From Methylomonas sp. MK1 (GTDB taxonomy: Bacteria; Pseudomonadota; Gammaproteobacteria; Methylococcales; Methylomonadaceae): a stretch of 64,000 nucleotides of DNA. Position numbers and translations under genes: made by a program. This document shows positions 1 through 64,000 of this stretch, in pieces; positions within the stretch are counted from its first letter, which is position 1, and every line of letters begins with the position of its first letter. Where the stretch lies: NCBI RefSeq assembly GCF_000365425.1, contig NZ_AQOV01000002.1, forward strand, positions 1,480,188 through 1,544,187. The letters are read 5' to 3'. Below the pieces are notes generated by a model. That model searched no databases and was not told the origin of the DNA. It saw nothing but the letters and a program-made list of their open reading frames with translations.

Positions 1-2
1 CC

Positions 3-782
3 TGCACCAATTCTTGTCGCTGGAAATACGATACTAAACCGGCGGTAGAAAACGCCGAAGGCGATTATTTGTTGGCCGATAGTGCGGTCATCTCGATGAA
101 TGATCTAAACCAGGGACTAAATACCGCCAGTTGCGGCGGTGCTGATCGGCATCCTTTGGCGGACAATATCTATTTCTTGGAAGAAGAGGGTCGTCCGGGC
201 GAATTGTTGCCGGTCATGGAAGACGAAAACGGCACCTACATCATGAATTCCAAAGATTTACGCGCTATCGAGCATGTGCAACGCTTGGTGGAAATCGGTA
301 TCGACAGCCTGAAAATCGAAGGCCGCACTAAGTCGCATTTTTATGTGGCGCGCACCGCGCAAACCTATAGGCAGGCGATAGACGATGCCTTGGCCGGGCG
401 GCCGTTCCAGCCCGAGTTGCTGGGTGTCCTGGATAACTTGGCTAATCGCGGTTACACCGACGGTTTTTATCAACGCCACCACACCCACGAGCATCAAAAT
501 TACTTGTCCGGTTACTCTAAAAGTCACCAGCAGCAATTTTGCGGCGAAATTACCCATTACGACGCCGAGACCGGTTGGGCGGACATTAGCGTCAAAAACA
601 AGTTTTCGCTGGGCGACAAGCTGGAATTGATTCTGCCGCACGGCAATCGGGATATAACAGTGGAAAATATGGTCGATAAGTACGGTCAGCCCATGCAGGA
701 AGCGTCCGGTGGTGGATATGAAGTGAAAATTCCGCTGCCCGACGCCGATTGCCAATACGGATTGCTGGCGCGTTATTACTAG
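3..782 (+). CDS. trhP: tRNA 5-hydroxyuridine modification protein TrhP (peptidase U32 family), 5' end missing
   Basis: The frame is open from the window edge, so this is the C-terminal part (about 259 residues) of a protein usually near 450. The first residues seen (CTNSCRWKY) match the Cys-containing motif conserved in the YegQ/TrhP branch of the U32 family. The segment SLKIEGRTKSHFYVARTAQTYRQAID is also typical of that branch, but it is split here by description only. TrhP works with its partners in prephenate-dependent hydroxylation of wobble uridine in tRNA. A TTG at 69 is internal, not a start. The C-terminal beta domain (about residues 165-259) is present. rraA follows after 14 bases. 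Confidence 0.85.
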   Translation, partial: CTNSCRWKYDTKPAVENAEGDYLLADSAVISMNDLNQGLNTASCGGADRHPLADNIYFLEEEGRPGELLPVMEDENGTYIMNSKDLRAIEHVQRLVEIGIDSLKIEGRTKSHFYVARTAQTYRQAIDDALAGRPFQPELLGVLDNLANRGYTDGFYQRHHTHEHQNYLSGYSKSHQQQFCGEITHYDAETGWADISVKNKFSLGDKLELILPHGNRDITVENMVDKYGQPMQEASGGGYEVKIPLPDADCQYGLLARYY

Positions 783-796
783 CCTTTGGAGGCTGT

Positions 797-1282
797 ATGT
801 CATTTCTTACCGGCGCTTTATGTGACCGTTTTTCCGCCCAAGAAAACTTTCAAATTGCCGAGCCTTTGTTTCGGTATTTCGGCGGTAAAAGCCAGTTCAG
901 CGGGCAAATCACTACTTTAAAAGTGTTCGAGGACAATACTTTAGTACGGACCGTGCTGGAAGAAAAAGTCACTGATCGGGTGTTAGTGATCGACGGTGGG
1001 GGCTCAAAGCGTTGTGCGTTGTTGGGGGATACTTTGACTGCTTTGGCAGTCGAAAATGGCTGGCAGGGTATCGTTGTGTACGGCAGTATTCGCGGCTCCG
1101 AAGCCATTAACAAGATGCCGATTGGCGTGGTGGCTTTGAATACGCATCCGCTATGCAGCAGTAAGCACGGCCATGGGCACCGAGACTCGGTGATTACCTT
1201 TGCCGGTGTCAATTTCAAAAAAGACCACTATCTGTACGCCGATAGCGACGGAATTATCGTCTCGGAAACAAAATTGGATTAA
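797..1282 (+). CDS. rraA: RraA family protein: regulator of ribonuclease E activity A
   Basis: 161 residues, the usual size for RraA. It carries the family signature GGGSKRCALLGD (about residues 67-78), then GIVVYGSIRGSEAIN and the proline-glycine-alanine-asparagine run around PIGVVALNTHP. In E. coli RraA binds RNase E and inhibits it; close relatives are 4-hydroxy-4-methyl-2-oxoglutarate aldolases, so an enzymatic role cannot be excluded from sequence. The start is ATG 797, preceded by TTTGGAGG at 785-792. The longer frame upstream overlaps trhP and has no such site. The gene probably shares a transcript with trhP. Confidence 0.85.
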   Translation: MSFLTGALCDRFSAQENFQIAEPLFRYFGGKSQFSGQITTLKVFEDNTLVRTVLEEKVTDRVLVIDGGGSKRCALLGDTLTALAVENGWQGIVVYGSIRGSEAINKMPIGVVALNTHPLCSSKHGHGHRDSVITFAGVNFKKDHYLYADSDGIIVSETKLD

Positions 1283-1319
1283 AATCCTTTTGTCTTAACC
1301 AAGTAAAATACTCAAGAAT

Positions 1320-2276
1320 ATGCAAATCGTACTCGCAAACCCTCGTGGATTCTGTGCCGGCGTTGACCGGGCTATTGAAATTGTCGATCAAGCGATCGAT
1401 ACCTTCGGTGCACCGATTTATGTGCGGCACGAAGTGGTACATAACCGTACGGTAGTCGACGGCTTGAAGGAAAAAGGCGCAATTTTTATCGAAGAACTGA
1501 GTGACGTGCCGGTTGGGTCGTATTTGATTTTTAGTGCTCACGGCGTTTCCAAACAGGTCCAAAAAGAAGCTGAAGAGCGCAAGTTGACGGTATTCGACGC
1601 GACCTGTCCGTTGGTGACCAAGGTGCATATGCAAGTCGCTAAGCACGCCAAGCAGGATAGGGAAGTGATTCTGATCGGTCATGCCGGCCATCCCGAAGTG
1701 GAAGGCACCATGGGTCAATACGATAAGTGTACCGAGCATGGCGACATTTATCTGGTTGAAACCCCGGATGATGTCAAAAACCTGAGAGTCAATAATCCGG
1801 ATAATCTGGCTTATGTTACGCAAACCACGTTGTCGATGACAGACACCAAGATCATGGTCGATGCGTTACGCGAGCAATTCCCTTCCATCAAAGAGCAGAA
1901 AAAAGACGATATTTGCTACGCCACCCAAAACCGTCAAGACGCGGTCCATGATCTGGCAAAGATTTCGGATCTGATTTTGGTGGTAGGTTCGCCGAACAGT
2001 TCCAACTCCAACCGCTTGCGGGAAATTGCCGAACAGCTGGGTAAGCAGGCGTTTTTGATCGATACCTATAAAGATTTGAAACAAGAGTGGCTGGATGGCA
2101 TTAACGTGGTGGGCGTTACTGCCGGGGCATCTGCGCCTGAAGTGCTGGTGCAGGAAGTCATTAATCAGCTGAAGGAGTGGGGCGGAGAAACCACCCAGGT
2201 TCGTGAAAACAAAGGTATAGAAGAAAAAGTGGTATTCTCGATTCCGAAAGAATTGAAAAAACATATGGAAGCTTGA
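1320..2276 (+). CDS. ispH: 4-hydroxy-3-methylbut-2-enyl diphosphate reductase IspH (LytB)
   Basis: 318 residues, full length. IspH is the last enzyme of the non-mevalonate (MEP) isoprenoid pathway and reduces HMBPP to IPP and DMAPP with a 4Fe-4S cluster. The N-terminus [18 protein letters not shown] is the family hallmark. The three cluster cysteines are visible at Cys12, Cys96 (FDATCPLV) and Cys199 ([11 protein letters not shown]). The conserved histidines (HEVVHN, FSAHGV, GHAGHPE) and the TQTTLS motif are present. Nothing is missing. It starts at ATG 1320, 37 bases after rraA. Confidence 0.97.
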
Positions 2277-2301
2277 TTCCGTTTACGACTGGAGAGTTTT
2301 T

Positions 2302-2658
2302 ATGAGCCTTACTGCCCAAGAACTGGTGGCTGCCGCCAAACAGCAGATTACTGAAATCGACGTGGCAACTGCGCAAACGCGCTTGAGCAGTTTATTACTG
2401 GATGTGCGCGAGCCGGCCGAATACGCCGCCGGACATTTACCGGGGGCCATCAATATTCCTCGCGGCTTGCTGGAGTTCAAGATCGACAGCCATCCGGATT
2501 TTCAAGGCCGGCAACAGGCGGATATAGTGGTTTATTGCCAGACTGGCGGGCGTTCGGCGCTGGCTACTCAGGTATTGAATCAACTGGGTTATAGCGGTGC
2601 AGTCAGCATGGCGGGCGGTTTTAAAGCCTGGACGGAGAGCGGTTTAAGCGTTGAGTGA
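2302..2658 (+). CDS. single-domain rhodanese-like sulfurtransferase
   Basis: 118 residues forming one rhodanese domain. The entry motif LLLDVREPAEYAAGHLPGA (about residues 31-49) and the active-site loop VVYCQTGGRSA, with the catalytic Cys at about residue 76, are both intact. Such proteins carry a persulfide on the Cys and transfer sulfur or act on thiosulfate; the physiological acceptor cannot be read from the sequence. It has no signal peptide, so it is cytoplasmic. GGAGAG at 2291-2296 precedes ATG 2302. The stop overlaps the start of hslR, so the two are translationally coupled. Confidence 0.88.
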   Translation: MSLTAQELVAAAKQQITEIDVATAQTRLSSLLLDVREPAEYAAGHLPGAINIPRGLLEFKIDSHPDFQGRQQADIVVYCQTGGRSALATQVLNQLGYSGAVSMAGGFKAWTESGLSVE

Positions 2659-3049
2659 GTTAAATCAAGTCCGCATCGATAAATGGCTGTGGGCCGCGCG
2701 TTTTTTCAAGACGCGCGGTCTGGCCGGCGATGCGGTCAGCGGCGGCAAAGTGCATGTCAACGGCCAGCGCTGTAAGCCGGGCAAGGAAGTGAAAGTCGGC
2801 GATTTGATTAGCGTCACCAAGGACCAATACACTTGGGAGCTTACGGTGACCGATCTGAATAATCAACGCCGTCCGGCTAAAGAGGCAGTGGCACTTTACA
2901 GCGAAGACCAAGCCAGTATCGATAAACGGCTTAAGCAAATCGAGTTACATAAGCAGCAGCAATCCTTGCAGCATCCGTCAGAGCGCGAGCATAAACCGAA
3001 CAAAAAACAACGCCGGCAAATCCATCGCTTCAAACAGGACGCGCTCTAA
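2651..3049 (+). CDS. hslR: heat shock protein 15 (Hsp15), S4-domain ribosome-associated protein
   Basis: 132 residues. An S4 RNA-binding domain occupies the first about 65 residues (VRIDKWLWAARFFKTRGLA, then GGKVHVNGQRCKPGKEVKVGD). The basic C-terminal tail rich in Lys, Arg and Gln (KPNKKQRRQIHRFKQ) is typical of Hsp15, which in E. coli recycles stalled 50S subunits that carry nascent chains. The only start that keeps the whole S4 domain is TTG 2651, which overlaps the rhodanese stop by 8 bases. GGAGAG lies 13 bases upstream, so initiation may depend on coupling. A 234-bp gap without a convincing gene follows. Confidence 0.88.
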   Translation: MSELNQVRIDKWLWAARFFKTRGLAGDAVSGGKVHVNGQRCKPGKEVKVGDLISVTKDQYTWELTVTDLNNQRRPAKEAVALYSEDQASIDKRLKQIELHKQQQSLQHPSEREHKPNKKQRRQIHRFKQDAL

Positions 3050-3283
3050 GCGCTATCGCAGCGTCGAACAAAACAATAGCCACAAAACACACTTCAATTT
3101 ATCATTCCCGGCTAACTTGCATGGAATTAGTGCTTGAATAGCGTCTATCCGCGGCATCAAGATGCCTTACGATAAATTTTATCGCACCACGATTAAGCGG
3201 CGCCTAAGAACTCGATTCTACATTTAAACGATACTGCATCGGGCACATGCCTGCCTGGGTTTCCCGACACCATAGGATATTTA

Positions 3284-5074
3284 ATGTCGATACGTTGTTT
3301 TTCAGTCCTTACTACTGCATTGCTAACCAGCGGTTTGCTGGCCGGTTGCGCCACAACCCGGCAAATTGCCGTCGATTATCCGAAAACCGAGTCTTTACCG
3401 ATCAAGCCGCTACGCGGTCAAACCACGGTGAGTGGCGATGATTACTATGTGCAATTAGTGTCGGACTTTGATTTCAAGGGGGATAACGCCTTGAAAGGCG
3501 GTTGTAGCGATGTAGGTGGCCACTACGAAAACGGCGACCTATCCGCCGCGCTGGTATTTAGCGTTCATAACGATCCGCTAAAACTGAAGCGCGAAGCCAG
3601 CGGCTTTTTGTATCAAGCCACCACCGGCAAATGCAATTTCAAACTGGAAACCAAAAAAGCCTCTCTGACGCCTTGGTTAAGGCTCGATTCCAGTAAGGAC
3701 ACCCTGATCGAATACAATTTTTTGACCAGTAACAGCCACGAAGCCAATCTTTCCCAGTTGATCAGCGACGTTAATGCCGCCAGCAGTTTGTTCGCATTCA
3801 CCGGGGTCGGTGCCGGTATGGCAGTGATGGGCAAACTGGCCGGCAACTGGGTGGAGAGCAATCCGCAAGTGATGGCCAAAACCCCGGCTGCCGGCCCTTC
3901 CGGTAACGGTAAATACAGTTCCGAGACGCATTCTTTGCCTGCCAGCGTGGTACTTGCGGGCGACAGCAGTAGTTTCAATCAAATCCGTCTAGGTGTTTAT
4001 GAAGTGGTTGAAGGTGGATTAAGTGCCTGGTCTTCCGAAAGCAAACTGCTGGGCGAATTGCGGGTTTACCCGGAAATTGTCTCCTCATTGCTGTTGAAAA
4101 CCTCCGGCGATCTGCCGCCCGATGCGCATGATTTGTCACTTGATGAATTGTGGCGGGTACCGATCCAAACCGCCAACGGCGAAGTGAGTTTGCGGCAGTT
4201 GATCGATCAGGTAGACCCGGCCGCCAAACCCAATCTGCAACCGGATTGGCAGAATTATCCGGATGTAGAAAGCCAATGCCGGCGCTTGAAGTTGGCGATG
4301 AAGGATTTGGGCTTCAATAAATTTGATCGCAATGCGGTGTTGTATTATTTCCTGAGTAAAACCTCGCCGGATTGGAAAAACTTTAATATCTCGGCGCAGC
4401 GGGCCATGACAGACGAAATTCGGCCGAAGTTGCTGGAACAATACCGGGCTAAGGATTTCGCCGGCTGTCTGGCGAGCGAAGACTATGCCGTGATGAAGAG
4501 TATGAAACTGGCGGTTAATACCGAGCAGGATTGGGAGGCGCTGACCAACTCCCGGCAGAAAAAAGAAGGCGTCATCAACCCGATTCAGTCAGCGGCACGA
4601 CAATTTTTATCGGCCTTGCAAAATCCCAACAAGGACGAGGCCGCCCGCCAGTTATACCCTTTGTTAAATACCGAAAAAGGTGGGAACGGGACGGTGTTAC
4701 TGCAAAACCATCTGGGCAACTTTGGCTTGGAAGCGCTTTTGCAAGTACCGACGGTTGCCGACGAAGGCTTGCTGATCAACGCCGGTCAGCTGGCCGCCGT
4801 GTTTAGTGGGTTGAACGTCGAGACCTACAGTTGCGCGCGTCCGGCTCAGGATCAAGGCCAGCCTTTGGCGAATATTGGCATTATGCTGTTTGTCACCAAG
4901 CCCGGCAGTCCGCGCGAAAAAGGTGGGGCTTTGGAGTTTGAGTTAGTCCAAGGCAAGATCGCCCGATTGGCTTTTCAACATCCGTCCTTCCGCGATTTCG
5001 AACAAAATCTGGCCGATTACCCGGATCTCGGCGGATGTCGAATAGAAGCCGATTTATTGAATAAGTTGCACTAA
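3284..5074 (+). CDS. large predicted outer-membrane lipoprotein of unknown function
   Basis: 596 residues. The first about 22 residues form a lipoprotein signal peptide ending in the lipobox LLAGC, so the mature protein starts at Cys22 and should be lipid-anchored. The residue after the Cys is Ala, not Asp, which favours the outer membrane. I do not recognise the rest. It is soluble, mixed alpha/beta, with a Gly/Ala-rich hydrophobic stretch near residues 165-185 and few cysteines. AGGATAT at 3274-3280 supports ATG 3284. The DUF748 protein follows after 10 bases, so the two are probably co-transcribed envelope proteins. Confidence 0.75.
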   Translation: MSIRCFSVLTTALLTSGLLAGCATTRQIAVDYPKTESLPIKPLRGQTTVSGDDYYVQLVSDFDFKGDNALKGGCSDVGGHYENGDLSAALVFSVHNDPLKLKREASGFLYQATTGKCNFKLETKKASLTPWLRLDSSKDTLIEYNFLTSNSHEANLSQLISDVNAASSLFAFTGVGAGMAVMGKLAGNWVESNPQVMAKTPAAGPSGNGKYSSETHSLPASVVLAGDSSSFNQIRLGVYEVVEGGLSAWSSESKLLGELRVYPEIVSSLLLKTSGDLPPDAHDLSLDELWRVPIQTANGEVSLRQLIDQVDPAAKPNLQPDWQNYPDVESQCRRLKLAMKDLGFNKFDRNAVLYYFLSKTSPDWKNFNISAQRAMTDEIRPKLLEQYRAKDFAGCLASEDYAVMKSMKLAVNTEQDWEALTNSRQKKEGVINPIQSAARQFLSALQNPNKDEAARQLYPLLNTEKGGNGTVLLQNHLGNFGLEALLQVPTVADEGLLINAGQLAAVFSGLNVETYSCARPAQDQGQPLANIGIMLFVTKPGSPREKGGALEFELVQGKIARLAFQHPSFRDFEQNLADYPDLGGCRIEADLLNKLH

Positions 5075-5084
5075 TTTCCAGCGC

Positions 5085-8039
5085 ATGGTGGTGACAATGA
5101 AGCGGAAAAAGGGCTTGATCGCGGCACTGGGGCTAATCGCGCTTTTGGCACTCTATGCCTTTTTGGGGTTTTACCTGGTACCGACACTGGCGTTGAAAAA
5201 ACTGCCGGCCTTGCTGCAGGAAGAAACCGGACAACAAGCCCGGCTATCAGAGATTCGCTTCAACCCATTCAAGTTCACGTTGATGGTGGAAGGCTTTGCC
5301 TTGGGGCCTAAAGACGGCAAAGAACTGGTGGGCTTCCAGCGTTTATTCGTCGATTTGGACGCAGTTGAATCGGCAAAGCTTGGCGGCGTGGTGTTAGATG
5401 CTATCGAGTTGAATAATCCGCAATTCAATATCGAACGTCGCGCCGATGGCGCGTTCAATTTTGCGGATATAAAAGTCAAACAATCAGAGCCGCAGCCCGA
5501 CACAAAAGACAGTGGCGGCGATAGCTTGGCGCTGTTGGTCCATCAAATTGCGATTAAAGAAGGACGCATAAGTTGGCAGGACGCTGTTACCGGTCAAGTG
5601 CTATCGGAAAACTTGTTGCCGCTTAATCTGACTCTTAACGAGCTCAGCACCCAAGCGGCAAGCAGTGCAGTCGGCGATTTGAGCATGGGCTTGGAGTCGG
5701 GCGGGAGTATCGAATGGCATGGCGATTTCTCGATTGCGCCACTGGCGTCAAAGGGTCATCTGAAGTTGGAAAAGATTGGTTTGGCAAGAAGCTGGCAATT
5801 ATTTTTGCAACAAATCCTGCCAGTGGAAATCGTCAACGGTCTGCTCGGCTTGCAAGTCGATTACACGCTTGCCGAAGCGCCGCATGGTTTACTGACAAAA
5901 ATCAGCAACGGTATCATCGACATCAAGCAGCTGGAAATCACCGAGAACAATCACGGTAAGCCTTTAGTCAGCGTGCCGGCCTTGGCTGTTAGCGGAATTA
6001 ATATCGATGTTAATCAACAGCAAGTTCAGATTGGCGCGGTATCCAGCAGCGATGCGGCGATTAGCGCATGGTTGCAAGCGGACGGCGTTGTCAATTATCA
6101 GGCTTTGTTTGCCGGAGATACCGCAGTTCCAGCCACCACTCAACCATCGGTACCACCAGCAGTTGCGGAGGAGAGCAAGCCGTGGCTGGTTAATGTTGAT
6201 GAGTTAGCACTGAACAACTACAACATTCATTTTACCGATTTCAGTCTGCCGAAGCCGCTGGAACTGCAATTGAGCGAGTTGCGTTGCAAGTTGCAGAAAT
6301 TCAGCACTCAGGATGGCGGCAAATTGCCTGTGCAATTAAGCAGCAAGTTTAATAATACCGGCGGTTTGAAAGTTGACGGCGAGATGAGTTTGCAACCCTT
6401 TACGGGGTCTTGGGCGCTGGATATTCAGGATATCAACCTTAAAGTATTCCAGCCTTATCTGGATCCATTTTTGAAACTGGAATTGGTGGATGGCGACTTG
6501 AGCGGGAAGGGCAATCTGCAATTGGCGGTTGCCGAACCACTGCAACTCACGTATCAAGGCGGTGCCAATTTAGAAGGCTTGGTGACCCGTGATCAGGTCA
6601 AGAACGTGGATTTCTTGAAATGGTCCAACCTGGAGGTGTCCGGGATAGACATCGATTTGGCGAAACAGGATTTCAAGTTCGCCAGGGTGATGTTTGATCG
6701 TCCTTACTTACGGTTTAATATCAAAAAGGACGGCAAAACCAATATCGACGACCTGATGGTGTCGCAACCACCATCAAAACCAGCGCCAGCGGCCAAAGCT
6801 CCCGCAAAACCGGCGGCCGACAAACCCGCCGAACCGCGTGTCAGTATCGGTAAAATCGAATTGAAAGATGGTAAATCCGATTTCTCAGACTACTCCTTGA
6901 TTTTGCCGTTCGTGGCGGCCATGAACAGTTTGAACGGTGAAGTCAGCGGATTTTCCTCGGATAAAGACGCCGAGGCCAAGTTGGCTTTAAAAGGTAAGGT
7001 TTACGAGATGGCCTCGGTGGGCATCAAAGGCAAATATCAATTCGATACGGGTGATTCGGATATTGCCCTAAATTTTACCAACATGCCTTTGCCGTTGATT
7101 ACGCCTTATATGGCTGAGTTTGCCGGCTACCGGATTGAAAAAGGCCAAATGGCGCTGGATTTGCGATACACCATCAAGCAGTCAGAGTTGGCGGTGCAGA
7201 ACAAATTGCTAATCGATCAGCTGACGTTGGGTGAGCATGTGGAAAATCCCAATGCAGTGTCCTTGCCCTTGCATTTGGCGATTGCCTTGCTGAAAGATGC
7301 GGACGGCAAAATCAATCTGGATTTTCCAATCACCGGCAGTTTGGAGGATCCGAAATTCAGTATCGGCTCCTTGCTGGCTAATGTGTTGGTTAATCTGATC
7401 TCTAAAGTGGCGATGTCGCCGTTCAAGGCGTTGGGTTCGTTATTGGATGACGATAAAGATTTTAGTGCGGTGGCTTTTGCGCCGGGTAGTGCTGAATTAG
7501 CTGTCGAAGAATCCGCTAAATTGGATCAGCTTAACAAAGCCTTGCTCAGTAAACCTGAGTTGACTCTGGAAATCAAAGGGATAGCCTACGAAAACATGGA
7601 TTGGCCGGCGATGCGTTTTGAAGCGGTAAAAGATGTACTGAAAAAAATGAAGTCCGGCGAGTTGCGCGACAAGGGTGAGAAAGTTCGGCACGAATACATT
7701 GAATTGTCCGACGATGACTACAAGCGCTTGCTGGCCAAGTTTTTTGGCGAAGTCTTCCCGCTGGAGATGGATAGATCCTTATTGGGCAAGCCACGGATCA
7801 AGAGTAATCCGGACGCTGACTTTTACCCGTTGGCGCAACAGAAGCTGGAAGGCATTTTTCCACCCGATCCGCAGCGCCTTAACGATCTGGCGATTGCCAG
7901 AGCCAACCATATCGCGCAGTATCTGGCCGAGCCCGGTGGGATCAGCAAAGATAGGCTGTATCTAATGGCGACCGAGTTGAATCAGGCCGAAACAGCGGAT
8001 GGGATTAAGTCGGTGCTATCGTTGAGCGCTTCACAGTAA
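5085..8039 (+). CDS. DUF748 domain (AsmA-like) envelope protein
   Basis: 984 residues. One N-terminal transmembrane segment (about 9-30) is followed by a long periplasmic region. It has the repeated beta-rich modules of DUF748 (LSEIRFNPFKFTLMVEGF, LDAIELNNPQFNIERRADG, then similar repeats near 360-560). A Pro/Ala/Lys linker lies near residue 565. The C-terminal about 200 residues resemble the OmpA-like tail of this family (FAPGSAELAVEESAKLDQL). AsmA-like proteins are linked to lipid transport between the membranes, but the function of DUF748 itself is not known to me. ATG 5097, after GGTGGTGA, is an equally possible start and would drop four residues. Confidence 0.8.
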   Translation: MVVTMKRKKGLIAALGLIALLALYAFLGFYLVPTLALKKLPALLQEETGQQARLSEIRFNPFKFTLMVEGFALGPKDGKELVGFQRLFVDLDAVESAKLGGVVLDAIELNNPQFNIERRADGAFNFADIKVKQSEPQPDTKDSGGDSLALLVHQIAIKEGRISWQDAVTGQVLSENLLPLNLTLNELSTQAASSAVGDLSMGLESGGSIEWHGDFSIAPLASKGHLKLEKIGLARSWQLFLQQILPVEIVNGLLGLQVDYTLAEAPHGLLTKISNGIIDIKQLEITENNHGKPLVSVPALAVSGINIDVNQQQVQIGAVSSSDAAISAWLQADGVVNYQALFAGDTAVPATTQPSVPPAVAEESKPWLVNVDELALNNYNIHFTDFSLPKPLELQLSELRCKLQKFSTQDGGKLPVQLSSKFNNTGGLKVDGEMSLQPFTGSWALDIQDINLKVFQPYLDPFLKLELVDGDLSGKGNLQLAVAEPLQLTYQGGANLEGLVTRDQVKNVDFLKWSNLEVSGIDIDLAKQDFKFARVMFDRPYLRFNIKKDGKTNIDDLMVSQPPSKPAPAAKAPAKPAADKPAEPRVSIGKIELKDGKSDFSDYSLILPFVAAMNSLNGEVSGFSSDKDAEAKLALKGKVYEMASVGIKGKYQFDTGDSDIALNFTNMPLPLITPYMAEFAGYRIEKGQMALDLRYTIKQSELAVQNKLLIDQLTLGEHVENPNAVSLPLHLAIALLKDADGKINLDFPITGSLEDPKFSIGSLLANVLVNLISKVAMSPFKALGSLLDDDKDFSAVAFAPGSAELAVEESAKLDQLNKALLSKPELTLEIKGIAYENMDWPAMRFEAVKDVLKKMKSGELRDKGEKVRHEYIELSDDDYKRLLAKFFGEVFPLEMDRSLLGKPRIKSNPDADFYPLAQQKLEGIFPPDPQRLNDLAIARANHIAQYLAEPGGISKDRLYLMATELNQAETADGIKSVLSLSASQ

Positions 8040-8062
8040 ACGGAAGCTTACACTGTTTGTAA

Positions 8063-8068
8063 TATAAT
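8063..8068 (+). promoter_or_regulatory. possible -10 box upstream of the small secreted protein
   Basis: A perfect TATAAT sits 66 bases ahead of ATG 8134, in the 94-bp gap after the DUF748 gene. No good -35 hexamer is seen at the usual distance, so this is only a candidate promoter. Confidence 0.35.
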
Positions 8069-8133
8069 GGCGTTTACGCAGCGATAGTGGCGCATCGATT
8101 TGTATTTAAGGTTTTATAAAAATGGAGATTCTA

Positions 8134-8580
8134 ATGTCAACCCAGTTTTTTCGATTTATTCCGCTGTTGGCGCTAAGCCTAAGCGGACTGTTTTTCGTGT
8201 CTCCGGCAGCCGCGCAATCGCTAACATCCTGCACGATGACTTACAAGTTAAGTGGTTGGTCACTCGTTTATAAGCAATATGATGGCCTTGGTAATATCAG
8301 TTGTAGTAACGGACAGCGGGCACAAGTTGCACTGGCTTCCAAGAGCATAGGTTTTACCATCGGTAAATCGGAAATAGAGGGCACCGGGGTGTTTTCCGAA
8401 GTGAGAAATTTGAATGAAATCTATGGCAGCTTTGTCGCTTTTGAAGGGCACGCCGGCGCCACCAAGTCGATAGACGGGCAACTGCTAACCCGCGGCGAAA
8501 TCTCTTTGGCACTCTCCGGCAAGGGTCGCGGTATAGACATTGGCGTCACGCTGGGCGCTTTGACTATCTCGCCTAGATGA
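8134..8580 (+). CDS. small exported protein of unknown function
   Basis: 148 residues from ATG 8134. The frame also offers ATG 8122, but GGAG at 8124-8127 is correctly placed only for 8134. A clear Sec signal peptide covers the first about 26 residues, with cleavage probable after the AAA of SPAAAQS. The mature part is a compact beta-rich domain of about 120 residues with two cysteines (SCTMTYK and ISCSNG) that could form a disulfide. Its C-terminal half, LTRGEISLALSGKGRGIDIGV, looks like a small conserved periplasmic domain, but I cannot name the family with confidence. Confidence 0.7.
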   Translation: MSTQFFRFIPLLALSLSGLFFVSPAAAQSLTSCTMTYKLSGWSLVYKQYDGLGNISCSNGQRAQVALASKSIGFTIGKSEIEGTGVFSEVRNLNEIYGSFVAFEGHAGATKSIDGQLLTRGEISLALSGKGRGIDIGVTLGALTISPR

Positions 8581-8652
8581 TCGGTTTTTACGTTGCCAGT
8601 GCTTACCGGTAAGGTTCGAGATTTTGCTGATTATGACAATGATAGGTAAGCT

Positions 8653-8976
8653 GTGCCGTATATAGTCCGAGATCAGGCAGGTGCAATTGTGCAACTGCGC
8701 GACAGCGGCGACGAGTGGCTCGATGTCGACCACCCGGAAGTAGCGGTATTTTTGCAGAAGGTCCCAAGTGATAAGGCAAGGGAAGCCTTGTCAGCCACCG
8801 ATAACGATATGGTCAGAGTGATAGACGACTTGGTGGATTTACTGGTGGCCAATCAGGTATTGATTTTTACCGAGCTTCCTGAACGCGTGCAAACCAAGTT
8901 ATTGGCAAGGAAACAACTCAGAAAGGATGTGAATGCCTTGCAAAATTTGATGATAGACGACGAAGGGTTGTTCTAG
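8653..8976 (+). CDS. small conserved cytoplasmic protein (often labelled 'tryptophan synthase subunit beta like')
   Basis: 107 residues with a GTG start at 8653, preceded by AGGTAAG at 8644-8650. The N-terminus MPYIVRDQAGAIVQL and the C-terminal TKLLARKQLRKDV match a small gammaproteobacterial family that databases often call tryptophan synthase subunit beta-like. That label is not supported by any PLP-binding motif here. The protein is acidic and mainly helical after residue 45, with no signal peptide. The function is unknown. It stands alone on the plus strand, 110 bases before the next gene. Confidence 0.65.
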   Translation: MPYIVRDQAGAIVQLRDSGDEWLDVDHPEVAVFLQKVPSDKAREALSATDNDMVRVIDDLVDLLVANQVLIFTELPERVQTKLLARKQLRKDVNALQNLMIDDEGLF

Positions 8977-9086
8977 GCGATGGCTGATGGCTTAGCAACG
9001 CAGCGCGCTGTTGGTTTTGTCGCCTATTGGGATGTCATCCTGCATAGTGAGGGATACCCAGTACTTTCATCAATAATGGATTCTTT

Positions 9087-10679
9087 GTGAAAAACTCTTT
9101 TTTTCTGGTCATACCCCAGCAAAAAAATGATCCCCAATTATCGGCGTCGTTTACCGACGATGCGTTACGGCAATGGATTGCGGAACTGCCGACTGCCAAT
9201 CCCGGTCTGGCTGCCCGTTTGTTCTACGAGTTATTGGGCGAATTGATTTCGGTGGAAATGCCGGCGGCAAAACGCTTGCATGCCTTGGAGTTACTCAGAG
9301 ACAGCTTTTACTTGATCGACGATTATTTGCGCTCGCGACTGATCAAGTTTGGTTTCCCCAAGGGTGAAAGCGAAAAAAAAATCTTCGGCTTGGCCTGCGC
9401 AATCGAAAGACAATTTACCATCGGCTATTGGAGCGTGGTGAAGGATTTGACCCGCCGCGAAATCGGTTGGTTACAGGGTAAGTCTACCGCGCTGGCGATA
9501 CAGCGCACTATCCGGGGCTTGAGCCGGATAGTGATAAGTCACTACATGATGAGCTATCCGGTGCCGGACTGGATCTGGATCGATTTGCACTCGTTGTATA
9601 AACTCGCCGTGAAGCTGGATAAGGCTAGCTCTAAGGTGGCAGACCAGGGCGGTATATTCAGCAAACTGTCGTCAGTCGAAGACAGCTATAAACAAATATT
9701 GCTGCTGAGTTTGGCCTACCCATCCGGATTGATGCAGAAAGAGTTTCAACTGGTTTATGAGTTTTTGGAGAAAATCAGCGATTTTCTGCAAATCGAAACC
9801 AAACCGGTAGCCGAGCAAGCCGTGCAATGCGCGATTTTAATGGACGAAGACTTGCCGCCGGCGTTTTTGCTCAGTGGCACGCAAACAGATCGCAGGTCGG
9901 ACTCGGCCATGCTTTACCTGAATCTGACCAAGTTGGGTAAAGTGATCAAGCAGGCAGACAAGTTGTGCAGCAAGGACGAAGCGCGCTTTAGTTCGCTGGA
10001 GATCGATAAAAATAATCATCAAAAGCTATCGGCGGAACTGTTCGACTATCTGATGCAGCGCTGGCAAGGGAAGGAGCCGCAAGGGACGGTATATTTTGCT
10101 GATCGGCTGGATAGATATGTGGCTATTGGTTTGGAAACGACCTATGATCTATTGGAAACCGGTAGGCCCGGTTTGGAAACCGGTCTGGAAATACGGGCCG
10201 AGACTGACTCCGAGCGCGCCTTGTCTTGTAATTTCCAAAAGGAAGGCGTGCTGTCTATCGGCAGCTTGGTGAGTTTCCGCAAGATAGACGCGATGCCGCA
10301 ACAACGCTCGCTCGGCGTGGTGTGCAAAATACTGCTCCCCAAGCAGGATTCCAAGCTGATATTCGAGGTGATGGTAATCGCCGCCCAAGCTTTCCCGGTG
10401 GCTTATCAGGCGCTGGAGGCGGACACCGACGCGGAGCGCAAGAAAGCCTTAATCTATGGCATAAGAGATAACGAAGGCGAAAAAAGCTTTATCATCATGG
10501 ATTCTTTTCGCTTGAAAGACGGCGATTTATTGCGAATGTTTATGGGACATGAGAATTTTCCCATCATTTTGAACGGCCGCAGAAATATCGGCTTGGGCTA
10601 CTGGCAGTTCGAATGCCGGCGTATTCTGGACGACGTCATTCCCACGCAGAACAAGAAGAAAGGCTATGATTTTATATAA
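9087..10679 (+). CDS. uncharacterised 530-residue protein with a possible divergent PilZ-like C-terminus
   Basis: 530 residues from GTG 9087. There is no signal peptide or membrane segment. Residues 25-300 are helical, with a conserved-looking core around RTIRGLSRIVISHYMMSYP. The C-terminal about 130 residues (from GSLVSFRKID to YWQFECRRI) are beta-rich and resemble the C-terminal beta-barrel of large PilZ-related proteins of Pseudomonas and other gammaproteobacteria. The RxxxR and D/NxSxxG signature for cyclic di-GMP is not clear, so binding is uncertain. It lies 62 bases upstream of rnr. Confidence 0.6.
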   Translation: MKNSFFLVIPQQKNDPQLSASFTDDALRQWIAELPTANPGLAARLFYELLGELISVEMPAAKRLHALELLRDSFYLIDDYLRSRLIKFGFPKGESEKKIFGLACAIERQFTIGYWSVVKDLTRREIGWLQGKSTALAIQRTIRGLSRIVISHYMMSYPVPDWIWIDLHSLYKLAVKLDKASSKVADQGGIFSKLSSVEDSYKQILLLSLAYPSGLMQKEFQLVYEFLEKISDFLQIETKPVAEQAVQCAILMDEDLPPAFLLSGTQTDRRSDSAMLYLNLTKLGKVIKQADKLCSKDEARFSSLEIDKNNHQKLSAELFDYLMQRWQGKEPQGTVYFADRLDRYVAIGLETTYDLLETGRPGLETGLEIRAETDSERALSCNFQKEGVLSIGSLVSFRKIDAMPQQRSLGVVCKILLPKQDSKLIFEVMVIAAQAFPVAYQALEADTDAERKKALIYGIRDNEGEKSFIIMDSFRLKDGDLLRMFMGHENFPIILNGRRNIGLGYWQFECRRILDDVIPTQNKKKGYDFI

Positions 10680-10741
10680 CAAAGACGATTGCCGGCCGGT
10701 TCCGACAGGGAATAGGCGGCAGAACCCAGCAAGCAGATTCA

Positions 10742-13066
10742 ATGACATCAAATACCGATCAGACAGCTGATTTTAACGCACTCGTCGATCCGCACGCCCA
10801 GCGTGAGGCCGAAAAATACGAGAACCCCATACCCAGTCGCGAGCTGATCCTCCAGCTTATTCAAGAAGCCGGCAAGCCGTTACGCCGCCAACAAATCGCC
10901 CAACAATTTGCTCTGGAAACTCCCGATGCCTTGGAAGCGCTACGCCGCAGGCTGCGCGCCATGGAGCGTGACGGTCAGTTAAGTTTTAACAGCCGGCAAA
11001 AATATAGCCTGGGCTCCGGGGATAACACCATCGCCGGACGGGTGCTCGGCCATCCGGAAGGCTTCGGTTTCTTGAAACCCGATGACGGTAGCGAAGACTT
11101 GTTTTTGTCGCCGCGGGAAATGAAGCCGCTGATGCCAAATGACCGCGTAATCGCCCGGGTGGCCGGCATTGATAGACGTGGCCGCCGTGAAGCGGCAGTG
11201 ATTGAAATCAGCGAACGCAATACGCATCAAGTGGTCGGCCGGTTTTTTACCGAGGGCCGCGTGGCTTATGTGGTGCCGGATAACAAAAAAATCGCTCACG
11301 AAGTGTTGATTGCCAAGGAAGACGTTGGTCATGCCAAGCAAGGTCAGATCGTGGTGGCCGAAATCATTCAGCAACCTAGCCAGCATTGCCAGCCTTTGGG
11401 CCGCATCACCGAAGTACTGGGCGCGCATATGGCACCTGGCATGGAAATCGAAATGGCGATTCGCTCGCACGATTTGCCTAATCAGTGGCCGGACCAGTTA
11501 CTGGAAGAAATCAAGGAACTAACCCCACAAGTGCCCGAGTCCGCCAAGCAGGGTAGGGAAGATATTCGCAAGTTGCCCTTGGTAACCATAGATGGCGAAG
11601 ATGCCCGAGATTTTGACGATGCCGTCTACGCGCAGAAAACCCCAAAAGGCTGGAAACTGTTGGTAGCGATTGCCGACGTCTCGCACTATGTAAAAGTCGA
11701 TACCGCTTTGGATGCCGAAGCTAAAAATCGCAGTACCTCAGTATATTTTCCGGAAAAAGTGATACCGATGCTGCCGGAGATACTCTCCAACGGTTTGTGT
11801 TCATTGAACCCGGATGTGGATCGCTTATGCATGGTCTGCGAGTTGCTGATCAACGAAGAAGGGAATGTCCTGCGTTCGCGGTTTTTTGAAGCTGTGATGC
11901 GTTCTCATGCGCGTTTGACCTATACCGAAGTAGCAAAAATGCTGGTGGATGGGGATCAGAAACTGGCGAAAAAACATGCCGCTTTATTGCCGCATCTACA
12001 GACCTTATACGGCTTGTATAAAGTGATGCGCAATCAGCGTGAGTTGCGCGGGGCGATGGATTTCGACACTCAGGAGACCAAGATCGTCTTTGGGCCGGAG
12101 CGCAAAATCGCGGAAATAGTACCTCTGCAACGTAACGATGCCCATAAGTTGATCGAAGAATTTATGATCACCGCCAACACGGCAGCGGCGCGGTTTTTGA
12201 ACAAGAAAAAAATGCCGCGCCTGCTGCGGATTCACGACGGCCCCGGCCCGGAAAAATTACTGGCGCTGAAAACCTTTCTCGGCGAACTGGGCTTATTTCT
12301 GGGCGGCAAGGCTCAACCCACGCCATTGGATTACATGCATCTGCTGGAGTCGGTAAAGGAGCGTCCCGACGCGCATTTGATTCAGACCATTTTGCTGCGC
12401 TCCATGTCGCAAGCCGTCTACAGCCCGGAAACCAAAGGCCATTTCGGTTTGGCGCTGGATGCTTATGCGCATTTCACCTCGCCGATCCGCCGCTACCCGG
12501 ATTTGCTGGTGCATAGGGCGATTCGCCACTGTTTGGCAGGCAAATCGGTGGATAGTTTTCATTACACCCATCCCGATATGGTGTTGTTGGGCGAACATTG
12601 TTCGGCGAACGAGCGCCGCGCCGACGACGCCACCCGCGATGTGGTGAGCTGGCTGAAATGCGAATACATGATGGACAAAATCGGCGAAGAGTTCGACGGC
12701 GTAATTTCCGCTGTGACCGGTTTTGGGTTTTTCGTTGAATTACAATCGATTTACGTGGAAGGCTTGGTGCACATCGCCTCCTTGGTACAGGATTATTTTG
12801 CCTTCGACGCCAGCAAACACCAGTTATACGGCGAGCGCACCGGCGTGCGTTACCGCTTGGGCGATATGGTCAAAATTCGCGTGGTGCGGGTTAATCTGGA
12901 CGACAAGAAAATCGATTTCGAGTTGATACAGTCGGGTAAGAAAATCGCCAAAACCAAGTCATCTTCCAGCCGTAAAAAAGTTGCAGCTAACAGCAAAACT
13001 GTTAAATCAGATAACGATAAAAAAGCCCCAAGTAAGCCAAAAGCCAAAAGACGCCGTCGCTCATGA
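10742..13066 (+). CDS. rnr: ribonuclease R (3'-5' exoribonuclease)
   Basis: 774 residues. Domain order: an N-terminal helix-turn-helix (about 30-95), two cold-shock domains (about 97-240, starting at GRVLGHPEGFGFLKPDD), the RNB catalytic domain (about 275-610, with the metal-binding acidic cluster in TIDGEDARDFDDAV) and an S1 domain (about 650-735). A Lys/Arg/Ser-rich tail ends the protein. RNase R degrades structured RNA processively in mRNA and rRNA quality control. The tail supports RNase R rather than RNase II. Its stop overlaps the rlmB start (ATGA), so the two are coupled, as in many gammaproteobacteria. Confidence 0.97.
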   Translation: MTSNTDQTADFNALVDPHAQREAEKYENPIPSRELILQLIQEAGKPLRRQQIAQQFALETPDALEALRRRLRAMERDGQLSFNSRQKYSLGSGDNTIAGRVLGHPEGFGFLKPDDGSEDLFLSPREMKPLMPNDRVIARVAGIDRRGRREAAVIEISERNTHQVVGRFFTEGRVAYVVPDNKKIAHEVLIAKEDVGHAKQGQIVVAEIIQQPSQHCQPLGRITEVLGAHMAPGMEIEMAIRSHDLPNQWPDQLLEEIKELTPQVPESAKQGREDIRKLPLVTIDGEDARDFDDAVYAQKTPKGWKLLVAIADVSHYVKVDTALDAEAKNRSTSVYFPEKVIPMLPEILSNGLCSLNPDVDRLCMVCELLINEEGNVLRSRFFEAVMRSHARLTYTEVAKMLVDGDQKLAKKHAALLPHLQTLYGLYKVMRNQRELRGAMDFDTQETKIVFGPERKIAEIVPLQRNDAHKLIEEFMITANTAAARFLNKKKMPRLLRIHDGPGPEKLLALKTFLGELGLFLGGKAQPTPLDYMHLLESVKERPDAHLIQTILLRSMSQAVYSPETKGHFGLALDAYAHFTSPIRRYPDLLVHRAIRHCLAGKSVDSFHYTHPDMVLLGEHCSANERRADDATRDVVSWLKCEYMMDKIGEEFDGVISAVTGFGFFVELQSIYVEGLVHIASLVQDYFAFDASKHQLYGERTGVRYRLGDMVKIRVVRVNLDDKKIDFELIQSGKKIAKTKSSSSRKKVAANSKTVKSDNDKKAPSKPKAKRRRRS

Positions 13067-13806
13067 ATTTAACCCAATTGTTTGGCATTCATGCGGTGCA
13101 GGCCGCGTTGGATTATTCGCCACAGAAAATTCGCCGTGCCTGGATCGATAGTCAAAGGCAGGATGTGCGTCTGAAGCAAGTGATTGACGATCTAATCAAG
13201 CTTGGCATCAATCCGGAAAAAACCGAGCGCAAAAAACTCGAAAAGATGGCCGACGGCAAAAATCACCAAGGCATTGTGGTGGCCGTGGAATTGCCGGCGA
13301 TGCGCAGCGAAGACCAACTCAAGCACGATGTCGAAGCGCTAACCACTATGCCGTTTTATCTGGTGCTGGATCAAGTGCAAGATCCGCATAATCTCGGCGC
13401 TTGTCTACGCACTGCGGATGCAGTGGGCGCGCATGGCGTTATCGTTACCAAAGACAATGCCGCCGGGATTACGCCGACGGTTTGCAAAGTAGCCAGCGGC
13501 GCGGCGGAAACGGTGCCGGTGTATCAGGTTACCAATCTGGCCAGGGTGCTACGCTGGTTGAAAGAGCAGAATATCTGGATCATGGGCGCGGCCGGCGAAG
13601 CCGAGCAGACGGTGTTTCAGACGAAGCTGGATATGCCCCTGGCGGTGGTAATGGGTACGGAAGGTACCGGCATGCGCCATTTGACCCGTCAGCATTGTGA
13701 TTTTCTGGTGAAGATTCCTATGGCTGGACAGGTGGAAAGCCTAAACGTATCGGTGGCGGCTGGCGTATTGTTGTACGAAGTGTTTCGGCAGAAACTGCTT
13801 GCTTAA
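13063..13806 (+). CDS. rlmB: 23S rRNA (guanosine-2'-O)-methyltransferase RlmB
   Basis: 247 residues of the SpoU/TrmH (SPOUT) family. It has an N-terminal substrate-binding domain (about 1-75, starting LFGIHAVQAALDY) and a knotted methyltransferase domain with motif 1 LDQVQDPHNLGACLRTADA, motif 2 VMGTEGTGMRHLTR and motif 3 IPMAGQVESLNVSVAAGV. The Asn of motif 1 and the Glu-Gly of motif 2 are present. RlmB methylates G2251 of 23S rRNA at the 2'-O position. It overlaps the rnr stop by four bases. Confidence 0.96.
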   Translation: MNLTQLFGIHAVQAALDYSPQKIRRAWIDSQRQDVRLKQVIDDLIKLGINPEKTERKKLEKMADGKNHQGIVVAVELPAMRSEDQLKHDVEALTTMPFYLVLDQVQDPHNLGACLRTADAVGAHGVIVTKDNAAGITPTVCKVASGAAETVPVYQVTNLARVLRWLKEQNIWIMGAAGEAEQTVFQTKLDMPLAVVMGTEGTGMRHLTRQHCDFLVKIPMAGQVESLNVSVAAGVLLYEVFRQKLLA

Positions 13807-13811
13807 ACGGC

Positions 13812-14108
13812 ATGAAGCGAATTTTCTATGCGGCGGCGGCTCTAGTTGCTAGTGCGTTAAATTCTATTGCTCATGCCGAAATTGATGCACGAGCGATTGC
13901 CTTTAATTGCCGGAATTGTCACGCCGAGTCGAGCTTGGATGCCAAAAGCTCAATCCCTTCTTTAAAAAATTTATCCGCACAACAGATCCGGCAAGCCTTG
14001 CTGGATTTTAAATACGATAAAAACCCAGCCACATTGATGCCCCGTCTGGCTAAAGCTTATAGCGATGCTGAACTTGCGGCTGTTGCGGAATTCTTGAGTC
14101 GAAATTAA
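13812..14108 (+). CDS. fccA: small monohaem c-type cytochrome, probable FccA-type subunit of sulfide dehydrogenase
   Basis: 98 residues: a signal peptide of about 22 residues (ending AHA), then one class I cytochrome c domain. The haem motif CRNCH lies near residues 33-37 and the distal Met is probably in TLMPRLAKAY. It is half the size of the dihaem FccA of Allochromatium, but monohaem versions exist. It starts 5 bases after rlmB and its stop overlaps the flavoprotein start (TAATG), which ties it to the next gene as its electron acceptor in the periplasm. Confidence 0.82.
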   Translation: MKRIFYAAAALVASALNSIAHAEIDARAIAFNCRNCHAESSLDAKSSIPSLKNLSAQQIRQALLDFKYDKNPATLMPRLAKAYSDAELAAVAEFLSRN

Positions 14109-15406
14109 TGGCTGGGTTATCCCGCAGACGTTTTTTGCAAGGCGTTGCCGGCTTGGGAGCGGGCGTTCTTAGCGGTTGTGGCGGATTGCCGCTCCGTAGC
14201 GGTGCCAAAGCTCATGTCGTTGTGGTCGGTGGCGGCTTCGGTGGCGCGACGGCGGCGAAATATCTGCGTTTGCTGGATGCGAATATTCAAGTCACGCTGA
14301 TCGAACCCAAAGCCAAATATGTCACTTGTCCTGGCAGTAATTGGTTGTTTGCCGGTTTGGCGAACCTCGACCAGTTGACAGTCGATTATCAGTCTTTGCA
14401 AGACAGTTATGGAGTCAAGCTGTTAGTTGATCGCGTTAGTAGTTTGGGCGCTGCACAAAGGCTATTGCGCTTGGTCGGGGGACAAAGCGTCACTTATGAC
14501 AGGTTAATCATGTCGCCTGGCATCGATTTTCGCTGGGATGCGATGGCCGGTTACGATCAGGCTGCCGCAGAGCAATTTCCGCATGCCTGGCAGGCCGGTC
14601 CGCAGACCTTACTGCTGGCGCGGCAACTACAAGCGATGCCGGATGGTGGGGTGGTGTTGATGGTCGTGCCGGCCGATCCTTATCGGTGTCCGCCCGGCCC
14701 TTACGAGCGGGCCAGTATGATGGCTTATTGGTTGAAACAGCATAAACCGCGTTCGAAAATACTCATTCTCGATGCCAAGCGCAGCTTTTCCAAACAGGCG
14801 CTGTTCGAAGCCGGTTGGGCGAAACATTACGGTTACGGCACCGCCAATAGCCTGATCGAGTGGCATAGCTTGGCGGATAATCCTTTGCTCGAACTGGATA
14901 AGCAGAATAGGATGCTGACTAGCGAATTCGGCGACAGCTTCCGGGGCGATGTTTTGAATATCATTCCGCCGCAAACCGCCGCACAAATCGCCTTGCAGCA
15001 GGGTTTGACCGATAGCACCGCTTGGTGTCCGGTTCGGCCGTTGACCGGGCAATCGTTATTTGACGAGTTTATCCATGTAATCGGCGATTCCGCGCACTAC
15101 GCGCCCATCCCTAAATCCGCTTTTGCCGCGAATTCCGAAGCCAAAGCGTGTGCGTTGGCGGTGACGAGCTTAATCAATCAGACCCCCATCGCTGAAGCGC
15201 ATTGGCTCAATACCTGCTATAGCCTGATCACGCCTGAGCACGGCATTTCCGTGGCCGGAGTTTACGAACTGGACTCGGCCAACGCGATTGCGCCGGTGAA
15301 AGGAGCTGGCGGCGTCAGTGCGCGAACGGATGGCGAAGCGGCCGCTATGGAAGCGGATTATACGCGTGCCGTTTATCGGAGCTTGATTGCCGATACATTT
15401 GGTTAA
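14108..15406 (+). CDS. fccB: sulfide dehydrogenase (flavocytochrome c) flavoprotein subunit
   Basis: 432 residues. A Tat-type leader (SRRRFLQ, then a hydrophobic stretch) indicates folded export to the periplasm. The FAD-binding motif VVVVGGGFGGATAA lies near residues 36-49. The FCSD-type cysteine motifs are visible: VTCPGSNW, YRCPPGPYERA and AWCPVRPLT, the last two corresponding to the redox-active Cys pair that oxidises sulfide. The enzyme passes electrons from sulfide to cytochrome c. The leader also contains LSGCGG, so lipidation instead of cleavage is possible. In this setting it probably detoxifies or uses sulfide. Confidence 0.9.
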   Translation: MAGLSRRRFLQGVAGLGAGVLSGCGGLPLRSGAKAHVVVVGGGFGGATAAKYLRLLDANIQVTLIEPKAKYVTCPGSNWLFAGLANLDQLTVDYQSLQDSYGVKLLVDRVSSLGAAQRLLRLVGGQSVTYDRLIMSPGIDFRWDAMAGYDQAAAEQFPHAWQAGPQTLLLARQLQAMPDGGVVLMVVPADPYRCPPGPYERASMMAYWLKQHKPRSKILILDAKRSFSKQALFEAGWAKHYGYGTANSLIEWHSLADNPLLELDKQNRMLTSEFGDSFRGDVLNIIPPQTAAQIALQQGLTDSTAWCPVRPLTGQSLFDEFIHVIGDSAHYAPIPKSAFAANSEAKACALAVTSLINQTPIAEAHWLNTCYSLITPEHGISVAGVYELDSANAIAPVKGAGGVSARTDGEAAAMEADYTRAVYRSLIADTFG

Positions 15407-15589
15407 TTTGATCATAAATGTTTTATTTCAATAGTTTGTGTTAGTTTTTTGTAATTTTTTTTGAATTGTTTTTCCTTGCAATTGAAACTGAATAAGAAAG
15501 CAATTTTTCGGCCAGAATTTACGAGTATTTACCATTGAAGGCGCGGGAATCCGAAAACAGCGTGTTACAATCGCGCCTGTTCCTTTTCC

Positions 15590-17938
15590 ATGGTTGACTG
15601 CGTGAAGAAAAAACCGCTATTACAAATACTGTTGTTGAGTATGCTGTCCGGCAAGGCCGCTCATGCAAGCAGCTTTGTAGTTGAGGATATTCAGGTCAAG
15701 GGCTTACAAAGAATTTCCGCCGGTACTGTCTACAACTATTTGCCGGTTAATGTCGGCGAAACCTTTTCCGAAGACAAGCAAGCCGCGGCCATCAGAGCCT
15801 TATTCAACACCGGATTTTTCAAGGATATATCGCTGGAACGCGATGGCGGCACGCTGGTGGTGAATGTGGTCGAGCGGCCTTCGGTCGCGAAAGTGGTTAT
15901 CGAAGGCAACAAGGACATCAAAAAAGAAGATTTGACAGAAGCCTTGAAGAAAATCGGCTTGGCGGAAGGCAAGGTTTATAACAAGCAAATCCTGGACAAG
16001 GTCGAACAAGAACTGCGCCGGCAATATTTCAGCCACGGTAAATACGGCCTGAAAATTAAAACCGAAGTCTCGGAATTGACGCGTAATCGGGTCGGCATTC
16101 ATATCGATATTTCCGAGGGCCGGGTTGCCAAAATCAAGCAAATCAATATCGTCGGCAGCAAATCCTTTGCCAACGATCTGTTGCGGAAAGAATTCGAATT
16201 AAGCACTACCAACTTCCTGTCTTTTTATTCCAAAGACGACCAATATTCCAAACAAAAGCTGTCCGCGGATTTGGAAAAACTGCGTTCGTATTATCTGGAC
16301 CGCGGTTATATCAATTTCTCCATCGAATCCACTCAGGTCGATATCACGGCTGATAAAAAGGAAATTTACATCACTATCAACGTCAAGGAAGGCGATGTGT
16401 ACACCTTGGAAAAGGTCAAACTGTCCGGTGAGTTGATTGTGCCGCCGGAAGAGTTGATCAAATTGGTTAAAGTCGGGCCCGGCGAGATTTTCTCCCGGAA
16501 AAACGCCACCGAAACGTCTAAGTCTATTTCTGACCGATTGGGCGACGAAGGCTACACCTTTGCCAACGTGAATATGGTGCCGGAAATTAACGAGCAGCAA
16601 AAAACCGTGGCGATGACCTTCTTTGTCGATCCGGGCAAACGTGTGTATGTGCGACGAATTAACGTCAAGGGCAACACCAAGACCCGTGACGAAGTGATTC
16701 GCCGGGAAGCTCGGCAGATGGAGTCCAGTTGGGCGGCCAGCAGCAAGATCGAGCGGACCAAGACCCGTTTGGATAGATTGGGTTATTTTGAGGAAGTGGG
16801 GGTGGAAACCCCGCCTGTAGTGGGTTCGGCCGATCAGATCGATGTCAATTACACCATCAAGGAAAAAGCCTCCGGTAACTTGCAGGCCGGTGTCGGTTAC
16901 TCGCAAGTGCAAGGGATTATTTTTAACGCCAACGTGTCGCAAGACAATATCTTCGGTACCGGTAAGCGGCTGGATTTTGCGTTCAACAACAGTAGTATTC
17001 TGACGCGTTATAATCTGGGTTTTTCAGATCCTTATTACACGCTGGATGGCGTGGCGATGGGCTACAACCTGGGTTACACTTCTAGAAATGCCTACGCGGC
17101 TAACTTGGCGGCTTACAACACAACGATCACGAATGCCGGTGTCAACTTTGGTATTCCGCTGAATGAGTTCGACCGCATTGGTTTCGATATTGATTTAAAG
17201 CGCACCGAGATTGAAAATACTAACTTATCGTCGGACACGATTCTAAAATTCTTAGGGTTTCAGAAGGGTGACAACATTTCGGCTATCCGGTCGAAAAGCT
17301 TTGATACGCTGTCCACTTCTGTGGGTTGGACTCACGATACTTTAGACAGAGCCACCTTCGCTCATAGCGGTGGTCAGCAAAGGCTGTCCGGATTGATTAC
17401 CGTACCCGGTAGTGATTTGGAATATTTCAAAGTCGGCTATAAACATCAGCATTATTTTCCCTTGTCCAACGACTTTACCTTCCGCTTGTTGGGTGAGGTA
17501 GCGCATGGCGGAAGCTATGGTGGTAGTTCGGGTTTGCCTTTTTTTGAAAACTATTTTGCTGGTGGTACGGGTGACGTACGGGGTTTTATGCAAAATACCC
17601 TCGGTGTCATTGACACCAACGACATCAACACCGCCAATACTTACAACCGTCCTATCGGTGGTTCCACAAAAATGATTGGCAAGGCTGAGCTGTTTTTCCC
17701 TGTGCCGTTCTTAAGCGATCTGAAATCGGTGCGGATTGGCTCGTTTGTTGACGCTGGTACGCTGGCACCCGGACTTAGTACCGGCGATTTGCGCAAGTAT
17801 TTCCGGTATTCGGTTGGTTTGTCCGGCGAATGGTTGTCGCCGTTTGGGGCCTTGGCAGTGAGCGTCGCCCAACCACTGAATTCCGAGAGTACCGATAGAA
17901 CTCAAGCCTTCCAGTTCACCTTCGGCTCGGGATTTTAG
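15590..17938 (+). CDS. bamA: outer membrane protein assembly factor BamA
   Basis: 782 residues: a signal peptide of about 25 residues (to AHAS), five POTRA domains (about 28-430; POTRA1 starts FVVEDIQVKGLQRIS) and a 16-strand barrel (about 435-782). The chain ends in the C-terminal phenylalanine of outer-membrane barrels (FGSGF). The barrel-lid motif VRGF is seen in GGTGDVRGFMQNT. BamA folds and inserts outer-membrane proteins. The start could be ATG 15590 or GTG 15602; neither has a strong ribosome site and both give a usable leader. The usual upstream neighbour rseP is absent; an AT-rich 183-bp gap separates it from fccB. Confidence 0.96.
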   Translation: MVDCVKKKPLLQILLLSMLSGKAAHASSFVVEDIQVKGLQRISAGTVYNYLPVNVGETFSEDKQAAAIRALFNTGFFKDISLERDGGTLVVNVVERPSVAKVVIEGNKDIKKEDLTEALKKIGLAEGKVYNKQILDKVEQELRRQYFSHGKYGLKIKTEVSELTRNRVGIHIDISEGRVAKIKQINIVGSKSFANDLLRKEFELSTTNFLSFYSKDDQYSKQKLSADLEKLRSYYLDRGYINFSIESTQVDITADKKEIYITINVKEGDVYTLEKVKLSGELIVPPEELIKLVKVGPGEIFSRKNATETSKSISDRLGDEGYTFANVNMVPEINEQQKTVAMTFFVDPGKRVYVRRINVKGNTKTRDEVIRREARQMESSWAASSKIERTKTRLDRLGYFEEVGVETPPVVGSADQIDVNYTIKEKASGNLQAGVGYSQVQGIIFNANVSQDNIFGTGKRLDFAFNNSSILTRYNLGFSDPYYTLDGVAMGYNLGYTSRNAYAANLAAYNTTITNAGVNFGIPLNEFDRIGFDIDLKRTEIENTNLSSDTILKFLGFQKGDNISAIRSKSFDTLSTSVGWTHDTLDRATFAHSGGQQRLSGLITVPGSDLEYFKVGYKHQHYFPLSNDFTFRLLGEVAHGGSYGGSSGLPFFENYFAGGTGDVRGFMQNTLGVIDTNDINTANTYNRPIGGSTKMIGKAELFFPVPFLSDLKSVRIGSFVDAGTLAPGLSTGDLRKYFRYSVGLSGEWLSPFGALAVSVAQPLNSESTDRTQAFQFTFGSGF

Positions 17939-18023
17939 TTTAGTTTGAGCCTGTTTTGCCCTATAATCGCCTTTGCGTTCTGTCTTAAACTCAAAAAAAA
18001 ATTAACCGGAGATGGTTTTGACC

Positions 18024-18524
18024 ATGAAAAATAGAATTTCTTTGTTTCTAATGCTGATGATTTTTGCTGGCGTGAGTCACGCAGAGCTGAAAATCGGTTT
18101 TGTCAATGTGGCCAAGGTTTTGGAAAAAGCGCCACAAGCGGCCAAAGCAAAAACTCGCTTGGAAACTGAATTTTCACCAAGAGACAAAGCGCTGGTTTCT
18201 CAGCAAAAAGAGATCAAATCGCTGGAAGAAAAGTTGGGCCGCGACACTGCGGTCATGGGCGAAGAAGAGCGTCATAGAATCGAAAAAGACATTCTGGATA
18301 AAAAACGCGACGCGGCTCGTGCACAACAAGAGTTCAGCGAAGATTTCAACATGCGTAGAAACGAAGAGTTGGGCAACCTACAAAAACGCATCGTAGAAGC
18401 AGTAAGAGCGTTAGCCAAAGAAGAGTCTTTTGATTTGTTGCTGACCGACGGTGTTATTTACGCCAACGATCAAATTGACGTTACCAGTCGCGTTCAGCAA
18501 AAACTGGAAAACTTGTCGCAGTAA
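18024..18524 (+). CDS. skp: periplasmic chaperone Skp (OmpH family)
   Basis: 166 residues from ATG 18024. An in-frame ATG at 18012 directly abuts the GGAG at 18008-18011 and so is a poor start. The signal peptide ends at SHA (about residue 20). The mature protein is a small beta core (LKIGFVNVAKVLEKAPQ) from which long helices extend (about 35-135, rich in Lys, Glu and Arg), the 'jellyfish' shape of Skp trimers that hold unfolded outer-membrane proteins. TATAAT at 17962-17967 could be part of its own promoter. The partner bamA lies directly upstream. Confidence 0.92.
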   Translation: MKNRISLFLMLMIFAGVSHAELKIGFVNVAKVLEKAPQAAKAKTRLETEFSPRDKALVSQQKEIKSLEEKLGRDTAVMGEEERHRIEKDILDKKRDAARAQQEFSEDFNMRRNEELGNLQKRIVEAVRALAKEESFDLLLTDGVIYANDQIDVTSRVQQKLENLSQ

Positions 18525-18631
18525 GATTTTCCCCGATGCTTCCCTGATTGCGGAAGCATGCAGCACCTTAAGTGGGGGAGTTCCTGGTCTAAGCGAACTT
18601 CCCGCTTCTCTTCATTTCGCACAGATAACTC

Positions 18632-19081
18632 ATGGCCGGCACACTCGATATTTTACAAATTCAGGAACTCTTGCCACATCGCTATCCTTTCTTGCTGGTA
18701 GACAGGGTGCTTGAGTGCGAGCCGGGCGTGCGTTTGCTGGCTGTGAAAAACGTGACATTTAACGAGCCGTTTTTTCAAGGCCACTTTCCAAGTCAGCCCA
18801 TCATGCCTGGTGTGTTGATCATGGAAGCCCTGGCGCAAGCCACCGCGCTACTGACCTCGCAAAGTAACGACCAATTGGGCAAAGGCACGATTTATTACTT
18901 GGCGGGCATCGACAATGCCCGTTTCAAAAAACAAGTCGTTCCCGGCGACCAATTGCGCCTGGAAGTCACTTACATCAAACACAAGCGTCACCTATGGTCG
19001 TTCGATTGCCGTGCGGAAGTAGATGGCGAACTGGCCGCCAGTACGCAAATCATGTGTGCGGCTGTGGCCGCAGAGGCTTAA
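18632..19081 (+). CDS. fabZ: 3-hydroxyacyl-ACP dehydratase FabZ
   Basis: 149 residues with the hot-dog fold. The family signature [13 protein letters not shown] (about 14-26) and the active-site segment [23 protein letters not shown] are complete; catalytic residues are His51 and Glu65. FabZ dehydrates 3-hydroxyacyl-ACP in fatty acid elongation and competes with lipid A synthesis for 3-hydroxymyristoyl-ACP. In most relatives lpxD lies between skp and fabZ; here there are only 107 bp. The stop abuts the lpxA start. Confidence 0.96.
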
Positions 19082-19852
19082 ATGATAGATCCCAGAGCGG
19101 TTGTGCATATCAATGCCGAATTGGCCGACGATGTTAAAGTGGGGCCATTCTCGGTTATTGGCCCGGATGTGCAGATAGATTCAGGTACCGAGATCGGGCC
19201 GCATGTGGTGATTAAAGGCCCTACCGCCATTGGTAAAGATAATACGATCTACCAATTCACCTCGATAGGCGAAGACCCGCAAGATAAAAAGTACGCCGAT
19301 GAAATCACCCGTCTGGAAATCGGCGACCGCAACGTGATACGCGAATTTTGCACGATGCACCGTGGGACGCAGCAAGATCGAGGGTTGACTTTGATCGGCA
19401 GCGATAATTTGTTCATGGCTTATACCCACGTGGCGCACGATTGCGAGATCGGCGATCATGTCATCATGGCGAATGGCGCCTCGATCGCTGGTCATGTGCA
19501 TCTCGGCGATCACGCTATTTTGGGCGGTTTTACGTTGGTGCATCAGTTTACCCAAATCGGCGAATACAGTTTTTCGGCAATGGGTAGTGCGATCACTCAG
19601 GATATTCCGCCGTATGTAATGGTGGGTGGCAGACCGACCCGGCCGCACGGCATCAATTCGGTCGGTATGGAACGTAACGGCGTGCCGCCGGAAGTGATTC
19701 GGCAGATTCGTAAAGCCTATAAAATCCTCTATAAAAACAATCTGCGTCTGGAAGACGCCATCGAAGAAATGGAAGATATGGCCGGCGAAAGCAACGAACT
19801 TTCCAATATGGTCAGCTTTCTACGTAATGTCACGCGCGGTATCCTCCGATAA
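19082..19852 (+). CDS. lpxA: UDP-N-acetylglucosamine O-acyltransferase LpxA
   Basis: 256 residues. The N-terminal about 190 residues form a left-handed beta helix of hexapeptide repeats ([23 protein letters not shown] and onward). The catalytic His is in TYTHVAHD-type context ([13 protein letters not shown], about 122-125). The C-terminal helical region (about 195-256) is complete. LpxA carries out the first step of lipid A synthesis. The start abuts the fabZ stop, and its last 26 bases overlap rnhB. lpxB, which usually follows, is not here. Confidence 0.96.
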
Positions 19853-20417
19853 CACCCCACGCATAGCCGGTATCGACGAAGTTGGCCGCGGCTGCATAGT
19901 CGGCCCGGTGGTTGCCGCTGCCGTGATTCTCGATTCTGCCAAACCGATTCCCGGATTGACCGACTCTAAAAAGCTCACCGAAAAGAAACGCAAGCTGCTG
20001 GCCGAACAGATCAAGGCCAACGCTTTGTGCTGGGCCGTTGCCCGCGCCGAAGCCAGTGAAATCGACGATATCAACATTCTGCAAGCTACAATGGTGGCGA
20101 TGCAAAGAGCTGTGTCGCAATTGAACTATCGCCCGGATTGGGTCAAGGTGGACGGCAATCGTTTGCCAAACTTGGATATACCTGGCGAAGCTATCGTGCA
20201 AGGCGATTTATTGGTCGAGGAAATTTCCGCCGCTTCGATATTAGCCAAAGTCGCCCGCGATGAGGAAATGCAGACGCTGGATAGGCTGTATCCCGGCTAT
20301 TCTTTTGCTATCCACAAAGGCTATCCTACCCAGCAGCATTTAGCGGCATTAGCGCAGCTTGGGTTCACCCCGCAGCATCGAAAATCGTTTGCCCCTGTTA
20401 AAAAGTATCTTGTTTAA
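19827..20417 (+). CDS. rnhB: ribonuclease HII
   Basis: 196 residues. The catalytic signature GIDEVGRG (Asp17, Glu18) starts the domain; the third and fourth acidic residues lie in VKVDGNRLP and VARDEEM. The C-terminus [13 protein letters not shown] and HRKSF is typical of the family. RNase HII removes single ribonucleotides and RNA primers from RNA-DNA hybrids. ATG 19827 lies within the end of lpxA, so translation is coupled. The next gene is dnaE, 6 bases on, the normal order in gammaproteobacteria. Confidence 0.95.
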
Positions 20418-20423
20418 ACAGCC

Positions 20424-23400
20424 ATGACGCCGAGTTTCGTTCATCTTCGTATTCATACCGAGTTCTCCCTGGTTGACGGTATCGTCAGGATCAAGCCGTT
20501 GGTGAAGAAACTGGCTGAGTATCAAATGCCGGCTGCTGCGATTACCGAACAGAGCAATTTGTTCTCGCTGGTTAAATTCTATAAAGCAGCGCAAGGTGCC
20601 GGCATCAAACCCTTGATCGGCGCCGATGTGCTGATTTTCAACCCCGACGAGCCGGCCTCGCCGTTTCGTTTGACCATGTTGGCGCGTAATAAAAAAGGCT
20701 ACGTCAGGCTGACCGAGCTAATTTCCCGAGGCTACCAGGAAGGGCAGCATCAAGGGATTCCGATGTTGCAGAAAGACTGGATTGCCGAGAATCATGAGGG
20801 TTTGATCGTGTTATCGGGAGCGATGGACGGCGATGTCGGTCAGGCTTTGTTGGCGGAAAATGCCGAGCAAGCCAAACGTTGTGCCGAATATTGGCGGGAT
20901 TTGTTCGAAGACAGTTTTTACCTGGAATTGCAGCGGCTCGGTAAAGTGGACGAGGAGCGTTACATCAAACTAGCAGCGGATTTGGCTGCCGAACTGGATT
21001 TGCCGGTGGTTGCCACCAACGACGTGCGTTTTATCAGTAAAAACGATTTCGACGCGCATGAAGTGCGCGTCTGTATTCATCAGGGCCGGGTGCTGGACGA
21101 TAGTCGCCGGCCAAAAAACTATACCGCTCAGCAATATTTGCGCACTGCCGAGGAAATGGCGGAATTGTTCGCCGACATTCCGGAGGCCTTGGCCAATAGC
21201 GTGGAAATCGCCAAACGCTGCAATGTCGAGCTGACGCTGGGCGAAAACTATTTGCCCGATTTTCCTGTCCCCGAAGGCATGACTCTGGACGAGTATTTTA
21301 AACAGGCCTCTCGGCAAGGCCTGGAAGAACGCTTGATCCAGTATCCGCCGATAGGCAAGGGCAGCTTCTCGGAAAACCGAAAAGTCTATGACGAACGCTT
21401 GGAAGTCGAGCTGAACGTGATCACCCAAATGGGTTTTCCCGGCTATTTCATGATTGTTGCCGACTTTATTCAGTGGGCGAAGAACAATGCGATACCGGTG
21501 GGGCCGGGGCGGGGCTCCGGTGCCGGTTCCTTGGTGGCGTACGCATTGAAGATTACCGATCTGGATCCGATCGAATTCGATTTGCTGTTTGAGCGGTTTT
21601 TGAACCCGGAGCGGGTGTCGATGCCCGATTTTGATATCGACTTTTGCATGGAACGCCGCGACGAGGTCATTGATTACGTGGCCCGTCACTATGGCCGCGA
21701 TCACGTGTCACAGATTATCACCTACGGCTCGATGGCGGCCAAGGCGGTGATTCGCGACGTGGGGCGGGTGATGGGTCACGCCTACGGTTTTGTGGACAGG
21801 CTGGCAAAATTGATTCCCTTTGAAATTGGCATGACGCTGGATAAGGCCCTGCAAGACAGTGCCGAATTGAAGGCTTTGTACGATACCGAGGAAGAGGTTA
21901 AATCCCTGATCGATATGGCGCGTTCGCTGGAAGGTATTTCCCGTAACGCCGGCAAACACGCGGGCGGCGTGGTGATTTCGCCGACCAAGCTTACCGATTT
22001 CAGTCCATTGTATTGCGAGCAGGGCGGCGGCAATCTGGTGACGCAGTTCGATAAGGACGATGTCGAAGCGGTTGGCTTGGTCAAATTCGACTTCCTGGGT
22101 TTACGGACGTTGACGATTATCGATTGGGCGCTGCAAACCATCAATCGCCAGCGCGCGCAGCGTGGCGAAGAGCCGGTCGATATTTCCCAGATTCCGCGCG
22201 ACGACCTGCCAAGCTATGAATTGTTAAAAAACGCCCAGACTACGGCCGTGTTTCAGCTGGAGTCGCGCGGCATGAAGGAGTTGATCAAAAAACTGAAACC
22301 GGATTGCTTCGACGATATCATCGCCTTGGTGGCCTTATTCCGTCCCGGACCGTTGGAGTCGGGCATGGTCGACGACTACATCAACGTCAAACACGGTGCC
22401 AAGGCCGAATATGCCCATCCATTGTTGGAACCCATCCTTAAGCCCACCAATGGCGTTATTCTGTATCAGGAGCAGGTGATGCAGATTGCTCGGGAATTGG
22501 CCAGTTACACCTTGGGCGGTGCTGACATGTTGCGGCGGGCGATGGGTAAGAAAAAGCCGGAGGAAATGGCCAAGGAGCGGGAAAAATTCATGTCGGGTGC
22601 GGTGGCAAATCAGATTGACGCGGCGATTGCCACTTATGTGTTTGACCTGATGGAGAAGTTTGCCGGCTACGGTTTCAACAAGTCGCATTCGGCGGCTTAC
22701 GCTTTGGTTGCTTATCAAACCGCCTGGTTGAAGGCACATTTTCCGGCCGCGTTCATGGCGGCGGTGATGTCGTCGGATATGGATAACACCGATAAAGTGG
22801 TGGTGTTGATCGATGAATGCCGGGAAATGAAGCTGGAGATCTGCCCGCCGGACATTAATGTTTCAGACTTTCGTTTTACTGTAAACGACCAGGGTCAGAT
22901 TGTTTACGGTATCGGTGCGATCAAGGGTGTCGGCGAAAATGCAATTGAAGATCTGTTAAAAGAGCGGGCCGCCAACGGAGCGTTTGCGGGTTTGTACGAT
23001 CTGTGCAAGCGCGTCGATTTACGCAAGGTCAATCGCCGGGTTCTGGAAGCATTGATCAGAGCCGGGGCGCTGGATACTATCGATCCAAATCGCGCGGCGC
23101 ATCTCGCCGAATTAACCACAGCGCTGCGAGTTGCCGAACAACACGGAAAAATGGCGCTGGCCGGTCAAAACGATCTATTCGGTTTGGCGGTACAAGTCGA
23201 AGTGAGCGACGGTGAAGCGGAAGCTTATTCCACCGTGGTCGAGCCTTGGACCGAAAAAGAAAAGCTGGAAGCGGAAAAGCAAACTTTGGGTCTGTTTCTA
23301 ACAGGTCATCCTATCGCCGAATATCTGCCGGAATTAAAACATATCACCCACGGCTCGCTAGCCAGTCTGGAGGTCGATGCCGGCCGCTCCAGAGGTAAAA

Positions 23401-23912
23401 TGGAAGCGCGTGTTGCCGGCTTGATCGTGGAAATGCGTACCCGGCAAACCAAGCAGGGCAAGATGATGGGTTTTGCAACGCTGGACGACCGTACCGGCCG
23501 GCTGGAAGTGGCGGCCTTCAGCAATATTTACGACAAATATCGCAACCTGCTCAGCAAAGACACGATCCTGATTGCCGAAGGCTCATTGGCAATGGACGAC
23601 TTTACCAACAGTCTGAGGATGACTGCCGAGAAGCTCTACAGCATGGAAGAAGCGCGCGAGTTATATGCCCGCGGAATTACATTAACGATAGACCTGGCCA
23701 ATGGCGGCCTGCCGCCGGGTTGGCTGGCAAGCCTACAGACCACGCTAACGCCATTCTGCGGCGGCCAATGTCCGATCCAAATCGAGTATCGCACTGCCAC
23801 CGACAAAGCCATCCTGCAATTGGGTGACGACTGGCGCGTATGTCCGAGCGATGAACTCTTGATCCGCCTGCGGCGCTTGCTGTCTAACGAAACGGTGCTG
23901 GTTAGGTACTGA
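20424..23912 (+). CDS. dnaE: DNA polymerase III alpha subunit
   Basis: 1162 residues, full length for DnaE1. Domains: PHP (about 1-270, start FVHLRIHTEFSLVDGI), palm and fingers (about 290-800, with VGPGRGSGAGSLVAYAL and the catalytic pair in PDFDIDF), tandem helix-hairpin-helix (about 820-900) and an OB fold (about 985-1075, ARVAGLIVEMRTRQTKQGKMMGF). DnaE is the replicative polymerase. It closes the bamA-to-dnaE cluster; the IS256-family element begins 56 bases after its stop, so the insertion did not damage it. Confidence 0.98.
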   Translation: MTPSFVHLRIHTEFSLVDGIVRIKPLVKKLAEYQMPAAAITEQSNLFSLVKFYKAAQGAGIKPLIGADVLIFNPDEPASPFRLTMLARNKKGYVRLTELISRGYQEGQHQGIPMLQKDWIAENHEGLIVLSGAMDGDVGQALLAENAEQAKRCAEYWRDLFEDSFYLELQRLGKVDEERYIKLAADLAAELDLPVVATNDVRFISKNDFDAHEVRVCIHQGRVLDDSRRPKNYTAQQYLRTAEEMAELFADIPEALANSVEIAKRCNVELTLGENYLPDFPVPEGMTLDEYFKQASRQGLEERLIQYPPIGKGSFSENRKVYDERLEVELNVITQMGFPGYFMIVADFIQWAKNNAIPVGPGRGSGAGSLVAYALKITDLDPIEFDLLFERFLNPERVSMPDFDIDFCMERRDEVIDYVARHYGRDHVSQIITYGSMAAKAVIRDVGRVMGHAYGFVDRLAKLIPFEIGMTLDKALQDSAELKALYDTEEEVKSLIDMARSLEGISRNAGKHAGGVVISPTKLTDFSPLYCEQGGGNLVTQFDKDDVEAVGLVKFDFLGLRTLTIIDWALQTINRQRAQRGEEPVDISQIPRDDLPSYELLKNAQTTAVFQLESRGMKELIKKLKPDCFDDIIALVALFRPGPLESGMVDDYINVKHGAKAEYAHPLLEPILKPTNGVILYQEQVMQIARELASYTLGGADMLRRAMGKKKPEEMAKEREKFMSGAVANQIDAAIATYVFDLMEKFAGYGFNKSHSAAYALVAYQTAWLKAHFPAAFMAAVMSSDMDNTDKVVVLIDECREMKLEICPPDINVSDFRFTVNDQGQIVYGIGAIKGVGENAIEDLLKERAANGAFAGLYDLCKRVDLRKVNRRVLEALIRAGALDTIDPNRAAHLAELTTALRVAEQHGKMALAGQNDLFGLAVQVEVSDGEAEAYSTVVEPWTEKEKLEAEKQTLGLFLTGHPIAEYLPELKHITHGSLASLEVDAGRSRGKMEARVAGLIVEMRTRQTKQGKMMGFATLDDRTGRLEVAAFSNIYDKYRNLLSKDTILIAEGSLAMDDFTNSLRMTAEKLYSMEEARELYARGITLTIDLANGGLPPGWLASLQTTLTPFCGGQCPIQIEYRTATDKAILQLGDDWRVCPSDELLIRLRRLLSNETVLVRY

Positions 23913-23959
23913 CCTGGCGTTTGAGGGCGCTGCATTTCTGTTTGCTGAGGGGATAGGCT

Positions 23960-23967
23960 GAGTTCGG
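23960..23967. repeat. 8-bp target-site duplication, left copy
   Basis: GAGTTCGG directly precedes the left inverted repeat and is repeated exactly at 25330-25337, directly after the right one. An 8-bp duplication fits the IS256 family and implies a fairly recent insertion. Confidence 0.9.
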
Positions 23968-24686
23968 GAGGGTGTAAGAATTTTTGTGTAAACGGCCATT
24001 AGGCAGGAAACTGTCGTTCCTTAGAGGAGAAAAAATGACCGTATCAAAATCCATCCCGACCGAGCTGCTCGATACCTTGCTATCGGATTATCAAAAACCC
24101 GAAGACCTGATTGGCGAAAACGGCCTGTTGAAGCAGTTAACCAAGGCGCTGGTCGAGCGCGCGTTGGAAGCCGAAATGACCGAACATCTAGGCCACGCCA
24201 AGCATGACCCCATCACCAATTCCAGTGGCAATGCCCGTAATGGCAAGAGCCGAAAAAACCTCAAAGGCGACTTCGGCGAATTACCGATTGAGATTCCGCG
24301 TGACCGTCACGGCAGCTTCGAGCCGCAAATCGTCGCCAAACATCAAACGCGCTGGACAGGTTTCGACGACAAGATCATTTCACTGTACGCCCGCGGCCTG
24401 ACGGTGCGAGAAATCCAGAGTCATCTGGAAGAGCTGTATGGGACTGAGGTTTCGCCTTCGTTGATTTCCTCGGTCACCGACGCGGTAGCCGATGAAGTTA
24501 AAGCCTGGCAATCGCGGCCACTGGAACCGGTTTATCCCATTGTTTATCTTGACTGCATTCACGTCAAAGTGCGCGATACCGGTGCCGTGCGGGTCAAAGC
24601 CGTCTATCTGGCGATTGGTATCAATCTGAATGGCGAGAAGGAAGTCCTGGGGCTATGGATCGCCCAAACCGAAGGGGCTAAGTTCT

Positions 24687-24703
24687 ACCCAAAGGGCATA
24701 AAT
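24687..24703 (+). repeat. 17-bp insertion, copy 1 (ACCCAAAGGGCATAAAT)
   Basis: This stretch interrupts the codons for AKF-WLQVV in the transposase. Its reverse complement, with a single mismatch, is the second insertion at 25075-25091. With the shared flanks (T before, GGT after) the two form 21-base inverted repeats at 24686-24706 and 25072-25092. Confidence 0.9.
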
Positions 24704-25074
24704 GGTTACAGGTGGTGACCGAACTGAAAAATCGCGGCGTGCAGGACATTTTCATCGCCTGTGTCGATGGCCTGAAAGGTTTTCCCGAAGCCATTGAAAC
24801 CGTTTATCCGCAAACCGCCGTTCAGCTTTGCATCGTCCATCTAGTGCGCAACAGCCTGAACTATGTCGGTTGGAAAATGCGCAAACGGATTGCCGATGAC
24901 CTCAAGCGGATTTATCAATCGGCTACCGTAGCAGAGGCCGAGCAGCAACTGGTTGAGTTCGAGGCACAATGGAACGGCGATTACCCTTCGATTGCCCAGA
25001 TATGGCGGCGTAATTGGAGCCGGATCATCCCGTTTTTCGACTATCCACCGGAAATACGCCGAATCATCTACACC

Positions 25075-25091
25075 ATTTATGCCCTGTGGGT
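25075..25091 (-). repeat. 17-bp insertion, copy 2, inverted (ACCCACAGGGCATAAAT on the minus strand)
   Basis: This stretch lies between the two threonine codons of the YTTNAIES segment of the transposase. On the minus strand it equals copy 1 except A to C at position 6. The transcript could pair the two copies into a 21-bp stem with one A-G mismatch and a 365-nt loop. Confidence 0.9.
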
Positions 25092-25329
25092 ACCAATGCC
25101 ATCGAGTCGGTCAATATGAGCCTTAGGAAAATCACTAAAAATCGTGGCTCTTTCCCCAATGACGAGGCATTATCGAAACTGTTTTATCTGGCGCTGATGA
25201 ATATCAGTAAAAAATGGACCATGCCCTTGCATGACTGGAAAGCCGCTTTAAATCGGTTTAGCATTCAGTTTGACGACCGGATGCCAAACCATTAATAAAC
25301 ACCGTTTACACAAAATTCAGGACACCCTC

Positions 25330-25337
25330 GAGTTCGG
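25330..25337. repeat. 8-bp target-site duplication, right copy
   Basis: GAGTTCGG, identical to 23960-23967. The about 190 bp that follow, up to the lipoprotein stop, hold no convincing gene. Confidence 0.9.
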
Positions 25338-25530
25338 CCAAAAATTGACGTTCAACTCCAACTCATTAGTGTCTGCTTACACATACATTGCGTAAGTAGA
25401 ACAACGGGCAGTTAGAGAGTTTGTGAGCCGAACCGATCGCAAATATGCGGTGTACTTTGTTTATCGTGTCCTATTGGGTGACTGTGGACGAGATTTTATG
25501 CCAGACAGTTCTCCATTAGGCTTGGACTAT

Positions 25531-26577
25531 TTAATCACTGGGTTTTCCAGGACCCGAGTTAATAGTCGTCATGCGCCGCATCGCGCCTGCGCCAATTCTT
25601 CCGTTAAGGATATCCGCCCCACAAGGACTACCCGCACTACATTCGAGCATCATGGAATTGAAATCGTAAATACTCGAATGGCCACAATTGCCCTTGGGGT
25701 ACGGAACTCCTTTGGCGACATAGAAATTTGCCGAATTCCCGCCATACAGGCCGGCGGGACAGACAAACTCTTTCAAGACCATAAACGCGTTATCCAAATA
25801 TGGAGGAATATCAGGTGGCTTTTTATTCATTTGCGCATATTCTTGTTTAAGCAATCTGGTCCATTCCGCGACATCGTCGAGTGTCGCTTTTCTTAATATA
25901 TTTTCCTTCAAGGCCTGTTCCAAACCGGCATTCCCCGCTAACGGCGTATTTGGTATTCGAAACGATTCAAGTGGGGTTGCGTTCGAAGTCACCAAGCTCA
26001 CACCATAAGTCAAAGGGTTGCCAATCGATACTTTGCCTCTCTTGACCCGACTGAAACTCGCTATCGGTCTATTAAAAAGTTGCTGCGCTTGTTTGTCTTC
26101 ATTCGACCCCGTTTTATTGTTTGTCAAGTCCGTTAATTCGCAAGGGCCTTGTTCATCATAGCTGCTAGCCAATACCGGCGTTCCGGCAGGCAATCCCGAA
26201 ACTCGTTGTTTGTGATAACCGAAAACGGAAACCGCTAGGATTTTGGTTCCCGCCGTCCAGCCTATATTCCAAATCGTGGCGTTATAAGTGCCCAACATCA
26301 ATACAACTGGTTTATCGATTGAATTGACGACAACATCTATTTTCCTGGCGGCATTTCCACTTTTTTGTTCTATGACAAAATCAAGTTCTTTACCCTCTCC
26401 GCCGCCTGCGGCCGAGACAATAACATTGTCACTTAACTCCAGTTTTCCGAAACTGCAACTGAGCGGTTGCTCGACAGTAAATGGGATGAGAGTGTTACTG
26501 ATCGAATTGTCTAAAGGCTTTTCTGTTGCACATGCTTGTATCAGCAGTAATGCAGTAGAACTCAGCAATTTACGCAT
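25531..26577 (-). CDS. predicted lipoprotein of unknown function, downstream of the subtilase
   Basis: 348 residues. The leader is MRKLLSSTALLLIQACATEK, with Cys16 in a slightly atypical lipobox (LIQAC). GGAGATC precedes ATG 26577 by a normal distance. The mature part is soluble, with a beta-rich first half and a helical stretch near residues 225-265. The C-terminal 70 residues hold five cysteines (CPAGLYGG, GNCGHSS, LECSAGSPCG), suggesting disulfides. I do not recognise the family. It lies 53 bases after the subtilase gene and is probably in the same operon, so a shared extracellular role is an inference. Confidence 0.72.
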   Translation of the reverse strand: MRKLLSSTALLLIQACATEKPLDNSISNTLIPFTVEQPLSCSFGKLELSDNVIVSAAGGGEGKELDFVIEQKSGNAARKIDVVVNSIDKPVVLMLGTYNATIWNIGWTAGTKILAVSVFGYHKQRVSGLPAGTPVLASSYDEQGPCELTDLTNNKTGSNEDKQAQQLFNRPIASFSRVKRGKVSIGNPLTYGVSLVTSNATPLESFRIPNTPLAGNAGLEQALKENILRKATLDDVAEWTRLLKQEYAQMNKKPPDIPPYLDNAFMVLKEFVCPAGLYGGNSANFYVAKGVPYPKGNCGHSSIYDFNSMMLECSAGSPCGADILNGRIGAGAMRRMTTINSGPGKPSD

Positions 26578-26630
26578 GGTGATCTCCAGTCGCCTAAATA
26601 AAAGTTTATCTCACCAATCAGTAGCAATTA

Positions 26631-28139
26631 TTACTCTCCGGACAAAACCTTGATAGCTTTATCGCAAGCAAGCAACCCGTATCCTGTTGAGCTGTCGTAA
26701 CCCAAGTCTCCCAAATCCAAACTGCTACGCCGTAACACTTCGTAAAGTTCGAGAGGCTGCAAACTCAGACCTTTTTTCGACGCAGCCTCTAGCACCAAGG
26801 CGGCCACCGCCGCTGCATGGGGAGCAGCAGCAGAAGTGCCGGTGAAATTAGGTTTGCCGTCTTTTTCCAGATCCGGACGGGTTTTGGAAAAGAAACTGGT
26901 ATTGATGTTGGTGGGCGCGACAGCATCGACGTGTTTTCGGACGATAGGCTCGGCTAAACGCTGGCCTTGGTTGTCGAACAAAACCGGCAAACCGCCGGGC
27001 GAAGAATAGTAACTCGGCACCAGCGGCTTTTTGCCTTGGCCGGCTTCGACGGCGCCGACGCTGAACACACTTGCCGCGTTAGCGTGGCCGAACGCCGACG
27101 CGATGGTTTTAGGAGTGTTGCGGTATTCGTCGATACTGGGGTGTTCGCTGGGTAGCGAGCTGCCGCTCAGGATGTATTTCAGCAAGCCGGGCGCGGGACC
27201 GGCGACTTTCAAAATGCTCAAGCCGACGGTTTTTCGATGGCAGTTGCCTTTGTTGTCGAATCCAACTACTTCGACGGGGTCTCCGCCCAAATTATCCGTC
27301 GAACCACCGATGGCCCAGGCTTGGCTGGCATGCTTGCAGGCCGGGTCGTCGTAAACCACAACGTCCAAATCACTGGTTGAACCCTTGCCTCCGCTAATGG
27401 ACTTGGCCGGCTCGTCCCACTGCAAACTCAATATAGTAAACGCATCGGCACCGACCGTAATCGTTTGGCAGGTGTCGGTTTTGTTAGGATCAGGATTGAA
27501 GTCGTGAGCAACGCCATGCTTTTCACCCAAAGGGTAGCGACCGCTATCGGCAAAAACGGATTGATAGCTGTTAAGGCCGGCGTTGCCTGCCGACGAGAAA
27601 ACAGCGACGCCGCGCTCAGCTACCAGCCGGTCTATCATTTGTGATTCCGGACCATCCTGAAACATGGGCTCGCTAAAATACACCGCGTCATCGACGATAA
27701 TCTGCGCGCCGTGGTCGGCCACTCGATTCAAGGCTTGCGTCAAGTCGCCAGGGCTATCGCCCATAGCGTGAAACAACAAATTGGCGCCAGGTGCCAGATC
27801 GTGTATTACTTCCAGCATGGCCCGGCCTTCGTCGAGCGTCTTTTCGTCTTTGCAATCAGCTTCTTTTACTACCGTCACTGTTGGTGGTAATTCACCGTTG
27901 GCTTGCCCAATTTCCGCGCCGCCCAGACAATTGAAACTGTCGCTTATGACAGCGATGGCGATACCAGCTCCGCTCAAGAGGTCGCTGGTTCTTGCTTGAT
28001 TGGCGCCCAAGATTGCGTCGCCTTGACTGACAACGAGTTCAGTGTCGACGTCTGCTCTTACATCGTTTGTTAACCAACAGGTTAAGCTGAGGCTAAGGAA
28101 AACCGAAACCATTTTATAAACCGAATGGTAAAAACTCAT
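26631..28139 (-). CDS. exported subtilase (peptidase S8-like) with Glu in place of the catalytic His
   Basis: 502 residues from ATG 28139; a longer frame reaches 28205 but gives a worse leader. A signal peptide of about 29 residues (to VRA) precedes the S8 fold. Catalytic Asp is at about 67 (IAVISDSFN), the oxyanion Asn is in FSSAGNAG, and the nucleophile Ser is at about 436 in FTGTSAAAPHAAA. Where subtilisins have the HGT motif, this protein has DEGRAM (Glu about 104), as in some environmental subtilase-like groups and reminiscent of sedolisins, which use Glu. It may be a protease with a changed triad or an inactive relative. About ten cysteines fit secretion. Confidence 0.85.
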   Translation of the reverse strand: MSFYHSVYKMVSVFLSLSLTCWLTNDVRADVDTELVVSQGDAILGANQARTSDLLSGAGIAIAVISDSFNCLGGAEIGQANGELPPTVTVVKEADCKDEKTLDEGRAMLEVIHDLAPGANLLFHAMGDSPGDLTQALNRVADHGAQIIVDDAVYFSEPMFQDGPESQMIDRLVAERGVAVFSSAGNAGLNSYQSVFADSGRYPLGEKHGVAHDFNPDPNKTDTCQTITVGADAFTILSLQWDEPAKSISGGKGSTSDLDVVVYDDPACKHASQAWAIGGSTDNLGGDPVEVVGFDNKGNCHRKTVGLSILKVAGPAPGLLKYILSGSSLPSEHPSIDEYRNTPKTIASAFGHANAASVFSVGAVEAGQGKKPLVPSYYSSPGGLPVLFDNQGQRLAEPIVRKHVDAVAPTNINTSFFSKTRPDLEKDGKPNFTGTSAAAPHAAAVAALVLEAASKKGLSLQPLELYEVLRRSSLDLGDLGYDSSTGYGLLACDKAIKVLSGE

Positions 28140-28159
28140 GAAATACGGAAAAAGTTGTT

Positions 28160-29714
28160 CTATTTTGATAATTGGTCGATTAATATTTTTGCTTCTTGAT
28201 AGCAAGCCAAATTTCCGTCAGAGGGACGGCGCAAATTGGCTTCATCTGTTAAATTTGGGGGCAGGCCTTTTTGAAGAAAAAACCGTACAATATCGGGTTT
28301 ACATAACCATCCAGCATAAAGTACCAAATTATTGCCGTTGTTTTCATAATCCAACGGTACGCCTTTCTGAATCGGGGAGTCGCTATTTTTGCCGAAAGAT
28401 TTTTTCGAGCTTCCCAGCAGGAAAAAATCGGCAAAAACTACGCGACCGCTTATGCCTGCGGCGCCCCGATTCGTCCGCGTCACCTCGTTCCGACCCAACA
28501 AGGGGTCGAAACTTAGGCTCTCGCATGACTTAACGCCGTGTCGCGATGCCTTGCAGGTTTTCTCCGCTTCGCTGCGAAAACCCGCCCGGCGCTACGGCTA
28601 TCGGGGACTAAAAATCTTCACTTCGCTAACGCTCCGTTTCCAAGATTTTCAGCGAAAGAAATTTAACTAACTCCAGTTGCTTAGAATCTGGATCTTGGTA
28701 CTTCAAATTGTAATCTATGGCCCTAGCTATCAAATAGGGATCATCTAAATTGGCTCCTCTATTTACCAATAATTTGATTATATCCATGTTTATTGGCGCA
28801 TCAATGCTAAACATCATCGCGGTAGTAGAACGCTCTGAAACTGATTCATTAACGTCAACTCCCGCATTGAGAACAAGTTTCACCAATTCCGGGTTTTTTT
28901 TGCGAATAGCAAGATAGAGTGCAGTGTTACCGTAAGAATCTTTAGCATGAACATTAGCTCCATGATCCAGTAAAAATTGAGCTAACTTTACTAGGTTTAA
29001 ATCCATTGCTATCAGTAAAGGCGTCATCCCTTCAGATACTTCTTCAATATCAGCACCTTTTATTAATGCTTTCGCAGCCTGTTTTATATCGTTATCGAGC
29101 ACAGCTTTATGTAGTGTTGGCTGCGATAAATAATGGCGAAACGATTCATGATTGTCTATCAAACCCTTATCGGACGGCTTCCAAGTTTTGCCTCCGTCCA
29201 GAGACCGTAAAAGTCCACCTCCGAGCCATCCTGCGAACAATACGCTAGGGTCGCGCGGGTCGACGGCCAAACTGGTGGCAAACCAACTCTTTGGTAAACC
29301 ATCGCCCAATATTTCCCAAGTTTCGCCATAGTCGACGCTTTTCTTGAAATTACTATGCCCGCCTGAATTGGAGTCTTTATAACAAATTGCATAAATAATG
29401 TTAGGCGATGAAGGTGCCTCTACCCCATCAACACAAAGCTCGCCTATATTATTAGGCCTATCCGTATTTCTGGTTTTTAGGTCAAAAGATAGATTATTCC
29501 TTCGATTCTGATAAACCCACGACAAGCCTTTGTCGATGCTTTTGAATACATCTGAATTTCCGGAAATCGCGTAAATAACATTTTCATTTTCTACTGAAAA
29601 TTGTATTTCATTTATTTCAGGGCCGACATGGCCTGGCTTGTTTGCTTCTGCGACACAAGTAAACAATAAAAATAGAAGAGAAATATTAGATTTTATAAAG
29701 TTTTTTATTTTCAT
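28160..29714 (-). pseudogene. exported BNR-repeat plus ankyrin-repeat protein, interrupted by the 282-bp element
   Basis: Read on the minus strand, the first part (29714 to 28656) has a signal peptide (MKIKNFIKSNISLLFLLF, to AEA). BNR/Asp-box repeats follow (VFKSIDKGLSW, KSVDYGETW, RSLDGGKTW; about 50-190), then ankyrin repeats (TPLLIAMDLNLVKLAQFLLDHGAN and two more). The frame runs into the repeated element and stops. The rest of the ankyrin domain (IQKGVPLDYENNGN to the stop at 28160) resumes after it. Removing 28373-28655 joins KFL to IQKG in frame. It lies directly upstream of the subtilase. It could give a truncated protein of about 360 residues. Confidence 0.83.
28373..28655 (-). repeat. 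structured interspersed element, copy 1 (283 bp), inside the ankyrin gene
   Basis: This copy is about 95% identical to 60106-60387 on the other strand. Ends on its sense strand are TCGCTGAAAATC and GCGACTCCCCG. It contains several hairpins: AAAATCTT with AAGATTTT near the 5' end, GGTTTTC with GAAAACC in the middle, CGACCC with GGGTCG, and GATTTTTTC with GAAAAAATC near the 3' end. There is no target-site duplication and no transposase. It is in sense with the interrupted gene, with TCTT directly before it. Confidence 0.9.
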
Positions 29715-29957
29715 GCGTTTGCTATGCATCTTTTGCGCCGCCAAATCCGAGATTGATTGAATTAAGAAAGTACAGGTGGTGGTATAACAAGCAACTATGT
29801 GATGTCGCTATACTTGCTAGACACTATTCAAAGATGAGGCGACTTCTTGGAAATATTCAAAACTCCAAGACGCGTTTATAATGCCTTCGAGTTACAGCGA
29901 CGGGTAATGATAAAATTGCAGTCATTCAACCAAATATTGCCACAGACTGCAAAGGGT

Positions 29958-31532
29958 CGATTGTGTTGAAAAAGGCGGATTTTTGAAAGTCAGTGGGAAC
30001 TGCGTTTTGATTGATTGCCGTGGTTTTGCAGAAGCTGGCAGGTGAGTTTTTTGCTTTCCGGTGCGTAAATACGCCTTATATTGCCGTTATGCGGGTATCA
30101 ATTGGGTTACTGGTTCATTGATTGCCAACCTCTTCGCCATTCGCCTTAGATTTTGGGCCGTCGCCGCCAGTAGGAACTCATCTTTGGCATTACTGAAGCC
30201 TCGTAAACGTAGTTTATCCATCTTCAATATGCGCTTGAGATGGGCAAACAGCATTTCCACCTTCTTGCGTTCCTTGCGTGACTGCTTATAAGCATCGGTT
30301 TTGGTAATGGCTCGTGCGACATCACGAGCCGATTCGTGGGGGCTTCGATCGATTTGCCGATTTGCCATGTTAGGACAGCACTGCGCTTTGAGCGGACAGG
30401 CTTGGCAATCCAATTGGCTGGCGCGATAGCGATAAGGGTTTTTCTGTTTGCTGCGCCAAGCGGGTTTCAGACACTTACCCGCTGGACAGATATACTGATT
30501 ATTCTCCGCGTCATAAGTAAAGTCAGAGCGGCCGAAGGTGCCATCGCTGCGTTCTGACTTATCAAATACGGGTACATGCGGTTCTATGTCTTTTTCATCG
30601 ACTAACCATCCGAGCATGGCAGCTGATCCATAGTTGGTATCGCCCACCAAACGTTCGGGCTTCAGACCAAACGTCTCTTCTACCCGGTCAATCATGGTCC
30701 GAGTCGCCTCCACTTCGGCGGCTTTATTGACCGCTGAGGCTTCTACGTCAAGGATGATGCCGGCTTCCAAGTCGATCAAGTAATTGGTTGAATAAGCAAA
30801 GAATGCGGGGCCACCGGGTGCGGCCGTCCAGGTAGCCGCCGGATCAGTCAGTGAAAGCGTCCGGGTGGACTCTTTGGGATCATTCGTTTCTTCTAGTGCC
30901 GCGAGATATTCACGGACCGGACGTTCTGCTTGAGCGGGATCGCCCCAGTCAATGTCGTCACCATTTTCTACTCGACGTTGCCGTTGGGCATCGGCTTTGA
31001 TGATGCTGGCGTCGGTGGCAAAACCCTCGCCACGCACCAGGCCTTCTGCCATACATCGTTTCAGGACCGTTTCAAACACTAGCCGAAAAGCCTGGCTTTC
31101 CCGAAAACGGCCCAGGCGATTCTTGGAAAAGGTGGAATGATCCGGTACGGGATCGTCTAAATCCAGTTTGCAAAACCAGCGATAAGCCAAGTTGACATGC
31201 ACTTCTTCACACAGACGACGTTCGGAACGAATGCCGAAACAATAACCGAGGATTAGCATCCGGATCATCAGTTCGGGAGCAATCGATGGTCGGCCGATAG
31301 GACTGTAAAACTCCGCCAATTGCTGGCGAAAATCACCCAAGTCAAGAAAATGGTTAATGCCTCGCAGCAGATGCTCTTTGGGAATGTGGTTTTCGAGACT
31401 GAAACAGAAAAACAACTGCTCCTGAATCCCGGATTGTTGTCCCATCATGGCGTCACCTCATGATTGAGTGGCTGTTAGCTGTATTTTACTACTTTAGGAA
31501 CCGTATATTAGGGGACTTTTTCAACAGAATCG
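29958..31532 (-). mobile_element. IS1182-family insertion sequence
   Basis: Inverted ends of about 17 bp enclose a transposase gene. The left end is CGATTGTGTTGAAAAAG from 29958; the right end, read on the minus strand from 31532, is CGATTCTGTTGAAAAAG. Outer limits are approximate because no clear target duplication is seen. Together with the IS256 element it brackets the exported-protein block. Confidence 0.75.
30087..31448 (-). CDS. IS1182-family transposase, intact
   Basis: 453 residues. An N-terminal DUF772-type domain (IPKEHLLRGINHFLDLGDFRQQLAEFYSPIGRPSIAPELMIRMLILGYCFGIRSE, given here only to mark residues about 21-75) precedes the DDE domain. The acidic residues are probably Asp in FATDASIIKAD, Asp in LVGDTNYGSA and Glu in KKVEMLFAHLKR. 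Between them is a four-cysteine cluster (CPAGKCLKP, LDCQACPLKAQC). The start, tandem ATG codons at 31448 and 31445, follows AGGTGA. The gene looks complete, so the element may still be mobile. Confidence 0.93.
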   Translation of the reverse strand: MMGQQSGIQEQLFFCFSLENHIPKEHLLRGINHFLDLGDFRQQLAEFYSPIGRPSIAPELMIRMLILGYCFGIRSERRLCEEVHVNLAYRWFCKLDLDDPVPDHSTFSKNRLGRFRESQAFRLVFETVLKRCMAEGLVRGEGFATDASIIKADAQRQRRVENGDDIDWGDPAQAERPVREYLAALEETNDPKESTRTLSLTDPAATWTAAPGGPAFFAYSTNYLIDLEAGIILDVEASAVNKAAEVEATRTMIDRVEETFGLKPERLVGDTNYGSAAMLGWLVDEKDIEPHVPVFDKSERSDGTFGRSDFTYDAENNQYICPAGKCLKPAWRSKQKNPYRYRASQLDCQACPLKAQCCPNMANRQIDRSPHESARDVARAITKTDAYKQSRKERKKVEMLFAHLKRILKMDKLRLRGFSNAKDEFLLAATAQNLRRMAKRLAINEPVTQLIPA

Positions 31533-32022
31533 GTCGAACTCGACCACTGAAAACAAAATATTCCAAAGCTTTAAGCCGAATAGCTTGTTCGCTTTTTCAG
31601 CCTCTGTAGATATGCTGCTCGCTTTGGTTTATACGCCAAAAATCCAAAATCATGCATATCAAAAACTTTCGAATTCACTGGCGAAATTTTGGAATACTCG
31701 ATTTAAGGTATTTTATAGGCATGCCATGGTTTCGTGTGCATACCTTGCAGATAGGTGGGTGAGGGCGGAGGTATCGAAGGTAGGTTCCAGACATAACGCG
31801 TTGTGAACCCTGGCCTGGAATATGCCCAGCAGGGTGTTAAATGTACATCTATGTTTGCGAACGTGCCAACGGGGCAAGAATGTGTGGATCTTTAGCGGCT
31901 GAAACTACGCCAACGTGTTGTGTCGCCATTGCGCGTCCATACCGGCGGATGCTTCGATAAATTGACGATTACGCCACGCGGCACCAATATTAGGTGGCAG
32001 TCGATTCGACTGGTCTGGACAT
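31533..32022. other. 490-bp region without a convincing gene
   Basis: This lies between the IS1182 right end and the terminator of the vWA/OmpA gene. A 73-codon open frame at 31585-31806 has no ribosome site and no recognisable composition. It may be remnant sequence from IS activity. Confidence 0.6.
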
Positions 32023-32051
32023 AAAAAAAGGGAGGCCTAGCTAGGCCTCCC
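32023..32051 (-). terminator. intrinsic terminator of the vWA/OmpA lipoprotein gene
   Basis: A perfect 22-bp palindrome, GGGAGGCCTAG followed by CTAGGCCTCCC (32030-32051), is followed on the minus strand by seven T residues. It lies 29 bases after the stop at 32080. Confidence 0.9.
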
Positions 32052-32079
32052 TTGTGTCGTTAAGCTGGAAGCTTATCGT

Positions 32080-33264
32080 TTAGCGGTCGGTACGTTTGTA
32101 TTCGACACGGCGGTTGTAGGCACGGCCTTCATCGGTTTCATTGGTATCGACCGGTTTGGACTCTCCGAAGCCAACCGCTGTCAGGCGCTTGCCTTCCACG
32201 CCTTGTTTGATCAGCTCGGCTTTGACCGCATTAGCTCTACGCTCCGACAGTTTTTGGTTGTAAGCATCCTTACCGTAACTATCGGTGTGGCCCTGAATCT
32301 CAATGGTCAAACCAGGGTTCATTTTCATCACTTCTACGGCGTTTTGGATCAGTGGGCCGTATTTGGCTTTGACGTCAGATTTGTCGAAATCGAATAACAA
32401 GCCGCGAAATGCCCAGCAACCGTCTTTATCGACGATGGCACCTTTAGGGGTGTCAGGGCATTTGTCCACACAGTTGCTTACGCCATCTTTGTCGTCGTCT
32501 TGTGTCGAACAATCTGCCGCTTTTGGTGTACCCGCTTTCAGGAACAAGTTTTTAACAAAATCGCTCATGCCTTTCGGATTGGAAATGGCATCTGCAGTGG
32601 TCGAGAATCCGCAACCGGATGCGTTAGCCAAGTCTTGCAGCACCGTTTGACCTGCGGCATCTTCGTCATTGCCGACCCAAACTGTATAAATGCACAGCTT
32701 GTCCCCGTATTGGGATTTAAGCGCTTCGGCAGTTGGTAGGGGCGAGACTTCCTCGATACCATCACTAAAAACGATTAAGGCAATATTGCCGGGAGCAGAG
32801 GCGATATCTTTGCCGGAATCGCTTAACGCAGTGGCCAGTGGTGTGCCGCCGCTAGAGCATTCGAGAGAAGTAATCGCACTTTCGAAACCGGCTGGTGTGT
32901 AATTCTGCACGGCTTGATTGAGATAAGTCGAGCCCCATGATAGGCATGGACCAAAACCGAAGCTGCGTAGACCGGATGTCAGCGGCATGACCGGAATGGA
33001 TTTGTTAAACTTGTTGAGCAGATTTTTTTCGACATCCAGCTTGGTGCCACTGTAATCGGTAGAATTTACATAGGTACGGCTCATTGATGACGATGAATCA
33101 TTAACCACGAAAAAGCTGTTGGTTTTTTGTACCAGTTTTCCGGATTTAACCAGTGCGTTAAGGTCTTCAGGCTGGAAGGCCTGGAAATTATTGCTCGACT
33201 GCGTCGCGCAACCGGAAAGCAGCGCTCCGGCCAGAGTGGCCGTGAATAAAAGGTTTCTTTTCAT
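32080..33264 (-). CDS. OmpA-family lipoprotein with a von Willebrand factor A domain
   Basis: 394 residues. The lipoprotein leader ends at LLSGC (Cys19). Residues about 50-245 form a vWA domain with a MIDAS motif (NDSSSSM) and later metal-site residues (GGTPLATAL and FSDGIEE). A short thrombospondin-3-like calcium stretch (DDDKDGVSNCVDKCPDTPKGA) is followed by an OmpA-type peptidoglycan-binding domain (about 290-394; IEIQGHTDSYG, LSERRANAV, GRAYNRRVE). GGAGA precedes ATG 33264. The architecture suggests a protein anchored to outer membrane and cell wall that binds another protein through its vWA domain; the partner is unknown. Confidence 0.88.
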   Translation of the reverse strand: MKRNLLFTATLAGALLSGCATQSSNNFQAFQPEDLNALVKSGKLVQKTNSFFVVNDSSSSMSRTYVNSTDYSGTKLDVEKNLLNKFNKSIPVMPLTSGLRSFGFGPCLSWGSTYLNQAVQNYTPAGFESAITSLECSSGGTPLATALSDSGKDIASAPGNIALIVFSDGIEEVSPLPTAEALKSQYGDKLCIYTVWVGNDEDAAGQTVLQDLANASGCGFSTTADAISNPKGMSDFVKNLFLKAGTPKAADCSTQDDDKDGVSNCVDKCPDTPKGAIVDKDGCWAFRGLLFDFDKSDVKAKYGPLIQNAVEVMKMNPGLTIEIQGHTDSYGKDAYNQKLSERRANAVKAELIKQGVEGKRLTAVGFGESKPVDTNETDEGRAYNRRVEYKRTDR

Positions 33265-33432
33265 GTTTTAATTCTCCAGGTTGTTATTCTGCATCTACAA
33301 GGCCTAGCGTACCGCCTTGGTGTCTTAAGTCTAACATCAATCCCTTATTTTGAAATAGTGCGTTCATCTTATTCAGACGCCGTGAAATAATGCCGCTTTG
33401 TTTTTAATCCGTAGGTTTCCTTGGAGAATGTA

Positions 33433-33876
33433 ATGGGAAAAATTTTAATTTTCTGTGCGATGTTTTTACTCGCTAGTGCGGTAAGGGCTGACAGCGTGAA
33501 AGAAATGGCTGATCAGGGTAACGCGCAGGCGCAAGCCAAATTGGCGTCGTTGTATTTACTTGGTCGAGAGGGTTTTGAGAAGGATGAGCATAAGGCCGCG
33601 GAGTGGATGGAAAAAGCGGCGAACCAAGGTTTGCTGGATGCTCAGGTAGTCATGGGGGCGATGTACGATAGAGGTATGGGTGTCATCAGCGATAGAGACA
33701 AGGCTACCGATTGGTATGAAAAAGCCGCTAAGCAAGGGCATGCCACTTCGCTGGCCATACTAGGCAGAAACGACGCAGCTAAGGGCAGCGTGCAATTTAA
33801 CTATCAGGCGATGCGTTTAAGCGCATCGCGCTCCATTCCCGGCGAATACGCCAAGAAATTTTTAACCACTAAGTAA
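33433..33876 (+). CDS. exported Sel1-repeat (TPR-like) protein
   Basis: 147 residues from ATG 33433, which has GGAGA at 33423-33427; the in-frame TTG at 33421 is not needed. The signal peptide ends at VRA (about 19). Two to three Sel1-like repeats follow (NAQAQAKLASLYLLG, AAEWMEKAANQGLLDAQVVMGAMYDRGMG, ATDWYEKAAKQGHATSLAILG). Sel1 repeats usually mediate protein-protein contact. The C-terminal 30 residues are basic and unmatched. The gene ends 6 bases before gltX. No specific function can be given. Confidence 0.8.
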   Translation: MGKILIFCAMFLLASAVRADSVKEMADQGNAQAQAKLASLYLLGREGFEKDEHKAAEWMEKAANQGLLDAQVVMGAMYDRGMGVISDRDKATDWYEKAAKQGHATSLAILGRNDAAKGSVQFNYQAMRLSASRSIPGEYAKKFLTTK

Positions 33877-33882
33877 TTAGAG

Positions 33883-35289
33883 ATGAGTATTAGAACCCGC
33901 TTTGCCCCAAGTCCCACCGGTTATTTACATGTTGGCGGTGCCAGAACCGCTTTGTTTTCGTGGTTGTATGCGCGCAAACACGGCGGCAGATTTATTTTGC
34001 GAATCGAGGATACCGATCTTGAGCGTTCCAGTCAGGAGTCCGTGAATGCAATTCTGGAAGGCATGACTTGGTTAGGCTTGGAATATGACGAGGGCCCTTT
34101 CTATCAGACGCATCGTTTTGATCGTTACAAAGAAGTGATTCAGCAATTGCTGGCGCAGGGCGATGCCTATTATTGCTATTGCAGTCGCGAGGAGTTGGAG
34201 GTTTTACGCGAGCAGCAAATGGCCAACAAGGAAAAGCCGCGTTACAACGGTAAGTGTCGGCACGGTGTTGAAAATCCGCAAGGTGAGCGGGTGGTGCGAT
34301 TTAAGAACCCGGAGCAGGGCGAGGTTATCATCGACGATCTGGTGAAAGGTCGTATCGTTGTCGCTAACAAGGAGCTGGATGATCTGATTATTGCCCGTTC
34401 CGACGGCACCCCGACCTATAACCTGACGGTGGTAGTCGATGACATGGATATGGGGGTTACTCATGTGATCCGTGGTGACGATCATGTCAATAATACGCCC
34501 AGACAGATTAATATTCTGAAAGCCTTGGGTGCGCAATTGCCGGTGTATGCGCACGTGCCGATGATTTTAGGTTCGGACGGTGCGCGCCTGTCCAAACGTC
34601 ACGGTGCGGTCAGCGTGATGCAGTATCGCAATGACGGGTATTTACCCGAGGCTTTGTTGAACTATCTGGTGCGATTGGGTTGGTCGCATGGTGATCAGGA
34701 ATTGTTTTCCTTGGAAGAGATGGTGGCGTTGTTCGAGTTGGAAAAAGTCAACGTTTCCGCGTCCACGTTTAACACCGAGAAGTTGTTGTGGTTGAATCAC
34801 CAGTACATCATGAACAGCGATCCGGCGCATGTTGCCAGACATTTGGCGTGGCATATGGGGGAGCGTGGTATCGATCCGACCACCGGTCCGGGATTGATGG
34901 ATGTGGTTAAAGCGCAACGCGAACGTTGCAAAACCCTGGTGGATATGGCAGCCGAAAGCGAATACTTTTACAAGGAATTCGACGCTTACGAAGAAAAAGC
35001 CGCCAAGAAGAATTTCAAAGCGGGCGTGGACGATGTATTGCAACATTTACTGGCGCAATTTAACGCTATCGGCGATTGGGAAGCGTCAGGTCTTCACCAA
35101 GTGGTATTGGATAGTGCCGAGCAATTGCAGCTTAATCTGGGTAAAGTCGCGCAACCCCTGCGCGTAGCGGTTTGTGGCAGTGGTGTATCGCCGGCTATTG
35201 ATCTGACTTTGGCTCTATTAGGCAGAGAGAAAACCTTGCGCAGAATAGAGCGAGCCATCGGATACATAAAGAATGTAGAAAAGTCCTAG
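33883..35289 (+). CDS. gltX: glutamate-tRNA ligase
   Basis: 468 residues, the class I glutamyl-tRNA synthetase. The HIGH-type motif is in [13 protein letters not shown] (about 9-21) and the KMSKS-type motif is LSKRHGA (about 236-242). The zinc-binding region holds [11 protein letters not shown] and a later KCRHG. The C-terminal anticodon-binding domain (about 330-468) is complete. It charges tRNA-Glu, and two identical tRNA-Glu(TTC) genes follow close by. The -35 box of the tRNA promoter overlaps its stop codon. Confidence 0.97.
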
Positions 35290-35314
35290 ACAAAGTTCTG
35301 AATATCCGTATAAT
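35287..35314 (+). promoter_or_regulatory. promoter of the tRNA-Ala/tRNA-Glu cluster
   Basis: TAGACA (35287-35292) and a perfect TATAAT (35309-35314) are 16 bp apart, followed after a short distance by tRNA-Ala at 35331. The -35 hexamer shares its first bases with the gltX stop codon. Confidence 0.75.
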
Positions 35315-35330
35315 ACGAGGACTCAACTAC

Positions 35331-35406
<76 letters not shown>

Positions 35407-35429
35407 AATAATAGTTGATTTAGTCCTGA

Positions 35430-35505
35430 GTCCCCATCGTCTAGTGGCCTAGGACACCGCCCTTTCACGGCGGTAACCGGGGTTCGAACCCCCGTGGGGA
35501 CGCCA
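35430..35505 (+). tRNA. tRNA-Glu(TTC), copy 1
   Basis: 76 nt with encoded CCA. The acceptor GTCCCCA pairs with TGGGGAC, with discriminator G. The anticodon stem CCGCC/GGCGG holds the loop CTTTCAC, anticodon TTC. It is identical to copy 2 at 35571. Confidence 0.97.
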
Positions 35506-35570
35506 ATTTGGCTAAAGTCGGTTAAGCCGGCAATTCGTATTAAAGAAGTAATTCTTAAAAAATAGTCTTA

Positions 35571-35646
35571 GTCCCCATCGTCTAGTGGCCTAGGACACCG
35601 CCCTTTCACGGCGGTAACCGGGGTTCGAACCCCCGTGGGGACGCCA
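35571..35646 (+). tRNA. tRNA-Glu(TTC), copy 2
   Basis: Identical over 76 nt to 35430-35505, while the spacers differ, so this is a duplicated gene maintained by selection or conversion. A 273-bp stretch without a visible gene follows. Confidence 0.97.
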
Positions 35647-35919
35647 TCAATTCTTAAGGTTATAGCTCTGGCACAGCGGCAATAATGCGGTGCTAAGTTT
35701 GCTATGCCGTCTGTGTTAATTCAATATCTTAAGTCGAATCTCTATTTCTCTGATATGTAGCGATTAGTTTCTTCTGTGCTGATCGCTTTAGTAAGGCGGT
35801 TTGATCTCGCGAAGCGTAAGGGTAAACCTAAATTGCTGATTTAAGTTTGCCCATATGGCGAATTAGAAAGATCTAATTTCACAAATCGATTTGAACTATA
35901 CGCATGGTTATCTGAAGCC

Positions 35920-37518
35920 TTAGGTGGACGGATGGCCGGCCTCAATCATTACTTTTAGCTTAGAGCCCGGTTTGATGTCCGCCTTGTTTTTGGGAACGTT
36001 ATTCCATTTGCGGAGTTCGGTGACGTTGACATTAAATTTCTTCGAAATCTGTGCCAATGTGTCGCCGGCTTTGACCGTGTAGCTGATTTGCTTGATAGAC
36101 GGCGCGGTTGATGCAACGGTTATACTGCTGCTGGTTTTCTTGATAGTCAGTTTTTGACCGGGTTTCAGAGCCGCTTTTTTGGGTAATTTATTCCAACTCA
36201 CAATATCGTCTTTATCAACGGAAAAACGTTGCGAGACATCCCATAGGGTATCGCCTTTCTTAACCGTATATTGTTGTTTGCTTGATTGAGCAGGTGTTGG
36301 TGTGGATTGTTGCGATACTGCAGCAACAGCCGGTATGGTTGGTTCGCCCTTTTGTGAATGAAAAGAGACCGGGATTAACAGGATTGAGCCTTGGGCAACC
36401 GTATCGTCGTCAAGATGATTGACATTGATAATCTCTTCGACGCTGGTGCTGTGTTTGCTGGCTATGCTTTTTAGAGTCTCTTTCTTGCCCACCGTATGGT
36501 GTTCCCATTTGATTCTCTCTTGGTGTGGCAATTCAGCCAGTTTTTCTTTAAAAGAATCGGCTTTGCTTACCGGAATCAGCAGATGTTGCGCGCCGTTCGG
36601 ATCGGTGCTCCAGCGGTTATAGCCAGGATTGAGCTTTAAGAAATCATCTAGCGGGGTTTGTGCCATTTCGGCGGCTTTACCCAAATCGAGCTGGGACTTT
36701 ACATCGACCAATTCAAAATAAGGTTGGTTGGCGAATTGATGCAGATTGACGTTGTATTTTTCCGGGTTGGCAAAGATCTTGGCGATTGCCAGCAGCCTGG
36801 GTACGTAAGCTGAGGTCTCGTTGTTCAAGTCCAGAGACCAGAAGTCGGTAGGCTGTCCGCGCTCGAGGTTTCTATCCACTGCGTTTTTTATATTGCCTTT
36901 GCCGGCGTTGTATGAGGCGAGAGCAAGTAACCAGTCGTTATTGAAAGTCTCGCTCAGTTCTTTCAGGAAGGTAGTGGCTGCCTGAGTCGATTGCACCACA
37001 TCGCGTCGTGCGTCATACCAGCTATTCTGTTTTAACCCGTAAAGACGCCCGGTGGGTGGAATGAACTGCCAAAGACCGGATGCTTGAGCTGGCGACATCG
37101 CGTCAGGTCTGAAAGCGCTCTCAACCGCAGGTAACAGGGCCAGTTCTCCGGGGATATTTTTCGCTTCAATTTCGTTGAGGATGAAATATAAATAGGGCTC
37201 GGCGCGCTGTTGTACTCTGGTCAGATATTCAGGGTTTTTAAGATACCAGTTTACTTCGCGGTCGATTCTGGCATTATCGATTTCCGGTAAGGCATAAAGA
37301 GACAGCATCCTATCCCAGATGGTGGCGTGCTCTTTTGCTTCTACCTGCTTGTTGTGGATTTTTCCGGCATTGCCATTACGGGTAAATACGGAAAACTTGC
37401 TAGTTGATGATTGGCTTAGATGGTCTTTTTGCGCATGTTGGCTACAACCGGTTGCTAGCAGAATAGGCAGTAGATAAGACAGATGACGGCCTGATTTTTT
37501 GGAAATTGAGCGGGGCAT
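35920..37518 (-). CDS. mltD: membrane-bound lytic murein transglycosylase D
   Basis: 532 residues. The lipoprotein leader ends LLATGC (about Cys25). The SLT domain (about 115-250) carries the catalytic Glu in PAVESAFRPDAMSPAQASGLWQF and later ALASYNAGKGN. Three LysM peptidoglycan-binding repeats follow: a divergent one near residues 345-385 (HTVGKKETLKSIASKHSTS), then YTVKKGDTLWDVSQRF and YTVKAGDTLAQISKKF. MltD cleaves glycan strands to form 1,6-anhydro ends. It is divergent from the methyltransferase-rnhA pair, the same neighbourhood as in E. coli. Confidence 0.95.
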   Translation of the reverse strand: MPRSISKKSGRHLSYLLPILLATGCSQHAQKDHLSQSSTSKFSVFTRNGNAGKIHNKQVEAKEHATIWDRMLSLYALPEIDNARIDREVNWYLKNPEYLTRVQQRAEPYLYFILNEIEAKNIPGELALLPAVESAFRPDAMSPAQASGLWQFIPPTGRLYGLKQNSWYDARRDVVQSTQAATTFLKELSETFNNDWLLALASYNAGKGNIKNAVDRNLERGQPTDFWSLDLNNETSAYVPRLLAIAKIFANPEKYNVNLHQFANQPYFELVDVKSQLDLGKAAEMAQTPLDDFLKLNPGYNRWSTDPNGAQHLLIPVSKADSFKEKLAELPHQERIKWEHHTVGKKETLKSIASKHSTSVEEIINVNHLDDDTVAQGSILLIPVSFHSQKGEPTIPAVAAVSQQSTPTPAQSSKQQYTVKKGDTLWDVSQRFSVDKDDIVSWNKLPKKAALKPGQKLTIKKTSSSITVASTAPSIKQISYTVKAGDTLAQISKKFNVNVTELRKWNNVPKNKADIKPGSKLKVMIEAGHPST

Positions 37519-37603
37519 TGTCTGAACTCGCTAAAATAAAAAAATTAGATCCTAGCATGGCTTTCTAAAATAGCCAAAAAAACATACCCTTAGCGGCGGT
37601 TAA

Positions 37604-38311
37604 ATGAAGAGACAATTTCTTTTTGCGTTGTACCAAACCCCACGGGGTAAGCTACTGCAAACCATGGAAGCCAACTATCTGCGAAGATCAATAACGGTGA
37701 GTTGTAAGCAACAACAACTCCAGATCGGTGGTTTAGGCTGGGAAAATGAGTTTGTCGATTTTTCCTTGTATAGGAATTATCTAATTCTGGACGGCAAGGC
37801 CTTGGGTGATGCTGGGGCGTTGAAGGTGACCGCTAAAGCTTTTAACTTGCCTATTCAAACTGAATCGATGGATTTAGTCATACTTCCACACATTTTAGAG
37901 TTTGACGCACGGCGATTTCAAACCCTGCGCGAAGTCAATCGCGTGTTAAAGCCGGGCGGCGAATTGGTCATGCTGAATTTCAATCCGTTCAGCATGTCGG
38001 TACGTTTCCAGTTTTTATGGGACCGGAAGCTTGCGGAATCTTGGCGGGCGCATTTCATTACCAAAGCGCGGGTTTTGGATTGGTTGAAATTGATGAACTT
38101 CGAATTGTTAACGACCGCCGAGTTTGGACTAGACAGCTATACCATCGCTCACGGTAAATTCGAATTTAGCTTTGCGTCTTTGTTTGCTATGGCTTACGGC
38201 ATTAAAGCGGTGAAGAGGCAATATACATTGATTCCTTTGACCGCGACGCAGCAACGCCGAAGCAATTTGGCTGCGGTTGGATTAGGTTTGAAATCGAATT
38301 TACATAGATAG
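37604..38311 (+). CDS. SAM-dependent methyltransferase (YafS-like)
   Basis: 235 residues of the type 11 methyltransferase family. A weak SAM-binding region precedes [19 protein letters not shown] (the post-motif acidic strand) and [21 protein letters not shown] (motif III), both clear. The usual GxGxG loop is not obvious, so cofactor binding is less certain than in typical members. Position between mltD and rnhA is conserved in many gammaproteobacteria, where E. coli has yafS. The substrate is unknown. Confidence 0.8.
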
Positions 38312-38318
38312 GTTGACT

Positions 38319-38759
38319 ATGTCTGAAGTGATTGTTTACACAGATGGCGCATGCAAGGGCAATCCTGGGCCCGGAGGCTGGGGTGTGCGCTTGGAATATC
38401 GAGACAAAGAAAAGGAGCTATGCGGTGGTGAACCTGAAACGACGAACAACCGGATGGAGTTGGTAGCCGCAATACAAGCTTTAGAAACTTTAACTAAGCC
38501 TTGCAGCGTCAAATTGCACACTGACTCCAAATATGTTTTGCAAGGCATTACCGAATGGATGGCTAACTGGAAAAAGCGGGCATGGAAAACTGCTGCCAAT
38601 AAACCGGTCAAAAACGAAGATTTATGGCGACGTTTGGATGCTGCGATCCAGCGGCACAACATCGATTGGATATGGGTGAAAGGGCATGCCGGGGATGTTG
38701 GAAACGAGCGTGCCGATCAGTTGGCCAACCTGGGAATCGAACGATTGTCTCGCCGCTAA
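38319..38759 (+). CDS. rnhA: ribonuclease HI
   Basis: 146 residues from ATG 38319 (AGG at 38310-38312); the upstream in-frame TTG at 38313 is not needed. Catalytic residues are Asp9 ([12 protein letters not shown]), Glu47 (NNRMELVAA), Asp69 (LHTDSKYV) and the last Asp in GNERADQLA. The basic handle region ([16 protein letters not shown]) is present. RNase HI cuts RNA in RNA-DNA hybrids. A dnaQ gene, usually next, is not here. Confidence 0.97.
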
Positions 38760-38782
38760 ACTACTTAAAATCAGGGAAACAC

Positions 38783-39031
38783 ATGTTAGGTTCGATAGCT
38801 GCCGCGTTTGTCGGCATTTGGTTTTACAGCACCGCGGCACGCTCGGGGCGTCCGGCTGTGTCATGGGCGGTGTCGGGTGTGGTGGTGTATTTTTTGGCGG
38901 CGCTGCTCTGGACTTTGGCAATTACGCCCGGTGTCAAAGATGCTGCAAGTCACAGCCAGAGCGCTGCGCTGATTTTTATCGTTCGATATGCCTATATCGG
39001 TAGCGGTTTTGCTGAATGGTTGGTTGAATAA
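38783..39031 (+). CDS. small membrane protein, two transmembrane segments
   Basis: 82 residues from ATG 38783 (CAGGGA at 38772-38777). Hydrophobic segments at about 2-16, 25-47 and 62-76 suggest two or three passes. The residue pattern GIWFYSTAARSGRPAVSWAVSG is typical of a small conserved membrane protein of unknown role. The frame is open further upstream, but that part overlaps rnhA and is out of its frame. Confidence 0.6.
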   Translation: MLGSIAAAFVGIWFYSTAARSGRPAVSWAVSGVVVYFLAALLWTLAITPGVKDAASHSQSAALIFIVRYAYIGSGFAEWLVE

Positions 39032-39057
39032 ATCCGTCGACTCTGAATAGCGCGCCA

Positions 39058-39312
39058 GTGTCAAATTGGTCGGTCTATATCATTCAGTGTGATGACGGCA
39101 GCTTATATACCGGTATTAGTACCGATGTTGAGCGACGTTTCCACCAGCATCTGATGCAAAAAGGGGCCAAATATTTCAGAAGCCGTCAACCTCGGCAACT
39201 GGTGTTTGTCGAAGCGGGGCATGACCGCGTCTCGGCTTCCAGAAAGGAAGCGTTGATCAAACAAATGAAACGTTCCGAAAAGCTGGAGCTTATCGCAACT
39301 TACAGTCGTTAA
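39058..39312 (+). CDS. GIY-YIG endonuclease superfamily protein (YhbQ-like)
   Basis: 84 residues from GTG 39058. The GIY-YIG motifs are VYIIQCDDGSLYTGIS (two motif tyrosines at the family positions), followed by DVERRFHQH with the conserved Arg and a Glu in SRKEALIKQMKR. Single-domain proteins of this UPF0213 group are linked to DNA repair in E. coli (YhbQ), with weak evidence. The start is inferred; no strong ribosome site is seen. Confidence 0.85.
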   Translation: MSNWSVYIIQCDDGSLYTGISTDVERRFHQHLMQKGAKYFRSRQPRQLVFVEAGHDRVSASRKEALIKQMKRSEKLELIATYSR

Positions 39313-39371
39313 GTCATTAATTGCAGCTATTTTACGGGAGGGAAAGTTGTTTTGTTAATGCGGATAGATTT

Positions 39372-39390
39372 GAGAATGATTTGCATTAAA
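39372..39390 (+). promoter_or_regulatory. candidate Fur box upstream of the porin
   Basis: GAGAATGATTTGCATTAAA matches 13 of 19 positions of the Fur consensus and keeps both half-sites (GAATGAT and CATT). It lies 47 bp ahead of the porin start, where a repressor could act. Confidence 0.45.
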
Positions 39391-39436
39391 TGTTGTAGGG
39401 GTTTTATACTCGAGTCTCAAATTCTTGGAGACCGAT

Positions 39437-40855
39437 ATGAAGCCATTCAACTCAAAACTTAGCGCCGCGATTTCGGCGATTGTTGTCAGTGCCGGGGTAA
39501 ACGCTGCGGGAATTCCCGCCGAAAAGCCGCAGACCATGGATGAAATGTGGAAGATCATTCAGGCACAGCAGCAGCAGATTGACAGCATGACTAAAAAGCT
39601 GGAAGCGGTCGCGCAAAAAGCGCCCACCGGTGAAGTCAGCAATTTGGAGCGTAAAACCAATGTATTGACGGAGGAAGTGGAAAAGCTGCGTACCGAGTTG
39701 GTGGTGCCGGAAAAAGTCGAATACAAAAGCGCATACGGTTTGGGCCCGGCGGCGTCGAAAGTCTATCAATCTAGTAAAGGCTTATCTCTTGGTGGTTATG
39801 GTGAAGCCAATTATCAGGCTAGAGTGAACGATCAAGGCGGTCGGGATGACGCTGGTAACGTCAGAAATTCAAATAATGCTGACTTGGAGCGCTTGGTTAT
39901 TTACGCTGGTTACAAATTTACCGACAGTATTCTCTTTAACAGTGAGATCGAGTTTGAGCATGGAACCACTGGTGAAGGCAGCGAAGAAAGGGGAGAGGTT
40001 TCAGTGGAATTCGCTTCGCTGGATTTCTTCATCGATAAGATGGCAAATGTTCGGGCTGGTATGTTGCTCATGCCGATGGGTTTCATCAACCAAATACATG
40101 AACCACCTTTTTTCTTCGGTAACAACCGTCCCGAAGTCGAACGCCGTATAATTCCGAGTACCTGGCATGAAAATGGGCTCGGTCTATTTGGTGAGTTGTT
40201 GCCAGGATTGACTTATACCACATACGTAGTCAATGGTATGAATGCTAGAGGATTTGCGTCCGATGGTATTAGAGAAGGCCGCCAAGGCGGCAGTCAGGCA
40301 TTAGCGGAAGATTTGGCCTACGTGGGTCGAGTAGATTACGCGCCAGCGTTTATACCTGGATTAAGTGTCGGTGGATCGGCTTACCTCGGCAAGTCTGGTC
40401 AAAATCAGTTTTTCGCCGGCGAGAAAGCTGATGTGATGACAGAGCTGTATGAAGCGCACTTGCAGTGGAAATATCGCGGTCTCGAATTCCGTACGCTGGG
40501 TTCCTTTGGTCATGTTGGAAATGCGGCGATATTGTCTGCTGCAAATGGTAATGGAGTCATTGGCTCAGAAAATTACGGCTGGTACAGCGAGGTCGGTTAC
40601 GACATTCTGCCGCACGTCTTACACGATACCACGCAATATTTGGCGCCATTTTTCCGCTATGAACGCTTGGATACACTCGCCAAAGTGCCAGTGGGGTATG
40701 CCGATGATTTCACCAAAGATATCGAAATCTTCCAGATCGGTATGAATTACAAACCAATACCTAATGTAGTTATCAAAGCGGACTACCGTAATTTCAATCA
40801 GAAAGCAGGTACATCGCCAGATGACTTCAACCTTGGCGTAGGCTTTATTTTCTGA
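39437..40855 (+). CDS. porin, OprO/OprP (phosphate-selective) type
   Basis: 472 residues from ATG 39437 with GGAGA at 39427-39431. A signal peptide of about 25 residues (to NAAG) is followed by a coiled coil (about 35-90, WKIIQAQQQQIDSMTKKLEAV) typical of this porin group. A beta-barrel then starts at LSLGGYGEANYQ and ends in the C-terminal phenylalanine of FNLGVGFIF. The family forms anion or small-molecule channels; the real substrate is not predictable. A candidate Fur site upstream and a flavin-binding protein downstream hint at a role in iron or redox metabolism. Confidence 0.85.
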   Translation: MKPFNSKLSAAISAIVVSAGVNAAGIPAEKPQTMDEMWKIIQAQQQQIDSMTKKLEAVAQKAPTGEVSNLERKTNVLTEEVEKLRTELVVPEKVEYKSAYGLGPAASKVYQSSKGLSLGGYGEANYQARVNDQGGRDDAGNVRNSNNADLERLVIYAGYKFTDSILFNSEIEFEHGTTGEGSEERGEVSVEFASLDFFIDKMANVRAGMLLMPMGFINQIHEPPFFFGNNRPEVERRIIPSTWHENGLGLFGELLPGLTYTTYVVNGMNARGFASDGIREGRQGGSQALAEDLAYVGRVDYAPAFIPGLSVGGSAYLGKSGQNQFFAGEKADVMTELYEAHLQWKYRGLEFRTLGSFGHVGNAAILSAANGNGVIGSENYGWYSEVGYDILPHVLHDTTQYLAPFFRYERLDTLAKVPVGYADDFTKDIEIFQIGMNYKPIPNVVIKADYRNFNQKAGTSPDDFNLGVGFIF

Positions 40856-41019
40856 TAACTGTTCTTTGTTGTAGGTGGCTCCATTGGTTTGAAAAATGGG
40901 GCCATCCCTCGACTCAAAGGCAGAGTCAATCCCAACTATCGAGTGCTTCGGCTTGGCAAATCGATGACCTGTCTCTATCATAGCTCGCCTATTATTAGTT
41001 TATTGGATTTCTCCAAAGT

Positions 41020-41571
41020 ATGCCGTTTTCAAAATATTCCCGGTTCTTCCTGATTCTACTGGCTTTTTGCCTGACGACTCTGAGTGCTTATGCCACTGTG
41101 TTCTACAGCAAAGAAGAAGCAATGAAGCTGGCCTTCGGCGACGACGCGACCGTGGAAATGCAATCGTTGTTTCCGACGCCGGAGGAAGTAGCGCAGATCG
41201 AACAGCTTGCGAAGGTCAAGCTGGAATCCAATCTGTTCAGCTTTTATGTGGGCAAGAAGCAAGGCGCCGTGATCGGCTATGCCGCCATTGAAGCGCACAC
41301 GGTTAGAACCAAACCGGAGACCTTGCTGGTGGTATTAACGCCGGATGGCAAATTGCGTAACGTCCATACGCTGGCGTTTCATGAACCGCCGGAATATCAA
41401 CCGCCGGAACGCTGGATGGCCTTGCTGGCGAATCATTCCATCGAAGAGTTGAGCCTGAATCAAGATATACAAGGGGTGGCCGGGGCGACGCTCAGCACCC
41501 GTGCCGCAATTAATAGCGCCCGCAAGGTACTGGCGATTTATCAAGTTCTCATCCAAAACAAGCCACACTGA
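41020..41571 (+). CDS. exported FMN-binding domain protein (RnfG-like)
   Basis: 183 residues. A leader of about 25 residues (to AYA) sends it to the periplasm or anchors it. The C-terminal GVAGATLSTRAAI (about 153-165) is the flavinylation signature in which a Ser/Thr (here Thr158 or so) binds FMN covalently through ApbE. The central part (YVGKKQGAVIGYAAIEAHTV) fits the FMN_bind fold. Such proteins pass electrons outside the cytoplasm. It overlaps the next gene's start and so is coupled to a membrane partner. Confidence 0.85.
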   Translation: MPFSKYSRFFLILLAFCLTTLSAYATVFYSKEEAMKLAFGDDATVEMQSLFPTPEEVAQIEQLAKVKLESNLFSFYVGKKQGAVIGYAAIEAHTVRTKPETLLVVLTPDGKLRNVHTLAFHEPPEYQPPERWMALLANHSIEELSLNQDIQGVAGATLSTRAAINSARKVLAIYQVLIQNKPH

Positions 41572-42059
41572 TGCGTTTTTTTGTTACCGGCGAACAGAAT
41601 CGCCAGCTGCTGATCAATACTTTGATCTTGATGTTCTTGGCCTATGTCGCCTTGTTGTGGATCAGCAATGGTCTGATGTACTTCCATAAAATGAATCTCA
41701 CACCGGAGTCGGTTGTTTCTTACTATTTGGGCAACGAGCAAGAGTTTAACGAACCGAAAAGCTATCAAAGTCTGCTGGAAGTCAGTCATTTTCATTTGTT
41801 TGCAATGGGGATGTTGGTATTGACACTGACGCATCTGATGCTGATGACCTCGTTGCCGACGCTGATGAAAGTCTGGATTAGCGCGATAGTTTATGGTGCG
41901 GCGATAGCAGATGAAGCGGCCGGGTGGTTGGTGCGTTATGTCGATCCGGCTTTTGCTTATTTCAAAATAGCCGCGTTTTTATTACTGGAAACATCCTTGT
42001 TCCTATTGATCGTCATAGTCAGTTTATCGTTGATTGAATCGCGTCGGCAATTGCGTTAA
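41571..42059 (+). CDS. four-helix membrane protein, possible redox partner of the FMN protein
   Basis: 162 residues with hydrophobic segments at about 14-35, 73-97, 100-122 and 129-153. The second segment carries several histidines (SHFHLFAMGMLVLTLTHLM) spaced so that they could hold a b-type haem; this is inference. The ATG shares a base with the upstream TGA (TGATG). I do not recognise the family. Fixed pairing with an FMN-binding protein suggests it moves electrons across the inner membrane to the flavin. Confidence 0.65.
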   Translation: MRFFVTGEQNRQLLINTLILMFLAYVALLWISNGLMYFHKMNLTPESVVSYYLGNEQEFNEPKSYQSLLEVSHFHLFAMGMLVLTLTHLMLMTSLPTLMKVWISAIVYGAAIADEAAGWLVRYVDPAFAYFKIAAFLLLETSLFLLIVIVSLSLIESRRQLR

Positions 42060-42211
42060 AACCGTTTTCCTCGTTGTCACTATTTAATTAATCGGCGCAC
42101 TCTGCCTGTTCACTACTGTCCTATCAACGGGTAGGCCGGTAGCTGTATATATTGTCTAGCGCCGCGCCACTCTTCATCCGAACTCTTTGAATCCAACCCC
42201 GGAGCAGAATC

Positions 42212-42703
42212 ATGAACAAACATTTACAACAAGTTAGAGATTTTCACCGGAAATTCGCTATCAAGCAGCCCGACGATGGCGAAATCGGGCATTTGTCCGA
42301 CATGGATATTGTGATGCGCCAAGCCTTATTGCTGGATTGCGGTAGCGAGACATTTAAAGCCATTGCTAGCGGTGACCTGATCAAAATTTTGGCTGGGCTG
42401 GTGGATTTATCATTTAATGCGCTGGCCGCCATCGCGTGCAGGGGCGACGAGGTGGTAAGCGTGCCCGCCAACTGGAGGCAAGACGGTACGGTGTTGTCAG
42501 TGATGCGGGTGCTATCCGAGAAAATCAACCTGTGTACTTCCGGCGAGACCGTGCATTATTCGGGCTTATATGCAATCTGCGCGCATTTATCCCAGCGTTT
42601 TGTGAATGCCGATTTCGATGAAGCTTTTCAAATCGTGCATCAACAGTTGATGAGTGGGCGCGGCGGCGAGCGTTTGGATTTAAGTCCGGCACTATTCGAA
42701 TAA
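42212..42703 (+). CDS. MazG-like all-alpha nucleotide pyrophosphohydrolase relative, degenerate active site
   Basis: 163 residues, all helical. The start QQVRDFHRKFAIKQPDD and the core ASGDLIKILAGLVDLSFNALAAI follow the phage-type MazG-like pattern. The expected EExxE metal motif reads DCGSE, and the second acidic pair is reduced to one Asp (LVDLSF). It may be a binding or regulatory relative, or an enzyme with altered metal binding. GGAGCAG precedes ATG 42212. It is 14 bases upstream of the reductase and heads a likely operon through 45865. Confidence 0.55.
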   Translation: MNKHLQQVRDFHRKFAIKQPDDGEIGHLSDMDIVMRQALLLDCGSETFKAIASGDLIKILAGLVDLSFNALAAIACRGDEVVSVPANWRQDGTVLSVMRVLSEKINLCTSGETVHYSGLYAICAHLSQRFVNADFDEAFQIVHQQLMSGRGGERLDLSPALFE

Positions 42704-42717
42704 CTGCGAGTTTCACT

Positions 42718-43596
42718 ATGGCAGAACAACGCTACACGCTGGGCTTCGTCGGCATAGGCCTGATGGGGCAACCGCTAAGCCTGCGGCTTCTGGAGGCGGG
42801 TTTTCAGCTCAATGTCTGGAATCGCACTGCTGCCAAATTGGATGTGGTGGCTGGTGCGGGTGCTAAGGTCTGCGGCAGCGTCGGCGAATTGGTAAAAGCC
42901 TCCGATGTGGTGATTTTGTGCCTGGCCGACACCATGGCCGTTGAAGCGGTAGTGACGGAACAAATTATCGCCAGCGGCGCTGCCGAGAAATTGTTAATTG
43001 ATTTGTCCAGCATTCACCCGGAAGCTACCCGGCGCATGGCATCTCAATTACAAACTGCTTGCGGCATGCGCTGGGTGGACGCGCCGGTATCCGGCGGTAC
43101 GGCCGGCGCAGAGCAGGGTAGTTTGGCGATTATGGCGGGTGGTGCTGAACCGGATATTGAAATTGCCAGAGAAGTATTGCGACCGCTGTATAGCCGTTTG
43201 ACGCATATGGGGCCAATTGGCAGCGGTCAGACTACTAAAATTTGCAATCAGATGATCGTCAGTTGCAACGTGCTAGTCATCGCGGAAATGATGGCGCTGG
43301 CCAACTCTGCCGGCGTCGATGCTGCAAAAATTCCGGAAGCGCTGGCCGGTGGCTTTGCCGATTCCAAGCCACTGCAAATCGTCGGACCGGAAATGGCGGA
43401 TCAGCGTTTCGAGCCGGTAAAGTGGCGCGTGAAAACTTTATTGAAAGATTTAAATATGGCCGTCGATTTAGCCGGCAAGCAGGGCAGTGCGATACCCATG
43501 TCGGGCTTGGCTGCGCAACTAATGCAATTGCACGGCAGTAGCGGCTTTTTGGACCAAGACCCCTCGACACTGATCAAACTGTACGCCCAAGAATAA
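42718..43596 (+). CDS. NAD(P)-dependent 3-hydroxyacid dehydrogenase, probable tartronate semialdehyde reductase
   Basis: 292 residues of the beta-hydroxyacid dehydrogenase family. The Rossmann motif is GFVGIGLMGQPLSLRLL (about 9-25). The substrate-binding DAPVSGGTAGAEQGSLAIMAGG and the catalytic Lys in GQTTKICNQM (about 173) are intact. Arg in the WNRTAAK segment after the second strand favours NADPH. The neighbouring hydroxypyruvate isomerase makes tartronate semialdehyde the likely substrate, reduced to glycerate. The stop overlaps the next start (TAATG). Confidence 0.85.
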   Translation: MAEQRYTLGFVGIGLMGQPLSLRLLEAGFQLNVWNRTAAKLDVVAGAGAKVCGSVGELVKASDVVILCLADTMAVEAVVTEQIIASGAAEKLLIDLSSIHPEATRRMASQLQTACGMRWVDAPVSGGTAGAEQGSLAIMAGGAEPDIEIAREVLRPLYSRLTHMGPIGSGQTTKICNQMIVSCNVLVIAEMMALANSAGVDAAKIPEALAGGFADSKPLQIVGPEMADQRFEPVKWRVKTLLKDLNMAVDLAGKQGSAIPMSGLAAQLMQLHGSSGFLDQDPSTLIKLYAQE

Positions 43597-44378
43597 TGCT
43601 GCGCTTTACCGCCAATCTGAGTTTATTGTTTACAGAACTGCCTTTGCCGGAACGGTTTCAGGCTGCGAAACAGCAAGGTTTCGATGCGGTGGAAATTCAG
43701 TTTCCCTACTCGCTACCCGCCGAACAAATCCGCGATATATTGGATCAACTGGATTTGCAGTTGGTGTTGTTCAATGTCGATGCCGACACTTTGCTGCAGG
43801 GTGGCGAGGGGTTGGCGGCGGTTCCGGAAAAACGCGATCAATTTAAAGCCGCGGTAGAGCAGACGCTGACTTATGCCGAACGATTAAAGCCCTACGTTAT
43901 TAACGTGTTACCAGGTCGTTGTTTGGACCCACAACGCTTGGGCGAATATCAAACTACCTTTTGTGAGAATCTGGCTTATTCCGCAGCCGTTTTCGCTGAG
44001 TTGGGTATCAAAACCGTATTCGAGGCGGTCAATAGCTATGACATGCCTGGCTTTATAGTCGACACCAGCGACAAAATGCTGGATGCGCTAAAACAAATCG
44101 ATCATCCGAACTTATTCATGCAATACGATATTTATCACATGAGCCGGATGGGCGAAGATTGTGCCGGATTTTTGCGCCAACATCTGGACAAGATTGGGCA
44201 TATTCAATTTGCCGACTGCCCAGGCCGCGCTCAGCCGGGCACCGGCGCCGTGGTTTTCAATACCTTGTTCGATATTATCGCGGCGTCGGACTATCAAGGC
44301 TGGGTTGGGGCCGAGTACCGGCCGACCGCTGGCACCGTTGCCAGTTTGCCTTGGTTGAAAACCTACTCGATAAAATAA
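43596..44378 (+). CDS. hyi: hydroxypyruvate isomerase
   Basis: 260 residues, a TIM-barrel of the AP-endonuclease 2 superfamily. Family marks are FTANLSLLFTELPLPERF at the start, VNVLPGR-type strand (INVLPGR), FEAVNSYDMPGF, MQYDIYHMSRMGED and AEYRPT near the end; metal-binding Glu, Asp, His and Glu are in these segments. The enzyme interconverts hydroxypyruvate and tartronate semialdehyde, which the preceding reductase turns into glycerate. In a methylotroph this could balance serine-cycle intermediates. Confidence 0.88.
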   Translation: MLRFTANLSLLFTELPLPERFQAAKQQGFDAVEIQFPYSLPAEQIRDILDQLDLQLVLFNVDADTLLQGGEGLAAVPEKRDQFKAAVEQTLTYAERLKPYVINVLPGRCLDPQRLGEYQTTFCENLAYSAAVFAELGIKTVFEAVNSYDMPGFIVDTSDKMLDALKQIDHPNLFMQYDIYHMSRMGEDCAGFLRQHLDKIGHIQFADCPGRAQPGTGAVVFNTLFDIIAASDYQGWVGAEYRPTAGTVASLPWLKTYSIK

Positions 44379-44421
44379 TCGGGCGGTATAATCGCTTGGC
44401 CTTACTCACCTGTTGATTGCC

Positions 44422-44796
44422 ATGTCCAAACATAACTTCACGATACATCACGCCAGTTTGATCGTCTCCGATACCGAGCAATCGCTGCTTTTTTACCGCG
44501 ATGTTTTGGGAATGGAGCAGACTGAACGGCCGAATCTGCCGTTTCCGGGTGCCTGGTTGCAAATCGGCGCGCAGCAAATACATTTGCTGGAATTGGATAA
44601 TCCCGATCCTACCACCGGCAGGCCGGCGCATGGCGGCCGTGATCGGCATGTGGCGATGCATATCGATTCGGTTGACGCCTTGCGCGAAGATCTGGAGCGG
44701 ACCGGTACGGCTTATACGGTGAGTATCTCAGGCCGCAAGGCGCTGTTTTGCCGCGACCGTGACGGCAATGCGCTGGAGTTTATCGAACGGCCCTGA
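44422..44796 (+). CDS. VOC (glyoxalase/dioxygenase) family protein
   Basis: 124 residues from ATG 44422; an in-frame TTG at 44413 is less likely. One VOC domain with paired beta-alpha-beta-beta-beta modules: IHHASLIVSDTEQSLLFYRDVLGM, then HVAMHIDSVDALREDLE, then FCRDRDGNALEFIE. Possible metal ligands are His9 or His10, the His of RHVAMH and the final Glu. The reaction is unknown. It sits between hyi and two small genes of unknown function. Confidence 0.82.
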   Translation: MSKHNFTIHHASLIVSDTEQSLLFYRDVLGMEQTERPNLPFPGAWLQIGAQQIHLLELDNPDPTTGRPAHGGRDRHVAMHIDSVDALREDLERTGTAYTVSISGRKALFCRDRDGNALEFIERP

Positions 44797-44802
44797 TTGA
44801 CT

Positions 44803-45336
44803 ATGTTCGGACGGCTCCTCTATGGCGGACTATTGCTTGGCAGTTTGGCGATGCTGCTGTTTGTGCTCGGTTTCGTCTGTTTGCAGTTTGGTTTGGCTTT
44901 GCTGATGGGTTTGTTTTATCTGTTAGCCAGTAAAGTCATGTTGCTGGCTTTGGCTCTATTGGCTTTGCTTGGTCTGATGATGTTATTTAAGGCGGTTTGC
45001 CGCGAACTGCGCGGGTATTTCAGCCGCGAATCGGCGGCGGTGCGGCAACTATTGTCTTTACAGGTTCGCCAGCAAGATCTGGCGCGGCGCAAGTCTGCCG
45101 AATGCCGACAATTAAGTTATTGGCACAGATTCAAGCGGCAACGCCTGCTGGTAGCCGATAACCGCAAACAGGCCTGGGCCTTATCTGTGGCAATTAGCCA
45201 TGAATTGCAAGCGGTGCGGGCGCAACTGCCGGCCACTCGATATAAAAATCTGCGTAAATCCTTGCGCACGTATCGTAAACAAGCCGATTCCGCGGCGATG
45301 CTGGCTTTACGCCAACAGCTCCATGTCGCCGATTAG
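44803..45336 (+). CDS. membrane protein with two hydrophobic segments and a basic helical tail
   Basis: 177 residues from ATG 44803. Two long hydrophobic helices (about 5-30 and 33-58, Leu- and Met-rich) are followed by a highly basic, helical cytoplasmic part (RQLLSLQVRQQDLARRKSAECRQ). No family is recognised. It overlaps the next gene by 14 bases and both encode helical, charged proteins, so they may form a complex. There is no close link to metabolism of the genes before it. Confidence 0.6.
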   Translation: MFGRLLYGGLLLGSLAMLLFVLGFVCLQFGLALLMGLFYLLASKVMLLALALLALLGLMMLFKAVCRELRGYFSRESAAVRQLLSLQVRQQDLARRKSAECRQLSYWHRFKRQRLLVADNRKQAWALSVAISHELQAVRAQLPATRYKNLRKSLRTYRKQADSAAMLALRQQLHVAD

Positions 45337-45865
45337 TCGCTGGCTGGGTGACGCACTGGCGTTTTTGCGGCGCAGTCGCGACGACAATCTGCAATGGCAT
45401 TTATCCAGGCACGAAGATGTCGCCGAACTGCGGCAAACCAAGGCGCTGGCGGAACAGGCTTTGGTGGCGCAACTGAAAAAACAGTCGCAGCAATTGGCTC
45501 ATGAGCTGGCCGTCAACAAAGCCCGCAACAGCAACGAGCTGGCGATGGTGAAAACCCAATGTCAGCAGGATTTAAAAGACTATCAGCAATATCTGCAATC
45601 ACTGGATAAGCTGAAGGAGTCTTTACGCAGTAGTTACGCCCATCTACCGGAAGCAGTGGCGTTCACTATCCACCATCACGCCAAGCAGTTATTGAATCGA
45701 ATGTGGGATGCCCAAGACCCGCAGGAAAAAATGAAAATTGAAATGCAATTGTTGCAGTTTATGACAGCGGTACATGAAGACAGCCAGAGGTCTTTGCAAG
45801 GCGAGAGCAAAGACGGTTTGCCGCAGCGGGCACTGGCTTTTATCGATGCCGATTTGGCGGACTAG
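45323..45865 (+). CDS. helical cytoplasmic protein of unknown function
   Basis: 180 residues from ATG 45323, which lies inside the end of the preceding gene. A frame open further upstream has no better start. The protein is nearly all helix, with a probable coiled coil at about 35-110 (LAEQALVAQLKKQSQQLAHEL) and a second helical region ending in FMTAVHEDSQRSLQGE. No domain is recognised. Its stop overlaps the convergent trkA stop by four bases. Confidence 0.6.
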   Translation: MSPISRWLGDALAFLRRSRDDNLQWHLSRHEDVAELRQTKALAEQALVAQLKKQSQQLAHELAVNKARNSNELAMVKTQCQQDLKDYQQYLQSLDKLKESLRSSYAHLPEAVAFTIHHHAKQLLNRMWDAQDPQEKMKIEMQLLQFMTAVHEDSQRSLQGESKDGLPQRALAFIDADLAD

Positions 45866-47217
45866 ATCGGCTGGAAATAGCCTTCGATGTCTCTGACCAT
45901 TTTCTTGTTCAGCGCAAACATCACTACGTGATCACCTTCCGCGAATACGGTGTCGTGATGCACCGGAATCACTTCCTTTTCGCGAATTAGCGCGCCTAAT
46001 ATGACGCCGTCCGGTAAGTTGACCTGATCTACCCGCAAGCCAACCACTGAGCTGGAGTTCTTGCTGCGGTGAGCAATCGCTTCGATCGCTTCCGCACTGC
46101 CGCCGCACACCGAGCTGACGCCGACTACGTCGCCTTTACGCACGTGTTTGAGGATGCCGCCCAAGGTTTCCAGTTTTGGTTGAATCGCCAGATCGATTTC
46201 GGTGCCGTCCAATAATTTCAGGTAGGAATTATTGTTGATCAGGCAGATGGCTTTTTTGGCGCCGAGTTTTTTCGCCAGACCGGCGGCAATCAGGTTGATG
46301 CCGTCATTATTGGTAATCGCGCAGAACAAGTCGATGTCTTCGATCATTTCCTCTTGCAGCAGAGATTCGTCGGTGCAGTCGCCATGCAAAATTAAGGTAT
46401 TACGCAAATCGTTGGAGATCTCTCGGGCGCGTTCGATGTCTTGCTCGATGACTTTGACGTGATAATTTTTTTCCAAGGCAATTGCCAGTCGCTTGCCGAC
46501 ATGGCCGCCGCCGGCCAGCATAATGGTTTTGATCGGCGATTCCAGCTTGTGCAAATCCACCAGGGTTTTACGGACTTTATCGCGCGGGCAGACAAAGAAT
46601 ACTTCGTCGCCGGTGGCAATCACCGCCTCGCCGTTTACCGCGATGGCTTTGCCGTCGCGGAAAATCGCGGCGACCCGGATCATACTGTCGGCCAGTTTTT
46701 CTTTCACGGCATGGATGCGTTTACCGGTCAGAAAGCCGGTCGGCACCACGCGAATCGAAAACAGCCTGACCAAGCCGTCGGCAAACTCCGACACATGCAG
46801 CGCGCCGGGGTATTTGATCAGATTATGAATGGATTCGGTGACGACCTGCTCAGGGCTGATGACAATATCAATACCGCCCGGCGCAAATAATTCCGGGTGG
46901 TTTAGAAAGTCGATGGCGCGCACCCGGGCGATGGTTTTGGGTTTGCTGTACAGGGTGTTAATCACCTGACAGGCCAGCATATTGGTCTCGTCGCGGTCGG
47001 TAACGGCAATCACCATGTCGGCGTCCTGAATACCGGCTTGTTCCAGCACGCTGGGATGGGCAGCGTTACCTTCAACAGTGGCTATATCCAGGCGGCCCTT
47101 CAATGCGGTGAGCAATTGGGCATTTTTATCGATAACGACAATATCGTTTTCTTCACTGGCCAATGCGCCGGCAACCGAAGAGCCGGTAACGCCGGCACCG
47201 AGAATCACTATTTTCAT
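45862..47217 (-). CDS. trkA: Trk potassium uptake system NAD-binding protein TrkA
   Basis: 451 residues with two RCK units. Each has a Rossmann motif (MKIVILGAGVTGSSVAGAL at 1-19, and IMLAGGGHVGKRLAIAL at about 233-249) followed by a TrkA-C domain (about 135-220 and 370-450). TrkA binds NAD(H) and gates the membrane pore TrkH, which is not in the window. The two-unit length is normal for gammaproteobacteria. It is divergent from secA, and usual neighbours such as rsmB are absent. Confidence 0.96.
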   Translation of the reverse strand: MKIVILGAGVTGSSVAGALASEENDIVVIDKNAQLLTALKGRLDIATVEGNAAHPSVLEQAGIQDADMVIAVTDRDETNMLACQVINTLYSKPKTIARVRAIDFLNHPELFAPGGIDIVISPEQVVTESIHNLIKYPGALHVSEFADGLVRLFSIRVVPTGFLTGKRIHAVKEKLADSMIRVAAIFRDGKAIAVNGEAVIATGDEVFFVCPRDKVRKTLVDLHKLESPIKTIMLAGGGHVGKRLAIALEKNYHVKVIEQDIERAREISNDLRNTLILHGDCTDESLLQEEMIEDIDLFCAITNNDGINLIAAGLAKKLGAKKAICLINNNSYLKLLDGTEIDLAIQPKLETLGGILKHVRKGDVVGVSSVCGGSAEAIEAIAHRSKNSSSVVGLRVDQVNLPDGVILGALIREKEVIPVHHDTVFAEGDHVVMFALNKKMVRDIEGYFQPI

Positions 47218-47535
47218 AAGTTTTTAAAGCCAGTAATGATGTCGAATGCTTGTCGCCACAAGGGCCGAAGCCGGCGAATTATACGCTGATCGATAGGCTT
47301 GTCCATGTTCCAGCGAGCGCAGACTTTGCTTTGATGGAAATCGCCCAATTGTGGAGTAAGGCTGAGGCTGCAAAGCAAAAATCGCGTTTTAAATGGCCGA
47401 TAGCGGTATTTAAATAGCCGATTTACAAAAACCGGCTGGTCAATCGTCCTAGCTTGCCGGGCTTGTTTTCTGGTCACAGCTGCCCCATACCGTTTATAAT
47501 CGCAAACTTTGGTTCACTCTCACTCTGGAAATATC
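47218..47535. other. 318-bp divergent intergenic region trkA/secA
   Basis: No gene is seen. For secA there is TGGTCA at 47471-47476 and TATAAT at 47495-47500 with an 18-bp spacer. A short imperfect repeat (two versions of AAATRGCCGAT near 47390-47422) has no assigned role. Confidence 0.5.
47471..47500 (+). promoter_or_regulatory. likely secA promoter
   Basis: TGGTCA, 18 bp, TATAAT. The -10 ends 35 bases before ATG 47536, giving a short leader. Confidence 0.55.
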
Positions 47536-50283
47536 ATGCTGGGTAAGCTGGTTAAATTGGTAGTTGGCAGCCGCAACGACAGGCTGGTCAAGAAGAAACG
47601 CAAGCTAGTCAAGAAAGTCAACGCGCTGGCCGCCGAATACGAAAAATTATCCGATGCGGCGTTACAAGCCAAGACGCAGGAATTTCGCGACCGCCTGGCC
47701 CAAGGCGAAGACTTAGACAATTTACTCCCAGAAGCCTTTGCCGCCGTGCGCGAAGCCTCGACCCGCGTATTTGGCATGCGTCATTTCGACGTGCAGTTGA
47801 TCGGCGGTATGGTCTTGCATAGCGGCAAGATAGCCGAGATGAAAACCGGTGAGGGTAAAACCCTGATGGCCACTCTGGCCGCCTATTTGAATGCCTTGCC
47901 GGGTAAAGGCGTACATGTCGTTACCGTCAATGATTACTTGGCCCGCCGCGACGCGGAATGGATGGGCAAACTATACGGTTTCCTGGGCTTGACCACCGGC
48001 GTCATCGTCAGCGATTTGACCCATGAGCAACGCCAGGTTGCCTATGCGGCGGATATTACTTACGGCACCAACAACGAATTTGGTTTCGATTATTTGCGTG
48101 ACAACATGGCCTTCAGCCTGGAACAAAAAGTCCAGCGCGATCTGAATTTTGCCATCGTCGACGAGGTTGACTCTATTTTGATCGACGAAGCCAGAACGCC
48201 GTTGATCATCTCCGGCCAGGCGGAAGGCAGTACCGATATTTACCTGAAGACCAATCAAATCATTCCTTACCTGACCAAACAGGAAAAAGCCGACGATCCG
48301 GAGAAGCAGGATCAAATGCCCGGTGATTATGCGGTGGACGAAAAATCCCGGCAGATTCATCTGACCGAAGCCGGTTATGAGCACGTTGAGCGCTTGTTGG
48401 CGGAGCACGGCTTGATAGCCGATGGCTCGACCTTATACGAAGCCGCGAATATCCGCTTGATGCACTACCTGAATGCCTCTTTGCGGGCGCATGTGCTGTT
48501 CCAGAAGGATGTAGATTATGTGGTGAAGGACGGTCAGGTCATTATCGTCGACGAATTCACCGGCCGGATGATGAGCGGTCGGCGCTGGTCCGAGGGTTTG
48601 CATCAAGCGATGGAAGCCAAGGAAAACGTGACCATTCAAAACGAAAACCAAACACTGGCTTCGATTACCTTCCAGAATTATTTCCGGCTTTACAACAAGT
48701 TGTCGGGTATGACCGGTACCGCCGATACCGAAGCGTTCGAGTTGAACAAAATCTACGGTCTTGAAGTGGTGGTTATTCCTACCCACAGACCGATGATACG
48801 CAAAGACAAAGGCGATTTGGTTTATCTTTCGGCGCGGGAAAAATACAACGCCGTCATCGAAGATATCAAGGATTGCGTGCAGCGCGGCCAGCCGGTCTTG
48901 GTCGGTACGACGTCGATCGAAAACTCTGAATTGATTTCTCGGATGCTGCAACAACAAAACATCCGCCATGAAGTCTTGAATGCCAAACAGCACGAGCGCG
49001 AAGCGCACATTATCGAAAATGCCGGTATGCCGGGCGCTGTCACCATCGCTACCAATATGGCCGGTCGCGGTACCGACATCGTGCTGGGGGGTAATCTGAA
49101 TGCCGAACTGGCAGCCTTGGGTCCGGATGCCAGCGAAGCCGATAAAGAGCGAGTACGCGCTGCGTGGCTGGAAAGACATGAAAAAGTGTTGGCGAGCGGT
49201 GGTCTGCATGTGATCGGTTCGGAGCGCCACGAATCGCGGCGGATCGACAACCAATTGCGTGGCCGTTCCGGTCGGCAGGGCGATCCGGGTTCGACCCGTT
49301 TTTATCTGTCGCTGGAAGACGATTTGATGCGGATTTTCGCGTCCGAGCGCGTCGCCAGTTTGATGCAAAAACTGGGTATGGAAGAAGGTGAAGCTATCGA
49401 GCATCCTTGGGTGACGCGTTCCATCGAAAGCGCGCAACGCAAGGTGGAGAATCGTAACTTCGATATTCGCAAAGAAATTCTGGCTTACGATGACGTCGCC
49501 AACGATCAACGTAAGGTTATTTACGCGCAGCGCAATGAATTGATGGCTGCCGAAGACATCAACGACATTATCAACGCAATTCGTGCCGACGTACTGAACG
49601 ACGTCATCACCGAATACATTCCGCCGAAAACCATGGAAGAACAATGGGATGTGCGTGGTTTGGAAACGCATTTGCAGCAAGAGTTTAATCTGCAGATGCC
49701 GTTAATGGAAATGCTGGAGAGCGACCGTACACTGAACGAACCGAAATTGCGCCAGTTGATCATCGAAAAAGCCGAACAAGAAAGTCGTGCCCGTGAAGAG
49801 GCCGTCGGTGTGCAAGTGCTGCGGCATTTCGAGAAATCGGTCATGTTGCAAGTGCTGGATAATAGCTGGAAAGAACATTTGGCAGCGATGGACCAATTGC
49901 GCCAAGGTATTCATTTCAGAGGCTATGCGCAAAAAGATCCCAAGCAGGAGTACAAACGCGAGTCGTTCCAAATGTTTACCGGCCTGTTGACGCATATCAA
50001 ACAGGAAGTGGTAGGCATACTCGCCAAAGTGCAGGTGGCGCGTGAAGAAGACGTGCAGGCGATCGACGAACAACGCCAAGCACCGCTGGAAATGCATTAC
50101 GAACACGCGGAAGCTCACTCCATTTTTGAAGAAGAGCCGGCGGCACAAGCAGCTCAGTCTGACTCAGACTCGGAGAGCGCGGAGCAGCCTTTTGTCAGAC
50201 TCGGCACCAAAGTGGGCCGTAACGACCCATGCCCGTGCGGTTCGGGTAAAAAGTACAAGCAATGCCACGGCAAATTGAACTAA
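47536..50283 (+). CDS. secA: preprotein translocase ATPase SecA
   Basis: 915 residues from ATG 47536 (GGAA upstream); nine extra residues of open frame before it are not part of SecA. Walker A is MKTGEGKT (about 103-110), the DEAD-type box is [13 protein letters not shown] and motif VI is [13 protein letters not shown]. The C-terminal zinc motif [13 protein letters not shown] that binds SecB is present. SecA drives export through SecYEG. A secM-like leader gene is not visible upstream. argJ or mutT, common neighbours elsewhere, are absent. Confidence 0.98.
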
Positions 50284-50421
50284 TGTTTAACCGCGACGCT
50301 TCAAACCGGGTGTCGCGGCTGCCCGACAATTCGATTTAGAGGGCCTTCTGCATCGCTTTCAGCCTTGCACAATCAAGCGGCCCACGGCTTTTAATTTTCA
50401 CTGTCCTCAAGGGTAAGCACT

Positions 50422-52926
50422 ATGCCGCATAGAGTCTTTAATAAGAGTAATCCCGCCGCCGATATTACCAAGCTCCCCAAGTTGGGCATGGAAAAAAAGC
50501 ATTTCATCGCCGATTTCAAACACTATTACAGTCATCGTCTCGGGCGCGATCAAAACTGCCGTTCCCCGCATTACGCCTACGAGGCCTTGTCCTTGGCGAT
50601 CAGCGACCGTCTGGTCGAACGCTGGAAAAAAACCTACAACGTCTATCGGGACTCCGACTGTAAAAAAGCCTTCTATCTGTCGATGGAGTTTTTGATGGGG
50701 CGCTCGCTGAGCAACGCTATGTTGAATCTCGGGGTTGACGATATCGTGACGCAAGCACTTTACGATTTGGGTTTGGAAGCCGAGGAACTCATCGAAAGCG
50801 AACCGGATGCCGGTTTAGGTAACGGTGGTCTGGGACGCTTGGCCGCGTGTTTCATCGACAGTTGCGCCACCTTGCAATTGCCGGTCACCGGCTACGGTTT
50901 GCGTTACGAATACGGTATGTTTTCGCAACAAATCGTCAATGGCGAGCAGGTCGAAAAACCGGATCATTGGTTGCGGATGGGCAATGTTTGGGAAATCGAG
51001 CGTCCTGAGTACATGCACCGCATCAAGTTTGGCGGCCACACGCAAACGCACATCGACGAAAAAGGCAACAAGCGCACCAGCTGGCTGGATACCCATGACG
51101 TGATTGCCATGCCTTACGACACGCCGGTGCCGGGGTATAAAAACGGCACGGTCAATACCCTGCGTTTGTGGAAAGCCATCGCCACGGAAGAGTTCAATTT
51201 ACAAGAGTTCAATGCCGGCGATTATGCCGAAGCGGTGGCCGAGAAAAACACCGCCGAAAACATTACGATGGTGTTGTATCCCAACGACGCCAACGAAAAC
51301 GGCAAAGCCTTGCGCCTGCAACAACAATATCTGTTGGCGTCCGCCAGTTTGCAGGACGTCATCGCTAACTGGGTGGGTCGCCATGGTAATAATTTCAGTA
51401 AATTTGCCGAGAAAAACTGCTTCCAGCTCAACGATACCCATCCCAGCATCGCGGTGGCCGAGCTAATGCGCTTACTGATGGATATTCACGGTCTGCCTTG
51501 GAAAGAAGCCTGGCACATCACTCGACACACGATGGCCTACACCAACCATACCTTGTTGCCCGAGGCCTTGGAAAAATGGTCGGTCAATCTGATGCAGCAT
51601 TTGCTGCCGCGCTTGATGGAAATTATTTTTGAAATCAACGCGCACTTCATGGCGGAAGTGTCTGCGCGTTGGCCAGGCGACAATCCACGTATGGCGCGGA
51701 TGTCCATCATCGAAGAAGGTCATCAAAAACAGGTGCGGATGGCATTTTTGGCCATCGTCGGTAGTTTTTCGGTCAACGGTGTCGCCGAATTGCATTCCAA
51801 GTTGTTGCAGGAAGGCTTGTTTAAAGACTTTTTCGAGCTGTGGCCGCAAAAATTTAATAACAAAACTAACGGTGTGACCCCCAGACGCTGGCTGGCCGGC
51901 TGTAATCCGGAATTGGCCGAGTTTATTACCGCAACTATCGGTGATGGTTGGATTACCGACCTTTCTCAGCTGTCCAAACTAGCGCCTTACGCCGAAGACG
52001 CTGCGTTCAGGCAAAAATGGTACGACTTAAATCGGGCCAGCAAACAGCGTCTTGTCGATTACAAAAAAGAAGAACACGATATTGAAATAAACGTTGATGC
52101 GTTATTCGATGTGCAGGTCAAACGCATTCATGAATACAAACGGCAGATTTTGAATGTGCTGCATGTGATCCATCTTTATGATCGAATAAAACGCGGCGAT
52201 ACGCAAAACTGGGTGGATCGTTGCGTCTTGATCGGCGGCAAGGCGGCGCCTGGCTATGTCATGGCGAAAAAAATCATCAAGCTGATTAACAATGTCGGCA
52301 ATGTCATAAATGAAGATCCGGAAGTAGGTAACAAGCTGAGATTGGTGTTTATGCCCAATTACTGCGTGTCGGCGATGGAGAAAATCTGTCCGGGCGCGGA
52401 TTTGTCGGAACAAATTTCGACTGCCGGTAAGGAAGCGTCCGGTACCGGTAACATGAAATTTATGATGAACGGCGCGCTGACCATCGGTACGTTGGACGGC
52501 GCCAACATCGAAATTCGTGAAGAGGTCGGTGCCGACAATTTCTTCCTGTTCGGCTTGACCGAAACCGAAGTGGAGGCGCTCCGTCCACATTACGATCCGC
52601 AATGGTTCATCAATCAGGACAGCGATTTGCAAGGCGTGATGCGCTTGCTGGAATGCGGACATTTCAATCAGTTCGAGCCGGGCATTTTCGACGACATCAT
52701 TGCCTCGATTAAAAGTCCGCACGATCCGTGGATGACTATCGCTGATTTCCGCAGTTATCTGGAAGCGCAAAAGCGCGTTGAACAAACTTGGCGCGATCAA
52801 GAGCGCTGGACCAAAATGAGTATTCTGAATACAGCGGCCAGCGGTAAGTTTTCCACCGATAGAACGATTAGCGAATACAACCGCGAGATTTGGAAACTGT
52901 CGCCGGTGGACGTGGAAAAATACTAA
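50422..52926 (+). CDS. glgP: glycogen/starch/alpha-glucan phosphorylase
   Basis: 834 residues, full length. Phosphorylase marks: [18 protein letters not shown], then [21 protein letters not shown], then the catalytic region NGVTPRRWL, and near the C-terminus [27 protein letters not shown] with the Lys that carries pyridoxal phosphate. GlgP releases glucose-1-phosphate from glycogen, a common storage polymer in type I methanotrophs. The AGGG at 50410-50413 is a weak ribosome site. It is followed after 4 bases by trmL. Confidence 0.97.
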
Positions 52927-52930
52927 AGCA

Positions 52931-53398
52931 ATGCTGGATATTGTCTTGTTCGAGCCGGAAATACCGGCCAATACCGGCAATATCATCCGTTTATGCGCTA
53001 ATACCGGTGCGCATCTGCATTTAATCCAGCCTCTGGGGTTTGACTTGGACGACAAACGTCTGCGTCGCGCCGGGCTGGATTATCATGAATGGGTGAACAT
53101 CCGCCAGTACGGTTCCTTGCACGATTACGTCGAAAAAGCCAAGCCGCAGCGTTTATTTGCGTTAACCACCAAAGGCCACACCGGGTACAGCGAGGTGCGT
53201 TATAAAGCTGGAGATGCCTTGTTATTCGGTCCGGAAACCCGCGGCTTACCAACCGCATTTTTGAATCAACATCCGGCCGCGTTGCAACTGTATTTGCCGA
53301 TGCGTAAGGAAAGCCGCAGTCTCAATCTGTCGAATACCGTTGCCATAGTGCTGTACGAAGCCTGGAAGCAATTGAATTTTGTGGATGCGGCTCGTTGA
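52931..53398 (+). CDS. trmL: tRNA (cytidine/uridine-2'-O)-methyltransferase TrmL
   Basis: 155 residues of the SPOUT class. The N-terminal [27 protein letters not shown], motif 2 [11 protein letters not shown] and motif 3 IPMR-type segment ([22 protein letters not shown]) are all present. TrmL methylates the 2'-O of position 34 in tRNA-Leu isoacceptors. It is short because it lacks an N-terminal extension, as normal for TrmL. It probably shares a transcript with glgP. Confidence 0.93.
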
Positions 53399-53425
53399 CT
53401 TAGTGACGGTTCAGCGGGTCGGTTT

Positions 53426-53920
53426 TCAGCGCCCGCAGCAACGTTTAAATTTCTTGCCGCTGCCGCACGCACAAGGCGCATTCCGGCCGGTTTCCGTGCT
53501 TATCGCAACTTTGCCCGCGGCTTTGATGACGCCGTCCAGATAGAGCCAGCGCGAATCCGTCTTAACGAACCGACTGATTTCGTGCATGAAATAGTCTTCG
53601 CCGTCCTGTCGGTAAAAAGCCTTAAACTCGACCATGCCTTTGCTGTCGTGCGCACTGCCTTTCTTAGTGTCGACTATAACGAGTTTTTGCCACTGCGCGG
53701 TTTCCTTGGAAAAATCGATTGCTGCGGGGCGTTTGCTTGTTTCCCAAGTATTTAATAAATAGTCCACGTTGCGTTGGGCATAAGCGCTGAAACGCGAGCG
53801 CATCAAGGCTTCTGCCGTTGGCGGGAAGTGTTCGCCGCTGTGATAGCGGCCGCAGCACTCCGGATAATGCAGGCCGGAGCCGCATAAACAAGTTTCGGTG
53901 TTGTCGGTGATTGTCGTCAT
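53426..53920 (-). CDS. YchJ-family protein with two SEC-C zinc motifs (UPF0225)
   Basis: 164 residues from ATG 53920. A SEC-C motif stands at each end: CLCGSGLHYPECCGRYH (about 10-26) and CACGSGKKFKRCCG at the C-terminus, each with Cys ligands for zinc. Between them is the YchJ middle domain (ALMRSRFSAYAQRNVDYLLNTW, then MVEFKAFYR and SRWLYLDG). The function is unknown; SEC-C domains often bind ribosomes or SecB. Longer upstream frame is not supported. It is convergent with trmL. Confidence 0.85.
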   Translation of the reverse strand: MTTITDNTETCLCGSGLHYPECCGRYHSGEHFPPTAEALMRSRFSAYAQRNVDYLLNTWETSKRPAAIDFSKETAQWQKLVIVDTKKGSAHDSKGMVEFKAFYRQDGEDYFMHEISRFVKTDSRWLYLDGVIKAAGKVAISTETGRNAPCACGSGKKFKRCCGR

Positions 53921-54094
53921 AGCAGCTGATTTTACCGAAGTAGATAAGCCAAAAGCCAATCTTCGCCGGTGTCATGATGAAATCCCCTGTCGTAGGGCCG
54001 GACTCAATGTATGTCGCTTTGGGGGTGTTAGTTTGCTTATTATAAATCTCAGTATTTTGGCATTTTACGATATTAGCATTTTCAGGAGGTCGGA

Positions 54095-55324
54095 TTGAAA
54101 GTCGCATTAAATACACAGATTTTTCTCGGTGCCGTGTTTGGTGTCCTAATGGGATTAGGGTTCGCCAAGCTTGGGCCGGAAGCAGCCCTTACAAAACAGG
54201 GTATATACTTTTGCGGTCTCTTGAGTAACTTATTCATGGACTTGCTGAAAATGGTATTGGTGCCTTTGGTATTTACCTCTATAGCGGTCGGTGTCGCCAA
54301 TTTGCGCATGCACAGCCAACTGCACCGGGTTTGGATGTCTACGCTGGGATTTTTCGCAGTGTCCATGGTCTTGGCCATTTTGTTGGGCTTGGGCGCGGCC
54401 AATTGGTTCGAGCCGGGTAAGGGCCTGAATCTGGACCTGTTTCAGAATGCCGGTCAGGGTTTTGCCGCCAAGCAGATGACGTTTGCCGAATTCATCGCCA
54501 GTTTTTTACACGGCTTGTTTGTCAATCCGTTCGCGGCGCTGGCGCAAGCCAACGTGCTGGCGATCGTGATGTTTGCGTTACTGCTGGGCATAGCTTTGGT
54601 AGTTGGCGGGGACCGGTATCGAAACATATTACTTTTAATGCAGGAATGCTTGGAATTGATGTTGCGCTTGGTCGGCTGGATCATGCGGCTGGCGCCGTTC
54701 GGCATCATGGCACTACTGGCACAGTTGCTAGCGACGCAGAACATGGCTTTGTTAAGCAGCCTAGCTGAGTTTGTAGCGGTTGTGGTGGGCTCGACATTGC
54801 TGCATGGCTTCGTCGTGTTGCCGCTATTGTTATTTCTAGTTACCAAAATCACGCCGTTAAAGTTTTTTCGCGGTTCTCGGGAAGCATTGATGACCGCGTT
54901 TGCCACCAGTTCCAGCTCGGCGACCTTGCCGGTCACCTTGCGCTGTGTCGAACAGCATCTGCATGTCAAACCCAGTATTGCCGGGTTTGTGGTGCCGTTG
55001 GGTGCAACCGTCAACATGGATGGCACCGCGCTTTACGAAGCGGCTGCCGCGCTATTTGTGGCTAATTTGGCGGGTATTGAGTTGGATTTGGCTCAGCAAT
55101 TGATCGTGTTTTTTACTACGATGATCGCCGCCATCGGCGCGCCGGGTATTCCCAGCGCCGGCATGGTGACCATGATAATGGTGTTGCAGTCGGTAGGTTT
55201 GCCGGCCGAAGCCATTGCCATATTGTTACCCATAGATCGTGTACTCGATACCGTGCGGACCATGGTAAATGTCGAGGGCGATATGGTGGGCAGTTTGGTG
55301 GTACAACGCCTCAGCGAACCCTAA
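54095..55324 (+). CDS. dicarboxylate/amino acid:cation symporter (DAACS family)
   Basis: 409 residues from TTG 54095, which has an excellent AGGAGGT at 54084-54090; the next ATG is far inside the first helix. Eight membrane helices are visible. The family's Ser-rich loop is FATSSSSATLPVTL (about 269-282), the substrate-site NMDGTALYEA (about 307-316) follows, and the second hairpin is IGAPGIPSAGMV. It imports glutamate, aspartate or C4-dicarboxylates with Na+ or H+. The exact substrate cannot be told. Confidence 0.93.
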   Translation: MKVALNTQIFLGAVFGVLMGLGFAKLGPEAALTKQGIYFCGLLSNLFMDLLKMVLVPLVFTSIAVGVANLRMHSQLHRVWMSTLGFFAVSMVLAILLGLGAANWFEPGKGLNLDLFQNAGQGFAAKQMTFAEFIASFLHGLFVNPFAALAQANVLAIVMFALLLGIALVVGGDRYRNILLLMQECLELMLRLVGWIMRLAPFGIMALLAQLLATQNMALLSSLAEFVAVVVGSTLLHGFVVLPLLLFLVTKITPLKFFRGSREALMTAFATSSSSATLPVTLRCVEQHLHVKPSIAGFVVPLGATVNMDGTALYEAAAALFVANLAGIELDLAQQLIVFFTTMIAAIGAPGIPSAGMVTMIMVLQSVGLPAEAIAILLPIDRVLDTVRTMVNVEGDMVGSLVVQRLSEP

Positions 55325-55351
55325 TCGGCTGCGGCGGATATTCTGAAATGT

Positions 55352-56389
55352 TCATGAATGTATTACTTGATTGCGGCCGCTTTGCTTGGCTTTATACAGG
55401 GCGTTATCGGCGCGGACGATAAAGCTTTCCGGATTGTCGCCCGGTTGCAATCTGGCAACGCCGATCGACAAGGTGATTTTACCCAGTGACTGGTTATCGT
55501 TTTTGCGCTGCAAGCGGCTGGTTTCCATCGCGTTGCGAATATTTTCGGATATTTCTACCGCCTTTTCGTGGCTGGTATTGGGCATGATAATCGCCAGTTC
55601 CTCGCCGCCGTAACGCGCCACATGATGATGATCTTCAGCGTGTTTCTTCATTAAAGAGGCCACATATTTAATGACATTGTCGCCGATGGTGTGGCCGTAA
55701 GTGTCGTTAATGCGTTTGAAATGGTCTATATCCAGCATCGACAGGCAAGCGGTATTGGGTGCGGATTGTTCGATAATTTCCGCCAAGGTCATGTCGAATG
55801 CGCGCCGATTCAATAGGCCAGTTAGGCCGTCGGTAGTGGCGATTTGCCTTGCTTGTGTAAGCTCTGCACGTAGTTGTTCCATTTCACGGTTAGCATCGGT
55901 CAGCTTGGCCTGCATGGCCTGACTGGTGATTGCCAGGGCTTTTGTTTCCTGAATGATTTCCTGCAAGACGATTTTCAATCCGTCGGACGCGGAGAAATTC
56001 TCCAAAATGACAGATTTTTTCTGGAAGCTATCGTTGGTTTGTTCGGCCTTGTTATAAGTTTCGTTGATCGCGCTAGTGGCTTGTTCAATAACTTTGTGCA
56101 GTTGTCGGTTGATTTGCTCAAAAGATTCCAAAGACGCATTACAAATATGTGATTTGTAAAGCTCGACGCTGTTGTCATAATCGAAGGCCTGGTTTTCTGC
56201 GAGCAACAAGTCAACGGCTTTGTTTAAGGTCGGGTTATCACCGGCTACATAGTCGTACCAAATGGCGTAATTGATGGGATTGGCCGCCACATTATGCCGC
56301 ACCAGCAGCGGCAGGATTTGTTTTAGATAACCGGCGTTAATGCTCGGTGAGAAATCGTAAATCGGTATGTAAGTGGTGCCTTTACTCAT
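55352..56389 (-). CDS. diguanylate cyclase (GGDEF domain)
   Basis: 345 residues. The N-terminal half (about 1-160) is helical, without membrane segments, and resembles a sensory helical domain; the GGDEF domain (about 180-345) follows a coiled coil. The active motif is GGEEL in VARYGGEELAIIMP, with the metal Asp in LSMLDIDHFKRIND. The RxxD inhibition site normally five residues before the motif is absent, so product feedback may be lost. It makes cyclic di-GMP. The 469-bp region upstream, up to the tRNA, has no gene. Confidence 0.92.
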   Translation of the reverse strand: MSKGTTYIPIYDFSPSINAGYLKQILPLLVRHNVAANPINYAIWYDYVAGDNPTLNKAVDLLLAENQAFDYDNSVELYKSHICNASLESFEQINRQLHKVIEQATSAINETYNKAEQTNDSFQKKSVILENFSASDGLKIVLQEIIQETKALAITSQAMQAKLTDANREMEQLRAELTQARQIATTDGLTGLLNRRAFDMTLAEIIEQSAPNTACLSMLDIDHFKRINDTYGHTIGDNVIKYVASLMKKHAEDHHHVARYGGEELAIIMPNTSHEKAVEISENIRNAMETSRLQRKNDNQSLGKITLSIGVARLQPGDNPESFIVRADNALYKAKQSGRNQVIHS

Positions 56390-56858
56390 CAGATTTTTGT
56401 CGATAAACGTATAAGGGTTTAAGTATTGCTCGCGCCGGGATTATTAACCCTGTCACTGCTTTCGATTGTTCCGTTTCGTTGCGCTTGGTTTAGCGCTTAG
56501 TAGAACGTGTCTCCGGTGACTTAGATGTGCCTCGCCAAATTTGGCTTGAAACATAATTGACCATCCAGGCTTTCATCTTTCGTAGTCATAAGCCTACATA
56601 AAAGTAACTTAAAACCGGGATTTTTCAATATATCCGGAAAATAAGCTTACACGGACAGCGTTTGCGGTTTGCGTACAGGGGATGGTTTTTTGGGTGGTGA
56701 GCATAACTTTGTATAGAAATAGTTTGCTCGTACTGGCTTGCTGTCCGGAGAATGCAAACTTTTGGCAACTGCACGTGTGGCAAGAGTATTTGCATCGCAA
56801 AGTTAACAAAACATTTTGCAGCAGCTCGAGTTTTGGATAAAATGCGCGGCCTTTAGTC
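56390..56858. other. 469-bp region between the diguanylate cyclase and the chimeric tRNA
   Basis: No gene is supported. The last 45 bases contain a probable tRNA promoter: TTGCAG at 56817-56822 and TAAAAT at 56838-56843, 15 bp apart. The rest is AT-rich and without clear structure. Confidence 0.5.
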
Positions 56859-56934
<76 letters not shown>

Positions 56935-56998
56935 GATAACTGATTGATTTTTAAGGATAAGAATCATAAAGCCATCGGTTTAACACGTTGAAAAAAAC

Positions 56999-57035
56999 CC
57001 CACAGGGCACCGTTTAGGGCTCATGTGGATTTTTT
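56999..57035 (+). terminator. hairpin followed by T run after the tRNA
   Basis: CCACAGGGC pairs imperfectly with GCTCATGTGG across a short loop and is followed by six T residues. It could end transcription from the tRNA promoter. Confidence 0.5.
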
Positions 57036-57079
57036 CAAAAAGGTTCCAGAGAACCTGTGTTACATCGAGGGCTTTTTTT

Positions 57080-57436
57080 ATGTCCGCAATAAATTCAAAA
57101 CAAACCCCATCAACATCACGACCAGAACCTGGTGCTGATGTCCAAACGTTCAAACAAACAATCACTCAAATCGATCAAACTTCGCAAGAAGCGTTTGATT
57201 TAATCGAATTAATTTCAGACTTGCTTATTTGCGCGTCTGAAAGTACAAAATTTCATACCAACCCACGCCTTTTACGTAACGCGCTCCAGGCAATACACTC
57301 AATTGCCGGTGATGCACAGAACACCATCAATTGTTTGGCTGAGGATGTTGGCTGCAATTATTCGGAAAGCAGCCCCTTGGTCTTCGATAGGTTTCCACAG
57401 GTCGTGGAGCCGTTAACTAGCCGCGGGGTGGAATGA
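57080..57436 (+). CDS. small island protein of unknown function
   Basis: 118 residues from ATG 57080; CGAGGG at 57066-57071 is a possible ribosome site. After a Ser/Pro/Thr-rich start (about 1-25) the protein is helical (FKQTITQIDQTSQEAFDLIELISDLLICASE, given to mark about 26-56), and a second helix follows. No family is recognised. It is the first of three tightly packed genes that end with the integrase; the next starts 1 base after its stop. A role in control of integration or island maintenance is only a guess. Confidence 0.55.
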   Translation: MSAINSKQTPSTSRPEPGADVQTFKQTITQIDQTSQEAFDLIELISDLLICASESTKFHTNPRLLRNALQAIHSIAGDAQNTINCLAEDVGCNYSESSPLVFDRFPQVVEPLTSRGVE

Positions 57437-57437
57437 C

Positions 57438-57980
57438 ATGACCAATATTCCTAAAAGTCAACACAACGCGGGTCCGGTCGTTCCTAGTGCAATTTCAGAC
57501 TATTTCCTATTTGACCGGTTTGCGTATTGTCCTTCATGCGGTGATCCTGAAGGGTTTTTCTTGCCTGCTGAGGTTTATCCGTATTTTCCCGACGGCGGCA
57601 GCGTGCAGTGCACGACATGCGGCGCCTACGACCACCCAGTCATTCGACTTTGGACTGTTCATCATCCTGACAATCATTTGTTGGCCTCTCCCGGCTTTCC
57701 CACAGAGGGTGAGGCGCGGCGCTTTGGCAACGTTTTTGGCTTGACAGGGTATTGCCTTAAAGATCTGCGCTGCTTTTATGTTGGCGAGGGTGATGACGAT
57801 CCACGAAAAGGCATACTTTATTCCCTGTCACGGGGCCGAGACGTATATGAGCGATTGCTTGAATCGTTACCGGTAGACTCTGATCCGGAAACATTGCGGC
57901 AGCTTGCGCTATCACTCGACCTGAGAGACTACGCTTTGCCGCAATTTTCGGCAGCTTTCAGCGAAGAGAGGCCTGCCTAA
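57438..57980 (+). CDS. island protein with a zinc-ribbon-like four-cysteine motif
   Basis: 180 residues. Residues about 31-62 hold CPSCGD and CTTCGA, two CxxC pairs 25 residues apart that probably bind zinc. The rest is acidic and helical, without a known domain. It overlaps the integrase start by one base (TAATG), so it is coupled to it. A regulatory or DNA-binding part in the island is possible but not shown. Confidence 0.6.
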   Translation: MTNIPKSQHNAGPVVPSAISDYFLFDRFAYCPSCGDPEGFFLPAEVYPYFPDGGSVQCTTCGAYDHPVIRLWTVHHPDNHLLASPGFPTEGEARRFGNVFGLTGYCLKDLRCFYVGEGDDDPRKGILYSLSRGRDVYERLLESLPVDSDPETLRQLALSLDLRDYALPQFSAAFSEERPA

Positions 57981-59050
57981 TGGCCACCATCCGAAAAATT
58001 GAACGCCAGTCAGGTGTCGTCTATAAAGCGATCATCACCCAGCGCGGCATTGCAATAAAATCCAAAACCTTCACCCGCAAAGGTGATGCGCAAGCCTGGG
58101 TAAAGCGCATCGAGTCAGACCATGAAATGATGGAGGCCTTAGGCTCGCGCGGTGCGGGTTTGCGGTTTGCTGATCTGGTCGACGAATACATGCGGCAATG
58201 GCAAGGCAAAGACGCAGTCAACCAAGCCAGGCGGGCCCAGTATTGGCAAACCTGCCTGGGCGATTATAAGTTGGTCGACATCAGCGCGGATATGATTCGC
58301 CAACGGCTTAAAGCCTTTGAAGCGGGCAAGGTGCTGCGTGGCGATGGCGCCGGCAAGACCAAAGCAATTAATCGAGACCGTTCGCCGTCTACGGTCAATC
58401 GTTATCGTACCGTGCTGTCGGCGATTTTCAGATATGCGATTTTCGAGGGCTATATTGTTGCCAATCCGGTCGCCCGGGTGGCCGCTCGCAAGGTTAACAA
58501 CCAGATTAATCGATTCCTGGATGAAGGCGAACGGGTGCGGCTGCTGGCGGCGTGTCAAAAATCAGACTGGGATAAGCTGCATTTGTTGGTATTGATGGCG
58601 CTGACTTCCGGCATGCGTAAAGCCGAAGTGCTTAACCTCCGCTGGAGTGACATCGACTTCGATAACAACCTGGCCAGGTTGGCAACCAGCAAAAACGGCG
58701 AACCCCGCTGGTGTCCGTTGCCGGATTTTGTAGTGGATCATCTACGCCCGCAGCGCCGGGTGGGTGCCGGCTTACTCTTTGCCAGCGAGAACAAGCCCGA
58801 ACGACCGTTCGAGTTCAAAAAACATTGGGATAAGGCGTTGCGAGAAGCGGGAATCGAAAACTTCCGGTTTCACGATTTACGCCACAGTGCCGCCAGTTTA
58901 CTGGCGATGGCCGGCGCTTCGTTGTACGAAGTCGGCGAAGTGTTAGGCCATAAATCCACCCAAACCACCAAACGCTACGCGCATCTATCCACCGAGCACA
59001 AATCGAAGCTGGTGGAACGCGTCATGACCGCCGCCATTCGGCAAAAATAA
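57980..59050 (+). CDS. tyrosine-type site-specific integrase
   Basis: 356 residues. An N-terminal Arm/SAM-like core-binding region (about 60-160) precedes the catalytic domain (about 170-345). Catalytic residues: Arg in LTSGMRKAEVLNLRWSDID, His-x-x-Arg in FHDLRHSAAS, the second His in LGHKSTQTT, and the nucleophile Tyr in KRYAHLS. This is a complete phage- or island-type integrase. Its position just inside the chimeric tRNA, with the same strand, fits an integrase that recombines at a tRNA gene. Confidence 0.95.
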   Translation: MATIRKIERQSGVVYKAIITQRGIAIKSKTFTRKGDAQAWVKRIESDHEMMEALGSRGAGLRFADLVDEYMRQWQGKDAVNQARRAQYWQTCLGDYKLVDISADMIRQRLKAFEAGKVLRGDGAGKTKAINRDRSPSTVNRYRTVLSAIFRYAIFEGYIVANPVARVAARKVNNQINRFLDEGERVRLLAACQKSDWDKLHLLVLMALTSGMRKAEVLNLRWSDIDFDNNLARLATSKNGEPRWCPLPDFVVDHLRPQRRVGAGLLFASENKPERPFEFKKHWDKALREAGIENFRFHDLRHSAASLLAMAGASLYEVGEVLGHKSTQTTKRYAHLSTEHKSKLVERVMTAAIRQK

Positions 59051-59063
59051 TTAGGAGAATACC

Positions 59064-59303
59064 GTGAATACAGAAAACCAAGATCGTGAAACCAACAATC
59101 GTAGTAATGCGGGCAACCTGATAGAGCTATTTGATGACATAGTGATTAAAACCGAGCGGGCGCGTTGCATTTTGGAGCTACTGTTTATTCCGTTAGAGAA
59201 CAGCGAATTATTGCCAGCAATTGGGGTGGTAATCGATGAATTGACGGCTATCGATCGCACCATTAACGCCTGGAACTCAGGCGAGGCCAGTGCGGAACAG
59301 TAA
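59064..59303 (+). CDS. small acidic helical protein of unknown function
   Basis: 79 residues from GTG 59064, with AGGAG at 59053-59057. It is acidic and helical (LIELFDDIVIKTERARCILELL), with no domain that I can name. It lies 13 bases after the integrase and 38 before the toxin gene, so it may be part of either unit. Confidence 0.6.
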   Translation: MNTENQDRETNNRSNAGNLIELFDDIVIKTERARCILELLFIPLENSELLPAIGVVIDELTAIDRTINAWNSGEASAEQ

Positions 59304-59341
59304 GCCGCTTGGAGTTGCTTATCTGTAACTTATAATTCACA

Positions 59342-59671
59342 ATGTACCAGGTTGAAGACTACCAGGCAGCCGATGGCCGGCTGCCCTTCAAGGATTGGCT
59401 GTCGGCCTTGGCGGATCGACAGGCGAAAGCCCGCGTATTAACCAGGGTGCAACGCATGGCCGCCGGTAATCTTGGCGACTGCAAGCCCATACAAGACGGC
59501 GTATGGGAACTACGCATTGATTACGGTCCCGGCTATCGCGTGTATTACGCGCAGGCCGGGGCCAAGCTGCTGCTGTTACTGATCGGTGGCGACAAGCGCA
59601 AACAGCAGGGCGACATCGACAAAGCCGTTGCCTATTGGAAAGACTGGAAGCAGAGAACACACCATGAGTGA
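59342..59671 (+). CDS. RelE/HigB-superfamily toxin (phage Gp49-like type)
   Basis: 109 residues. The pattern DGRLPFKDWLSALADRQAKARVLTRVQRMAAGNLGDCKPI, with GVWELRIDYGPGYRVYYAQ after it (the core is at about 12-75), is that of the 'addiction module killer' family. The basic residues and Tyr of the C-terminal half (GGDKRKQQGDI) fit an mRNA-cleaving RelE-like active site. It overlaps its antitoxin gene by 8 bases, toxin first, as in HigBA. Confidence 0.88.
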   Translation: MYQVEDYQAADGRLPFKDWLSALADRQAKARVLTRVQRMAAGNLGDCKPIQDGVWELRIDYGPGYRVYYAQAGAKLLLLLIGGDKRKQQGDIDKAVAYWKDWKQRTHHE

Positions 59672-59978
59672 AGCATCAAAACCACACGACCAAACGGTTA
59701 TCGAGCTATTGCGCGAAGATCCCGAGTTTGCCAATGAATACCTGGCCGCGGCGCTAGAAGAGGTGGACCAGCCCGGCGGCCGCGAAGCGTTATTGGCAGC
59801 ACTACGCCAGATTGCGGAAGCGCAAGGTATGGCGGAAGTTGCCGAGCGGGCGGGTATTAAACGCGAAAGCTTATACCGGGCCTTGTCGCCCAAAGGTAAC
59901 CCCACCATCAAAACCCTGCTGGCTGTTACTAAGGCGGTCGGGCTGAAACTGTCGGCACATCGGCAGGCGGCAGCATGA
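59664..59978 (+). CDS. antitoxin of the RelE-like toxin (helix-turn-helix)
   Basis: 104 residues from ATG 59664, inside the toxin stop. A helix-turn-helix (about 54-85: [26 protein letters not shown]) matches the 'addiction module antidote' family. The N-terminal part would cover the toxin. It probably represses the pair. It is followed without a gap by another antitoxin-like gene that is interrupted. Confidence 0.88.
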
Positions 59979-60556
59979 CCGCCCAATTTAACCCGCCCCA
60001 TCCGGGCAGTATTTTGAAAGAGGACATCTTGCCCGAACTGGGGATTGGCGTTACCGAGGCAGCATCGCAATTGGGTGTGTCCCGCGTGGCATTGTCGCGG
60101 GTCATTCGCTGAAAATCTTGGAAACGGAGCGCCAGCGAAGTGAAGATTTTTAGTCCCCGATAGCCGTAGCGCCGGGCGGGTTTTCGCAGCGAAGCGGAGA
60201 AAACCTGCAAGGCATCGCGACACGGCGTTAAGTCATGCGAGAGCCGATGTTTCGACCCCTGGTTGGGTCGGAACGAGGTGACGCGGACGAATCGGGGCGC
60301 CGAAGGCATAAGCGGTCGCGTAATTTTTGCCGATTTTTTCCAGCAGGATGCCCGAAAAGATCTTTCGGCAAAAATAGCGACTCCCCGGAACGGCAAGGCC
60401 GCGATCAGTGCGGAAATGGCGATTCGATTGGAAGCCTGGACCAGTGGCCCGACTGCCGAAACGTGGGTGCGTATGCAGGCCGAGTATGACTTATGGCAGG
60501 CCCGCCAGAAGCCGCGCCCTAATGTCACGCCGGCGCCTCGACCAGAGGCGGCTTAA
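59975..60556 (+). pseudogene. HigA-type antitoxin gene interrupted by the 282-bp element
   Basis: The N-terminal part, [20 protein letters not shown] to SRVALSRVI (59975-60106), is the start of a VapI/HigA helix-turn-helix antitoxin. The frame then meets the repeated element and stops within four codons (CGC TGA). After the element, NGKAAISAEMAIRLEAWTSGP to the stop at 60556 is the second half. Deleting 60106-60387 restores one frame of about 99 codons. The ATG overlaps the previous stop. A separate protein starting inside the element (from 60263) could carry the C-terminal half. Confidence 0.85.
60106..60387 (+). repeat. structured interspersed element, copy 2 (282 bp), inside the higA-type gene
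   Basis: The same element as at 28373-28655, about 95% identical. Ends are TCGCTGAAAATC and GACTCCCCG. Differences cluster in the loop of the 3' hairpin and the stems are kept (GATTTTTTC with GAAAAGATC here, using a wobble pair). It is in sense with the gene, TCAT directly precedes it, and there is no target duplication. Confidence 0.9.
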
Positions 60557-60653
60557 CCTGTTTTACCAAGCCTAGCCCGACGGGGCGAAAAGCGGATTTC
60601 TCACCCGCCTGGCTTGGTATCTTTTTTGAGAATCACACTAGAGAGGTGTTGAT

Positions 60654-61718
60654 GTGGTCATAGTTAGTATGACTGAGCGCGAGATCGATAGATGGGTCGC
60701 TAGCCAAAATTTGCCGCCTAGGGCGGGGCATTTGTTTCGGTATCCGTTTCTTGGTTTCGAAAATCCTCATTTTCAGGATTTCAAAAAAGCTCACGATATC
60801 ATTCGTACATTCACTGTTTATGCTGCGCACGAAGGTGGCCACCTTGAAATAATCAATCAGTTTATTGCCTCAAAAAATCACTGTGTCGAGTCGTTGCGAA
60901 AGATTTGTGAACTTTTAGAAAGTGACGAACACATGATGATTTTTTGTTTCTGGTTACATAGAGCTTGGATGATTTGGGGAATCGGAAAAGAAAAAAGTGC
61001 GTGTGAATTAGGCTTATCACCCCTAGCAAAGGGCTGGTCACAGAGTAAAAAAGCTGATGAGATCAGAGGGCAAATCAAACAAAAAACTGAGGAAATTGTT
61101 CGGCTAGTCAATGGTTTGGCTGAAATTGGTGGCGTTCATTGGATTAGTAGCCCTCAATCCTCTATTTATTCTGGATTGCTACAACGCGCAGTCGATATTC
61201 AATCAAACTCGCTGCCTGAGCCTATTCGACAGTGGGCAGATTGGGTCGCTTATGACGCATCCGACGGTGTCTTGGCGCAAAAATTCCAGAAATTTAGTGG
61301 TGATGTTGGAGCTTTTTATGACACGGATTTTCCAATGCCGACATTTGAAAGTTTGATTCTTGCCTATGGGCAACAAGTTGCTGAAGATTTTGGTCGTAAC
61401 TCGCCTTATCGGGACGCGTTTAAGGCTTCAAACCGAAAGAAGTTTAACCCTGCGTTTTTTGCCAGGGGTTTTCTCGGATTGCTGAGCCGTATGGTTGATG
61501 ATGGGCTGTTGCCGGAGAAAATCAAAACTCTCCCCCTGGTTGACTTCGAGAGGCTGTTCAATCCTCCTTTTCCAGTGGTTGAATTTAAGAGATATGTCGA
61601 TTCGGATTGGCGGAAAGATATAGATACAACTGCTGAAGAATATGAACGCAAGCAGAAAAAGGAAGATAAACGCAAAAATAAGGCAATAAATACCGCAAAA
61701 TCTCCAGCAAATATCTGA
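60654..61718 (+). CDS. uncharacterised island protein, 354 residues
   Basis: 354 residues from GTG 60654 (AGAGAGG at 60641-60647); ATG 60669 is an alternative. It is mostly helical and soluble, with aromatic-rich patches (FWLHRAWMIWGIG) and a very basic, Lys-rich tail (about 320-354). No domain is recognised. Lower GC than the core suggests transfer. It lies alone between the disrupted antitoxin and a 267-bp gap without a gene. A defence role would be speculation. Confidence 0.65.
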   Translation: MVIVSMTEREIDRWVASQNLPPRAGHLFRYPFLGFENPHFQDFKKAHDIIRTFTVYAAHEGGHLEIINQFIASKNHCVESLRKICELLESDEHMMIFCFWLHRAWMIWGIGKEKSACELGLSPLAKGWSQSKKADEIRGQIKQKTEEIVRLVNGLAEIGGVHWISSPQSSIYSGLLQRAVDIQSNSLPEPIRQWADWVAYDASDGVLAQKFQKFSGDVGAFYDTDFPMPTFESLILAYGQQVAEDFGRNSPYRDAFKASNRKKFNPAFFARGFLGLLSRMVDDGLLPEKIKTLPLVDFERLFNPPFPVVEFKRYVDSDWRKDIDTTAEEYERKQKKEDKRKNKAINTAKSPANI

Positions 61719-61985
61719 TAAATAAGGGGAAAGATAATAGACATATTATCTTTCTTACATCGCTCCAAACCATTCGCATAATGTCCGTAATGCTGCGAAA
61801 CGCGGCAGAACTTCACACGCTAGAGGCGGCATTGATGCAAACAAATCAAAACCATTTGATTTTCCCTCGCTTGGACCCTGAAACTCCTTGACTGCCTTTG
61901 TATTCTTTGATCTGCGCGACAATATGTCCAGGCGCTTTGAGTCGCTTTCAAATTTCAACACCATGAATATTAATGAGGAATAACT

Positions 61986-62237
61986 ATGGAAAAACAACAA
62001 GGCAACTTTGCCGGCGCTTGCGCCGGTTTGAATGATGTTTCTCGAGGGGAGATTATTATTCTTGAAAAATTCCAGGAAAAGTACGCTGACAAGTTCACAC
62101 CCGGTCAATTGACTTGGTTCATGCGTAATCGCGCGCGCAATGGATTGTCAAAGTCCGGCGCGGTGATTTTGTCGGCCAGAAAGTTTTACATCAACGAGCG
62201 ATTATTTACGAAGTGGTTTGCTAGTCAAAAAGCCTAA
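61986..62237 (+). CDS. small island protein, possible DNA-binding
   Basis: 83 residues from ATG 61986 with GAGGAA at 61975-61980. The C-terminal half (LTWFMRNRARNGLSKSGAVILSARKFYINERLFTKWF, marking about 43-79) resembles the helix-turn-strand layout of phage regulators that place a short helix-turn-helix before a hydrophobic end. The family cannot be named. Its place ahead of the primase suggests a replication or control gene. Confidence 0.6.
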   Translation: MEKQQGNFAGACAGLNDVSRGEIIILEKFQEKYADKFTPGQLTWFMRNRARNGLSKSGAVILSARKFYINERLFTKWFASQKA

Positions 62238-62319
62238 TTCTCTTTCAGACGACTTATCAACGTGGCCGCGCGGATTGCGGTCGAGTCGGACCGATGGCAA
62301 ATGAGAATGGGTGATTTTG

Positions 62320-62496
62320 ATGACGAAGTTTAAAAACTGTTACAAAAAGCAGGAACCTATGTGGCAATGCCGGCTATGCGGCGGCACCTGCAAAAAGCGC
62401 TTAATGCGTGAGGGCTATTGCGTGACGTGCTTGCGGGGTAACCGGGTGGCATTCGTTACCGAGCATTACAAGAAGGCGCTCAATGCCAGCAATTGA
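62320..62496 (+). CDS. small zinc-ribbon protein
   Basis: 58 residues from ATG 62320 (GGGTGA at 62309-62314); a GTG at 62311 would add three. CRLCGG and CVTCLRG are two CxxC pairs 17 residues apart and should bind zinc. The ends are basic. It overlaps the primase start by 14 bases. Such small ribbons often accompany phage primases, but its role is not known. Confidence 0.6.
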   Translation: MTKFKNCYKKQEPMWQCRLCGGTCKKRLMREGYCVTCLRGNRVAFVTEHYKKALNASN

Positions 62497-63964
62497 ATCC
62501 CGATTTGAGTACGCATTGAAGTATGCGGCGCTGGGCTGGCCAGTGTTGCCGTTGCACTGGATTACCGAGCGGGGTATATGCAGCTGCGGCAAAACTGATT
62601 GCCGGTCTGCTGGCAAACATCCGCTATTGCAGAAAGGGCTGCTTGATGCCGCTACGGATACAAAGACATTAAATGCCTGGTTTAAAAAATGGCCTAAGGC
62701 GAATATCGGTATTCGAACCGGCGCGGCCTCTGGTTTTTTTGTACTCGATGTTGATCCTCGCCATGGTGGCGATGATGCGCTGGAGCAGATGAAGCGTGAA
62801 CTCGGCCCAATCCCGGATGATGTGGTACAGGTGACCGGTTCAGGTGGTAGTCATATTTGTTTCAAATATGCCGGTCAAGAGTGTGTGTCGACAACCAACT
62901 TTTACCCGGGGATCGATCTTCGCGGGGATGGTGGGTTTATTGTTGTCGAACCATCCAATCATGTGACGGGTGGCAAATATTATTGGGATGGTGATTCGCC
63001 TTTGGAAGGTGCATCTTTGCCGGATATGCCAAGTAACCTTCTAGCAAAGTTACGCGCTAAAAAGCGGGCGATCCTGCCGCAATCTGAACCAGCGGTCGCA
63101 AATCCTTTAGCGGCGGTTGAAGTTAAGAAAATCCGCGCGGCACTGGGGTTTATTCCAGACTTTGACGACAGAGACCAATGGCGCACCATAGGCATGGCGT
63201 TACACTCAACCGGGGCAGGTGATCAGGCTTTTGGGTTGTGGGGTGAGTGGTCGCAGCAGTCGGACAAGTTCAACCTGGCTGATCAGCGGCGAGTTTGGAA
63301 TTCATTCAAGCCGGGTGGCGGGGTAAACCTGGCTACCTTGTTTGGTATTGCCAAAGGCAACGGTTATTCGCCGCCGGAAGTATCTCGACCACCTGAGCCG
63401 CCTTTGTCGGTTTATGAGACTGAAGCCACTCAGACAGAAACATCAAAACCAGCGCAGGCAAATAAATCAAAGCGTAAACCCAATGCGGCCCCGCCAGGCA
63501 ATACTGAGCAATTTCAGCGCTTTGTATTTCTGAAAAATCACAATCGGATATTCGATACCGTGACGCGCAACGAGTTGAGTCGAGACGGTTTCGACGGTGC
63601 GTTTCTGCATGTCTTTCCTGATCACAAACCATCGGCTGTTTTTCTAAAAAATCCAGCCACTATCAAGGTTGACGGTCTGATTTATCTGCCTGGCGAAACG
63701 GATAACCCGGTTCATCGTGACGGTGCGGTGCTTTGGAATATTTGGCGCGATCCTGGCGTCAGTTTACCTGATGAGGCTACGCGGGAGGACGTGGAGCTGT
63801 GGCTTGAGCACCTAAATTATCTGTATCCGAATCGGGAGGAACAGAATCATTTGCTAGATTGGATGGCTTGCACGTTGCAGCGTCCGTCGACCAAGATTAA
63901 TCATGCGATTTTAACCAAAAATGAGAAATCCCCCGGCTCTGCCGGGGAGACAGCTGAAGTTTGA
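62483..63964 (+). pseudogene. bifunctional DNA primase/polymerase (prim-pol with PriCT domain), 3' part replaced by foreign sequence
   Basis: 493 residues as read. The prim-pol domain (about 10-200) has the CSCGKTDCRSAGKHPL motif, the catalytic DxD in VLDVDPRHGG, and GSGGSHICFKY. A PriCT-like segment follows (about 210-290, IRAALGFIPDFDDRDQWRTIGMALH). The last native residues appear to be KINHAIL, where relatives go on into a Walker-type helicase. Here the frame enters a short unrelated sequence with a GC hairpin and stops at 63964. The enzyme would start replication of the island; this copy is probably inactive for helicase. Confidence 0.75.
63931..63947 (+). other. GC hairpin at the break in the primase gene
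   Basis: CCCCGGC, loop TCT, GCCGGGG: a perfect 7-bp stem. It lies about 16 bases after the point where the primase reading stops looking native (63914-63916), so it may be the subterminal hairpin of an insertion element whose body lies beyond the window. Confidence 0.6.
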
Positions 63965-64000
63965 CATTTAGAGGAGTCCATCAGGACACTCGGACGCGTG

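Follow-up and report, generated by a model that had tools for sequence, protein, structure and literature searches.

How did one transposase gene come to be broken twice by the same 17 bp? In the window, the 64,000-nucleotide stretch of the Methylomonas sp. MK1 genome analysed here, an IS256-type element contains ACCCAAAGGGCATAAAT at 24687-24703 on the plus strand and ACCCACAGGGCATAAAT at 25075-25091 on the minus strand, in the register of an earlier reading made from the sequence alone. Both inserts lie where that reading placed them, and each has, as it reported, a T before it and GGT after it in its own orientation. It offered three explanations: insertion of a very small mobile unit, scars left by the excision of a larger element, or a signal for translational bypass or splicing in which the two inverted copies could pair.

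The two inserts and the unit they share

The 17-bp length given by the sequence-only reading is real, but its register is one base off: the unit is YTTRTGCCCNNNGGGTA. These boundaries are fixed by two sites elsewhere, sites 59 (L264, GCGC^TCAG) and 63 (L267, GGCC^AATC), both of which have empty homologues and no microhomology at the junctions. In this register the locus contains the following features.

23968-25329, plus strand: IS256-type element, with intact terminal inverted repeats at 23968-23995 and 25302-25329
23960-23967, no strand: left 8-bp target duplication GAGTTCGG, intact
25330-25337, no strand: right 8-bp target duplication GAGTTCGG, intact
24035-25295, plus strand: IS256-type transposase gene, its frame changed at both units; Transposase_mut is found on two pieces searched separately
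24686-24702, minus strand: 17-bp unit, copy 1, with foot TTTA and hairpin TGCCC-TTT-GGGTA, inserted at AACCA^GAAC
25076-25092, plus strand: 17-bp unit, copy 2, with foot TTTA and hairpin TGCCC-TGT-GGGTA, inserted at CACCA^CCAA

The intact ends and target duplications agree with the earlier account, as does the underlying 408-codon frame, which is found as an intact 408-aa frame in relatives from G026, G025 and G007. Where the inserts are lacking, the flanks close up: around copy 1 they abut at distance 0 in all 30 unoccupied matching places, and around copy 2 in 27 of 29, with a distance of -1 in the other two; the fetched loci overlap in part, and these places are not all independent copies. 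In an alignment of IS256 copies, as the sequence-only reading had proposed (26 rows, of which two are duplicates, one of the window copy and one of a G004 copy), the insert at site 1 is present in the window copy only, and that at site 2 in the window copy and one copy from G004. The nucleotide at copy 2 is occupied in the MK1 genome (G000) and in G004, whereas the G026 copies, which are closer (92%), have no unit there; unless one unit was precisely lost, this nucleotide was struck twice.

The unit reads YTTR-TGCCC-NNN-GGGTA, a 4-nt foot beside a small hairpin whose loop varies; in some copies the loop has 4 nt, giving a length of 18 bp. The feet are TTTA, CTTG, CTTA and TTTG, of which TTTA and CTTG are commonest in the genus and CTTA is typical of a 54-bp composite repeat described below. 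Loops in the genus are mostly TGT or TTT, in a sample that was fetched in part with a T-N-T pattern. The isolated DNA hairpin is weakly stable, at -1.3 kcal/mol, a value matched by 28 and 14 of 200 shuffles. The foot and the base following are not independent: with duplicates removed, the following base is C in none of 27 copies whose first base is C and in 22 of 42 whose first base is T (Fisher p 9e-7, a value that ignores relatedness). A search of 10 loci against Rfam returned no gathering-score match over the unit, and only far sub-threshold matches to sca_ncR27 over the 54-bp repeat.

That the two inserts share their sequence beyond chance, as the first reading argued, is borne out by copy number. 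In the MK1 genome 20 places match the pattern at up to 2 mismatches, and 2 match its reverse; TTRTGCCCNNNGGGTA at up to one mismatch has 24 matches, of which 21 are exact 16-mers and 3 differ at one base, and its control has 7. The copies show little decay, 21 units being exact beside the 3 with one mismatch. The search of relatives that the first reading suggested gave 323 exact copies of YTTRTGCCCNNNGGGTA in Methylomonas, spread over 27 of 37 genomes with counts of 0 to 27 per genome; the reversed control gave 0. Within the window a third match to the pattern, at 32675-32691, has 3 mismatches and is probably due to chance.

Insertion sites and interrupted genes

We analysed 80 distinct genus sites, drawn from the fetched loci rather than from all 323 copies and with fetch patterns that favour T-N-T loops. 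The flanks of each unit were searched separately, and homologues were taken from among the fetched loci; an earlier pass covered 77 copies. An unoccupied homologue was found for 26 of the 80 sites. At 25 of these the flanks abut at distance 0, with no loss or duplication; the one remaining site lies in a run of A and gives a distance of 1, and a few extra matching places give -1. The inserts at the compared sites are single units of 17 bp, rarely 18 bp where the loop has 4 nt. The target duplication expected on insertion of a MITE of a DDE element is absent at the compared sites, whereas insertion without duplication after a short motif, as in the IS200/IS605 type, is observed at 25 of the 26. 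Of the three explanations first offered, the very small mobile unit is the one that the 323 genus copies and the clean insertions support, and we consider it very likely that the unit is a discrete 17-bp insertion unit.

Insertion mostly follows a short motif, [not A]-Y-A^. At 42 sites in transposase or RAYT genes, position -3 is never A, -2 is a pyrimidine in 41 and -1 is A in 34 (CA 22, TA 12, CT 4). At the 36 other sites, -2 is a pyrimidine in 33, and -1 is A in 14, C in 13, T in 7 and G in 2; the sites were assigned to groups by hand, and the intergenic group includes one TnpB_IS66 site (L124). The unit's own end, GTA^, is an instance of the target motif [not A]-Y-A^, and tandem copies begin exactly at GTA^ (L270, L271, seven in L162, and two with a cut third in L201). 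The T^GGT site proposed earlier is true of both IS256 inserts, but GGT is not needed across the family; the site equals [not A]-Y-A^ on the other strand.

Units are inserted in either orientation, and inverted pairs within 160 bp form a minority of the fetched copies. Lagging-strand copies number 24 of 39 in two genomes, a weak bias. At intergenic targets, positions -4 to -2 are more paired than in controls (unpaired fractions 0.24/0.20/0.32 versus 0.50/0.49/0.51). Over all 79 sites, -3 is paired across the site in 22, versus 91 of 632 controls, and a loop-spanning rank test gives p=0.3. This 79-site signal stems from the intergenic group and the transposase sites are not significant, so we do not regard hairpin targeting as a general rule.

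Twelve of the 21 exact copies in the MK1 genome lie in transposase or RAYT genes: two in IS256, four in IS21, two in IS5-like, one in IS630, two in IS3 and one in RAYT. One of the IS3 cases was recognised by eye only, and two of its pieces have no Pfam match. Across the genus, at least 35 of the 80 sites, by a hand tally that includes L315 below the curated cut-off, lie in a unit-reaching ORF with a transposase or RAYT domain (Pfam or custom profile). Most of the other sites look intergenic and are often in palindromes. Host-gene domains at other sites start some distance downstream of the unit (for example AMP-binding in L008, HsdM in L141 and UreE in L074), and a match in glmS (L140) is read as native coding sequence, not as an insertion, from its place in the SIS/GATase protein. 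Two units per gene are found in the transposases of L046, L071, L266 and L330 and in the RAYT gene of L267, and a frame-broken IS5-like stretch in L260 has four (by eye). In the RAYT genes of G000, G005, G011 and G020 the unit has entered at a single position, immediately 5' of a TGG codon (by eye); in G013:C1 (L126, L321, L333), 4 of 6 units are in RAYT genes. Also by eye, two inverted Rhs/YD-repeat stretches (L011 and L012, G000:C1:1646625 and 1647359) have an 18-bp unit whose loop is 4 nt long, and an IS3 orfB-like gene (L003, about 1450-1520) contains another hairpin element of about 50 bp with a 17-bp unit near its edge.

How the unit may move

Our preferred reading, with a probability of roughly 0.55, is that of a discrete 17-bp mobile unit, resembling a minimal REP, that moves as a single strand. 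The unit would be excised by a cut 3' of YA (or CT, CC) at its left border and a second cut at its own GTA end, and the freed strand would be joined into a target cut alike, as by HUH enzymes of the TnpA-Y1/RAYT kind. The lack of duplication, the foot beside the hairpin, joining at CA, TA or CT and the shared end motif are plausibly the traces that TnpA-Y1 chemistry would leave. The apparent bias to transposase genes, RAYT genes and intergenic palindromes may arise because insertions elsewhere are lost or because these places are preferred. For the narrower proposition that a REP-like single-strand mechanism moves the unit, we put the odds at about even.

REPs, which are tagged GTAG or CGTC and associated with TnpA-REP (RAYT), are like the unit in having a short palindrome, an unpaired 4-nt tag at one end and many dispersed copies. 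They are longer, 20-40 bp against 17-18 bp; the unit has the high copy number and a palindrome, though with a weak stem, its tag is YTTR, and it has clean empty sites in many transposase genes. Among the Y1 genes in the fetched loci, no cognate flanked RAYT was seen for the unit. Published work places REPs inside genes, with one subclass inside tnpA-REP genes (PMC3733652, PMC6006769), and describes TnpA-REP enzymes that cut at CT or CA, the foot determining the choice (PMC8266576). REPINs, which are inverted REP doublets thought to be moved by RAYT, are likewise miniature, non-coding and multi-copy; one paper argues that REP doublets are mobile and singlets immobile remnants (PMC3116915). Here, in contrast, many singlets, identical outside the loop, have clean insertion sites, and the doublet is not the prevailing form.

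The ends of IS200/IS605 elements and their small derivatives have hairpins and a foot that selects the cut site, and they are joined after a fixed short motif without duplicating the target; the 17-bp unit is similar in these respects but differs in having no left/right end pair, body or tnpA. Neisseria dRS3 is an inverted repeat of about 20 bp with a variable middle and hundreds of copies. The unit is alike in all three respects but different in sequence, and we know of no exact insertion sites of dRS3 in transposase genes. In the titles and abstract openings searched, a scope with preprints and most subscription papers outside it, no 17-bp unit of such kind is named. Clean insertion sites of REP-like hairpins are rarely available, which has made it difficult to settle how such hairpins spread. 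With two dozen clean insertions matched by empty homologues, and with cultured methanotrophs in its genus, the unit makes the matter directly testable. Units this small are candidates for the smallest mobile DNA and would lower the size limit of mobile DNA; their insertion also inactivates transposase and RAYT genes, an effect of which we found no earlier description.

The neighbourhood of the units was searched for a moving enzyme. The Y1/RAYT genes of the MK1 genome were set aside as a source, since no unit lies within about 1.5 kb of its ten Y1 matches; its RAYTs carry other palindromes (by eye). A RAYT profile run over the ORFs of the fetched loci places units inside several RAYT genes, and a few exact units have a Y1 gene at a distance of roughly 140 to 1100 bp, but no REPtron-like link of the unit to a Y1/RAYT gene was seen among the Y1 genes of these loci. 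In G008 a broken RAYT gene is bracketed by two inverted copies of a longer repeat, CCGAGCATCGCAGCT-unit-TTTGG (L276 2040-3516), which also occurs in L319, L325 (G025) and L214. Because this repeat is found elsewhere, in G025 and another bacterium, we do not read the arrangement as a REPtron; GTAG-type palindromes are closer to the gene than the units. Y1 matches do not track unit counts: the draft genome G104 has 197 units and one partial Y1 match, G011 has 20 units and two weak matches, and G030 has no unit and 10 matches. Among recurrent neighbour genes, the largest ORF clusters are transposases, RAYTs and unannotated repeat-derived frames, from which no enzyme was named. A bolder account, in which the 17-bp hairpin itself transposes as the smallest mobile unit known, would have it moved in trans by an enzyme other than the known RAYTs, prefer transposase and RAYT genes and hairpin palindromes, act as a brake on other mobile elements and have entered unrelated phyla (Desulfobulbales, Spirochaetota, Geobacter and Bacillaceae); we think this rather unlikely.

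The unit could instead be what is left of a larger element, either a solo end or an excision scar, with the foot and hairpin arm from one end, GGGTA from the other and the body lost. In G104 and in several unrelated lineages it does occur as the 3' portion of a 54-bp two-hairpin repeat, and its loop varies as a junction might. However, the size difference from empty homologues is exactly 17 or 18 bp, the loops in the genus (partly fetched as T-N-T) are mostly of two sequences, and no larger element with both ends was noticed in an incidental view of the fetched loci. The scar option of the sequence-only reading has no direct support, although the 54-bp composite containing the unit exists in relatives, and is an unlikely one. 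Capture of a short hairpin oligonucleotide at blunt breaks by end joining, with the breaks setting the positions and no dedicated transposase, would accord with junctions without duplication or loss, with insertions in palindromes and with enzyme searches that found none. We judge it quite improbable, as a fixed sequence with constant ends, hundreds of copies, the YA target and the reuse of a nucleotide would need a specific source and a specificity of their own.

It is very doubtful that the unit is a host device that targets transposase and RAYT genes in order to disable mobile elements. The share of genus sites in such ORFs, the genes with two units (L046, L071, L266, L267, L330) and the RAYT hits in G013 would suit it, but many other sites are intergenic, and survivorship alone predicts that visible gene hits will be in dispensable mobile genes. 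Moreover, three IS21 copies with the unit in the MK1 genome are 99.96% alike over about 2.46 kb and have different flanks, indicating that unit-bearing copies moved. IS21 also provides what favours a translational bypass or RNA splicing signal, with the genes still working: three copies, up to about 8% apart, have one common unit site. Counted by codon position, changes upstream of the unit are 21/2/59, 23/8/67 and 21/8/55; those downstream, taken in the original frame, are 2/0/6, 1/0/5 and 3/0/7 (the first of each set from the diverged pair L013-L020). This pattern is suggestive of function kept despite the unit, but the numbers downstream are low and not mutually independent, and a 505-aa relative (P0001), full-length by size, has 93% identity, so that the third-position pattern can predate the insertions. 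It can be explained by mobilisation in trans or earlier divergence, and we do not claim bypass. Units in both orientations, intergenic copies, lengths of 17 and 18 bp and several units per gene make such a signal extremely unlikely, and same-orientation pairs in the transposase genes of L046 and L071 indicate that pairing of inverted copies is not general.

Longer repeats and occurrence beyond the genus

The 54-bp two-hairpin repeat consists of 37 bp with GAGCAGCTTGTCTGCTC and a CTTA-type unit as its 3' part, and is often tandem. It is found in G104, Desulfobulbales, Desulfobacterales and tubeworm symbionts (L284-L313, L152, L174, L189, L190, L199, L200, L206, L245, L263). In a draw from the order, the unit is present in 118 of 301 genomes, with a maximum of 197 copies (G104) and about 10 control hits in total. 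Of 398 genomes drawn from the phylum, with MK1 as the sole member of the order among them, MK1 alone has the T-N-T-loop form. A wider contig collection has at least 119 pattern stretches among the matches listed; a similar number is estimated by chance collection-wide, so single matches mean little. The 35 stretches in viral contigs are, by estimate rather than computation, not above chance, and a viral origin was rejected.

Several copies per organism are present outside the order in Desulfobulbales C14-07, Desulfobacterales LH_M18, Spirochaetota Nl494_bin20, Geobacter, Alkalibacillus, Allobacillus and Kroppenstedtia, usually within those organisms' own repeats. In halophilic Bacillaceae (L147, L154, L159, L167, L170, L172, L183, L205, L208, L228, L234) the unit has a constant position inside longer repeats, and a match to the Bacillaceae-1 RNA (RF01690) lies about 100 bp from the unit in L159 and farther in L170. 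In a Spirochaetota MAG (L252, L186), several copies share a single position within a CGTCATTGCGAG repeat (CGTCATTG^unit^CGAG).
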